Shown: one piece after another, positions 1 to 38,760 of the stretch
How positions within the stretch are numbered: position 1 is the stretch's first letter
Layout: each line of letters opens with the position of its first letter
Assembly: GCA_020629695.1 (NCBI GenBank)
Contig: JAHDCV010000014.1
Location: forward strand, 24,098-62,857
Length of the DNA: 38,760 nt
Direction: 5' to 3'
DNA from: Acidimicrobiales bacterium
Lineage (GTDB): Bacteria; Actinomycetota; Acidimicrobiia; Acidimicrobiales; SZUA-35
Notes under the pieces: model-generated
The model's input: only the letters and a program-made list of their open reading frames with translations
What the model was told of the DNA's origin: nothing
Databases searched by the model: none
Program-made: the position numbers and the translations under genes

Positions 1-1
1 C

Positions 2-133
2 ACCCGAGCCGAGTTGCTCGCCAGCCATGACCGCACGGGCGGCGCAGCCGGCCGCGACAGCACGGGCGGCGCAGCCGGCCGCAAGAGCACGGGCGGCGCA
101 GCCGGCCGCGAGAGCACAGAGGTTCCGTCATGA
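2..133 (+). CDS. C-terminal tail of an unknown upstream gene (5' end outside window)
   Basis: Frame 2 is open from the window edge to a TGA at 131-133, which overlaps the ATG of the next gene (130-132) as ATGA. This four-base overlap is typical of translationally coupled genes and is the main reason to call it. The visible 43 residues end in three copies of a nine-residue repeat, STGGAAGR plus D, K or E, encoded by the 27-bp tandem repeat at 33-113, followed by STEVPS. The tail is hydrophilic and low in complexity, so it gives no function. Known oxidoreductases of the downstream type are often paired with a cytochrome b-type membrane partner, which would be a reasonable guess for the missing part, but nothing seen here proves it. 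Confidence 0.6.
   Translation, partial: TRAELLASHDRTGGAAGRDSTGGAAGRKSTGGAAGRESTEVPS
33..113 (+). repeat. 27-bp tandem repeat, three copies
   Basis: Three contiguous 27-bp units at 33-59, 60-86 and 87-113 share the core GCACGGGCGGCGCAGCCGGC and differ at only a few positions near the unit ends. The unit length is a multiple of three, so the repeat keeps the frame of the coding tail that contains it and adds nine residues per copy. Copy number may vary between strains by slippage. Confidence 0.9.
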
Positions 134-948
134 ACGACGCAATCGACCCCACCACCGTCACCGACGAGCACGACGCTCAACCGGGACTGCCCACCACCCA
201 CCTGGGCGATCCGGTGGTCGTGCGCTCCGCCGCCGAGCACCGCACCCGCACCCGCCGCTCGTTCCTGACCGGCGTCGTCGGTGCCGCCGTCGGCTACGGC
301 GGATGGCGGACCCTGCAGGGCCGCCCGGACGACGGCAACATCCCCGATGTCCTCCGCCGTGGCTACGAGTTCAACGAGGGCGTCTGGACCCGTATCGGCG
401 ACCGCTCCAAGCTCGCCCCGACCTTCGACCTCGACGAAGCGACGTCGCTGCGTGTCAACGGTCGGCACGGCGTGCGCGAAGAGGTCGACGCCGAGTCATG
501 GGAGATGGTCGTCACCGGCCTGGACGGCGGCGTCCTCGCTGCCGGCGGGCTCGAGTTGATCGAGGGGCTCGAGCAGGTCGATCACGTGGTCGAGCACAAG
601 TGCATCGAAGGGTGGTCGGCGAAGCCACGCTGGACCGGGGTCCGGTTCTCCGACTTCGCGGCCCGTCTGGGTGTGGCCGAGAACTACGAGTACGTCGCGA
701 TGGAGACCCCCGACGGTGACTACTACGTCGGAGTCGACCGACCGACGATGTTGAACGCCCAGACCCTGCTGGTGACCCACCTCAACGGTGAGCCCCTCAC
801 GTCGGAGCACGGTGCGCCGCTGCGTCTGGCGACCCCGCACAAGTACGGCATCAAGTCGATCAAACGCATCGGCACGATCCGCTTCACGAACGATCAGCCC
901 CGGGACTTCTGGGCCGAACGGGGCTACACGTACTTCGCCGGGTTCTGA
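130..948 (+). CDS. Tat-exported molybdopterin-dependent oxidoreductase (sulfite oxidase/MsrP-like fold)
   Basis: A 272-residue protein of the sulfite-oxidase/YedY type molybdopterin fold. The N-terminus carries a twin-arginine motif, TRRSFLTG (about residues 41-48), followed by a short hydrophobic stretch, so export of the folded cofactor-loaded enzyme is expected. C158 in the motif HKCIEGWS is the cysteine that ligates molybdenum in this family. No haem or dimerisation domain follows, as in MsrP-like single-domain enzymes. The start ATG overlaps the TGA of the preceding gene, suggesting one operon in which that gene might supply an electron-transfer partner. The substrate (methionine sulfoxide, sulfite or other) cannot be told from sequence. 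A hairpin follows at 962-1001. Confidence 0.85.
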   Translation: MNDAIDPTTVTDEHDAQPGLPTTHLGDPVVVRSAAEHRTRTRRSFLTGVVGAAVGYGGWRTLQGRPDDGNIPDVLRRGYEFNEGVWTRIGDRSKLAPTFDLDEATSLRVNGRHGVREEVDAESWEMVVTGLDGGVLAAGGLELIEGLEQVDHVVEHKCIEGWSAKPRWTGVRFSDFAARLGVAENYEYVAMETPDGDYYVGVDRPTMLNAQTLLVTHLNGEPLTSEHGAPLRLATPHKYGIKSIKRIGTIRFTNDQPRDFWAERGYTYFAGF

Positions 949-961
949 GCTGCGCCGTCGT

Positions 962-1001
962 CGACCCCGCCGACATCGGCTTGGCCGATGCGGTCGGGTC
1001 G
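962..1001 (+). terminator. GC-rich hairpin after the molybdopterin oxidoreductase
   Basis: The arms CGACCC...CATCGGC (962-980) and GCCGATG...GGGTCG (984-1001) pair around a TTG loop; the inner seven base pairs are perfect and the outer six pair after a bulge. It starts 13 bp after the stop codon. There is no clear T tract, as is common for terminators in GC-rich actinobacteria. The hairpin contains the ATG at 988, which argues against that codon as the start of the next gene. Confidence 0.6.
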
Positions 1002-1083
1002 TGAAGACTGCGGTCATCGACCCGGCCGCCCACCTCCCACACTCCCTGCGTCGGTTCGGCTCACCGCTGCGCCGGCTCGCGTC

Positions 1084-2283
1084 GTGAACCTGCTCGACCG
1101 AGCCTCGCCCGAGGTGATCGACACTCCGAGGGCCTGGGTCGCCTGTCTCGGTGCGGCGACGATGAACGGGGCCGCGTTCGGGATCGTCTACACGTTCGGC
1201 GCGTTCTTCTCCGAGATCCGGACGGAGTTCGACGCCGGCTCCGGGCCGACCGCACTGATCTTCGGCATCGCGCTGCTGGGCTTCTTCGGGTTCGGCGCGG
1301 TGTCGGGGGCGTGGTTCGAACGGGTCGGGCCCCGGCCGCTCGCTCTGGCCGGCGGTCTGGTGTTCGTCGTTTCGCTGCTCGTCGCCGCCGGCGCGGGGTC
1401 GATCGGTGTCGCCTATCTCGCGATCGGGCTCGGTCTCGGCATCGGCGGTGGATGTTTCACTGCCCCGCTCACGGTGGCCACCGGTGGGTTGTTCGCAACG
1501 CAGCGGGTGATGGCCCTGGGGGTGCTCGCGACCGGCAACGGCATCGGCACGCTGGTCATGGTCCCGCTGGCCGAGGCGCTGATCTCCGATCTGGGGTGGC
1601 GGTCGGCCTACCGCTGGCTCGCGGTGATCGCGGCCGTCGCCTTCGCGATCGGGCTGGCGACCATGCTGCGCCCGCCGGCCCGTCCGGGTGGTCCGGCCCA
1701 GTCCGTCAGAACGTCCGACATCCTCCGGCTGCCGGTCTTCGTCCGGTTGTTCGTCGTGTCGGTGTTGTTCGGCATCGGGCTCTACATCGCCTTCGCCTTC
1801 GTCATCCCGTTCGCCGAACGCAACGGGATCAGTGGTCGCTGGGCGGCTCGCCTCGTCGGGATCATCGGCCTCGCCTCGATCGTCGGCCGGTTGGGGCTGA
1901 CCGGTGCCGCTCGTCGATTCGGGGCCGTCCGGGTGTTCCGGGCGGCGCTGGTGGCCATGGTGGTCGCCTTCGCGATCTGGGCCCTGGCCGGCGGCACGCT
2001 CGTGCTGCTCGTCGTGTTCACGGTCGTGCTCGGCACCGCCTACGGCGGGTTCGTCGCGATCGCCCCGGAGGTGACGCTCGTGCTGTTCCCCGAGCTGCCG
2101 CCGGGACGCACGATGGGGCTGTTGTTCCTGTCCGTCGGTCTGGGTGGACTGATCGGTCCACCCCTCGCCGGTGTGCTGGACGCCGCCGGCTGGAGCGAGG
2201 CCGAGGTGATCGCCGTGCCCGCCGCGCTCGCGGTCGTGGCCGTCATCGGTGCGAGGGGCCTCGTCGAGCCGGCGACGTCCTGA
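1084..2283 (+). CDS. MFS transporter (monocarboxylate/oxalate-formate-like)
   Basis: About 399 residues with twelve predicted membrane segments and glycine-rich loops typical of the major facilitator superfamily. The loop after TM2 reads GAWFERVGPRPL, a version of the MFS motif A region. The first segment begins at VACLGAATMNG. I place the start at the GTG at 1084 (VNLLDRAS) because the open frame upstream, from ATG 988, is Pro/Arg-rich, lacks family character and begins inside a hairpin; no Shine-Dalgarno is obvious. The substrate is unknown. The gene ends 12 bp before the end of the convergent GH81 gene. Confidence 0.85.
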   Translation: MNLLDRASPEVIDTPRAWVACLGAATMNGAAFGIVYTFGAFFSEIRTEFDAGSGPTALIFGIALLGFFGFGAVSGAWFERVGPRPLALAGGLVFVVSLLVAAGAGSIGVAYLAIGLGLGIGGGCFTAPLTVATGGLFATQRVMALGVLATGNGIGTLVMVPLAEALISDLGWRSAYRWLAVIAAVAFAIGLATMLRPPARPGGPAQSVRTSDILRLPVFVRLFVVSVLFGIGLYIAFAFVIPFAERNGISGRWAARLVGIIGLASIVGRLGLTGAARRFGAVRVFRAALVAMVVAFAIWALAGGTLVLLVVFTVVLGTAYGGFVAIAPEVTLVLFPELPPGRTMGLLFLSVGLGGLIGPPLAGVLDAAGWSEAEVIAVPAALAVVAVIGARGLVEPATS

Positions 2284-2295
2284 TCCGTCCCGGGG

Positions 2296-4341
2296 TCAGC
2301 CCCAGCGCTGGGACCACCACTCGAGCACCGCAGAACCCGTGCCGGACTCCGGCTCGGCCCCGGTCGGGGGAGCGGGGGCGCCGGCGACGAGGGCGTCGGA
2401 GGCGAGCAACTCGGGCCAGAGGTCGGCGCAGCCGCCGTTGCCGGCACACCACGCCCAGCGGGTCTCGGCAGCCTCGACGGCACCATCGGTCGAGTAGCGG
2501 GCGAGCGCGTTCGGTGCGAGTGGGAGCAGGCGGATGCCGAGCGCGGCCTCGGGTCGAGCGTCGAACCACGTGTTCGGGTCCGACTTCGCCGCCCAGACGA
2601 CCCCACTCCACGGCCGGCCCGCCACCTGCCCGGTCGGCAACCACCGTTCGGCTCCTCGGTGGGTCTCGACGACGAAACGAGCGAGGAGCTCGTCGGCAGC
2701 GGCGTCGTCCCGCCCGGTGGCGATCCGCCAACGGGCCGTGGCCCACCAGGCGAAGCTCGATTCCGAGATCGATTCGAGGTTGTTGCCGTCGGCGAAGGGC
2801 ACCACACCCGACGCCCAGCCGTGGCCGTGATACGGCGACCACACTCGTTCGGCGGCCAGGCCGTCGGCTCGTGCCAGCGGATCGGCGGGGGCAGCGAGCC
2901 GCCCGGCCAGCTCGGCAGCCAGGATGTCGATCATCTCGCGATGGGTGTCCGCCCCGGTGGGATCGTGCTCGGCGAGGATCGCCGCGGCGCCGACCCAGTA
3001 GCCGTACTGGAGGTGATGGTCGTTCAGTTCCGTTCCGGACCCGAACTCGGCCGGCACCATCACCGCCGCACCCCAGTCGCGGTTCCAGGTGAGGCGGGGC
3101 TCACGTTCGGGATCGGCCAGTGTGGACAACATCGTCCGCACCTCGTCGAGGGCCTCCTCGGCGAGCTCGGTCTCGTCGATCGACCTCGCGAGATCGGCCA
3201 GGAGTGCGTGGTACCAGATGCGTTTGCCGGCCCAGTAGGAGCCAGCCGTCGGAGCAGGGGGCGACGCCAGGTCGGCTCGGATCGCCGCAGCGAGCGCCTC
3301 GGGGTCATCGACGGGCGACGGGGTGAACTCCGTGGTCACCGCGGGGTTCCGGAGCCCGAGTTCGTCGGTGACGAAGACGTCGACCGATCCGAGTGGGGAC
3401 GGGAGCGTGCCGATCGGATCGCCGGCGCCGGTCGGCCGGTCGGTCCGGTTCCGTGGCCAGGTGATCGGTCCGTCGCCGCCACCACGGTCCCACGACAACG
3501 TCTGGAGCGCATCGCCGACGACGCTGCGTCCGAGCGTCTCGTCCGAGTCCACGAGGGCGTGGCGGGCCGCCATCACGAGTGCCCGCTCCCATCGGTCGAC
3601 GTCGGCGCCGACGGGTTGGGGCCCGACGACGATCTGGTCGTCGGTCGGCTGGAGCTCGACCTCGACCCCGTCGATGGCGACGAGGGCGGCGCCGGCGATC
3701 GTCCAGATGCCCTCGGCTCCCTCGACGTGGAGACCGCCGTCGAAGGCTCGGACGTCGGGGTCGAGACCCGGGATCTCGAGGTGGATCGTGTCGGTCGTCG
3801 GGTCGATCTCGACCAGGGGTGACCCCTGCGCGAGCGTGATGGTGCCGCCGGCCGTGAGGATCTTCAGGTGCAGCGGGCCGGCGTCGACGATCTGTCGACC
3901 GTCGGCGAGTTCGTCGGTCAGCCGGACCGCCGGCACGAACGGTGTGATCGAGGCCCCACCGTCGAACGGTTCGGGACCGCGGTTCGAGACCATGACCGAG
4001 CCCTCGTCCCACCGGAGTCCGAGAGGCTGGGGCCAGACCGTGACCGGCCCCTGGTCACCGGTGACGAGCGACGCCCACCACGTGTTGGTAGGGATGCCGC
4101 CGTCGTGGCCGGCCCATGCCGAGGGACTCGGTGCCTGGGCTTCGAACGGCGTCGGTGGCAGCGACCGGCCCCGGACGACCGGCGCGTTGGCCCGGCTCCC
4201 GATCGGCGCGCCGCTGGTGTCGACCGACGCGAGCGGATCGCTCGGCGTCGGCGGCGTCGCCGCACGGCCCAGGAACCACCCCAGACCGGCGAGGACCATC
4301 ACCAGTGCCCCGATCACCGCGGCGACACGGGTCTCGCTCAT
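2296..4341 (-). CDS. Membrane-anchored GH81-type endo-beta-1,3-glucanase
   Basis: A 681-residue protein with one N-terminal membrane segment (about residues 6-24) and an extracytoplasmic body resembling glycoside hydrolase family 81. Visible landmarks are PTNTWWASL near residue 84, DWGAAVMVPAEFGSGTELND leading into NDHHLQYGYWVGAAA (D441, the expected acid), HGHGWASG near 506, and DGNNLESISES with E523 and E527 as candidate catalytic glutamates. GH81 enzymes are inverting endo-beta-1,3-glucanases. The ATG overlaps the stop of the HlyD-like gene by one base (TGATG), and GAGG lies 7 nt before it, so it is the last gene of the 7742-2296 operon. By analogy with the BcsZ cellulase or AlgL lyase it may trim or release the polymer made by the GT2 synthase. 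The exact family should be confirmed by profile search. Confidence 0.8.
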   Translation of the reverse strand: MSETRVAAVIGALVMVLAGLGWFLGRAATPPTPSDPLASVDTSGAPIGSRANAPVVRGRSLPPTPFEAQAPSPSAWAGHDGGIPTNTWWASLVTGDQGPVTVWPQPLGLRWDEGSVMVSNRGPEPFDGGASITPFVPAVRLTDELADGRQIVDAGPLHLKILTAGGTITLAQGSPLVEIDPTTDTIHLEIPGLDPDVRAFDGGLHVEGAEGIWTIAGAALVAIDGVEVELQPTDDQIVVGPQPVGADVDRWERALVMAARHALVDSDETLGRSVVGDALQTLSWDRGGGDGPITWPRNRTDRPTGAGDPIGTLPSPLGSVDVFVTDELGLRNPAVTTEFTPSPVDDPEALAAAIRADLASPPAPTAGSYWAGKRIWYHALLADLARSIDETELAEEALDEVRTMLSTLADPEREPRLTWNRDWGAAVMVPAEFGSGTELNDHHLQYGYWVGAAAILAEHDPTGADTHREMIDILAAELAGRLAAPADPLARADGLAAERVWSPYHGHGWASGVVPFADGNNLESISESSFAWWATARWRIATGRDDAAADELLARFVVETHRGAERWLPTGQVAGRPWSGVVWAAKSDPNTWFDARPEAALGIRLLPLAPNALARYSTDGAVEAAETRWAWCAGNGGCADLWPELLASDALVAGAPAPPTGAEPESGTGSAVLEWWSQRWG

Positions 4342-5333
4342 CAGGAGTCCTCGGGCACGACATGGTCGGCGTCGGTGAAGACGATCGGCGGCGCTCCCTC
4401 GGGTGCCGACGTGAGGTCGATCCGCGCTTCGAAGCGGATCCCGGGCACGAGGTCGGTGATGGCCTCGGTGTCGGGTCGGATCCGGACGTTCACGAGCTCG
4501 GAGGTCGTCGGTTCGTGTTCGGTGCCCAGCAGCGGCACAGCCGAGATCAGCTCGCCGGCGATGACACCGGCGAGGGCGTTGGAACGGAGCTCGACCTGCA
4601 TCCCCCGACGCAGCGAGTCGAGGGTCTCGGGGCGCACGGCAGCGATCACGTACATCGCCTCGGGGTCATAGACGGTCGCGACCGGGGTGCCCGGAAGCGT
4701 CACCGCGCCGACGAGGGTGTCGATCGAGACGAAGCGGGCGTCGAACGGCGCGGAGAGGTCGTAGGTCTCGATCTCCTGGCCGTCCGCCGTCACCGACTCG
4801 AGACGGGCGATCGGCGTCCCGGCGGGAAGCACGCTGTCTCGCAGTTCGGCGGCCGAGACGTAGACCTCGTCGACGAGTGCCGGGCGGATCGGTGCGAGCG
4901 GAACGGCCTGCGCGGTGAGGATGCCGTCACTCAGTGTGACCGTGTCGGCGGTCTGGATCCGGAACGACACCTCGGGGATGATCAGCCAACCCAGGACGCC
5001 GAGGAAGATCGCCATGACGAAGAGGCTGAAGATCCGCGACGCGATCGTGTTGCCCGGCTTCGGGACGGGTGTGAAGGGCATCTCCTCCGGGTCGATCCAG
5101 GCCGCCTGCAGCGAGCTGGTCGAACGTGGTCCGGCGGGCGGCGCCTCGGCCGGCGCCGTGATGTACTGGACCACGGGTGCGGCCCCGGCATGGTCGCCGA
5201 GCACGATGTTCGGCTCCGGGGCATGGGTGGCCGGATGGGCCGACCGTCGTCGGTCGGGAGCGGTGGTGGCGCCACGATCGCGGAAGGCGAGGCCTTCGGC
5301 GAGCAACTGGTCGAGGTCAGATGGCGAGGGCAT
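4341..5333 (-). CDS. HlyD-like membrane-fusion subunit of a glycan synthase/exporter
   Basis: A 330-residue protein with a Pro/Ala-rich cytoplasmic N-terminus, one membrane segment at about residues 101-119, and a periplasmic/extracellular part with two halves of a barrel-sandwich (lipoyl-like) hybrid domain: ALVDEVYVSAAELRDSVLPA near 150 and APFDARFVSIDTLVGA near 205, then a beta-barrel (RRGMQVELRSNALAG). No long coiled-coil hairpin lies between the halves, unlike RND adaptors. Known parallels are Alg44 in alginate synthesis and BgsB in rhizobial mixed-linkage glucan synthesis, each paired with a GT2 synthase. It overlaps the GT2 stop by 17 nt and the GH81 start by one base. Role in threading the polymer outward is inferred. 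Confidence 0.75.
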   Translation of the reverse strand: MPSPSDLDQLLAEGLAFRDRGATTAPDRRRSAHPATHAPEPNIVLGDHAGAAPVVQYITAPAEAPPAGPRSTSSLQAAWIDPEEMPFTPVPKPGNTIASRIFSLFVMAIFLGVLGWLIIPEVSFRIQTADTVTLSDGILTAQAVPLAPIRPALVDEVYVSAAELRDSVLPAGTPIARLESVTADGQEIETYDLSAPFDARFVSIDTLVGAVTLPGTPVATVYDPEAMYVIAAVRPETLDSLRRGMQVELRSNALAGVIAGELISAVPLLGTEHEPTTSELVNVRIRPDTEAITDLVPGIRFEARIDLTSAPEGAPPIVFTDADHVVPEDS

Positions 5334-7152
5334 CGGAGCGGCTTTCCTGGTGATGTGCGAGGTAGTCGCGGAGCATGTCGAGGGTCTCTTCGTCGGACGG
5401 TTCGAGTTCCTCGGCCTCCTGGGCCTGGCGCTCGGAGCGGATGCCGCCGAAGAGGATCGACATGACGATGGTGAACTGGAGGAGGACGAAGCCGGAGGCG
5501 ATCAGCGTCGATGTCGGGTTCCGTCCGGGAACGGCCCAGCCGAAGAAGAGGGCCACGAGGCCGAGCGCGGCCACGAAGAGGTGCGGAGCGATGATTCGTG
5601 GGTTGAACCGGCCACCACGGGTGTTGGTGGCCGACCAGCTCGCCTTCTGCTTCATCGCCGTGGCGAGCAGCGCCCGACAGTGCGCCGGCGCCGCAGCCAT
5701 GGACACGAGGATGGCCGAGGGCCGGATCTTGCCCGCCTGGAGGAACGGCACGGCGACGGTGAGGAAGTAGAAGGGCACGTAGTGGACGGCCCAGTCCCAC
5801 ACGCTCGCCGAGATCGGTGACTTGTCGGCCAGGAGGTAGATGGGCGACATGAAGGCGAAGATGATCGTCGCGAGCGAGAGGGCGTAGTGGCTCGGCACGA
5901 GCATGTACTGGATCTTCTGGCTGAGCGTGAGCCGATGGGCCCGCAGCAGCTTCGACCACAGCAGGATCTCCCAGCCGCCCGACGCCCAGCGGAACTGCTG
6001 TTTGATGAACGAGCCCAGCCGGTCGGGGGTGAGGCCCTGCGTCAGCACCTTCGGCAGGAACACGGTGCGCCAGCCCCGGCGGTGGAACTCGAGCGAGGTC
6101 CAGATGTCCTCGGAGTTCGAGCCGATCCAGATCCCACCCTCCGGGTACTCCTCGCCGAGCGTGGTCAGCGGACGCTCCACGACGTCCTCGTCGCGGCGGG
6201 CACCGGCCTTCGCCCGTTCGCGCCTCGTGGGTTCGCGGGTGGTGAGTGACTTCAGCGCCGCCCGTCGATAGACGACGTTGGTGCCGACGCAGAACGCCGA
6301 GTTGGAGGCGTTCTTCGCCGGCATGATCGCTTCGTAGAACAGTTCCTGGGAAACGGCCGCACCTTCGGAGACCATGTTGTTGGGTGCGATGTCGTAGGTC
6401 TGGGGTGTCTGGACCATGGCGATCGACGGGTTCGCGATCAGATGCGGCAAGGTCTGGGTCAACATGTCCGGTCGGGGCACGTGGTCGGCGTCGAGGATGA
6501 CGATGAACCGGCCCGTCGTGCGTTGGATCGCCGCGTTCACGTTGCCGGCCTTCGCATGTGCGTTCGTCTCACGCTTGAGGTAGCCGATGCCGAGCTCCTC
6601 GGCGATCTCCCGGATGATCGGGTTCTTGCCGTCGTCGAGGATCCAGGTGTTGTGGGGCAGGAGCATGTCCCGGGCCGCCAGGGCCGTCTTGGTGGTGAGG
6701 TGAGCGGGCTCGCCGGCGCAACAGATGTAGACGTCGGTGGCCGGGGTCTCGATCTCGCCGGTCAGCAGTGACCGACGGATGACCGCCAGGTCCTCCGGTT
6801 CGGGGATGTCCGACCGGTAGGAGACGAGCGTCGACCAGATGCCGATCGTGTGCAGCACCACGATCGACTCGGCGATCACGGTCAGCACCCACAGCAGCGG
6901 CGCGTTCTCGTGCGCCCGGTCGTAGATGAAGGTCAGATACCAACCGGCGCAGGCGAGTCCGAGGATGACGGCGAACTTCGTCGACTGCTGGAAGTCACGC
7001 CAGGGCACGTCGTGCTGTTCGACGGGCGGCGGCGCGAACGGGTGACGGATCACCTCGACATCGAGGGGATCGTCCTCACGGAGCGCCTCCGTGCTGAGCT
7101 CGGTCAACGGCCTGCCGTCGCGAGCGCGCCGGTTCTTGCGACGGCCGAGCAT
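5317..7152 (-). CDS. Processive GT2 membrane beta-glycan synthase (cellulose/curdlan/mixed-linkage glucan synthase family)
   Basis: A 611-residue member of the cellulose synthase-like GT2 family. Two membrane segments (about 60-78 and 86-110) precede the cytosolic glycosyltransferase domain and about five follow it (from about 408). Signature motifs are LDDG (D173/D174), KAGN (201-204), DAD (221-223), VGTN (289-292), SED (347-349, in place of TED) and QQFRW (385-389). About 35 extra charged residues sit between VYRRAAL and the SED motif, where cellulose synthases have a short linker. There is no PilZ domain; the C-terminal tail is acidic and short. The start overlaps the preceding stop as TGATG. 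With a GH81 glucanase in the operon, beta-1,3 or mixed beta-1,3/1,4 glucan is the likely product; UDP-glucose as donor is inferred. Confidence 0.85.
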   Translation of the reverse strand: MLGRRKNRRARDGRPLTELSTEALREDDPLDVEVIRHPFAPPPVEQHDVPWRDFQQSTKFAVILGLACAGWYLTFIYDRAHENAPLLWVLTVIAESIVVLHTIGIWSTLVSYRSDIPEPEDLAVIRRSLLTGEIETPATDVYICCAGEPAHLTTKTALAARDMLLPHNTWILDDGKNPIIREIAEELGIGYLKRETNAHAKAGNVNAAIQRTTGRFIVILDADHVPRPDMLTQTLPHLIANPSIAMVQTPQTYDIAPNNMVSEGAAVSQELFYEAIMPAKNASNSAFCVGTNVVYRRAALKSLTTREPTRRERAKAGARRDEDVVERPLTTLGEEYPEGGIWIGSNSEDIWTSLEFHRRGWRTVFLPKVLTQGLTPDRLGSFIKQQFRWASGGWEILLWSKLLRAHRLTLSQKIQYMLVPSHYALSLATIIFAFMSPIYLLADKSPISASVWDWAVHYVPFYFLTVAVPFLQAGKIRPSAILVSMAAAPAHCRALLATAMKQKASWSATNTRGGRFNPRIIAPHLFVAALGLVALFFGWAVPGRNPTSTLIASGFVLLQFTIVMSILFGGIRSERQAQEAEELEPSDEETLDMLRDYLAHHQESRSDALAI

Positions 7153-7742
7153 CAGGCGGTGTCCTGGTGCTCGTCACGCACACGCATCTCACGGTCGAGC
7201 AGGTAGATGAGCTCGCCGAGCGTCTGCTGCGCGGCCTCGATCCGGGCCTCGATGCGGTCGGTCGCCCGCCGCCGGAGCTGGCCCGACGGCACGGGATCGG
7301 CGCCATTCGGGCCGTTGGCCACCCACCGCATCCGAACCGGCGCCTCGTCGGCCGTCTCGTCGCCCGTCGTGGCCGCCTCGGCCGGGCGGGCCTCGTGGAG
7401 CAGGCGCTCGGCGTCGCGCACGTCTTTCGGCGCCCGCTGGTACTGGGTCGGTGCGAGCGGGTCGTCGATCACGTGGGTGAGGTCGCTCTCGGCGGCCGTG
7501 GCAGCGAGTGCCTCGAGCACGCGGTCGAGGTAGGCCTGGAGTTCGGCGTTCTCCTGCTGGAGCTGATGGACCATCTCGACGAGCGCCGGATCCTGGGTCG
7601 GGGCCGCGCTCTCGGGCGTGACCGGGGTGTCGGTCTCCGTCTCGTCGCCGGTCGGCTGATCTCGAGAGTCCCGCGCCGCGACGAGCCGCACCGAGGGGGG
7701 CGGTGTGGCCGGTTGGGGCGGGGGAAGTCGGAGCTCGGTCAT
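7152..7742 (-). CDS. Coiled-coil protein of unknown function, first gene of the glucan operon
   Basis: A soluble 196-residue protein with no recognised domain. A Pro/Thr-rich N-terminus is followed by a coiled coil at about residues 50-85 (PALVEMVHQLQQENAELQ), a charged middle, and a second helical stretch near the C-terminus (RIEARIEAAQQTLGELIYLL). The ATG at 7742 is chosen because GGAGG lies 7 nt upstream (7750-7754 on the plus-strand numbering); the longer open frame has no such site and reads poorly. Its stop overlaps the GT2 start by one base, so it belongs to the operon. It could be a cytosolic scaffold or regulator of the synthase, by position only. Confidence 0.7.
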   Translation of the reverse strand: MTELRLPPPQPATPPPSVRLVAARDSRDQPTGDETETDTPVTPESAAPTQDPALVEMVHQLQQENAELQAYLDRVLEALAATAAESDLTHVIDDPLAPTQYQRAPKDVRDAERLLHEARPAEAATTGDETADEAPVRMRWVANGPNGADPVPSGQLRRRATDRIEARIEAAQQTLGELIYLLDREMRVRDEHQDTA

Positions 7743-7749
7743 GACGGGG

Positions 7750-7754
7750 CCTCC
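7750..7754 (-). promoter_or_regulatory. Shine-Dalgarno deciding the start of the first glucan-operon gene
   Basis: The minus strand reads GGAGG here, 7 nt before the ATG at 7742-7740. It supports this start over the longer upstream open frame. Confidence 0.75.
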
Positions 7755-7855
7755 ATCGAGGTGATCGTGGCGATGAGGCTCCGTCGGACCGGGCGAGGGG
7801 GCTTGTGAGCGGTCGCCACAACCCCGACTCGAGGGGATCTGGGGGTCGATGCACG

Positions 7856-7879
7856 CCCCTGAGCAGGGGAAATGCCCCT
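7856..7879 (-). promoter_or_regulatory. Overlapping CCCCT/AGGGG inverted repeats in the glucan-operon leader
   Basis: On the plus strand CCCCT (7856-7860), AGGGG (7865-7869) and CCCCT (7875-7879) alternate, so the middle element can pair with either neighbour but not both. They lie 114-137 nt upstream of the operon start codon. This could be an operator or a pair of exclusive RNA hairpins; I see no c-di-GMP riboswitch consensus here. In GC-rich DNA five-base arms can arise by chance. Confidence 0.3.
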
Positions 7880-7985
7880 CATCGGAGTGGTCGCCCGGTG
7901 AGGTCTGTGCGGTTCTTCCCACGGGTGCGATGCATCACCGTGGGCCGGATGGCCCGTCCGGAGCGCGGCGATTCACCCGCTGCAT

Positions 7986-8004
7986 GGGTCCCGGCGTGGG
8001 ACCC
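7986..8004 (-). terminator. Hairpin after the alpha/beta hydrolase
   Basis: GGGTCCC (7986-7992) and GGGACCC (7998-8004) form a perfect seven-base stem with a five-base loop, starting 19 nt after the hydrolase stop on the minus strand. No T tract follows. It would insulate the glucan operon from readthrough. Confidence 0.5.
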
Positions 8005-8023
8005 GGTCACCCGATGTGGGGGA

Positions 8024-8902
8024 TCACGCCGTGGCGGGCACGGACCGTGAGGCGTTGGTCGCGATGGCGTCGATGATCTCCGCCAGGCGCGGCAGCGGCA
8101 GATCGTGGGCCATGTCGTTGAACATCAACAGGCGAGATCCGGGCACGGCCTCGGCGGTGGCCATGCCTCCGGAGGGCATCACCAGGAGGTCCTGCATGCC
8201 GTGGATCACGAGCGTGGGCGCCGCGATCGAGCCGAGAGCCTCGGTCCGATCCGGGGTGTTGATGATGGCCATCGTCTGACGGGACACCCCGATCGGGCGG
8301 TAGCTGCGTTCCTGCTCGGCCCGGATCCTGGCCGCGGCGTACTCCGGATCGAAGTGCGGGCCCGAGATGGCCTTCCAGATCGTCATGGCGGCGTCGAACC
8401 GCTTCGTCGGGTCGCGGTCGATGCGGGCGTAGGTCGGCAGCAACGACGCCGACATCCGCCCGACGCGCCGGCTCCCGGTCGTCGACATGATCGAGCAGAG
8501 GCTCCGCACCGCCTCCGGGTGCTCGATCGCCATGATCTGGGCGATCATTCCACCCATCGAGACCCCGACGACGTGTGCCGAGTCGATCCCGAGAGCGTCG
8601 AGCAGCCCGGCGGCATCGTCGGCCATGTCGGTGAGGGTGTAGCCGGGATCGGGGGCGCGACCCCGCAGCAGGGCCTTGGCCTGGGCCCGCGGGGTCATCG
8701 CCGGTGCGGTGAACTCGGTCGAGAGCCCGGCATCGCGGTTGTCGAACCGGATCACCTCGAAACCCTCGGCGACCAACCCGTCGACGAACTCGGAGGGCCA
8801 TGACGTCAGCTGGCCCGCCAGGCCCATCACGAGCAGGAGGGGTTCGCCGGATCCCGACCGTTCGTACTCGAGCGTGACACCGTTCACCTGGACTGCGGCC
8901 AT
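8024..8902 (-). CDS. Alpha/beta hydrolase
   Basis: A 292-residue single-domain alpha/beta hydrolase. The nucleophile elbow is GVSMGG (S115), the acid lies in HGMQD (D238) and the histidine in MAHDLP (H266), giving a complete triad. The oxyanion region is VMGLAG near 25, and the sequence FDNRDAGLS near 53-61 is typical of the haloperoxidase/esterase-like branch. The substrate cannot be told. It is divergent from the amidase gene. A TAGCGT box (minus strand, 8914-8909) sits 6 nt before the ATG with no Shine-Dalgarno, which suggests a leaderless transcript. A hairpin follows the stop. Confidence 0.85.
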   Translation of the reverse strand: MAAVQVNGVTLEYERSGSGEPLLLVMGLAGQLTSWPSEFVDGLVAEGFEVIRFDNRDAGLSTEFTAPAMTPRAQAKALLRGRAPDPGYTLTDMADDAAGLLDALGIDSAHVVGVSMGGMIAQIMAIEHPEAVRSLCSIMSTTGSRRVGRMSASLLPTYARIDRDPTKRFDAAMTIWKAISGPHFDPEYAAARIRAEQERSYRPIGVSRQTMAIINTPDRTEALGSIAAPTLVIHGMQDLLVMPSGGMATAEAVPGSRLLMFNDMAHDLPLPRLAEIIDAIATNASRSVPATA

Positions 8903-8908
8903 GCCGCG

Positions 8909-8914
8909 ACGCTA
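8909..8914 (-). promoter_or_regulatory. Candidate -10 box (TAGCGT) for a leaderless hydrolase transcript
   Basis: TAnnnT six bases before the ATG, no ribosome-binding site between. A matching -35 is not clear. Confidence 0.35.
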
Positions 8915-9018
8915 GCGGCTCGGTCCACCCGTCTCGTCTGCCCGCCGCCCCGCCCGGACCGGGTTCGCCGGCGACGTCACGAGCAGGACCCGAGAAGACC
9001 GGGCCCGAGGTCGGCCAC

Positions 9019-9024
9019 TACGGT
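9019..9024 (+). promoter_or_regulatory. Candidate -10 box (TACGGT) for a leaderless amidase transcript
   Basis: TAnnnT six bases before the ATG at 9031, no Shine-Dalgarno between. The -35 region is weak. Confidence 0.35.
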
Positions 9025-9030
9025 TCGGCG

Positions 9031-10440
9031 ATGACCGATCAGCCGTGGACCGGAGACGCCGTCTCGCTCGTCGAAGCCTTCCGCAGGGGCGAGCGCAGCC
9101 CCGTGGAGGAGATGTCGGCGACGCTCGCCGCGATCGAGCGGTCGGAGTTGAACGCCGTGTCGTTCGTCGATGCCGAGCGTGCCTCGGCCGGGGCGGCTGG
9201 TGCGGATCTCTCGCTGCCGTTCGGCGGGGTGCCGTTCGGGGTGAAGGAGTTGGACCGGGTCGCCGGGTGGCCCGACACCGGTGCGTCGCTGGCCCTCGCC
9301 GACCGGGTGGCGGACACGACCGACACGAAGATCGCCCGGTTCGCCGAGGCCGGTGGGGTGCCGTTCGGGCTCACCACGTCGTCCGAGTTCGGTGGGGTGA
9401 ACCAGACCTGGACTCGCCTGAACGGCGCGACCCACAACCCGTGGCAGCCGGGTCGGACTCCGGGAGGGTCGTCCGGAGGCTCCGCCGCGGGGGTGGCCGG
9501 CGGCTTGTTCACGATCGCGACCGGTGGTGATGGCGGCGGGTCCATCCGGATCCCGGCCGGATTCTGCGGACTGGTCGGCTTGAAGTGCACGTGGGGGCGG
9601 ATCCCGCGTGGTCCGGTGGTCGGACCCGGCAACCTCACGGCCGTTCCGGGTGTGTTGACGCGGTCGGTCCGCGACACCGCTCGCTGGTTCGACAACGTCA
9701 ACGGCTTCGATCGTCGGGACCCGTTGAGCCTTCCGAGGGTCGACGGCTGGGAGGCGGGCCTCGGGACGCTCGGCGACGACGTCCGCGGGCTGACCGTCGC
9801 CGTCGTGCCGGAGTTCGCGGGCAGCATCGTGGCCGACGAGACGGTCGAGCTGGTGCTCGAAGCGGCGGGTTGGCTGATCGACGAGGCGGGACTGACCCGG
9901 GTCGACCTCGATCCCGTCATCCCCCGCAGCGGCGGCGCGTGGTCGGCGACCGGGGGGCTGGGGTTGCTCGCCGCACTCGGCGATCGGTATCCGGACGGTG
10001 TCGATCAGCTGACCCGGTTGATGGAGCTCGGCGTCCGGGCGACGGTCGAACACTACGACGCCCACGTCGCCGTACAGGCCGAGCGGACCCGGATCGAGTT
10101 GAACGAGGCGATGGCGGCGATGTTCGACGAGGTCGATCTGGTGATCACCGCGACCAACCCGCACACGGCGTTCGACGCCGAGGGTCGGCTCCCCACGGAC
10201 TTCGGCGGGAAGCCGGCCAAACCGATCAACAACGGCGCGTTGACGATTCCGTCGAACATCTACGGGAACCCGGCGATCTCGATCCCGATCGGGAGTGGAT
10301 CCGATGGCCTGCCGGTCGGGGTCCAGGTGCTCGCCGGGCACCATCGCGAGCCGATCCTGCTCGAACTCGCCCACCTGGTCGAGCAGGGGCGGCCGTGGCC
10401 CCTCGTGGCCCCGGCCGATCGAGGCCGACTCAGTCGGTGA
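9031..10440 (+). CDS. Amidase-signature family hydrolase
   Basis: A 469-residue enzyme of the amidase signature family, which hydrolyses carboxamide bonds with a Ser-cisSer-Lys triad. Visible parts are GVKELD (K72), the glycine/serine-rich PGGSSGGSAAG with S147 as the cis-serine, and GGGSIRIPAGFCG with S171 as the nucleophile; the 24-residue spacing of the two serines matches the family. Length is normal. The C-terminal IPIGSGSDGLPVGVQVL is also typical. The substrate is unknown and there is no GatB or GatC nearby, so a role as GatA is unlikely. Its 3' end overlaps the end of the convergent PabB-PabC gene by 11 bp. Confidence 0.88.
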   Translation: MTDQPWTGDAVSLVEAFRRGERSPVEEMSATLAAIERSELNAVSFVDAERASAGAAGADLSLPFGGVPFGVKELDRVAGWPDTGASLALADRVADTTDTKIARFAEAGGVPFGLTTSSEFGGVNQTWTRLNGATHNPWQPGRTPGGSSGGSAAGVAGGLFTIATGGDGGGSIRIPAGFCGLVGLKCTWGRIPRGPVVGPGNLTAVPGVLTRSVRDTARWFDNVNGFDRRDPLSLPRVDGWEAGLGTLGDDVRGLTVAVVPEFAGSIVADETVELVLEAAGWLIDEAGLTRVDLDPVIPRSGGAWSATGGLGLLAALGDRYPDGVDQLTRLMELGVRATVEHYDAHVAVQAERTRIELNEAMAAMFDEVDLVITATNPHTAFDAEGRLPTDFGGKPAKPINNGALTIPSNIYGNPAISIPIGSGSDGLPVGVQVLAGHHREPILLELAHLVEQGRPWPLVAPADRGRLSR

Positions 10441-12226
10441 TGATCCTGACCGGGACCCAGCCACGAACCGAGTTGACCATGAACGCTGCATCGGCCCGGT
10501 CCAGGTCGCCCAGGGTGAGCACCCGCTCGCTGACCTTGTCGTAGGCGAGGAGCTCGGCCCGGAGGGTGCCGGGGAGCAGGCCGGCATCGTGGTGCGGCGT
10601 CACCAGTTGTCCATCGATCTCGAGCACGAGGTTGCCGATGGTGGTCTCGCAGAGCTCGCCGCGTTCGTTGACGAGCACGACGTCCGGGGCGTCGGGGAAG
10701 CGGGCGCGGGCGGCGTCGTAGCGCGATCGCTCGGTGGTCTTGTGTCGGAGCCACGGGTCGTCGGAACGCACCGGGACGGGATCGATCGGCAGCGCCCAGA
10801 GCCCACCTCGGCCGACCGGGTCGGGGCGTGGCCGATGGTCGACGTCGACCGCGCCTGATCGGTCGACGCGGAGCCGCAGCACCCCAGCGCCGAGCTCGGT
10901 CGACTCCTGCCGGAGACGGTCGGTGAGCACGAGGCGGTCGACGGGAACGCCGAGGCTCAGCGCGGCGTCACAGAGGCGGTCGATGTGTTCATGGGCCAGG
11001 ATCGGATCGCCGTGGGCGACGGCGATCGTCTCCAACAGTTCGAATCTGCCGGCGGCGGCATCGAGCACCCGCGCCTTGGTGTGGGCCTCGGCCCACTCGT
11101 CGTCGTTGTCGGAGTCCCAGACGATGCCGCCTCCGACGCCGTAGGTCGCGGTGCCGCGGTCGAGGTCGATCCAGGCGGTTCGGATGGCGACGTTCAGCTC
11201 GAGCCACCCGTCGGGTGAGATGACACCCGCTGCGCCGCAGTAGACGCCGCGCCCGTCCGGCTCGAGCTCGGTGATGATCCGGCTGGTCGAGTACTTCGGT
11301 GCGCCCGTGATCGAGGCCGCGGGGAACGTCGCCTCGAGGAGTTCGACGAGGCCGACATCGGTGTCGCAGACGACCCGCGAGACCATCTGGTGCACGGTGG
11401 GGTAGTGCTCGATGTCGTGGAGTGCGGTCACTCGAACCGAGCCGATCTCGGCGATCCGGCCGAGATCGTTGCGCATCATGTCGCAGATCATCGTGTTCTC
11501 GGCGCGGTCCTTGATCGACGCCGCCAGCTCGTCGGCCAGGGCGGCGTCGAGCCGGGCATCGGGGTCGCGTCGACGGGTGCCCTTCATCGGGGCCGTTTCG
11601 ACCCGACGACCGTCGCGTCGAAGGAACAGTTCGGGTGATGCCGAACAGACCGCGGCGCCGTCGAGATCGAGGAAGAGCGCGTGGTCATGGACTCGGGAGG
11701 CGACGAGGTCTTCGAAGAGGCCGAGCGCGTCACCGCGGAACGCCGCATCCATCCGGAAGGTGTGATTCACCTGATAGGTGTCGCCGGCGGCGATGGCCGC
11801 ATGGATCCGGTCCAGCGCGATCCCGTAGCTCGAGCGATCGATCCGGGGCGTCCAGTCGCCGATGCGGTAGGGCCCACCGGGTGCCAGCGGACCGTCGATG
11901 GCGTGGTCGAAGAGGCCGAAACAGACGAGCGGAGTCCGGGCATCACGGTGTGCCTCGAGCCCACGGTCGAAGGCCGGCGTGGCGTCGTAGGAGATGAACC
12001 CGACCGCCCACCGCCCATTCGAGACCTCTGTTTCGAGCCGGTCGAGCGCGGGCATGACCTCGTCGAGTTCCCAGGCGATCACCTGGCCGACGGCGCCGTC
12101 GAACGACCACCAACCTCCGTCTGCCCGGCGCATCTGGGCTCGCTGAGGTCGCACGTTCGAGCGGTCGACGCCAGGCGCGGCGTCGTCGATGGCGAAGGGG
12201 GTCGGTGTGTCGTCGATCAAGCTCAC
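10430..12226 (-). CDS. pabBC: PabB-PabC fusion: aminodeoxychorismate synthase component I and 4-amino-4-deoxychorismate lyase
   Basis: A fusion of about 598 residues that should make p-aminobenzoate for folate. The PabB part (about 1-395) shows AAGDTYQVNHTFRM, SPELFLRRDGR, TAPMKGTRRR, MICDMMRNDLGR, FPAASITGAPK and CGAAGVISPDG. The lysine K215 in MKGT separates PabB from anthranilate synthase, which has alanine. The PabC part (about 400-598) shows the PLP lysine in HKTTERSRYD (K496), NERGELCETTIGNL and GLLPGTLR. A glutaminase (PabA) is not in the window. The start is uncertain: I use GTG 12226; GTG 12310 is also in frame, and neither has a good Shine-Dalgarno. The open frame beyond 12352 runs into the ACAD gene and is not coding. 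Confidence 0.88.
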   Translation of the reverse strand: MSLIDDTPTPFAIDDAAPGVDRSNVRPQRAQMRRADGGWWSFDGAVGQVIAWELDEVMPALDRLETEVSNGRWAVGFISYDATPAFDRGLEAHRDARTPLVCFGLFDHAIDGPLAPGGPYRIGDWTPRIDRSSYGIALDRIHAAIAAGDTYQVNHTFRMDAAFRGDALGLFEDLVASRVHDHALFLDLDGAAVCSASPELFLRRDGRRVETAPMKGTRRRDPDARLDAALADELAASIKDRAENTMICDMMRNDLGRIAEIGSVRVTALHDIEHYPTVHQMVSRVVCDTDVGLVELLEATFPAASITGAPKYSTSRIITELEPDGRGVYCGAAGVISPDGWLELNVAIRTAWIDLDRGTATYGVGGGIVWDSDNDDEWAEAHTKARVLDAAAGRFELLETIAVAHGDPILAHEHIDRLCDAALSLGVPVDRLVLTDRLRQESTELGAGVLRLRVDRSGAVDVDHRPRPDPVGRGGLWALPIDPVPVRSDDPWLRHKTTERSRYDAARARFPDAPDVVLVNERGELCETTIGNLVLEIDGQLVTPHHDAGLLPGTLRAELLAYDKVSERVLTLGDLDRADAAFMVNSVRGWVPVRIITD

Positions 12227-12351
12227 AGCACCCAACCCAACGTCGGACGGTTCGGAAAGGTTCCCGACCCGGGGCCCGGTGATGTTCGTCGATGAACGGG
12301 GTTTCGTCACGCGCGGTTCCCGCAGGACGAAACCGCTCGGCGAAGGGCAGC

Positions 12352-13968
12352 TCAGCCGTCGTTGTGGTTGGCCACCATGGAGCGGGCGATCACCTTGAGG
12401 CACAGCGTCTCGTCCGCGCCTTCGAAGATGCTCAGCACGCGAGCGTCGACGAACAGCCGCGACACGGTGTACTCCTCGGCATATCCCATGCCACCGTGGA
12501 TCTGGAGCGCCTCTCGGGTGACCCACTCCGCGGCCTTGCAGACGTAGGCCTTGATGAGCGTCGCTTCCATCTTGCCCTCGCCCTTGGCCATCATCCGGCC
12601 CACCTGATAGGCGAACTGGCGGCTGGCCTGGATGATCGCCGCCATCCGCCCGAGCTTGGCCCGGGTGAGTTGGTACTCGACGATGTTCTCGCCGAACACG
12701 ACGCGGTTCTGGGCGTAGTCGAGGGCCTCCTCGTAGGCGGCCTGCATCACGCCGACCGCGCGGGCTGCCGTCTGGAGACGGCCGTTCTCGAAGCCGGCCA
12801 TCTGGTAGTAGAAGCCACGCCCTTCACCGTCGGCTTCGCCGATGAGGTTCTCGGCGGGCACGAACCAGTTGTCGAAGGCGACCTCGTAGGAGTGCATGCC
12901 TCGGTAGCCGATGGTGTCGATCGGTCGCGCTTCCATCGTGCCCGTGCCGAAGCCGTGCTCGGCGGAGTTCACGAAGCCGTGGCCGTCGCCGCGCTCCTTG
13001 GGACAGATCAGGATGGAGAGGCCACGGTGCCCCTTGGTTCGATCCGGATCGGTTCGGGCCAGCACCATCAACACATCGGCGCGGGCGCCGAAGGTGCACC
13101 AGGTCTTGGTGCCGTTGATGATGAACCCGCTGCCGTCGTCGGTGCGGGTGGCGGTCACCTTCACTCCGGCGACGTCGGAGCCGTAATCGGGCTCGGTGAC
13201 GGCGACGGCGTTCATGATCTCGCCGGTGGCGAGTCGAGGGAGCCAGGCCTGCTTCTGCGCTTCGGTGCCGCCGGCTTCGAGCGCTCGGGCGAGGATCTCG
13301 GGCCGGGTGATGAGCGATCCGGCCGCGCCGAGCGAGCCGCGGGAGAGTTCCTCGGTGGCGATGACCATGCCGAAGTAGTCGGACTCGCCGCCGGTGGCGA
13401 ACCCGCCGTACTCCTCCGGGATCGAGAGGCCGAACAGGCCCATCTCGGCCAGACCCTGGATGAGATCCTCGGGGATGTCGGCGTTCTCCCGATGGATGTG
13501 CTCGGCGACCGGCACGACCTGATCCTCGGCGAACCGGCGGAAGGTGTCTTGGACGAGCTCGAAGTCGTCGTCGAGGTGGCGGTCGCCCTGGATCTCGGCG
13601 AAGGCGGCGAGCACCGCCGGGTCACGCCAGGTGCTCACGAACTCGCGTGCGCCGTCCAGGGCGTCGGGTTCGACACCCCAGTGTGACTCCCGGCCCCAGA
13701 GCTTGGCACCGAGGTCGGCGATGGCATCGGCGACGAAGATGCAGGTCAGGCCGCCCTCGTCGTCGCCCTTCGCCCCGTAGTCGAGCATCGAGCGCGCCGT
13801 CTCCACGGCGGCAGCAGCGTGGGCGAGGTCGTAGGCGAGGACCTGGTCCGCATCGACCGACCCGGTCTCGGCCAGACGGGCCGTCCCGGAGCGGACGATG
13901 CCCGCCGCGAGCTCGATGGCTTCGGCGGCGGTGGTGAGGTCGGGGTGGGGCGGTGTCGTCGCTGACAT
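12352..13968 (-). CDS. mcd: Acyl-CoA dehydrogenase with N-terminal extension, probably (2S)-methylsuccinyl-CoA dehydrogenase
   Basis: A 538-residue FAD enzyme. The first roughly 150 residues are a helical extension not found in ordinary 380-residue acyl-CoA dehydrogenases; methylsuccinyl-CoA dehydrogenase (Mcd) of the ethylmalonyl-CoA pathway is known for such an extension and similar length. The core contains AVAVTEPDYGSDVAG, TWCTFGARADVLM, IGYRGMHSYEVAF, GFENGRLQTAARA, IHGGMGYAEEY and IFEGADETLCL with E516 as candidate catalytic base. The ATG at 13968 starts MSATTPPHP; the longer frame runs into the hairpin at 14015-14048. A TACCGT box 8 nt before the ATG suggests leaderless expression. Other ethylmalonyl-CoA genes (ccr, ecm) are absent here, so the specific name rests on similarity recalled, not on context. 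Confidence 0.75.
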   Translation of the reverse strand: MSATTPPHPDLTTAAEAIELAAGIVRSGTARLAETGSVDADQVLAYDLAHAAAAVETARSMLDYGAKGDDEGGLTCIFVADAIADLGAKLWGRESHWGVEPDALDGAREFVSTWRDPAVLAAFAEIQGDRHLDDDFELVQDTFRRFAEDQVVPVAEHIHRENADIPEDLIQGLAEMGLFGLSIPEEYGGFATGGESDYFGMVIATEELSRGSLGAAGSLITRPEILARALEAGGTEAQKQAWLPRLATGEIMNAVAVTEPDYGSDVAGVKVTATRTDDGSGFIINGTKTWCTFGARADVLMVLARTDPDRTKGHRGLSILICPKERGDGHGFVNSAEHGFGTGTMEARPIDTIGYRGMHSYEVAFDNWFVPAENLIGEADGEGRGFYYQMAGFENGRLQTAARAVGVMQAAYEEALDYAQNRVVFGENIVEYQLTRAKLGRMAAIIQASRQFAYQVGRMMAKGEGKMEATLIKAYVCKAAEWVTREALQIHGGMGYAEEYTVSRLFVDARVLSIFEGADETLCLKVIARSMVANHNDG

Positions 13969-13976
13969 GGGGCGAG

Positions 13977-13982
13977 ACGGTA
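13977..13982 (-). promoter_or_regulatory. Candidate -10 box (TACCGT) for a leaderless acyl-CoA dehydrogenase transcript
   Basis: TAnnnT eight bases before the ATG on the minus strand, no Shine-Dalgarno between. Confidence 0.35.
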
Positions 13983-14014
13983 GTGCCCGCGCTAGCTGCG
14001 GGGCACATTCAGCA

Positions 14015-14048
14015 AGCACGTGGGCGGGGGTCGACCCGCCCACGTGCT
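14015..14048 (-). terminator. Strong hairpin after the giant secreted-protein gene
   Basis: AGCACGTGGGCGGG (14015-14028) and CCCGCCCACGTGCT (14035-14048) form a perfect 14-bp stem with a six-base loop, beginning 10 nt after the stop at 14059. It has no long T tract, but its length and position make it the clear transcription end of the 8-kb gene and it separates it from the acyl-CoA dehydrogenase. Confidence 0.8.
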
Positions 14049-14058
14049 CACCGGCGCA

Positions 14059-17000
14059 TCACTTGATCCGGATGTTGCTCGAATCGACCGTCGGACCGGC
14101 CTGGAGGACCACTGTGCCGCTCACCGTCTCGGTGATCGTCACGGTCAGCTCGTCCTCGTCGATGGCGTCGTTGCGGTCGAAGCTGGCGGAGACCGCCTCG
14201 ACCCTGATGCTCACCTCCACACCGTCGAGCACACCCGTGCCTTCGACGATGCCGCTGGCGCCGTCGACCACCATGAAGGTGAGGTCGTCGGTGCGGACGT
14301 CGATGCCGTCCTTGCCGGGTGTCTTGACCTGGATGTGGCCGTTGAGCCGCTGGTCGTTGCCGACGTAGTTGGGGTTGAACTGCACGTCGATCCGGCCGTG
14401 GCTCGGATGATCGATGCGGGCGTTGCCCGAGACCGACGACCCGTCCGGGTCGAACACGACGACCGAGACGGTCTCGGTGACGGTGACCCCCGAGCCGAGG
14501 AAGATCGTGGCCGTCACGTCGTAGATGCCGGCGAAGCCGTAGGTGTGGCTGCCGCTGGTTGCGTCGACGACGGTGCCGTCGCCCCAGTCGATCTCGACCC
14601 GATCGGCCGAGCCGCCGCTCACCACGACCGATGCCGTCACGTCACCATCGACGGCGAGCACGGTCGGGTCGACCGTGAGCGTCAGCGTCGGTGCCGGTTC
14701 GACCACGTAGGTGAACGTGCGTGTCGTCGTGTTGCCGGCCACGTCGGTCGCCGTCACCGTGAACGAGCCGCTCCCGGCCGTGGAGGTGTCGATCGGCGCG
14801 CCGTCGGCCACCGAACTCGAACACGTCACGGTGCCGGAGCCGGCGTCGCGACAGTCGTAGTCGACCTCGGCGAGTGCGCCGAAGGGAATCGAGATCGGCG
14901 TACCGCTGGCCACGACCGGTCCGGTCCGGTCGATCGGCACCACGAACGTCGACACCGTGCCGTCGGCGGCGGTGACGGAGACGATGTGCACGCCGTCGTC
15001 GACGATGGTCGTGCCCGTGACCGGCACCGGTGTGCCGTCGATGGTCACGGCGGTGGCACCGTCGACCGCGAGGTCGACCGGCCCGGTGTACCAGGCGTCG
15101 GTCTGTGGGCCGGTGAGATCGACGGTCACGCCACCTTCGCCGGGCGCCGGCGGTTCCGGGGCCTGCTCGGCCCGGTGGAGTGTGCCCTTGGAGGACGACA
15201 CCGACACGAGGCCGCTCGGCTCGACGGCCTGCACGAGGTACTCGACCTCGGTCGTGCCGGCGGGGACCGACCCGCCACCACTCCACGGGCTGCCGTTCAC
15301 GAGGTCGACGCTCTGCCAGTCGGTGGAGATGTCGGACCGGTAGAGCACGACGACCCGGGCCGCATCGAGGTTGTCCTCGAGGTCGACGATGAAGCCGACC
15401 GTGCCGTCCACGATCGCCGCCTGGACCTGCCGGATCACCGCAGCGTCCTGGTCGTCGGCGAGCGGATCGGTCGGATCGACGTAGAAGACCTCGTAGTCGA
15501 TGTCGTCGAAGAGGCGCTGGGTCCCGGTCTCGGCGTCGTACTGCCCGACGATGAGGTTCAGGTTCTGCGCTTCGATCGTGCGGCCGCCCGGATCCGGGTT
15601 GGGCCGCTCGTACGACGCCACGGCGGCGAAGGTCGAGGGGAACACGATGGTCGGGTCCTCGATCTCACCCTCCCGGGAGCTGTCGTCGATGATCGGCCGG
15701 GCGTAGGCCATGTCGGCGACGGTCACATCGGTCGAGGTCCAGTCGGTGATGATCGCACCCCGGGCGACCAGGCCGTCGACGGTGACGTCGATCGTGGTCA
15801 TCGGCTGGATCGGCCGGTAGTGGATCTCGAGGGTCTGACCGTCGACGCTCCAGTAGGAGCCGTGCACCGAGGTCTCCGGCGTGACGCTGATGGCGGCGAT
15901 GCCGCTGCCCGACGGCTGACCGGTGAAGGGGTCTTCACCGATCACGAGGTCGGTTTCCGGATCGTCGTCGCCCCCCAGGCCCGGCACCTTGTACATCGGC
16001 AGGCCGTAGGTGGTGAACTGCTGGATGACCTTCTCGTCGTAGACGCCGTACAGACCCGCACGTGCGTAGTAGTTCTGCAGCGACTCGACGACGGCCTGAC
16101 CGAGGGTCAGGTCGCCGTCGAGGGCCTGGGCCATGCCGACGATGAGCTCTTCGGTGAGGCCGATCGTGACCGTCTCGCCGTAGCCGTAGCCGGTGTTGCC
16201 GATGAGCGAACCGCCGGCACCGTTGAACGTCTGGGCCCAGTCGGCCGGCAGGCTCGGGCTGGAACCGATGGCGATGTCGGACACGCTGAGTGCGGCGTGG
16301 CACCCCATGGTGAACAACACGTTGCCGCTGAGGTCGGCCGTCGCTCCCGAGAGGTAGTTCTCGACGTCGGACACCTGGAACAGCGTGCTCTCGCCGTAAC
16401 TCGCCTCACTGCTCAGCTGTTCGGCTGCCGGGAGGGCCCGGGCGTAGTCGTAGTGGGCGTTCGCCGACACGAGTCGCGGCCCACCATCGGTGAGGAACGC
16501 GTTCTCCAGGTCGTCGTCGGACCAGGTCTCGGAGTTGATCTCGGTGGTCGCGAAGCCGTTCCGCTCCAGAGCGTCGGTCGTGGCGGCGGTGCCGTCGGCG
16601 AGGAAGTCGTACCCCGTCACGAGTGCACTCACGCCCGGGTCGAGTTCACCCTCGAAGGTGATGAACGTGTCGATCGCCGACTGGATGTCGCCGGCGTCCT
16701 CGACGAGACGGCCCACCGAGATCTCCGGCAGATACAGCAGCCGGTCGAGCCACGGGATCGGATCGGGATCGCCGTAGGGGGCGTCGGTCAGGATCTTGCT
16801 GGCCACGAAGGCGCCGTAGACGCCGGGGGCCTGGGTCGGCCCGAACTCGGCCGCGAAGGTCGACTCGTTGGCGTAGCCGGTCGCATCGGTCTGGCGATGG
16901 AACGGCAGCACGTCGTCGCCACCGACGATCGTCACGTACCGGAGCGACTCGTTGTCGGTCGCATAATCGACCACGAGCTCCCGGATGTCCTTGGCGATCG

Positions 17001-20000
17001 CATCGGCGGCCGCCCAGTCACACGGGTTGGCATCCCACGCCGCGAAGTTCGTCACCGCATCGGTGAAGAGGATCTCGGCGGCACCGAAGTTGTTCGTGTT
17101 CAGGAACTCGACGAGTGCCTGGGCCGAGGCGAGGGCCTCGGCGGCGGCGGTCTCGCCGTGCACGGCGCCGAAGCGCTGCTGGTCGAACAGGATCAGCGTC
17201 TCGAGCCCCTCGGGCAGCGCATTCGCTCCGGCGGCGGTTCCGCCGGTGAACGAGCGGGGCGGGCAGGCCGGAGCCGGCACGTCCTCACGGAAGCGGACCC
17301 GCAGCACGTAGGGCTCGTCGCTGGTGGCGCCGTTGTAGCCCGAGACCTGGATCCCGTACGTCGTGGCCACGCCGTCCAGGTCGGTGTCGGAGACGACCTC
17401 GTCGCCGATGCCACGGCCGGCTGATGATTCCGCGAGGGCCTGATCCGGATCGATCGGCACGTCACCCAGATCCTCGGGTTCGAGGTCCTGGCCGACGAGC
17501 TGGGCGAAGCCATCGTCCTCGACGACCCGGGTGGTGGGGCCGTCGGCGGTCGAGCCGTCGCCGCCGGCGGGCAGGGCCGTCTCGGGCTTGTACAACACGA
17601 GGTCGCTGTCCTGGCTCTGATGGCTCAGGAAGACCGAGGTCGTGAAACCCTCACCGGGGGAGTCGATCGTGAATCGGTCGATCTCGTCCGGGTCGGACAG
17701 GTAGCCGAGGATCAGCAGGTCGGCCGGGGCGGTCGCCCGGGCGGGCACGGCCTCGACGGTGTGCGTCGCGCTCGGCCCGCTCGTCTCGGCACCCGTGCCG
17801 CCGGTCGCCGTGGCGACGGCGGTGGTCGTGCCGAGGTCGAGGCTCGGGGACACATCGAAGCTCAGCGTCTCGGTGCCGGCGGTCGTGTCGAGGAACCACG
17901 ACAGCGCCTGGGCTCCGCCCGACTCCTCGATCACCGGATCGAGTGCCGGTGCGCCGGCGAACGTCGCCGTGCCGGAGCGGTAGCGGTACCCGGCGGGCAA
18001 CTCGACGGTCGTCGAGACGAGGCCCGTGCCCGTCGTGGTCAGCGCCGCGGCGTAGGTCACCACGGTCGCTCCGGCGACGTGATCCTGGATCCCGATGGCG
18101 CCCAGATCGAGCTCTTCCCAGGCGTAGTCCGAGGCGACCACGAGGGCGAGCAGGATGTCGGCGAGCGTGAGCTGATCGAGGACCTCGTCCGGGAGGTCGG
18201 CGAGGGTGCCCGTGCCGAAGTAGTCGGCGAGGTCGACGAGACCTTCGCCGGTCTCGACCTCGACGGCACTCAGGGGCACGGCCGAGAGCGGCACGGCGCC
18301 CAGTGGAGTCGACGCCAGGTCGCCGCCGTCGGCCTCGAGCAGGACGGCCGCTTCGAACAGCGTCGTGTCGTCGTCGAGCCCCAGATCGGCGCAGGTGGGG
18401 GCGGCGAACAGGTCGCAGCCGAATCCGCCGGCGACGTCACCGACGGCGCCGAGCGGGACCGCACCGAGGGGCGTTCCCTGGAGATCGACGGCGCCGAGTG
18501 GCACGGCGCCGAGCGGGACGGCGCCGAGTGGGACGGCGGAGAGCGGAATGGCACCCAACGGAGCGCCGTCGATCTCGACCGCCGACAGCGGCGTGCTGCC
18601 GAGCGAGACGGCGCCGAGTGGCACGGCCCCGAGTGGCACGGCCGAGAGCGGTACGGCACCCAATGGCACCGCCCCGAGCGGCACGGCCGACAGGGGTACG
18701 GCACCCAATGGCACCGCCCCGAGCGGCACTGCGCCAAGAGGGACGGCCGAGAGTGGCACGGCGCCGAGCGGTGCCGCGGCCACGTCGTAGCCGGCGAGCT
18801 CGAGCCCGATGAGGGTGTCACCCACATCGCTGCAGTTGATGCCCTGCGTGGCGGCGTCGAGGCAGACCTCGTTGGCCACCGCGCTGAGCGGAGCGACTCC
18901 GAGTGCGAGGCCGGCGATCGAGACGGCACCGAGTGGTGAGGCACTCAGGTCGACCGCGCTGAGCGGCACGCCCTGGATCGGATGGTTGGCGGGGAGGCTG
19001 TCGAGCAGCTCCTCCAGCGTGACGGCCTGGGGCAGCTGGCCCTCGAAGTCCGTGCCGACCAGCAGGGCGCTCCAACCGCCGGGGAAGTCGACCGCCGACA
19101 GCGGCACGGCGCTCAGAGGCACCGCACCGAGCGGGACGGCGCCCAACGGGACCGCACCGAGCGGCACGGCGCCGAGGGGCACCGCACCGAGCGGGGATTC
19201 GGCCAGGTCGACGGCGCCGAGCGGCACCGCGCCGAGGGGCACCGCGCCGAGGGGCACCGCACCGAGCGGCGCGGCCTCGGTCGCGGTCTCCTCACCGGAG
19301 GCGAGCAGCGCCTCGATGGGGATGTCGCCGAGCGGAACCTCGGTCACGCCGGGGCCGGTCGTCGGCTGGTCGACGCTCAGGTCGATCGAGACGACGGTGG
19401 CGTCCGAGGGAAGTTGCCCGCACTCGGAGAACTCCGAAGACGCCGCGGGGGAACCACCGCCGGTGAACGTCGACCGGTTGGTCGCCGTGAAGACGGGCCG
19501 GCCGGCAACGGTGGCGAGCGGGATGTCGAAGCTCACCGTCGTCGCGAAGAACGTGGCGTTTCGCGAGCCGAGGTAGACATCGCCTTCCCCGAATCCGCTC
19601 GGGTCACACTCGGCCGACGCGTACAGATCGACCGTGGTGCTCGGGGTCGACGACACCGTGACCGTGATGGATGTCGCGCCACTGGTGACGGAGGTGATCG
19701 TCGGGAACGGCCCGTTGGGACCGTCGTTGTCCCGATCGATGCCGAGTCCGCCGTTGTCGCGGATCGAGTTGCCGACGATGCTCACCGTGGCGTCGCCGAC
19801 GACGGTGATGCCGTTGCCGTCGTTTGTGGCGATCACGTTCGACCCCATCGCGTCCCCGATCGAACCGAGCGCCGCATCGGGGCTGGTCGGAGCGACCACC
19901 ACACCGTCGCCGCCATTGGGTAGCGGGTCACCGCTCGCTGCGACGCCGATGTTGTTGAGGTTCACCTCGAAGTTGCCGAGTTTCACCTGCACGCCGTTGC

Positions 20001-22068
20001 CGCCGTTGCCGCTGATCACGTTCGCGATGATCGACGTACGGTTCGGCGTGACGGACTGATCGGCGAGGTTGATGCCGAGGCCGTTGGGCCGGGCGAGCTC
20101 GCCGGTGCGGTCGGTGCCGATGCGATTGCCGCGGATGAGGCCCTCGACACCCAGGAAGTCGATGCCGCCATTGGTGTTGTTGGAGATCAGGTTGTCGAGG
20201 ATCTGTGTGCCGGTCGAGGTGTCGGCGACGGTGACGCCGATCTGATTCGGCTCGGTCGGATCGATGTCCGCCGTGCGCACACCGAGTCGATTCCGCTCGA
20301 TGAGTGCGTTCGATCCCTGGACGCGGATGGCGGACTGGGGGAACCCGGAGATCGCGAGACCTCGCACCGTGACGTCGTCGGCGATGATGTCGAGGCCGTC
20401 AGGTGTGTCGCTCGAGATCGCGAGCCAACGGAGGCCGACCGTGACACCGGCGGCATCGAAGGGCGCGCCGGGGTTGTCGAACTGGGTGGTCGCATCGATG
20501 ACCACGGGCGACGTGATGGCCGGCAGCGGCGTCGCAACGCCGATGACGTGGGGTCCGCCACGTGGGATGTCGAACTCGATCGTTCCGCCGGCCTGGGCGT
20601 TCATCTCCTCGATCGCCGCACGGAGGGAGCAGCTGCCGGCGGCCGTCGGTCCGCAAAGTCCGTCACCGGGCACGGGGTCGGGGTCGTCGGCGACGCTGTT
20701 GACCACGAGCGTTCCGGAGAACGGCGGGGCGACGTTGTTGACGGTGTCGTAGATCTCGATGGTGCCGGCGTCGGTCTCGGGCCCTCCGAGCACGTCGGGG
20801 TCCGCGGTCGGCGCGCCGACCGCCATGAACTCGAGGTCGGCGATGGCGATCGCCGAGCCGAAGCCGGTCCCGGGATCACCGGTGAACCGCCAGTCGTTCG
20901 TGACGTCATGGCCGATCACGTAGACCTGGTCGATCGATGGGGCGCCGATGGCGACCTCCTGACCGAAGGCCAGATCCGTGAGGTCGATCTCGGCGTCGAC
21001 GTCGCCGCCGGCGAGCACCTGGGCCTCGCCCGGGGCGAACTCGCCCGAGAGGTCGACCTCGTCGAAGTCGAGGTCGGTGAAGAAGCCGCTCGGGAGCGGG
21101 CCGGTGGCCACGTTGAGTCGTGGACTGCCGAATCCGCCCGGGATCAGCGCCACCAGGTCGAGCGAGCGGTCGCCGGTGAAGTCGATCAGCTCGATGATCT
21201 CGCCGAGGTGGTCCTGCTCGGCGGTGTCGTTGATCATCGTGAACTCGGCGTCGGCGAAGCTGTCGAATCGGCCGCCGGCCTGGTCGAAGCCGAAGATCGC
21301 ACCGGCTTCGATGAAGGAGCCGTTGTCCCAATCGGGAGCGCCGACGAGCAGGTCCTGCGGTTCGTTGACGATCCCGACGACTTCGCCAGCGGCGAGATCG
21401 GCGCCGAAGCGCGAGTTGCCAGGCCCGGTCAGGACCGAGATCGGGCCGATGGTCGAGAAGAAGCTGGCGTTGCTGAAGATCTCGACCCGCTCGAATCCGG
21501 CCATTCCGACGGCCAGCTCGTCGGTCGAGGGGATCCCGTCGAAGTCGGCCACGGCCAGTGCCGTCTCGCCGCCGAAACTGATTGTCGTGCCGTAGTCGGG
21601 CTGGATGCCGAACGAGCCGACCCCGGGGTAGGAGAACACCGAGAGACCGAAGTCTCCGTTGGTGATCAGCTCTCCGGTGCCGTCGCCGTTGAAGTCGGCG
21701 ACCTCGAGCAGCGTCGGCCTGTAGCCGGTGATCGTGGTGTCGGGCGCTCGGCCGGGTGCGCCGCCGCCCTCGAGCGCACGGTCGATCAGGAGCGTGTCGT
21801 CGGTGAGCGGCGTCGTCGAGCCGAGCCAGATGTGGATCGACGATGGGCGCTGCGTCGTGATGAGGTCGTCGACGTCGTCACCGTTGACGTCGCGGAGCAG
21901 GACGATCTCACCGAGTTGGGCACCGGGGTCACCGCCGGCGACGGTGCTGTCGCCGGGCGCGGCATTGAGCGGGCCGTCGAAGGCCGCCGCCGGTGCCGTT
22001 GCCATGAGTGCACTCACCATGGCTGCCGCCAGGCACGCAGAAAGGTTCCGATGTCGCCGCTTGATCAC
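14059..22068 (-). CDS. Giant secreted multidomain protein with pentapeptide solenoid and C25/gingipain-like cysteine peptidase domain
   Basis: About 2,669 residues. I start it at GTG 22068 (VIKRRHRNLS), preceded by AGGCGGG, because a signal peptide follows (hydrophobic core 11-29, cleavage near TAPAAA); the open frame upstream is antisense to the cyclase gene. Approximate order: FG-GAP/VCBS-like calcium-type repeats (45-430, e.g. DVNGDDVDDL, DFNGDGTGEL); CSLREA-like start (452-490, GSCSLRAAIEEMNA) and right-handed beta-helix (to about 800); PLGAV/PLSAV pentapeptides (934-1270); a DUF11-like beta-sandwich (1325-1440); a PPC-like domain (1445-1595); a peptidase C25-like caspase fold (1630-2035) with H1872 (SANAHYDY) and C1923 (FTMGCHAAL) as the likely dyad; Ig-like domains; a PKD domain (about 2460-2545, WGDGT); and an unassigned C-terminus. 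No LPXTG or C-terminal anchor is seen, so it is probably released or loosely bound. Substrate and role are unknown. Confidence 0.85.
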   Translation of the reverse strand: MIKRRHRNLSACLAAAMVSALMATAPAAAFDGPLNAAPGDSTVAGGDPGAQLGEIVLLRDVNGDDVDDLITTQRPSSIHIWLGSTTPLTDDTLLIDRALEGGGAPGRAPDTTITGYRPTLLEVADFNGDGTGELITNGDFGLSVFSYPGVGSFGIQPDYGTTISFGGETALAVADFDGIPSTDELAVGMAGFERVEIFSNASFFSTIGPISVLTGPGNSRFGADLAAGEVVGIVNEPQDLLVGAPDWDNGSFIEAGAIFGFDQAGGRFDSFADAEFTMINDTAEQDHLGEIIELIDFTGDRSLDLVALIPGGFGSPRLNVATGPLPSGFFTDLDFDEVDLSGEFAPGEAQVLAGGDVDAEIDLTDLAFGQEVAIGAPSIDQVYVIGHDVTNDWRFTGDPGTGFGSAIAIADLEFMAVGAPTADPDVLGGPETDAGTIEIYDTVNNVAPPFSGTLVVNSVADDPDPVPGDGLCGPTAAGSCSLRAAIEEMNAQAGGTIEFDIPRGGPHVIGVATPLPAITSPVVIDATTQFDNPGAPFDAAGVTVGLRWLAISSDTPDGLDIIADDVTVRGLAISGFPQSAIRVQGSNALIERNRLGVRTADIDPTEPNQIGVTVADTSTGTQILDNLISNNTNGGIDFLGVEGLIRGNRIGTDRTGELARPNGLGINLADQSVTPNRTSIIANVISGNGGNGVQVKLGNFEVNLNNIGVAASGDPLPNGGDGVVVAPTSPDAALGSIGDAMGSNVIATNDGNGITVVGDATVSIVGNSIRDNGGLGIDRDNDGPNGPFPTITSVTSGATSITVTVSSTPSTTVDLYASAECDPSGFGEGDVYLGSRNATFFATTVSFDIPLATVAGRPVFTATNRSTFTGGGSPAASSEFSECGQLPSDATVVSIDLSVDQPTTGPGVTEVPLGDIPIEALLASGEETATEAAPLGAVPLGAVPLGAVPLGAVDLAESPLGAVPLGAVPLGAVPLGAVPLGAVPLSAVPLSAVDFPGGWSALLVGTDFEGQLPQAVTLEELLDSLPANHPIQGVPLSAVDLSASPLGAVSIAGLALGVAPLSAVANEVCLDAATQGINCSDVGDTLIGLELAGYDVAAAPLGAVPLSAVPLGAVPLGAVPLGAVPLSAVPLGAVPLGAVPLSAVPLGAVPLGAVSLGSTPLSAVEIDGAPLGAIPLSAVPLGAVPLGAVPLGAVDLQGTPLGAVPLGAVGDVAGGFGCDLFAAPTCADLGLDDDTTLFEAAVLLEADGGDLASTPLGAVPLSAVPLSAVEVETGEGLVDLADYFGTGTLADLPDEVLDQLTLADILLALVVASDYAWEELDLGAIGIQDHVAGATVVTYAAALTTTGTGLVSTTVELPAGYRYRSGTATFAGAPALDPVIEESGGAQALSWFLDTTAGTETLSFDVSPSLDLGTTTAVATATGGTGAETSGPSATHTVEAVPARATAPADLLILGYLSDPDEIDRFTIDSPGEGFTTSVFLSHQSQDSDLVLYKPETALPAGGDGSTADGPTTRVVEDDGFAQLVGQDLEPEDLGDVPIDPDQALAESSAGRGIGDEVVSDTDLDGVATTYGIQVSGYNGATSDEPYVLRVRFREDVPAPACPPRSFTGGTAAGANALPEGLETLILFDQQRFGAVHGETAAAEALASAQALVEFLNTNNFGAAEILFTDAVTNFAAWDANPCDWAAADAIAKDIRELVVDYATDNESLRYVTIVGGDDVLPFHRQTDATGYANESTFAAEFGPTQAPGVYGAFVASKILTDAPYGDPDPIPWLDRLLYLPEISVGRLVEDAGDIQSAIDTFITFEGELDPGVSALVTGYDFLADGTAATTDALERNGFATTEINSETWSDDDLENAFLTDGGPRLVSANAHYDYARALPAAEQLSSEASYGESTLFQVSDVENYLSGATADLSGNVLFTMGCHAALSVSDIAIGSSPSLPADWAQTFNGAGGSLIGNTGYGYGETVTIGLTEELIVGMAQALDGDLTLGQAVVESLQNYYARAGLYGVYDEKVIQQFTTYGLPMYKVPGLGGDDDPETDLVIGEDPFTGQPSGSGIAAISVTPETSVHGSYWSVDGQTLEIHYRPIQPMTTIDVTVDGLVARGAIITDWTSTDVTVADMAYARPIIDDSSREGEIEDPTIVFPSTFAAVASYERPNPDPGGRTIEAQNLNLIVGQYDAETGTQRLFDDIDYEVFYVDPTDPLADDQDAAVIRQVQAAIVDGTVGFIVDLEDNLDAARVVVLYRSDISTDWQSVDLVNGSPWSGGGSVPAGTTEVEYLVQAVEPSGLVSVSSSKGTLHRAEQAPEPPAPGEGGVTVDLTGPQTDAWYTGPVDLAVDGATAVTIDGTPVPVTGTTIVDDGVHIVSVTAADGTVSTFVVPIDRTGPVVASGTPISIPFGALAEVDYDCRDAGSGTVTCSSSVADGAPIDTSTAGSGSFTVTATDVAGNTTTRTFTYVVEPAPTLTLTVDPTVLAVDGDVTASVVVSGGSADRVEIDWGDGTVVDATSGSHTYGFAGIYDVTATIFLGSGVTVTETVSVVVFDPDGSSVSGNARIDHPSHGRIDVQFNPNYVGNDQRLNGHIQVKTPGKDGIDVRTDDLTFMVVDGASGIVEGTGVLDGVEVSIRVEAVSASFDRNDAIDEDELTVTITETVSGTVVLQAGPTVDSSNIRIK
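18442..18771 (-). repeat. Pentapeptide-coding repeat block 2 (22 units of 15 bp)
   Basis: This block codes exactly 22 five-residue units in register: 19 PLGAV/PLSAV/PLGAI plus the variant units SLGST, EIDGA and DLQGT. The 15-bp units differ in synonymous positions, so the protein pattern is kept while the DNA has partly diverged. It covers residues 1100-1209 of the giant protein. Confidence 0.9.
19090..19269 (-). repeat. Pentapeptide-coding repeat block 1 (12 units of 15 bp)
   Basis: Twelve five-residue units: nine PLGAV, two PLSAV and one DLAES, at residues 934-993 of the giant protein. Register is unbroken. Several adjacent 15-bp units are nearly identical in DNA, pointing to recent duplication. 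Confidence 0.9.
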
Positions 22069-22120
22069 AGTGTCCCGCCTGATCGCTTGTTCAACTGCGA
22101 CGCACGGTAACAGCTTGCGG

Positions 22121-22133
22121 TCACCCAGGGTGA
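22121..22133. promoter_or_regulatory. Palindrome in the divergent region between the giant-protein and cyclase genes
   Basis: TCACCCAGGGTGA is a perfect palindrome with six-base arms around one base, 52 bp from the giant-protein start and 100 bp from the cyclase start. It could be an operator shared by both genes; a cAMP-responsive regulator is conceivable but the sequence is not a CRP consensus. Confidence 0.3.
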
Positions 22134-22233
22134 GGATCCGTACCCTGTGTGCTGGGATCGCGCACCCACCAACGGCGTGATCGTGGCCCCTTTCGGGTCG
22201 TTGCAACCGTCGGTTGACTACGGTCGGCAGCCC

Positions 22234-25200
22234 ATGGCTCCCCGGAATCCACAGTTCTCGCTGTATCTGCCACGCACGGTGCTCGCGTGGCAGGCCGCTG
22301 AGCACGGCGAGCGGGTGCGTCGTGTCGACGGGACGATGGTCTTCGCCGACATCTCGGGGTTCACCCCGATGGTCGAGCGGGCGAGCGCCGAGGGGCGCGA
22401 GGGCGCTGAGCGGGTGTCGGGCGTGCTCAACAGCCTCTTCGAGGAGATCCTCGCCGTCGTCGTCGACGAGGGTGGCGACATCCTCATGTTCGGTGGGGAT
22501 GCGTCGCTCATCTGGTTCGAGGGAACCGACCACGTCGAGCGTGCCGCCCGAGCGTCGCTCGACATGCAGGAAGCCATCGAGGATGTCGGGATCGATGGCG
22601 TCGGCATCTCCGTCGGCCTCGAGACCGGCGAGATCGCGATGGTGCTCGGAGGGGTCGGACATCGGGAGCTGCTCACGTTCGGCCCGGCCGTCGACGGTGC
22701 GCTCGCCGCGGAGAAGGTCGCGGGGACCGGCGAGGTCCGGGTCGGGGTGGAAGCGGCAGCGGTCCTGCCCGCCGACACGCTCGAGCTCGATGCGTCGGGT
22801 GCGCCGGCGCTGCTGGTCGACGTGGCCGATCCGACGGGTGTCGCGCCGGCGATGCTCGTCCCGAACGCGGACCACCTCGATCTCGCCGACTTCATCCCTG
22901 AGGCGCTCCGCGGCGCGTTGCGAGTCGCCGGCAGCTTCGCGGAGCATCGTCCTGCGGCGGTCGGCTTCATCCATCTCGACGCCGGTTCGGTGGCACTCGA
23001 CGATCTCGACGTCGATGAGATCGTGCGGCTCACCGGGGTGATCGAGGCCGAATCGAATCGTCATGATGTCGCCGTACTCGGCAGCGACTGCGAGATCGGC
23101 GGCGTCAAGTTCCTCCTCGCCGCCGGTGCACCGAAGGCGACGTTGCACGACGAGGAACGCATGCTCCGGACGCTGCGGGCCGTGCAGGACGCAGCGATCG
23201 GCAGCACGATCCGGGTGCGCTCGGGGGCCACACGCGGCCACGTGCTCGCCGGCGACTTCGGCGCCTCCGGTCGTCGCTACTACACGATCCTCGGCGATGC
23301 GGTGAACCTGGCCGCTCGGCTCATGTCGAAGGCCGAGCCGGGCCAGCTCATCACGATCGACCCGGTCCTCGAGCGGTCGCCGACCGCCTTCGCCATCGAC
23401 CGGCTACCGCCGGTGACGCTGAAGGGGAAGTCCAAGCCGGTCGCGCCGATCGCGGTCGGTCCCGTGGTCGGAGTCGAGCGAGTCGACTGGGCCCGATTCC
23501 TGCCCCTCGTCGGACGTCAGGCCGAACTGTCGCTTCTGATCGAGCGGCTCGGCGAGCTTCGCGACGGTCGCGGTGGGGTCATCGAGATCGTCGGCGGAAG
23601 CGGTATCGGCAAGAGCCGACTCGTGGGCGAAGTGCTCGATCGGGCGGTCGCGCTCGACAGCTACGTGCTCATCTGCGAACAGTACGAACGCGACACCCCG
23701 TACTTCATCGGCGGGCATCTGCTCCGCGGGATCCTGGCCCTCAAACCCGACTCCGACATCCACGAGGTGGAGGCCCGAGTCGACGAAGTGATCGCGGTCG
23801 AACCGGGGCTCGCTCCGTTCCGCCCGCTTCTCGGCGTCCCGCTCGGTCTGGACCTCGGGACGACGAAGGAGGTCGACGACCTCGGCACCGAGTTCCGCAC
23901 CGAGAAGATGCACGAGACCGTCGCCGCCTTCCTCGCCGCCGCCCATCCGCAGCCGATGCTGGTCGCCGCCGAGGACACCCAGTGGATGGACGAGGCGAGC
24001 CGAGCGCTGCTCGATCACCTCGGACGCCTCGTCGGCGACCGTTCGTGGCTCTTCGTCTCCACGTCGGATCGGCCGCGGGTCGAGGTGTCGGAGCATCACC
24101 GGCTGCTCGAGATCGAGCGGCTCGGTGCCGACGACATGCGCACGATGCTCCGCCGGGCTGCCAGGGAGCACCCGGTCTCGGACGCCACGATCGAATCGAT
24201 CATCGACGTGGCCGACGGCCATCCGTTCTTCGCGGTCGAGCTCGTCCGCCACGGAGAGGTCGGGGGCCTGCCGCAGTCGGTGGAGGCGGTGTTCGCACAG
24301 AGGATCGATCGGCTGGACGGCCGTGACCGACAGTTGCTCCGCTACGTCTCCGTGCTCGGCAACTCCTTCGCCTTCGACCTGCTCGGCGAAGCGCTGCCCC
24401 AGATCGCACCCTCGTCGGAGGACACCGACACCTGGGAACGACTCGACGCGTTCCTCGACGTGACCGTGTTCGGCAACGTCCAGTTCCGCCAGGACCTCGT
24501 CCGGCAGGTCGCGTACGAAGGGTTGACCGTCGAGCGACGCAAGGAGATCCACGGCATCGTCGGCGACGCGCTTCGTCGGCGGTCCCGCCGGCGGGCCCGA
24601 CGCCAGGCCCCGCTCCTGTCGACACACTTCCATCTCGCCGACCGTTGGGAGGAGTCCTGGGAGTACTCGCGCATCGCCGCCGAAGCGGCCGACGCGGCCA
24701 ACGCCGTCATCGAAGCACTCGGTCTGTACGAGCGGGCGGTCGAGGCGGGTCGTCGGATCGACGCCGCTCCGATCGAGATCGCCGCCGTCGCGGAAGCGGC
24801 GGCCCAGGTCTCCATTCGTATGGGTGCACTCGATCGTGGCGACACCATGCTCGGAGTCGCGCTCGACCTCGGTGAACCCGGCGGGGTCGATCAAGCTCGT
24901 CGCCATCGGATCGGTGCCACGATCCGACGTGAGCGCGGGATGCTGGCCGAGGCGAGCGAGAGCCTCGCAGCCGGCCTCGCCGTCCTCGAGGGCGACGAGG
25001 ACCCGGCCGCTCGCATCGAGTGGGTCGAGTGTCTCGTGGGGCGAGCGGGCGTGCTCCATCGACAGGGCGATCACGAAGCGTCGCTCGCCGCGGCGCTGGA
25101 GGCGATCGACGCGGCGGAGAAGACCGGCCACAAGCCGGGTCTCGGTGCGGCGTCATCGATCGCGTTGCTCGACCACGTGCATGTCGGACGGGTCTCGGAG

Positions 25201-25926
25201 CGGGATCACGGGGCCGAGGCGCTGGCGGTGTTCGAAGAGCTCGACGACCCGCACGGCGGGGCGAAGGTGATGAACAACATCGCGACCCGGCACTACTTCG
25301 CTGGCGACTGGCAATCGGCTGCGGACGATTGGCGGGCGGCGGCAGACCTCTACGAGCGTGCGGGCGATGCCATCGGCATGGCGACGACCGTCAACAACCT
25401 CGGCGAGGTGCTCGCTGATCAGGGCCACCTCGAGCAGGCGGTGGAGTTGTTCGAAGAGGCGCGCCGCGCCTGGCGGGCCGCATCGTTCGGGATCGGCGTG
25501 GCTCTCGCCACGCAGAACCTCGGCCGCACCGCCGCCCGCGCCGGCGAACCGGAGCTGGCCCGGGAGTTGCTCGACGACGCGATGGAACAGTTCGCCGCGA
25601 ACGGCCAACGCGCCTACGAGCTCGACACCGAGCTCCGGATCGCCGAGGTCGCCGCGTACGCCGGTCGACGACACCAGATCGACCTCGGCGACCTCGGCGA
25701 CGACCTGCCCTCGACGCTGGCGCCGCTGCGCGATCGGTTGGCGGCCTGGGCGGCCGCCGACGCCGACGCTCTCCGGGCGGCCGCGGCGGACACGCCGCCA
25801 TACGAGCGGGCGATGTGTCTGGATCTGGTCGCTCGCATGACGGGCGATGACGAGGCGGCGGCGGAGGCGAGCGCGATCTTCGACGAACTCGATGCCGTCG
25901 GCGCCGCCCGCTACGCGCTGCCCTGA
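22234..25926 (+). CDS. Tandem class III adenylyl cyclase (sAC-like) with AAA ATPase and TPR domains
   Basis: A 1,230-residue cytosolic signalling protein starting at MAPRNPQFSL. Cyclase domain C1 (about 30-180) keeps both metal aspartates, D39 in FADISGFT and D89 in FGGDASL, but has lost the NxxxR catalytic motif. Domain C2 (about 240-405) lacks the metal aspartates but keeps K292 (GGVKFLL), T351 and N358/R362 in YTILGDAVNLAARL. Together they would form one active site, as in mammalian soluble adenylyl cyclase; Lys and Thr favour ATP over GTP. An AAA/STAND-type ATPase follows (Walker A GGSGIGKSR, K460; Walker B near LVAAEDTQWMDE, about 570), then TPR-like helical repeats from about 790 to the end. 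No DNA-binding domain is seen. It is divergent from the giant-protein gene; its 3' end faces the selenoprotein gene 25 bp away. Confidence 0.88.
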   Translation: MAPRNPQFSLYLPRTVLAWQAAEHGERVRRVDGTMVFADISGFTPMVERASAEGREGAERVSGVLNSLFEEILAVVVDEGGDILMFGGDASLIWFEGTDHVERAARASLDMQEAIEDVGIDGVGISVGLETGEIAMVLGGVGHRELLTFGPAVDGALAAEKVAGTGEVRVGVEAAAVLPADTLELDASGAPALLVDVADPTGVAPAMLVPNADHLDLADFIPEALRGALRVAGSFAEHRPAAVGFIHLDAGSVALDDLDVDEIVRLTGVIEAESNRHDVAVLGSDCEIGGVKFLLAAGAPKATLHDEERMLRTLRAVQDAAIGSTIRVRSGATRGHVLAGDFGASGRRYYTILGDAVNLAARLMSKAEPGQLITIDPVLERSPTAFAIDRLPPVTLKGKSKPVAPIAVGPVVGVERVDWARFLPLVGRQAELSLLIERLGELRDGRGGVIEIVGGSGIGKSRLVGEVLDRAVALDSYVLICEQYERDTPYFIGGHLLRGILALKPDSDIHEVEARVDEVIAVEPGLAPFRPLLGVPLGLDLGTTKEVDDLGTEFRTEKMHETVAAFLAAAHPQPMLVAAEDTQWMDEASRALLDHLGRLVGDRSWLFVSTSDRPRVEVSEHHRLLEIERLGADDMRTMLRRAAREHPVSDATIESIIDVADGHPFFAVELVRHGEVGGLPQSVEAVFAQRIDRLDGRDRQLLRYVSVLGNSFAFDLLGEALPQIAPSSEDTDTWERLDAFLDVTVFGNVQFRQDLVRQVAYEGLTVERRKEIHGIVGDALRRRSRRRARRQAPLLSTHFHLADRWEESWEYSRIAAEAADAANAVIEALGLYERAVEAGRRIDAAPIEIAAVAEAAAQVSIRMGALDRGDTMLGVALDLGEPGGVDQARRHRIGATIRRERGMLAEASESLAAGLAVLEGDEDPAARIEWVECLVGRAGVLHRQGDHEASLAAALEAIDAAEKTGHKPGLGAASSIALLDHVHVGRVSERDHGAEALAVFEELDDPHGGAKVMNNIATRHYFAGDWQSAADDWRAAADLYERAGDAIGMATTVNNLGEVLADQGHLEQAVELFEEARRAWRAASFGIGVALATQNLGRTAARAGEPELARELLDDAMEQFAANGQRAYELDTELRIAEVAAYAGRRHQIDLGDLGDDLPSTLAPLRDRLAAWAAADADALRAAAADTPPYERAMCLDLVARMTGDDEAAAEASAIFDELDAVGAARYALP

Positions 25927-25951
25927 GATCCCACACCCGCCGCGCTTCCGG

Positions 25952-26503
25952 TCACCGGGTGTCGAACAGTGCCCGCTCCAGGTCGTCGATGGACGGTCGA
26001 TCGTCGGGGCCATCGCCGGCGTAGCGCCACAGGACCCGTGCGGTGTGGTCGACGATGACGTCGCCGCCCAACTGGAGCGTGTCCTCGTCGGTGCGTCGGA
26101 GTCGTGCGCCCGTTCGAAGGAGCTGCAGGTAGCGACGGGCCGCCCGCCAGCCCCACACCCGGCGGACGGATCCTCGGCCGAATCCGAGGGCCCGATAGAG
26201 GGTGCGCTCGGGGTCGGCCACGAAACGGAACGGCACCCCGAGATGTCGACGGTGGGCCTCGAGCCGCGACGGGTCGTCGTTGAACGTCACGACGACCACC
26301 GCGAGGTCACCTCCGGCGGCCGAGGCCAACCGATCGATGTGGTCCGCCACGTCGACGACGTGGGCCTGGCAGGGGAGTCACGCCAGATGTCGGTGGAAGA
26401 TCAGCAGTGAGCGTCCACCACCGCCGGTCGATGCCGGCCACAGCTCCCCGACGTGGTCCGGAAGACGCACATCGGGGAGCGGATCGGGGAGAGATGCGGG
26501 CAT
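25952..26503 (-). CDS. Peroxiredoxin-like (AhpC/TSA, PRXL2/SelL-related) selenoprotein with UxxC active site
   Basis: Read from ATG 26503 with the TGA at 26380-26378 as selenocysteine, this gives 183 residues. The site reads FHRHLA-U-LPCQAHV, with U42 and C45 exactly where thioredoxin-like AhpC-TSA_2 proteins have CxxC after the FLRH strand-helix. The rest is continuous with the family: VVVVTFNDDPSRLEAH, GVPFRFVADPERTLYRALGF and a C-terminal GGDVIVDHTARVLWRYAG. Without Sec decoding the downstream 132-residue piece would lack its active site and the upstream piece would be 41 residues. A hairpin with G-first loop lies 21 nt after the UGA. The natural stop is TGA at 25954-25952. Probable role: thiol/peroxide redox in the cytosol. 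It is divergent from the MaoC gene. The start lacks a strong Shine-Dalgarno and could lie elsewhere. Confidence 0.85.
26347..26380 (-). promoter_or_regulatory. UGA-Sec codon and candidate bacterial SECIS hairpin, peroxiredoxin-like gene
   Basis: UGA occupies 26380-26378. After 14 nt the minus strand forms CCACGUC-GUC-GACGUGG (26363-26347), a perfect seven-base stem with a three-base loop starting with G. The loop begins 21 nt after the UGA, inside the 16-37 nt range known for bacterial SECIS elements. Confidence 0.75.
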
Positions 26504-26572
26504 CACCGTCCGAAACCACCGGGGGTCCGGCCGCATTCCCGATCATGGGTGGAGGTGGCATTCGCCCGTGCG

Positions 26573-26598
26573 GGAGCGGGTTGGTACCGTCCCGCTCC
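26573..26598 (+). promoter_or_regulatory. 26-bp palindromic operator candidate upstream of the MaoC gene
   Basis: GGAGCGGG (26573-26580) and CCCGCTCC (26591-26598) are perfect inverted arms around a centre containing GGTACC on the same dyad axis. A TACCGT box (26585-26590) that could be the -10 of the MaoC promoter lies inside it, so a repressor bound here would block transcription. It sits in the 122-bp region between two divergent genes and might control both. Confidence 0.5.
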
Positions 26599-26615
26599 GG
26601 ATCCCCACCCCCTCC

Positions 26616-26620
26616 GGAGG
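26616..26620 (+). promoter_or_regulatory. Shine-Dalgarno (GGAGG) of the MaoC gene
   Basis: GGAGG ends 5 nt before the ATG at 26626 and settles this start over the longer upstream open frame, which would run through the divergent promoter region. Confidence 0.8.
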
Positions 26621-26625
26621 CCCCG

Positions 26626-27141
26626 ATGACGATCCACGAACGCCCCTTCGGCCGCTACCTCGAGGACTTCGAGGCCGGCGACATCTACCGCCACTGGCCG
26701 GGAAAGACGATCACGGAAGCCGACGATCATCTCTTCTGCATGATCACGATGAACCACCACCCGCTGCATTCCAACGCGTGGTTCGCCGAGAACGAGACGG
26801 TGCACGGCAAGAACGTCGTGGTCGGCAACCTCGTCTACTCGCTGGTGCTCGGCATGAGCGTGCCCGACGTGTCGGGCGCGGCGATCGCGAACCTCGAGAT
26901 CGAGTCGCTGCGTCACTCGAAGCCGACCTTCCACGGCGACACCATCTACGCCGAGACCAAGGTGCTCGCGACCCGCGAGTCCTCCAAGGGCGACCGCGGC
27001 ATCGTCACCGTGGAGACCAAGGGTCTGAACCAGCGTGGTGAAGAGGTCTGTTACTTCAAGCGCAAGGTGCTCGTGTGGAAACGCGACGCCGCACCCGTCC
27101 GCAAGCGCCCCTACGGCGACGACATCTGGGACGAGTCGTGA
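26626..27141 (+). CDS. MaoC-family (hot-dog fold) acyl-CoA hydratase/dehydratase
   Basis: A 171-residue single hot-dog protein of the MaoC-like hydratase family. The N-terminal part shows FGRYLEDFEAGDIY and KTITEADDHLFCMITMNHHPLH; the Asp-to-His hydratase signature (D near residue 34, H near 47) is in place. The later MSVPDVSGAAIANLEIESL and PTFHGDTIYAETKVL are typical of this branch, which includes actinobacterial hydratases of branched or dicarboxylic acyl-CoAs. A GGAGG site precedes the ATG. The neighbours (EamA transporter, MutY) do not define the substrate; it could work with the acyl-CoA dehydrogenase elsewhere in the window, but that is only a guess. Confidence 0.85.
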   Translation: MTIHERPFGRYLEDFEAGDIYRHWPGKTITEADDHLFCMITMNHHPLHSNAWFAENETVHGKNVVVGNLVYSLVLGMSVPDVSGAAIANLEIESLRHSKPTFHGDTIYAETKVLATRESSKGDRGIVTVETKGLNQRGEEVCYFKRKVLVWKRDAAPVRKRPYGDDIWDES

Positions 27142-27180
27142 CCCTCGCCGTCGGCGACGACGGCGGCACGTGAGGCGACG

Positions 27181-28104
27181 ATGACCGCTCCGGCGGCGGA
27201 CGGCTCCGAGCTCGGCCCGGGCTTGGTGGGTGCGGCCATCGCCGTGTCGGCCTGGGCTGCGGGAAGTGTCGTCGTGAAGGCGATCGACCTCGAGGGTCTC
27301 GTGGTCGGCGTCTATCGATTCGGTGTCTTCGTGCTGGGCGCCGTCGTCGTGATGCAGCTCCGTGGGCAGCGCTTCCGCGTCGGGATCGTGCGCGATTCGA
27401 CTCTGGGTGGCCTCGCCCTCGGCGCCGACATCGCGCTGTTCTTCTCCGCCGTCAAGCTCACGAACGTCGTGAACGCGACCCTCATCGGTTCGTTGCAGCC
27501 GATCATCGTCGGGGTCGTCGCGGCCCGGTTCTTCGGCGAATCGATCCGACGTCGCGACGCGGCATGGTCGCTCGTGGCGCTGCTCGGTGTGTTCGGTGTG
27601 ATCCTCGCCTCGAACGGCACACCCGAGTGGTCCGCGGCCGGCGACCTGCTCGCCGTCGGAGCGCTGTTGTCGTGGAGCGGCTACTTCATCGCGTCGAAGC
27701 AGTCGAAGGGGCGCATGACCCCGATGGAGTTCACGGTCGGCACCGCCATCTGGGTCGTCCTGATCAACGCCCCGCTGGCTGTGGTGTTCGGGCAGGACCT
27801 GTCGTGGCCGAACGCCGAGGACTGGGTCGGCATCGCCGCCTCGGTCCTGCTCGGCGGTGTGGTCGGCCACGTGTGCATGAACTGGTCGCTCGTGCGGATC
27901 CCGTTGTGGGTCGGCTCGACCTTCACCCTGTTGATCCCGGTCGTGGCCTCGACCATCGCGTGGATCTTCCTCGGCGAGTCGCTGAGCTGGGGCCAGGCAG
28001 CCTGCATGTCCCTCGTCCTGCTGGCCTTGTTCGCCATCGTGCGGGGTCAGGCATCGCCCGCCGCCGCTCCGGCCGCACCCGAGCCGGAGCCGCAACCGGC
28101 GTGA
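27181..28104 (+). CDS. EamA/DMT-family transporter
   Basis: A 307-residue membrane protein with ten predicted segments arranged as two EamA repeats of about 140 residues (first from GAAIAVSAWAAGSVVVKAID, second from AGDLLAVGALLSWSGYFIAS). Both repeats have the usual late motif, NATLIGSLQPIIVGVVAA in the first and FTLLIPVVASTIAWIFLGE in the second. The C-terminus is a short Pro/Glu/Ala tail. GAGG lies 5 nt before the ATG, and the gene starts 39 bp after the MaoC gene, so they may be cotranscribed. Its TGA overlaps the GTG of mutY (GTGA). The transported metabolite is unknown. Confidence 0.85.
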   Translation: MTAPAADGSELGPGLVGAAIAVSAWAAGSVVVKAIDLEGLVVGVYRFGVFVLGAVVVMQLRGQRFRVGIVRDSTLGGLALGADIALFFSAVKLTNVVNATLIGSLQPIIVGVVAARFFGESIRRRDAAWSLVALLGVFGVILASNGTPEWSAAGDLLAVGALLSWSGYFIASKQSKGRMTPMEFTVGTAIWVVLINAPLAVVFGQDLSWPNAEDWVGIAASVLLGGVVGHVCMNWSLVRIPLWVGSTFTLLIPVVASTIAWIFLGESLSWGQAACMSLVLLALFAIVRGQASPAAAPAAPEPEPQPA

Positions 28105-28988
28105 CCGTGGCGGCGCCGTCACCCGAACCGCTCCCAGCGTCGGCCACGTCGGCCCTTCTCGCCTGGTTCGCCGAGGAGGGCCGGGATCTCCCGTGGCGCC
28201 GCACCCGCGACCCGTGGGCGGTCCTCGTCAGCGAACTGATGCTGCAGCAGACCCAGGTCGCCCGGGTCATCGACCGGCTGCCACGCTTCCTGGCCCGATT
28301 CCCCGTACCGGCCGACGCGGCATGCTCGGTCGCGGACGTGATCGACGAATGGCGCGGGCTCGGCTACAACCGCCGAGCGGTCAACCTCCACCGCGCTTCG
28401 GAGGCCATGGTCGAGCGGCACGACGGTCGGGTCCCCGAGGCTCTCGACGACCTGCTCGCGCTCCCGGGGATCGGCCCGTACACGGCGCGGGCCGTGCGGG
28501 CATTCGCCTTCGAATTCGACGACGCCGTGGTCGACACCAACATCGGCCGCATCCTGGCTCGGGTGGTGGGGGAGCGGCTCACACCGACCGCCGCCCAGCG
28601 CACCGCCGACGCCTGGGTGCCGAACGGGTGCGGCTGGTCATGGAATCAGGCGGTCATGGAGCTGGGTGCGCTCCGGTGCCGCCCGACCCCGGTGTGTGAT
28701 GGCTGTCCGCTCGCCGCCTGCTGCCGATGGCATCAGGCCGGTCACCCGTCGCCGGATCCCGCCGTCCGGTCCGCCGCGGTCTCGACCGGCCAGTCACGTT
28801 TCGAGGGTTCGGATCGGCAGGGCCGGGGCCGGCTCGTCGATGCGCTGCGACTCGGGGTCGTGGCGGATGTCGACCTCGCGGCGGTGATGGGCTGGGCCGA
28901 CGATCACGCCCGGGCGCGGCGGGTCGCCGACGGCCTGCTCACCGACGGCCTCGCCGTTCGCGATGGAGCGACCTGGCGCCTCCCCTGA
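28101..28988 (+). CDS. mutY: A/G-specific adenine DNA glycosylase
   Basis: A 295-residue base-excision repair enzyme that removes adenine opposite 8-oxoguanine. It shows SELMLQQTQV with the catalytic glutamate, the helix-hairpin-helix LPGIGPYTARAV, VVDTNIGRIL with the catalytic aspartate, and a four-cysteine iron-sulfur loop CRPTPVCDGCPLAACC. The first two cysteines are separated by five residues, where MutY usually has six, and the end has two adjacent cysteines. The C-terminal 8-oxoG-recognition domain is short, as in many actinobacterial versions. I place the start at GTG 28101, which overlaps the EamA stop by four bases; GTG 28107 is an alternative. Confidence 0.9.
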   Translation: MTVAAPSPEPLPASATSALLAWFAEEGRDLPWRRTRDPWAVLVSELMLQQTQVARVIDRLPRFLARFPVPADAACSVADVIDEWRGLGYNRRAVNLHRASEAMVERHDGRVPEALDDLLALPGIGPYTARAVRAFAFEFDDAVVDTNIGRILARVVGERLTPTAAQRTADAWVPNGCGWSWNQAVMELGALRCRPTPVCDGCPLAACCRWHQAGHPSPDPAVRSAAVSTGQSRFEGSDRQGRGRLVDALRLGVVADVDLAAVMGWADDHARARRVADGLLTDGLAVRDGATWRLP

Positions 28989-29069
28989 ACGCCGTTCGCC
29001 TCACTGGCGGTCGGGTGCACTTCCGCAGTTCCTCGACGCGGCGCGGACCGCCACCTCGTGTCGGGCTGC

Positions 29070-29582
29070 TCAGGCGGTCAGCTTCTCGACGAGTGCCTCG
29101 ACCGCCTTCTCCGCGATGATCCGCATCTCGTCGTCGGTGCGATCCTGGATGGGATGCTCCACGAAGAGGCGCTCCGGTGCGAAGCCGAGTGCATCGCTCT
29201 GGATCTTCGCGGCGTCGACGAACACCGCCGAAGCCACGAAGACACCTGGCACGCCTCGCCGCTCCAGGTCCGTGATGTCGTGCACACTGCACGACGTGCA
29301 CGAGCCTCAATCCGCCAGGGCCTCGATGACGGCATCACAGGTGGTGGCGATCTCGTGGCGGAGGTCGACCGGTGCGGGTTTGGCGAACGTCGGCTTGCGG
29401 TAGTGGTGGACCGTCGCGCCGCGCTCGGTGAGCAGCTCCTCGACCCGTCGGAGGAACACGTCGCCGCGTGGCTTCGAGATGTCGAGGAGGCCGATCGTCG
29501 CGCCCTCGAGTGACGACAGACGCGGGGCGGTCTCGATGCCGGCGGCCGCCCGGCCGGCGGTCGGGTCCAGTACGACGGTCAT
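29070..29582 (-). CDS. UGSC-family selenoprotein
   Basis: Read from ATG 29582 with TGA 29309-29307 as selenocysteine this is a 170-residue protein. The recoded site is ALAD-U-GSCTSCSVHDI, i.e. U92-G-S-C95 followed by C98, the exact motif that names the UGSC family, which is annotated as a (seleno)protein family. The N-terminal half (TIGLLDISKPRGDVFLRRVE) looks like a Rossmann-type strand-helix unit; the C-terminal half (GVPGVFVASAVFVDAAKIQ, then a helical end) is continuous in the same frame. GGAG lies 8 nt before the ATG. It is 31 bp downstream of the thioredoxin-fold gene, so the two form an operon. A hairpin with G-first loop follows the UGA by 19 nt. Biochemical function is not known to me; a redox role is inferred from the U/C pair. 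Confidence 0.88.
29277..29309 (-). promoter_or_regulatory. UGA-Sec codon and candidate bacterial SECIS hairpin, UGSC gene
   Basis: UGA occupies 29309-29307. After 11 nt the minus strand forms GUCGUGCA-GUG-UGCACGAC (29295-29277), a perfect eight-base stem with a three-base G-first loop. Loop distance is 19 nt, and the 11-nt spacing to the stem equals that of E. coli fdhF as I recall it. Confidence 0.8.
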
Positions 29583-29613
29583 ACGTGCGCTCCGTTCGAG
29601 AGGTGGTGACGGC

Positions 29614-31071
29614 TCATGGTGTGACCTCGACGGTCACCGGTGCCGAGCCGACGTCGCCACTCACCCAACCACCGATGAGCGACGAGAACAAGCCGGCGTC
29701 CCCGCCGGCATGGACGAACTGGAGGCCACCGGCCCGGAATTTCGGCAGGTCGGCCTCGGCCATCGCCTCGGGGAGTCCCTCCGCGATGCCGCCGGCACCA
29801 CGGACCAACTCGGCGCCGGAGCGGACGAGCAGCGGTTCGAGTTCGGCCATCACCCGCGCCCGACCCCAGCCGGCCTCGCTGTAGATGCGGCCGTGCTCGG
29901 GGGAGAGCACCACGATGCAGTCGAAGCCGATGATGAGCTTCGGATGGGCGTAGGCGAGCAGGACCGACGCGATGCTCCGAGTCAACGACTCCGGGGTCCG
30001 CGACAGCTGGTCGACGATGGGGATCGGTCCCTGACCGGCGAACAGCGTGACGGCGTCGGTGCCCGCGGGCAGACCGCGGGCGGCGGCGAGCGGTTCGAAC
30101 GGCGAGTCGTGTTCCCGCTCGGCGAACGACCAGCCGAGCTTCGACGGAGCGCCCTGCATGCCCATGTCGACCTCGCCCGGTCGGCCACCTCCGAGATTCC
30201 GGACCACGAGCTGGAGTGCTCGGCCGATCGTGGAGTTGGCACGGTTGCCCTGGCCGAGCACGTTGTGGCCGCTGTTCATCCCGATCCGTTCGACGATCGG
30301 GCCGTTCACGATCACCACGGGACCGGAGAAGTAGGTGGTGGCGAGCAGGCCGTGCATGTTGAACTCGTCGGTGCACGCGGCCTCGACGGCGGCCAGGACG
30401 ACCGGCAGGTACTCCGGCTTGCAGCCGGCCATGACGGCGTTGATGGCGACCTGTTCGACCGTGACCTCGACCAGGTCCGGTGGGATGGTGGCGACGATCT
30501 GGTCGGGTGGCCGCGTCGTGCCCTCGAGCATGCGCAACACGCGTGCCTCCGTCGGCGGCACGACGGGCAGGCCGTCCGACCAGCCCCGGTCGAATGCCAT
30601 CTCCATCTCGTCTTCGAGCTCCGCGACCTCGATCCGCCGGGCGCGGAGCATGGACCCGGAGAACCGAACGGTGAGCTCGTCGGTCATCGAGGGGTCGACC
30701 GACAGCGAACCGCAACCCGGACGCCATTCCGGCAGCCCGTCGCCGAGACTGTCGGCACCGGTGAACGCGATCCACTCCTCCCGGTTCCAACCGACGATGC
30801 GGTCGGCCTCCTCGCCGCCGGTTCGTCGGATGAGCGTCGGCACCGTCTCGATGTCGTGGTGCCAACTCACGGCCAGGTCGGCATCGAGGCGCGATCCGAT
30901 GTCGGCGCAGAACGTGGGATCGTCCTGGACCCAGATCGTGAGGTCGTGGGTTCGGGCGAGATCGCCGAGCACCGGCACCACGAGCTCACACGTGGCGCAG
31001 TCGCGCTTGATGATGGCGACGAGGCCATCATCGGGAAGGGCAGGAACCGAGACGGTCGGTCGGGCGCTCAT
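29614..31071 (-). CDS. Thioredoxin-fold protein with large C-terminal domain, operon partner of the UGSC selenoprotein
   Basis: A 485-residue protein starting at MSARPTVSVP. The first roughly 95 residues look like a thioredoxin fold with the redox pair C25-ATC-C28 in IIKRDCATCEL and a later cis-proline candidate in ETVPTLI. The remaining 380 residues form a domain I do not recognise by function; conserved-looking blocks include WSDGLPVVPPTEARV, VAINAVMAGCKPEYLPVV, GPVVIVNGPIVERIGMNSG and GQGNRANSTIGRAL. No signal peptide or membrane segment is seen. The UGSC gene starts 31 bp after its stop, so the CxxC domain could serve as its reductant. An AGGGGGA stretch lies about 12 nt before the ATG; the upstream frame (MRRGGARG) is less likely. 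Confidence 0.8.
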   Translation of the reverse strand: MSARPTVSVPALPDDGLVAIIKRDCATCELVVPVLGDLARTHDLTIWVQDDPTFCADIGSRLDADLAVSWHHDIETVPTLIRRTGGEEADRIVGWNREEWIAFTGADSLGDGLPEWRPGCGSLSVDPSMTDELTVRFSGSMLRARRIEVAELEDEMEMAFDRGWSDGLPVVPPTEARVLRMLEGTTRPPDQIVATIPPDLVEVTVEQVAINAVMAGCKPEYLPVVLAAVEAACTDEFNMHGLLATTYFSGPVVIVNGPIVERIGMNSGHNVLGQGNRANSTIGRALQLVVRNLGGGRPGEVDMGMQGAPSKLGWSFAEREHDSPFEPLAAARGLPAGTDAVTLFAGQGPIPIVDQLSRTPESLTRSIASVLLAYAHPKLIIGFDCIVVLSPEHGRIYSEAGWGRARVMAELEPLLVRSGAELVRGAGGIAEGLPEAMAEADLPKFRAGGLQFVHAGGDAGLFSSLIGGWVSGDVGSAPVTVEVTP

Positions 31072-31229
31072 GGAGGTCAGGTTCCCCCTCGCGCCGCCGC
31101 GACGCAAATGGGCGGTTCCGTCCGGCAGATGAGACCTCGGTCACATGCGCTGGCCCCGCCACCCCGTCCGTTACTAGTGTCCGAAACGATCTCCGTGGGA
31201 CCTCGGAGACCCGGGGGGACGCGTCGCAC

Positions 31230-32111
31230 ATGCTCGAGATCAGCTTCTTCGGAGTGCGCGGCTCCACGCCGTGCTCGAGCGAGACGACCATGGGTGTCGG
31301 CGGAAACACCAGTTGTGTCGTCGTGGAAGCCCCCGGACACGACCCGATCCTGCTCGACCTCGGCACGGGGCTGCGCTACGCCGGCGAAGAGATGTGCGCT
31401 CGCACGGTCGTGCCGAGCGGCGGCACCGCCCTCGTCACCCATCTCCACTGGGACCACATCCAGGGACTGCCGTTCTTCACGCCGTTGCTGCGGCCGGGCA
31501 GCGCGTTCCGAGTGGTCGGACCGCCGCAGGACGGCACACTCCGGGAGGCGTTCGAGGCGTTCATCCGTCCGCCGCTGTTCCCGATCGGCCTGGACCTCCT
31601 GCCCGCCGAGTTGGCCTTCGAAGCGATGGACACCGGCTCGTTCGATCTCGGCGGGATCACCGTCACCGTTGCGCCGGTCCCGCACGTCGGAGCCACGAAC
31701 GGCTACCGACTGGACCATGCCGGCGGTTCGGTCGCGTACCTGCCCGATCACCAGCAGCCGGTCGACATGGTGCCGACCGACGACGTGCTGGAGCTCTGTC
31801 GCGGCGTCGACGTCCTGATCCACGACGCGCAGTACACACCCGAGGAGTTCGAGCGGAAGTCGACCTGGGGCCATTCGACCCCGGAGTTCGCGCTCCGCGT
31901 GGCGATCGAGGCCGGGGCCGAACGGCTGGTGCTGTTCCATCACGACCCGGTCCACGATGACGAGGCCGTCTATGCGATGGCCGACCAGCTCCGTGCGAAC
32001 GCCCCCGTCGACGGGCCCGAGATCATCGTGGCGGTCGAGGGACTGGTGCTCCAGTCGGGGTCGGCCATGCCGCTGGGTGTCGAGGACCCGCAGGTGGCTG
32101 TCGGCTCCTGA
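31230..32111 (+). CDS. Metallo-beta-lactamase-fold hydrolase
   Basis: A 293-residue MBL-fold protein of the group that begins with FFGVRGSTPCSS and GGNTSCV (residues 6-30). The metal motif is THLHWDH (H71, H73, D75, H76), with VPHVGATNGYRLD, YLPDHQQP and VLFHHDP supplying further ligands. This branch resembles RNase Z/PhnP-like and cyclic-nucleotide phosphodiesterase MBL proteins; without a search I cannot choose, and a role against cAMP from the cyclase at 22234 would be speculation. A run of G residues (GGGGGG) lies about 12 nt before the ATG. It is divergent from the thioredoxin/UGSC operon. Confidence 0.85.
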   Translation: MLEISFFGVRGSTPCSSETTMGVGGNTSCVVVEAPGHDPILLDLGTGLRYAGEEMCARTVVPSGGTALVTHLHWDHIQGLPFFTPLLRPGSAFRVVGPPQDGTLREAFEAFIRPPLFPIGLDLLPAELAFEAMDTGSFDLGGITVTVAPVPHVGATNGYRLDHAGGSVAYLPDHQQPVDMVPTDDVLELCRGVDVLIHDAQYTPEEFERKSTWGHSTPEFALRVAIEAGAERLVLFHHDPVHDDEAVYAMADQLRANAPVDGPEIIVAVEGLVLQSGSAMPLGVEDPQVAVGS

Positions 32112-32179
32112 GCCGGTCCGGCGGGCTAACCTCGCCGCCGGATCGCCGGCCGAATGGGCCGTGCCCAGGGAGAGCTGAG

Positions 32180-32695
32180 ATGAGTGACGACCAGACCACT
32201 GCCGAGTCCATGGACCCGGCGATCGAGTCCGCCGACTTCCGTCGGGTGCTCGGCGCCTTCCCGACCGGTGTCACCGTCGTGACCGCCGTGAGTCCGGATG
32301 GTCCGGTGGGCGTGGCCATCGGTTCGTTCGCGTCCGTGTCGCTCGATCCGCCGCTCGTCGGCTTCTTCCTCGGGACCGGATCGTCGTCGTGGCCCGGTAT
32401 CGAGGCGGCCGGCCACTTCTGCGTCAACGTGCTCGCCGCCGACCAGGTCGAGTTGTGCGGGGCCATGGCGTCGCGCAACCCGGAGAAGTTCGACGGGGTG
32501 GACACCACTCCGGCACCGGCCACCGGCGCGCCGATCCTGCCCGACGTGCTCGCCTACATCGACTGCCGCATCGACCGGGTCCTCGATGGTGGCGACCACC
32601 ACATCATCCTCGGCAGGGTCCAGGCACTCGACACCGTGCGTGATGCCGACCCGATGGTCTTCTTCAAGGGTGGCTACGGCTCCTACGCCGGCTGA
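32180..32695 (+). CDS. Flavin reductase-like (FMN-binding split-barrel) protein
   Basis: A 171-residue protein of the flavin reductase-like domain family. It shows FRRVLGAFPTGVTVVTAV, GVAIGSFASVSLDPPLVGFFL, HFCVNVLAADQVELC, RNPEKFDG and IDCRIDRVLDGGDHHIILGRV, the usual order in the short-chain NAD(P)H:flavin oxidoreductases that feed two-component monooxygenases. GGGAGAG lies 6 nt before the ATG. No monooxygenase partner is nearby, so the acceptor is unknown. The gene is 68 bp after the MBL gene and may share its transcript. Confidence 0.87.
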   Translation: MSDDQTTAESMDPAIESADFRRVLGAFPTGVTVVTAVSPDGPVGVAIGSFASVSLDPPLVGFFLGTGSSSWPGIEAAGHFCVNVLAADQVELCGAMASRNPEKFDGVDTTPAPATGAPILPDVLAYIDCRIDRVLDGGDHHIILGRVQALDTVRDADPMVFFKGGYGSYAG

Positions 32696-32868
32696 GATCA
32701 GCCGTCTCTCATCGGCATTGCCGCTCGCGCCTGAGTGACCGTGCCCCCGCCGTTCGGGACCTCGGGTCCGTGCCAGGCGGTCACCCCTGCCCGTCGATTG
32801 AACGATTGGGTGCAACCGCTCACGCGACCCCCTGTCGTCCGGCGACGTCGGTGTGATCTCATCGGGGC

Positions 32869-33840
32869 ATGACTTCCGTCGTCGCCTCGCCCGGCCGCCC
32901 CCTCCTCGCCTCCGTGCACTGGGGCTGGGCCGCCGCAACGCTCGGTTCGATCGCGGCGCTGTGGTTGTTGGTACCGACGGCGCTCGTGCTGCTCGCGATC
33001 TTCGGCGTCATCATCATCACGCACGAGGCGGGCCACCTGTTGGCGGCCCGTGACGCCGGGATGCGTCCGACGGAGTTCTACTGGGGCTTCGGACCGGAGA
33101 TCGTCGGTGTCGACGTGAACGGCTGCAGGTACGGCCTCAAGGCGGTGTTCCTCGGCGGCTACGTGAAGATCGAGGGCATGACGCCGACCTCGACGCTGCC
33201 GTCGGGTTTCGCCGAGGCCGACACCTACCGGGCCGCATCGACCGCGGGTCGGCTCCGCACCATCCTCGCCGGCCCGTTCATCAACCTGGGGTCGTCCGTG
33301 CTGGCGTTCGCCGCTGCGGCCCGCCTCGACGGCGCGACCGTCGGTCGGTCGTTCGCCGATGGCTTCGAGAACCTCTGGCTCATCGTCAGCGGGACGTTCG
33401 AGGCCTTCTGGATGCTCGGCGCCCAGCCGGGCGCCTACGCGAGCTCCGTCGTCGACGCCGACGTCGAGGCGCCGGTGCGCTTCCTCTCGCCCGTCGCCCA
33501 GGTCGAGTGGACCTCGGTCGCCGTGCAGTCCGGCGGGGCCGGTGTGCTGATCTGGTTCGGGATCCTCTCCGCCGCCGTGGGCATCGTGAACCTGCTGCCG
33601 CTGCCCCCGCTCGACGGTGGGCACGCCATCACCGTCGTGCTGGAGCGCGTCGTCCAGGTGTTCCGCCGGGACCGTTCGATCCGGCTCGACATGACCCGGG
33701 CCGTGCCGCTGGCCTACGTCACGATCGCCGTGCTCGTGTTGCTGTCGATCTCCGCGCTGATCATCGATCTCCGGGACAACGGTGTCGACGTGATCGAGCC
33801 GATCCGTTCCGGGCTCGCCTGGGTGTGGCCCGGCTCCTAG
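32869..33840 (+). CDS. Site-2-protease-type (M50) intramembrane metalloprotease without PDZ domain
   Basis: A 323-residue membrane protein. The zinc motif HEAGH (H52, E53, H56) lies in the second hydrophobic segment, and the third ligand is in NLLPLPPLDGGH near residue 250. About four to six membrane segments are predicted. It also has FYWGFGP and LGGYVKIEGM, typical of RseP-like proteases, but the region between the catalytic segments has no PDZ domain, so substrate gating must differ. Function in regulated intramembrane proteolysis is inferred; no anti-sigma factor is adjacent. The gamma-carbonic-anhydrase-like gene begins 10 bp after the stop. Confidence 0.87.
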   Translation: MTSVVASPGRPLLASVHWGWAAATLGSIAALWLLVPTALVLLAIFGVIIITHEAGHLLAARDAGMRPTEFYWGFGPEIVGVDVNGCRYGLKAVFLGGYVKIEGMTPTSTLPSGFAEADTYRAASTAGRLRTILAGPFINLGSSVLAFAAAARLDGATVGRSFADGFENLWLIVSGTFEAFWMLGAQPGAYASSVVDADVEAPVRFLSPVAQVEWTSVAVQSGGAGVLIWFGILSAAVGIVNLLPLPPLDGGHAITVVLERVVQVFRRDRSIRLDMTRAVPLAYVTIAVLVLLSISALIIDLRDNGVDVIEPIRSGLAWVWPGS

Positions 33841-33850
33841 CCTCGGCCAC

Positions 33851-34369
33851 ATGGCCATCTACGCACTCGGTGATCTGACGCCCACGATCCACCCCGACGC
33901 CTTCATCCATCCGGACTGCACGATCATCGGTGACGTGCGGATCGGTGCCGGTTCGTCGGTCTGGCCGCAGGCGGTACTGCGGGGGGACGGTGGCCACATC
34001 GAGATCGGGGAACGCACGTCCATCCAGGACGGCTCGGTGCTTCACACGACCCCCGAGTGGCCCACGACCGTCGGCGACGACTGCACGATCGGCCACATCG
34101 TCCACCTCGAGGGCTGCACCATCGAGTCGGGTGCACTCGTCGGCAACGGGTCGATCGTGTTGCATCGGGCGATCGTGCGAACCGGCGCGCTCGTCGGTTC
34201 GAACGCCGTCGTCACGAACGACACCGAGGTGCCGTCGGGTGCGATGGCACTGGGGATCCCGGCCAAGATCCGGCCGGACTCCGTGCCGCCCGGTCTCATC
34301 GAACTGTCGGCGGCGGCCTACACGGAGCGGGCTGCGTCCTACGCGACCGATCTCCGTCGGCTCGACTGA
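33851..34369 (+). CDS. Gamma-carbonic anhydrase-like left-handed beta-helix protein with altered metal site
   Basis: A 172-residue hexapeptide-repeat protein (PaaY/YrdA-like). It keeps VLRGDGGHIEIGERTSIQDG and the first two metal histidines H65 (SVLHTT) and H82 (IGHIV). The third ligand normally sits in HGC five residues after the second; here that position is E87 in VHLEGC, and a histidine stands two residues earlier (H85). Metal binding or carbonic anhydrase activity may therefore be changed or absent. It is 10 bp downstream of the M50 gene on the same strand and probably cotranscribed. The 3' end converges with the GGDEF-EAL gene. Confidence 0.85.
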   Translation: MAIYALGDLTPTIHPDAFIHPDCTIIGDVRIGAGSSVWPQAVLRGDGGHIEIGERTSIQDGSVLHTTPEWPTTVGDDCTIGHIVHLEGCTIESGALVGNGSIVLHRAIVRTGALVGSNAVVTNDTEVPSGAMALGIPAKIRPDSVPPGLIELSAAAYTERAASYATDLRRLD

Positions 34370-34385
34370 CGGGGCGTCGTCTGGC

Positions 34386-36752
34386 TCAGGCCGGGTCGGC
34401 GGGTGCCGCGATGAGCAGCGCTCGGAGCTGGTCGATCGGCATCGGGCGATGGAAGTAGTAGCCCTGGGCCTTGCGGCAACCCATCGCCTCGAGCATCGCA
34501 GCCTGATCGGCTGACTCGACGCCCTCGGCGACGACGCCGAGGTCCAGACCATGGGCCAGGTCGACGATGCACTGCGCGATGGTCGGGCCGTGGCTCGTGG
34601 CGGTCAGATCGGCCACGAACTGCCGATCGATCTTCAGGACGTCGAGGTCGAGCCCCGCGACCGAACCGAGACCGGAGTAACCGGTGCCGAAGTCGTCGAG
34701 CCCGAGCTCGATGCCGAGCGCCGAGAGCTCGGCGAGTGATCTCCGCGCCGCATCGACGTCGGCGACCAGCGCCGACTCGGTGATCTCGAGGCACAGCCGT
34801 TCGGGGTCGAAGTCGGTGTCGTCGATCAGCTCGACGACCGTCGCGACGAGCTCATCCAGACGCTGGAGATGGAGTGGCGAGAGATTCGCATGGATGCACA
34901 GCGGCGCTCCCTCGATCGACTGCATCCGGCCGACGTCCTCGATGGCTCGGGCCCAGACGTACCGGTCCACGTCGGCGACGATGCGGTGTTGCTCGGCCAG
35001 TGCGATGAACGTGTCCGGCGGGATCGGCCCGTGTTCGGGATGGTTCCAGCGAGCGAGTGCCTCGATGCCGGTGACCATGCCGTCGGCCAGCCGGACGATC
35101 GGCTGATAGGCCACATCGAGACAGCCCTTCGCGAGCGCGATGCGGAGATCGTCGGCGAGCTTCGACCGGACCGTCCGTTCGATGCGCATCGCCGCGGAGA
35201 ACATCTCGACCCGGTTCCGTCCCCGGCTCTTGGCTCGGTAGAGCGCGGCGTCGGCGTCGCGGAGCACGGCTTCGGGTTCGTCCACGAGTGCGGACATGGC
35301 GGCCCCGATCGAGGTCGAGGTCGCGTGGGTGCCGGCGCTGGTCGCGACGGGTTGCCCCAGTGCGAGCCGGATCCGCTCGGCGAGGTGCTGCGCGGTCTCG
35401 ACGTCGACCGCCGGCGCGGCGATCACGAACTCGTCGCCGCCGATCCGGGCGACGCAGTCGTTGCCTCGCACGATCGACAGCAGCCGGCGCGCGACGGCGA
35501 CGAGGAGCTCGTCGCCGGCCTGGTGGCCGTGGGAGTCGTTGACGACCTTGAACCGGTCGAGGTCGAGGTAGAGCAACGCATAGCTCTCACCACGGCGGCG
35601 GAAGTCGTGCAGCGCCGACAGCAGGCCGGCGCGGTTCAGGGTCCCGGTGAGTTCATCGTGGTTCGCGAGCCGGGCGAACTCGGCGGCCGAGGCGCGGATC
35701 TCGGTGACGTCGCGGCCGAGGAAGCAGACCACGGAGTCGCCGGCTTCGCTGGTCCGCAGGATGCTGCAGTCGAGGGTGCGTGGGCCGTTGGGTGTCTGGA
35801 CCTCGATGTCGCCCCGCCACGGCTCGTGACGACGCAGCGCCGGGACGATCTCGTTCTCGAAGGTGGGGTGGGTCGTCTCGGTGAAGATGGCCTGGGCCGG
35901 GACGGAGTCGAACCCGTGCCACCCCAACAGGTCGCGGGCTGACTCGTTCATGTAGATGAAGTCGCCGGTGCGGATGTCGCAGACGCCGACGAGTTCGGTC
36001 GTGGCGTCGACGATGCCGAGGAGACGCTGGTGATCGCGGTCCCGCTCGAGCGTGGTGGTCAGATCCTCGACGGTGACGACGAGGAAGCCGTCGTCGTCGT
36101 CTGTCGCCGCGACCATCTGGACGCGGACACGGGCGGGGAAGGCCTGACCCTCGGCGTGGCGCAGCTCGAGATCCGCGCGCGCCGCGCCACCCTGGGCCAC
36201 GTGGAGGAAGGCGTCGGCGACGAGGGCATCGAGGCGGTCGTTGTCGACGACGTGGGCCCGGAGACCGACCATGTCGTCGACGTCGGTGCCCACCATCGTC
36301 CGGAAGATCTTGTTGGTGCGCACGCTGTCTCGCCCGATCTGGAGCTCGACGACACCGATCGGCAGTCGATCGATCGCCTCCTGGTGCCGCTCGTCGGCGG
36401 AGGAGACGCGTCGACGCCGGTGGGGGCGGCAGACGAGCTGGAGCGAACCATCGGGCTCCCGCGAGGCCGTGACATCGACCGCGACGGTTCCGTCCGGTCC
36501 GAGCAGTCGGCGGGGGAGTGGACCGATCGTTCCCTCCAGGTCGGCCAGGGCGGCGACGAGGTCGACGCCGCCATCGGACTGGAGGTCGAGGAGCGGTCGG
36601 GCGATGATGTCGGCCGCGCTGCGTCCGACGAGGCGCTCGAAGCCGGGCGTCACGTCGATGACCAGGCCGTCGGGCGCGACGTTGGCGATGCCGATGTCCT
36701 GCTCCTCGAGCAGCGCCGCGATGGCAGGCGGCAGTGTCGGTAGGCCCGTCAT
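34386..36752 (-). CDS. PAS-GGDEF-EAL protein (cyclic di-GMP turnover)
   Basis: A 788-residue cytosolic protein with three PAS-like domains (about 10-110, 120-235 and 240-352), a GGDEF domain (about 360-520) and an EAL domain (about 530-780). The diguanylate cyclase site RIGGDEF (GGDEF 438-442) is intact and an RxxD inhibitory site, RGND (429-432), lies five residues before it. The EAL part is also intact: EAL (564-566), [22 protein letters not shown] and AEGVE. Both synthesis and breakdown of c-di-GMP are thus possible, with PAS domains sensing an unknown signal. AGGAGA lies 4 nt before the ATG. No membrane segment. It may influence the glucan synthase in this window, but that is inference only. 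Confidence 0.9.
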
Positions 36753-36872
36753 GGGCTCTCCTGTCGGTCCCGGTGCCCCCGTGATGAGTCATCAGACCCA
36801 GGATGTGGACCAGCCGATGCCCGACCACGCGGGAACCCGTCGCTCCGTTGGGGCTGGAGCCGCCGGGGTTGT

Positions 36873-36878
36873 TACGAT
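36873..36878 (+). promoter_or_regulatory. Candidate -10 box (TACGAT) of sufB
   Basis: TACGAT lies 55 bp before the sufB ATG, with TTGGGG (36848-36853) 19 bp upstream as a weak -35. The spacing is slightly long. Confidence 0.35.
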
Positions 36879-36902
36879 CTGCGTAGGAGAAATCCCCCCA
36901 CC

Positions 36903-36919
36903 GGCCCCGTCGAGGGGCC
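36903..36919 (+). promoter_or_regulatory. Short hairpin just before the sufB ribosome-binding site
   Basis: GGCCCC (36903-36908) and GGGGCC (36914-36919) pair around a GTCGA loop, and AGGAGAG follows directly. Folding could affect ribosome access. Six-base stems are easily found in this DNA, so this is tentative. Confidence 0.3.
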
Positions 36920-36933
36920 CAGGAGAGGTTCGT

Positions 36934-38337
<1,404 letters not shown>

Positions 38338-38380
38338 TCGCCCGGAGCCGTCCATTCCCGGACCCATCCGGTTCGTTCGA

Positions 38381-38412
38381 AACGACCACCGATCTCACCA
38401 TCGGTGGTCGTT
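38381..38412 (+). terminator. Strong hairpin terminator after sufB
   Basis: AACGACCACCGAT (38381-38393) and ATCGGTGGTCGTT (38400-38412) form a perfect 13-bp stem with a six-base loop, 43 bp after the sufB stop. It ends sufB as a single-gene transcript. Confidence 0.85.
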
Positions 38413-38577
38413 GCGCGTCCGAGGTCTCCCGCGGTCACGGAACGTGAACGCTCGACCTGCACATGACATCGAGAGTTCGCCCGTTTCTCCAGCAATGTCC
38501 GGATTTCTTCGCGACCATGTGCGTGTGAGCATCGTCACTCCTGATGTGGCGAATGGGCGAACGAGGGAGTCAAGACC

Positions 38578-38760
38578 GTGACGTATCGAGCGAAGTTGGG
38601 GGCTGCGCTCCCAGCGGCCCTACTCGCGGGGACACTGATCACCCCGCTGGCGTACTACTTCCCCGGCGGGGGCGGTGATGCATGGTGGCGCGAAGGTGTC
38701 CGAGGCGATGTCGAGCAGGAACTGACCGACAAGGCGACACCCATGGCGGCCGCCGCCGGT
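38578..38760 (+). CDS. N-terminus of a secreted protein, cut by the window edge
   Basis: GTG 38578 opens a frame that runs to the end of the window (61 codons). GAGGGAG lies 8 nt upstream. The protein begins VTYRAKLGAALPAALLAGTL, a positive start followed by a hydrophobic stretch, so a signal peptide or N-terminal anchor is likely; after it come YYFPGGGGDAWWREGV and an acidic segment. Too little is visible to name a family. The 165 bp between the sufB terminator and this start should hold its promoter, but I see no convincing boxes. Confidence 0.6.
   Translation, partial: MTYRAKLGAALPAALLAGTLITPLAYYFPGGGGDAWWREGVRGDVEQELTDKATPMAAAAG

Follow-up and report, generated by a model that had tools for sequence, protein, structure and literature searches.

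The window, i.e., the whole analysed stretch of 38,760 nucleotides, carries on its minus strand an open frame that runs from an ATG at 26503 to 25952 and in which a TGA at 26380-26378 is the sole interruption. The preliminary description had given exactly these coordinates, all of which have been confirmed. The features of the locus, together with those of a second gene nearby, are the following.

25952-26503, minus strand: predicted SelL-related UxxC selenoprotein gene (ATG at 26503, stop TGA at 25954-25952, 183 residues, Sec at position 42)
26378-26380, minus strand: in-frame UGA, putative selenocysteine 42 and first residue of UxxC (from codon conservation in homologues)
26369-26371, minus strand: TGC, encoding Cys45, presumably the resolving Cys of ULPC (from the translation; invariant across 46 aligned relatives)
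26347-26363, minus strand: candidate SECIS apical stem-loop CCACGUC-GUC-GACGUGG (-9.2 kcal/mol; present in sister L013 as well)
26340-26358, minus strand: alternative candidate SECIS register with a 5-nt loop, usually (C/G)GU(G/C)N, 26 nt past the UGA (from covariation in relatives)
25952-26350, minus strand: truncated 132-residue ORF starting at a GTG and lacking the active site (from the mechanical ORF list)
29582-29070, minus strand: second selenoprotein gene, UGSC family (TGA at 29309-29307), 2.5 kb from the SelL-related gene

When the TGA is read through as selenocysteine (Sec), the active-site stretch is translated as FHRHLA-U42-LP-C45-QAHV, and the TGA has indeed been found on the first residue of the CxxC position, leaving U-L-P-C as originally proposed. 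Likewise, the expectation that a gene finder would call nothing but 132 residues from the GTG at 26350 is borne out by the mechanical ORF list, which shows exactly that piece; standard annotation would lose the active site of such proteins wherever the gene occurs. After the TGA, the GC content by codon position (0.79/0.50/0.84) has the pattern of a coding sequence, which is less distinct in the part before it (0.80/0.54/0.68). As the genome is GC-rich, an open frame and a hairpin prove little by themselves, and it is the conservation of the TGA in relatives that raises the observation above chance. By eye, the N-terminus (MPASLPDPLPDV) shows no signal peptide, and therefore the protein is probably cytosolic.

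The family assignment has been obtained from several sources. Among the Pfam models, AhpC-TSA_2 matches the product at 6e-10 (39.9 bits, cut-off 27), with AhpC-TSA and Redoxin matching as well, while the one NCBIfam match is NF040769, SelL-related redox protein, at 121.6-121.7 bits. This places the window protein within the family, though near its edge, since its score barely exceeds the cut-off of 120; the same model matches every one of the 46 aligned relatives. The family is thus already known, and the gene is another member of it. Invariant among the 46 relatives are R38, H39, residue 42 (entered as Cys in this alignment), C45, H48, D97, Y103, D141, Q144-G147, R169, and P170. The AlphaFold2 model (pLDDT 93.9, pTM 0.90) shows a peroxiredoxin-like fold in which U42 directly precedes helix 43-54, the first long helix. 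Its top match in the PDB (Foldseek and VIA-align) is human prostamide/PGF synthase (PRXL2B), with Z 19.1 and an rmsd of 2.3 over 158 residues. When the protein alone was searched against the PDB with Phmmer, the matches were only weak ones to peroxiredoxins along with low-complexity ones to TAL repeats, and these have been discarded.

The structural match to PRXL2B (PDB 9usa/9us9) covers the whole length, and there is a near full-length profile match as well, at an identity of 18-20%. The human enzyme has an active-site pair C44/C47, to which U42/C45 may correspond, with Cys in place of Sec. Selenoprotein L (SelL) carries UxxU, the motif of a diselenide, whereas ULPC is found in the window. 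SelL has been described as a Prx-like protein (PMC2398784), and the window protein resembles it in the Prx-like fold and in a redox motif that begins with Sec. An AhpC/TSA or Redoxin match together with UxxC is furthermore shared with the Prx-like thiol:disulfide oxidoreductase and Redoxin UxxC selenoproteins listed in a recent inventory (PMC13188914) and with Prx-like 1-3 (PMC2398784). The Myxococcales locus L153 has been seen to contain two in-frame TGAs three codons apart, giving U-L-A-U, which is the motif pattern of selenoprotein L.

Given this fold, the product could be a true peroxiredoxin, i.e., a peroxidase in which C45 is peroxidatic and U42 assists or resolves, and not a thioredoxin-style reductase resembling PGF synthase. 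The next structural matches, Bcp/PrxQ and AhpE, score nearly as well as PRXL2B (Z about 17-18.6), and the Pfam AhpC-TSA and Redoxin models fit this reading too. However, the PxxxT/SxxC motif of classical peroxiredoxins is absent, FHRHLAULPC being found instead with Sec at the place of their Thr/Ser, and C45 is the sole cysteine of the 183-residue protein, with no further Cys to serve as a resolving residue. We consider a true peroxidase unlikely on these grounds. Because of the missing motif and the position of Sec, judged by what is established for peroxiredoxins and thioredoxins, the protein has been filed as a thiol/peroxide reductase with a predicted thioredoxin-style UxxC pair and not as a peroxiredoxin.

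The conservation of the UGA has been followed through a large set of relatives. A scan of the genome contigs with the single window protein gave no match, while an alignment-based scan recovered 108 relatives. The profile scan yielded 80 named loci, mainly from Acidimicrobiia, with others from Thermoleophilia, Euzebyaceae, Acidobacteriota, Planctomycetota, Myxococcota, and Chloroflexota. Of the two patterns employed, one omits the Sec position and the other is written with Cys there, and the scan is therefore not tuned toward TGA. Combining the named loci with the genomes of the phylum, where some entries are one gene fetched twice, 164 of 168 loci have TGA at the codon aligned to position 42, and the other four (L131, L145, L185, and L189) have TGC or TGT there. 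Counted as distinct homologues, 120 of 124 carry Sec and 4 carry Cys, across five phyla. In the source family, 32 of 39 genomes possess a homologue, the best match per genome having exactly one TGA, and at the level of the order (298 genomes) TGA has been observed in all 40 matches better than ~1e-30, one of which also contains a TAA and another a second TGA. It is retained in the named strain Ilumatobacter nonamiensis YM16-303 (L139) as well. The check for homologues with Cys or Sec at position 42, suggested at the outset, has thus returned TGA or a Cys codon and nothing else; a conserved TGA replaced only by Cys is the mark of a bacterial selenoprotein. In an unrooted maximum-likelihood tree of the 124 distinct proteins, the four Cys rows fall at three separate places within groups of Sec rows and require three changes, which looks like a pattern of Sec replaced by Cys. 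Between the window gene and its same-genus sister, dN/dS amounts to 0.35 before the TGA and 0.23 after it, and in ten other close pairs it ranges from 0 to 0.35 on both sides where dS is unsaturated. Such low ratios before and after the TGA argue that both flanks are selected as protein.

The source genome (4.17 Mb, 121 contigs, 97% complete) also holds a complete Sec system; a lack of this machinery had been named beforehand as the finding that would count against the selenoprotein. The tRNA-Sec scores 67.2 bits (cut-off 47) and has been confirmed by ARAGORN with the anticodon tca, selA reaches 400 bits (cut-off 268), the adjoining selB 263 bits (cut-off 242), and selD 351 bits (cut-off 125), so that all four components exceed their curated cut-offs. 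The selD gene carries an in-frame UGA of its own in GAGUACK (G000:C48:57425-58348, L051), and a formate dehydrogenase-like gene has one at the canonical UHAP site (G000:C16:259-2127, L190). In L009 the surroundings of the tRNA-Sec contain no Sec genes, selA and selB being located at another place on that contig. Since the genomes are related, the following counts of co-occurrence are not independent. A selA match, in one case partial, has been found in 32 of 32 family genomes carrying the SelL-related gene, while that gene and selA are both missing from the three genomes of genus g7; two of these have been searched for tRNA-Sec, and neither has one over the cut-off. Throughout the order, 32 genomes have a strong SelL-related match, and a selA match is present in 30 of them. 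The two others, G055 and G100 (loci L070 and L077), have a tRNA-Sec over the cut-off; the contig with selA may be missing, the genome may be misbinned, or Sec-tRNA may be made by another route.

These observations bear on two further explanations. The UGA might be read as another residue, e.g., as Trp by a suppressor or under a reassigned code, or it might act as a programmed stop that yields two proteins, as the open frame past the UGA and the internal GTG at 26350 would allow. We judge this very improbable: the gene's own stop is a TGA, the replacement codons in relatives all specify Cys and never Trp, a programmed stop would remove the active-site helix, and the genome combines the complete Sec system with further UGA-containing selenoprotein genes. 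A pseudogene or a sequencing error, with the TGA having arisen by nonsense mutation or misassembly in a common CxxC redox protein, as a single interruption in one draft assembly of 121 contigs might suggest, can be practically dismissed: many independent assemblies, drawn from several phyla, have TGA at the same codon, and the portion after it is under purifying selection.

We therefore regard the gene, with a probability of roughly 0.9, as a genuine UxxC selenoprotein gene of the SelL-related/PRXL2-like branch, with UGA 42 decoded as Sec and U42/C45 as the redox pair. The earlier proposal of an AhpC/TSA (PRXL2/SelL-like) UxxC selenoprotein is hence supported by AhpC-TSA_2, NF040769, the structural match to PRXL2B, the Sec machinery, and a position that is occupied by TGA or Cys only. 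Conservation and machinery are direct observations, from which we infer the insertion of Sec at UGA 42 itself.

Sec insertion would probably be directed by a stem-loop just 3' of the UGA, for which the window offers two candidate registers, the GUC loop and the 26-nt loop. The first is the hairpin noted in the preliminary description, and it is present as described, with seven perfect pairs, a loop GUC with G first, and a distance of 21 nt from the UGA. Taken alone, however, it is no better than chance: the 63-nt region around the UGA folds with z = 0.11 against dinucleotide shuffles and has no excess stability, and the best post-UGA hairpin of the window is equalled by 12 of 40 synonymous-codon shuffles. 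The same-genus sister L013 shares this stem, with the loop GUC again at 21 nt, whereas in the majority of relatives within the order the SECIS-like loop lies some bases further from the UGA. In other lineages, similar loops have been observed at 20 nt (CGUGA) or 25 nt (AGUU). For the second register, the covariation among 28 relatives pairs stem columns 38-44 with 50-56 in 80.4% of the cells, and the score of 0.311 compares with 0.02-0.18 for slid registers and a shuffle mean of 0.186, none of 500 shuffles being as high; in the window itself, four of the six consensus pairs form. For 117 sequences, the best hairpin having a G at loop base 1 or 2 has been compared with synonymous-codon shuffles and exceeds them in stability, the mean z being -0.77 (s.e. 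0.09, an error that is too small because the sequences are related). An Rfam scan of the window gave no match.

According to the proposed mechanism, UGA 42 would be translated as Sec by the genome's own SelA/SelB/SelC/SelD under the direction of the downstream stem-loop. The resulting U42, placed at the N-terminus of the fold's first long helix, would pair with C45 three residues on. Its selenolate may attack a disulfide or a (hydro/endo)peroxide, upon which C45 would resolve the intermediate to give a U42-C45 selenenylsulfide, and recycling could be accomplished by a thioredoxin, a mycoredoxin, or a low-molecular-weight thiol system. Redox partner and substrate class are here predicted from the modelled fold and the motif, and a cytosolic thiol/peroxide reductase forming the U42-C45 selenenylsulfide appears as the most likely function.

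UxxC Prx-like selenoproteins have been described in the GOS survey, where Cys members far outnumbered Sec members in most families of thiol-redox selenoproteins (PMC2398784). Prx-like and Redoxin UxxC rows are included in the table of the 2026 inventory, which covers 119 prokaryotic selenoprotein families; in a comparison by name, NF040769 and SelL are absent from it (PMC13188914). In the literature library searched, no paper on selenoproteins of Acidimicrobiia or Acidimicrobiales was found. The SelL-related family is mostly Sec, the reverse of most thiol-redox families of the GOS survey (PMC2398784), and this lopsided Sec:Cys ratio is its interesting feature, which makes the family suited to testing why Sec is retained. 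We would give even odds to the proposal that Sec is ancestral and almost obligate in this family (about 97% of the 124 distinct proteins, from several phyla, use it) and that the Cys forms are rare later replacements. The protein, which the 2026 inventory does not list under this name, would then be one that contributes to maintaining the Sec system of Acidimicrobiia and of actinobacteria related to them.

Divergent from the SelL-related gene lie genes for a MaoC-type hydratase, an EamA transporter, and an HhH-GPD (MutY-type) glycosylase; MaoC or the glycosylase adjoins the SelL-related gene mostly within the window's own clade. Libraries of plasmid, phage, and defence systems gave no match. 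The UGSC gene has the motif ALAD-U-GSCTSCSVHD and is matched by Pfam UGSC at 3.4e-44 and by the NCBIfam UGSC family (seleno)protein at 153 bits (cut-off 125). A stem-loop follows its UGA, and ordinary callers end the gene at 29307. A U-GSC gene has also been found beside the SelL-related gene in L082, L084, L085, L088, and L089, and L091 has a candidate U-GSC motif there too. With both genes in the window and in several close relatives, a small selenium-dependent neighbourhood is available for study. Just upstream of the UGSC gene and on the same strand, a 497-residue ORF (29614-31107, minus) has a DCATC motif in its N-terminal part; it matches neither NCBIfam nor Pfam and is a possible UGSC partner. 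Elsewhere in the window, a very long ORF (14059-23241, minus, 3060 aa as listed) contains many PLGAVPLSAVPLGAV-like repeats in its middle part.
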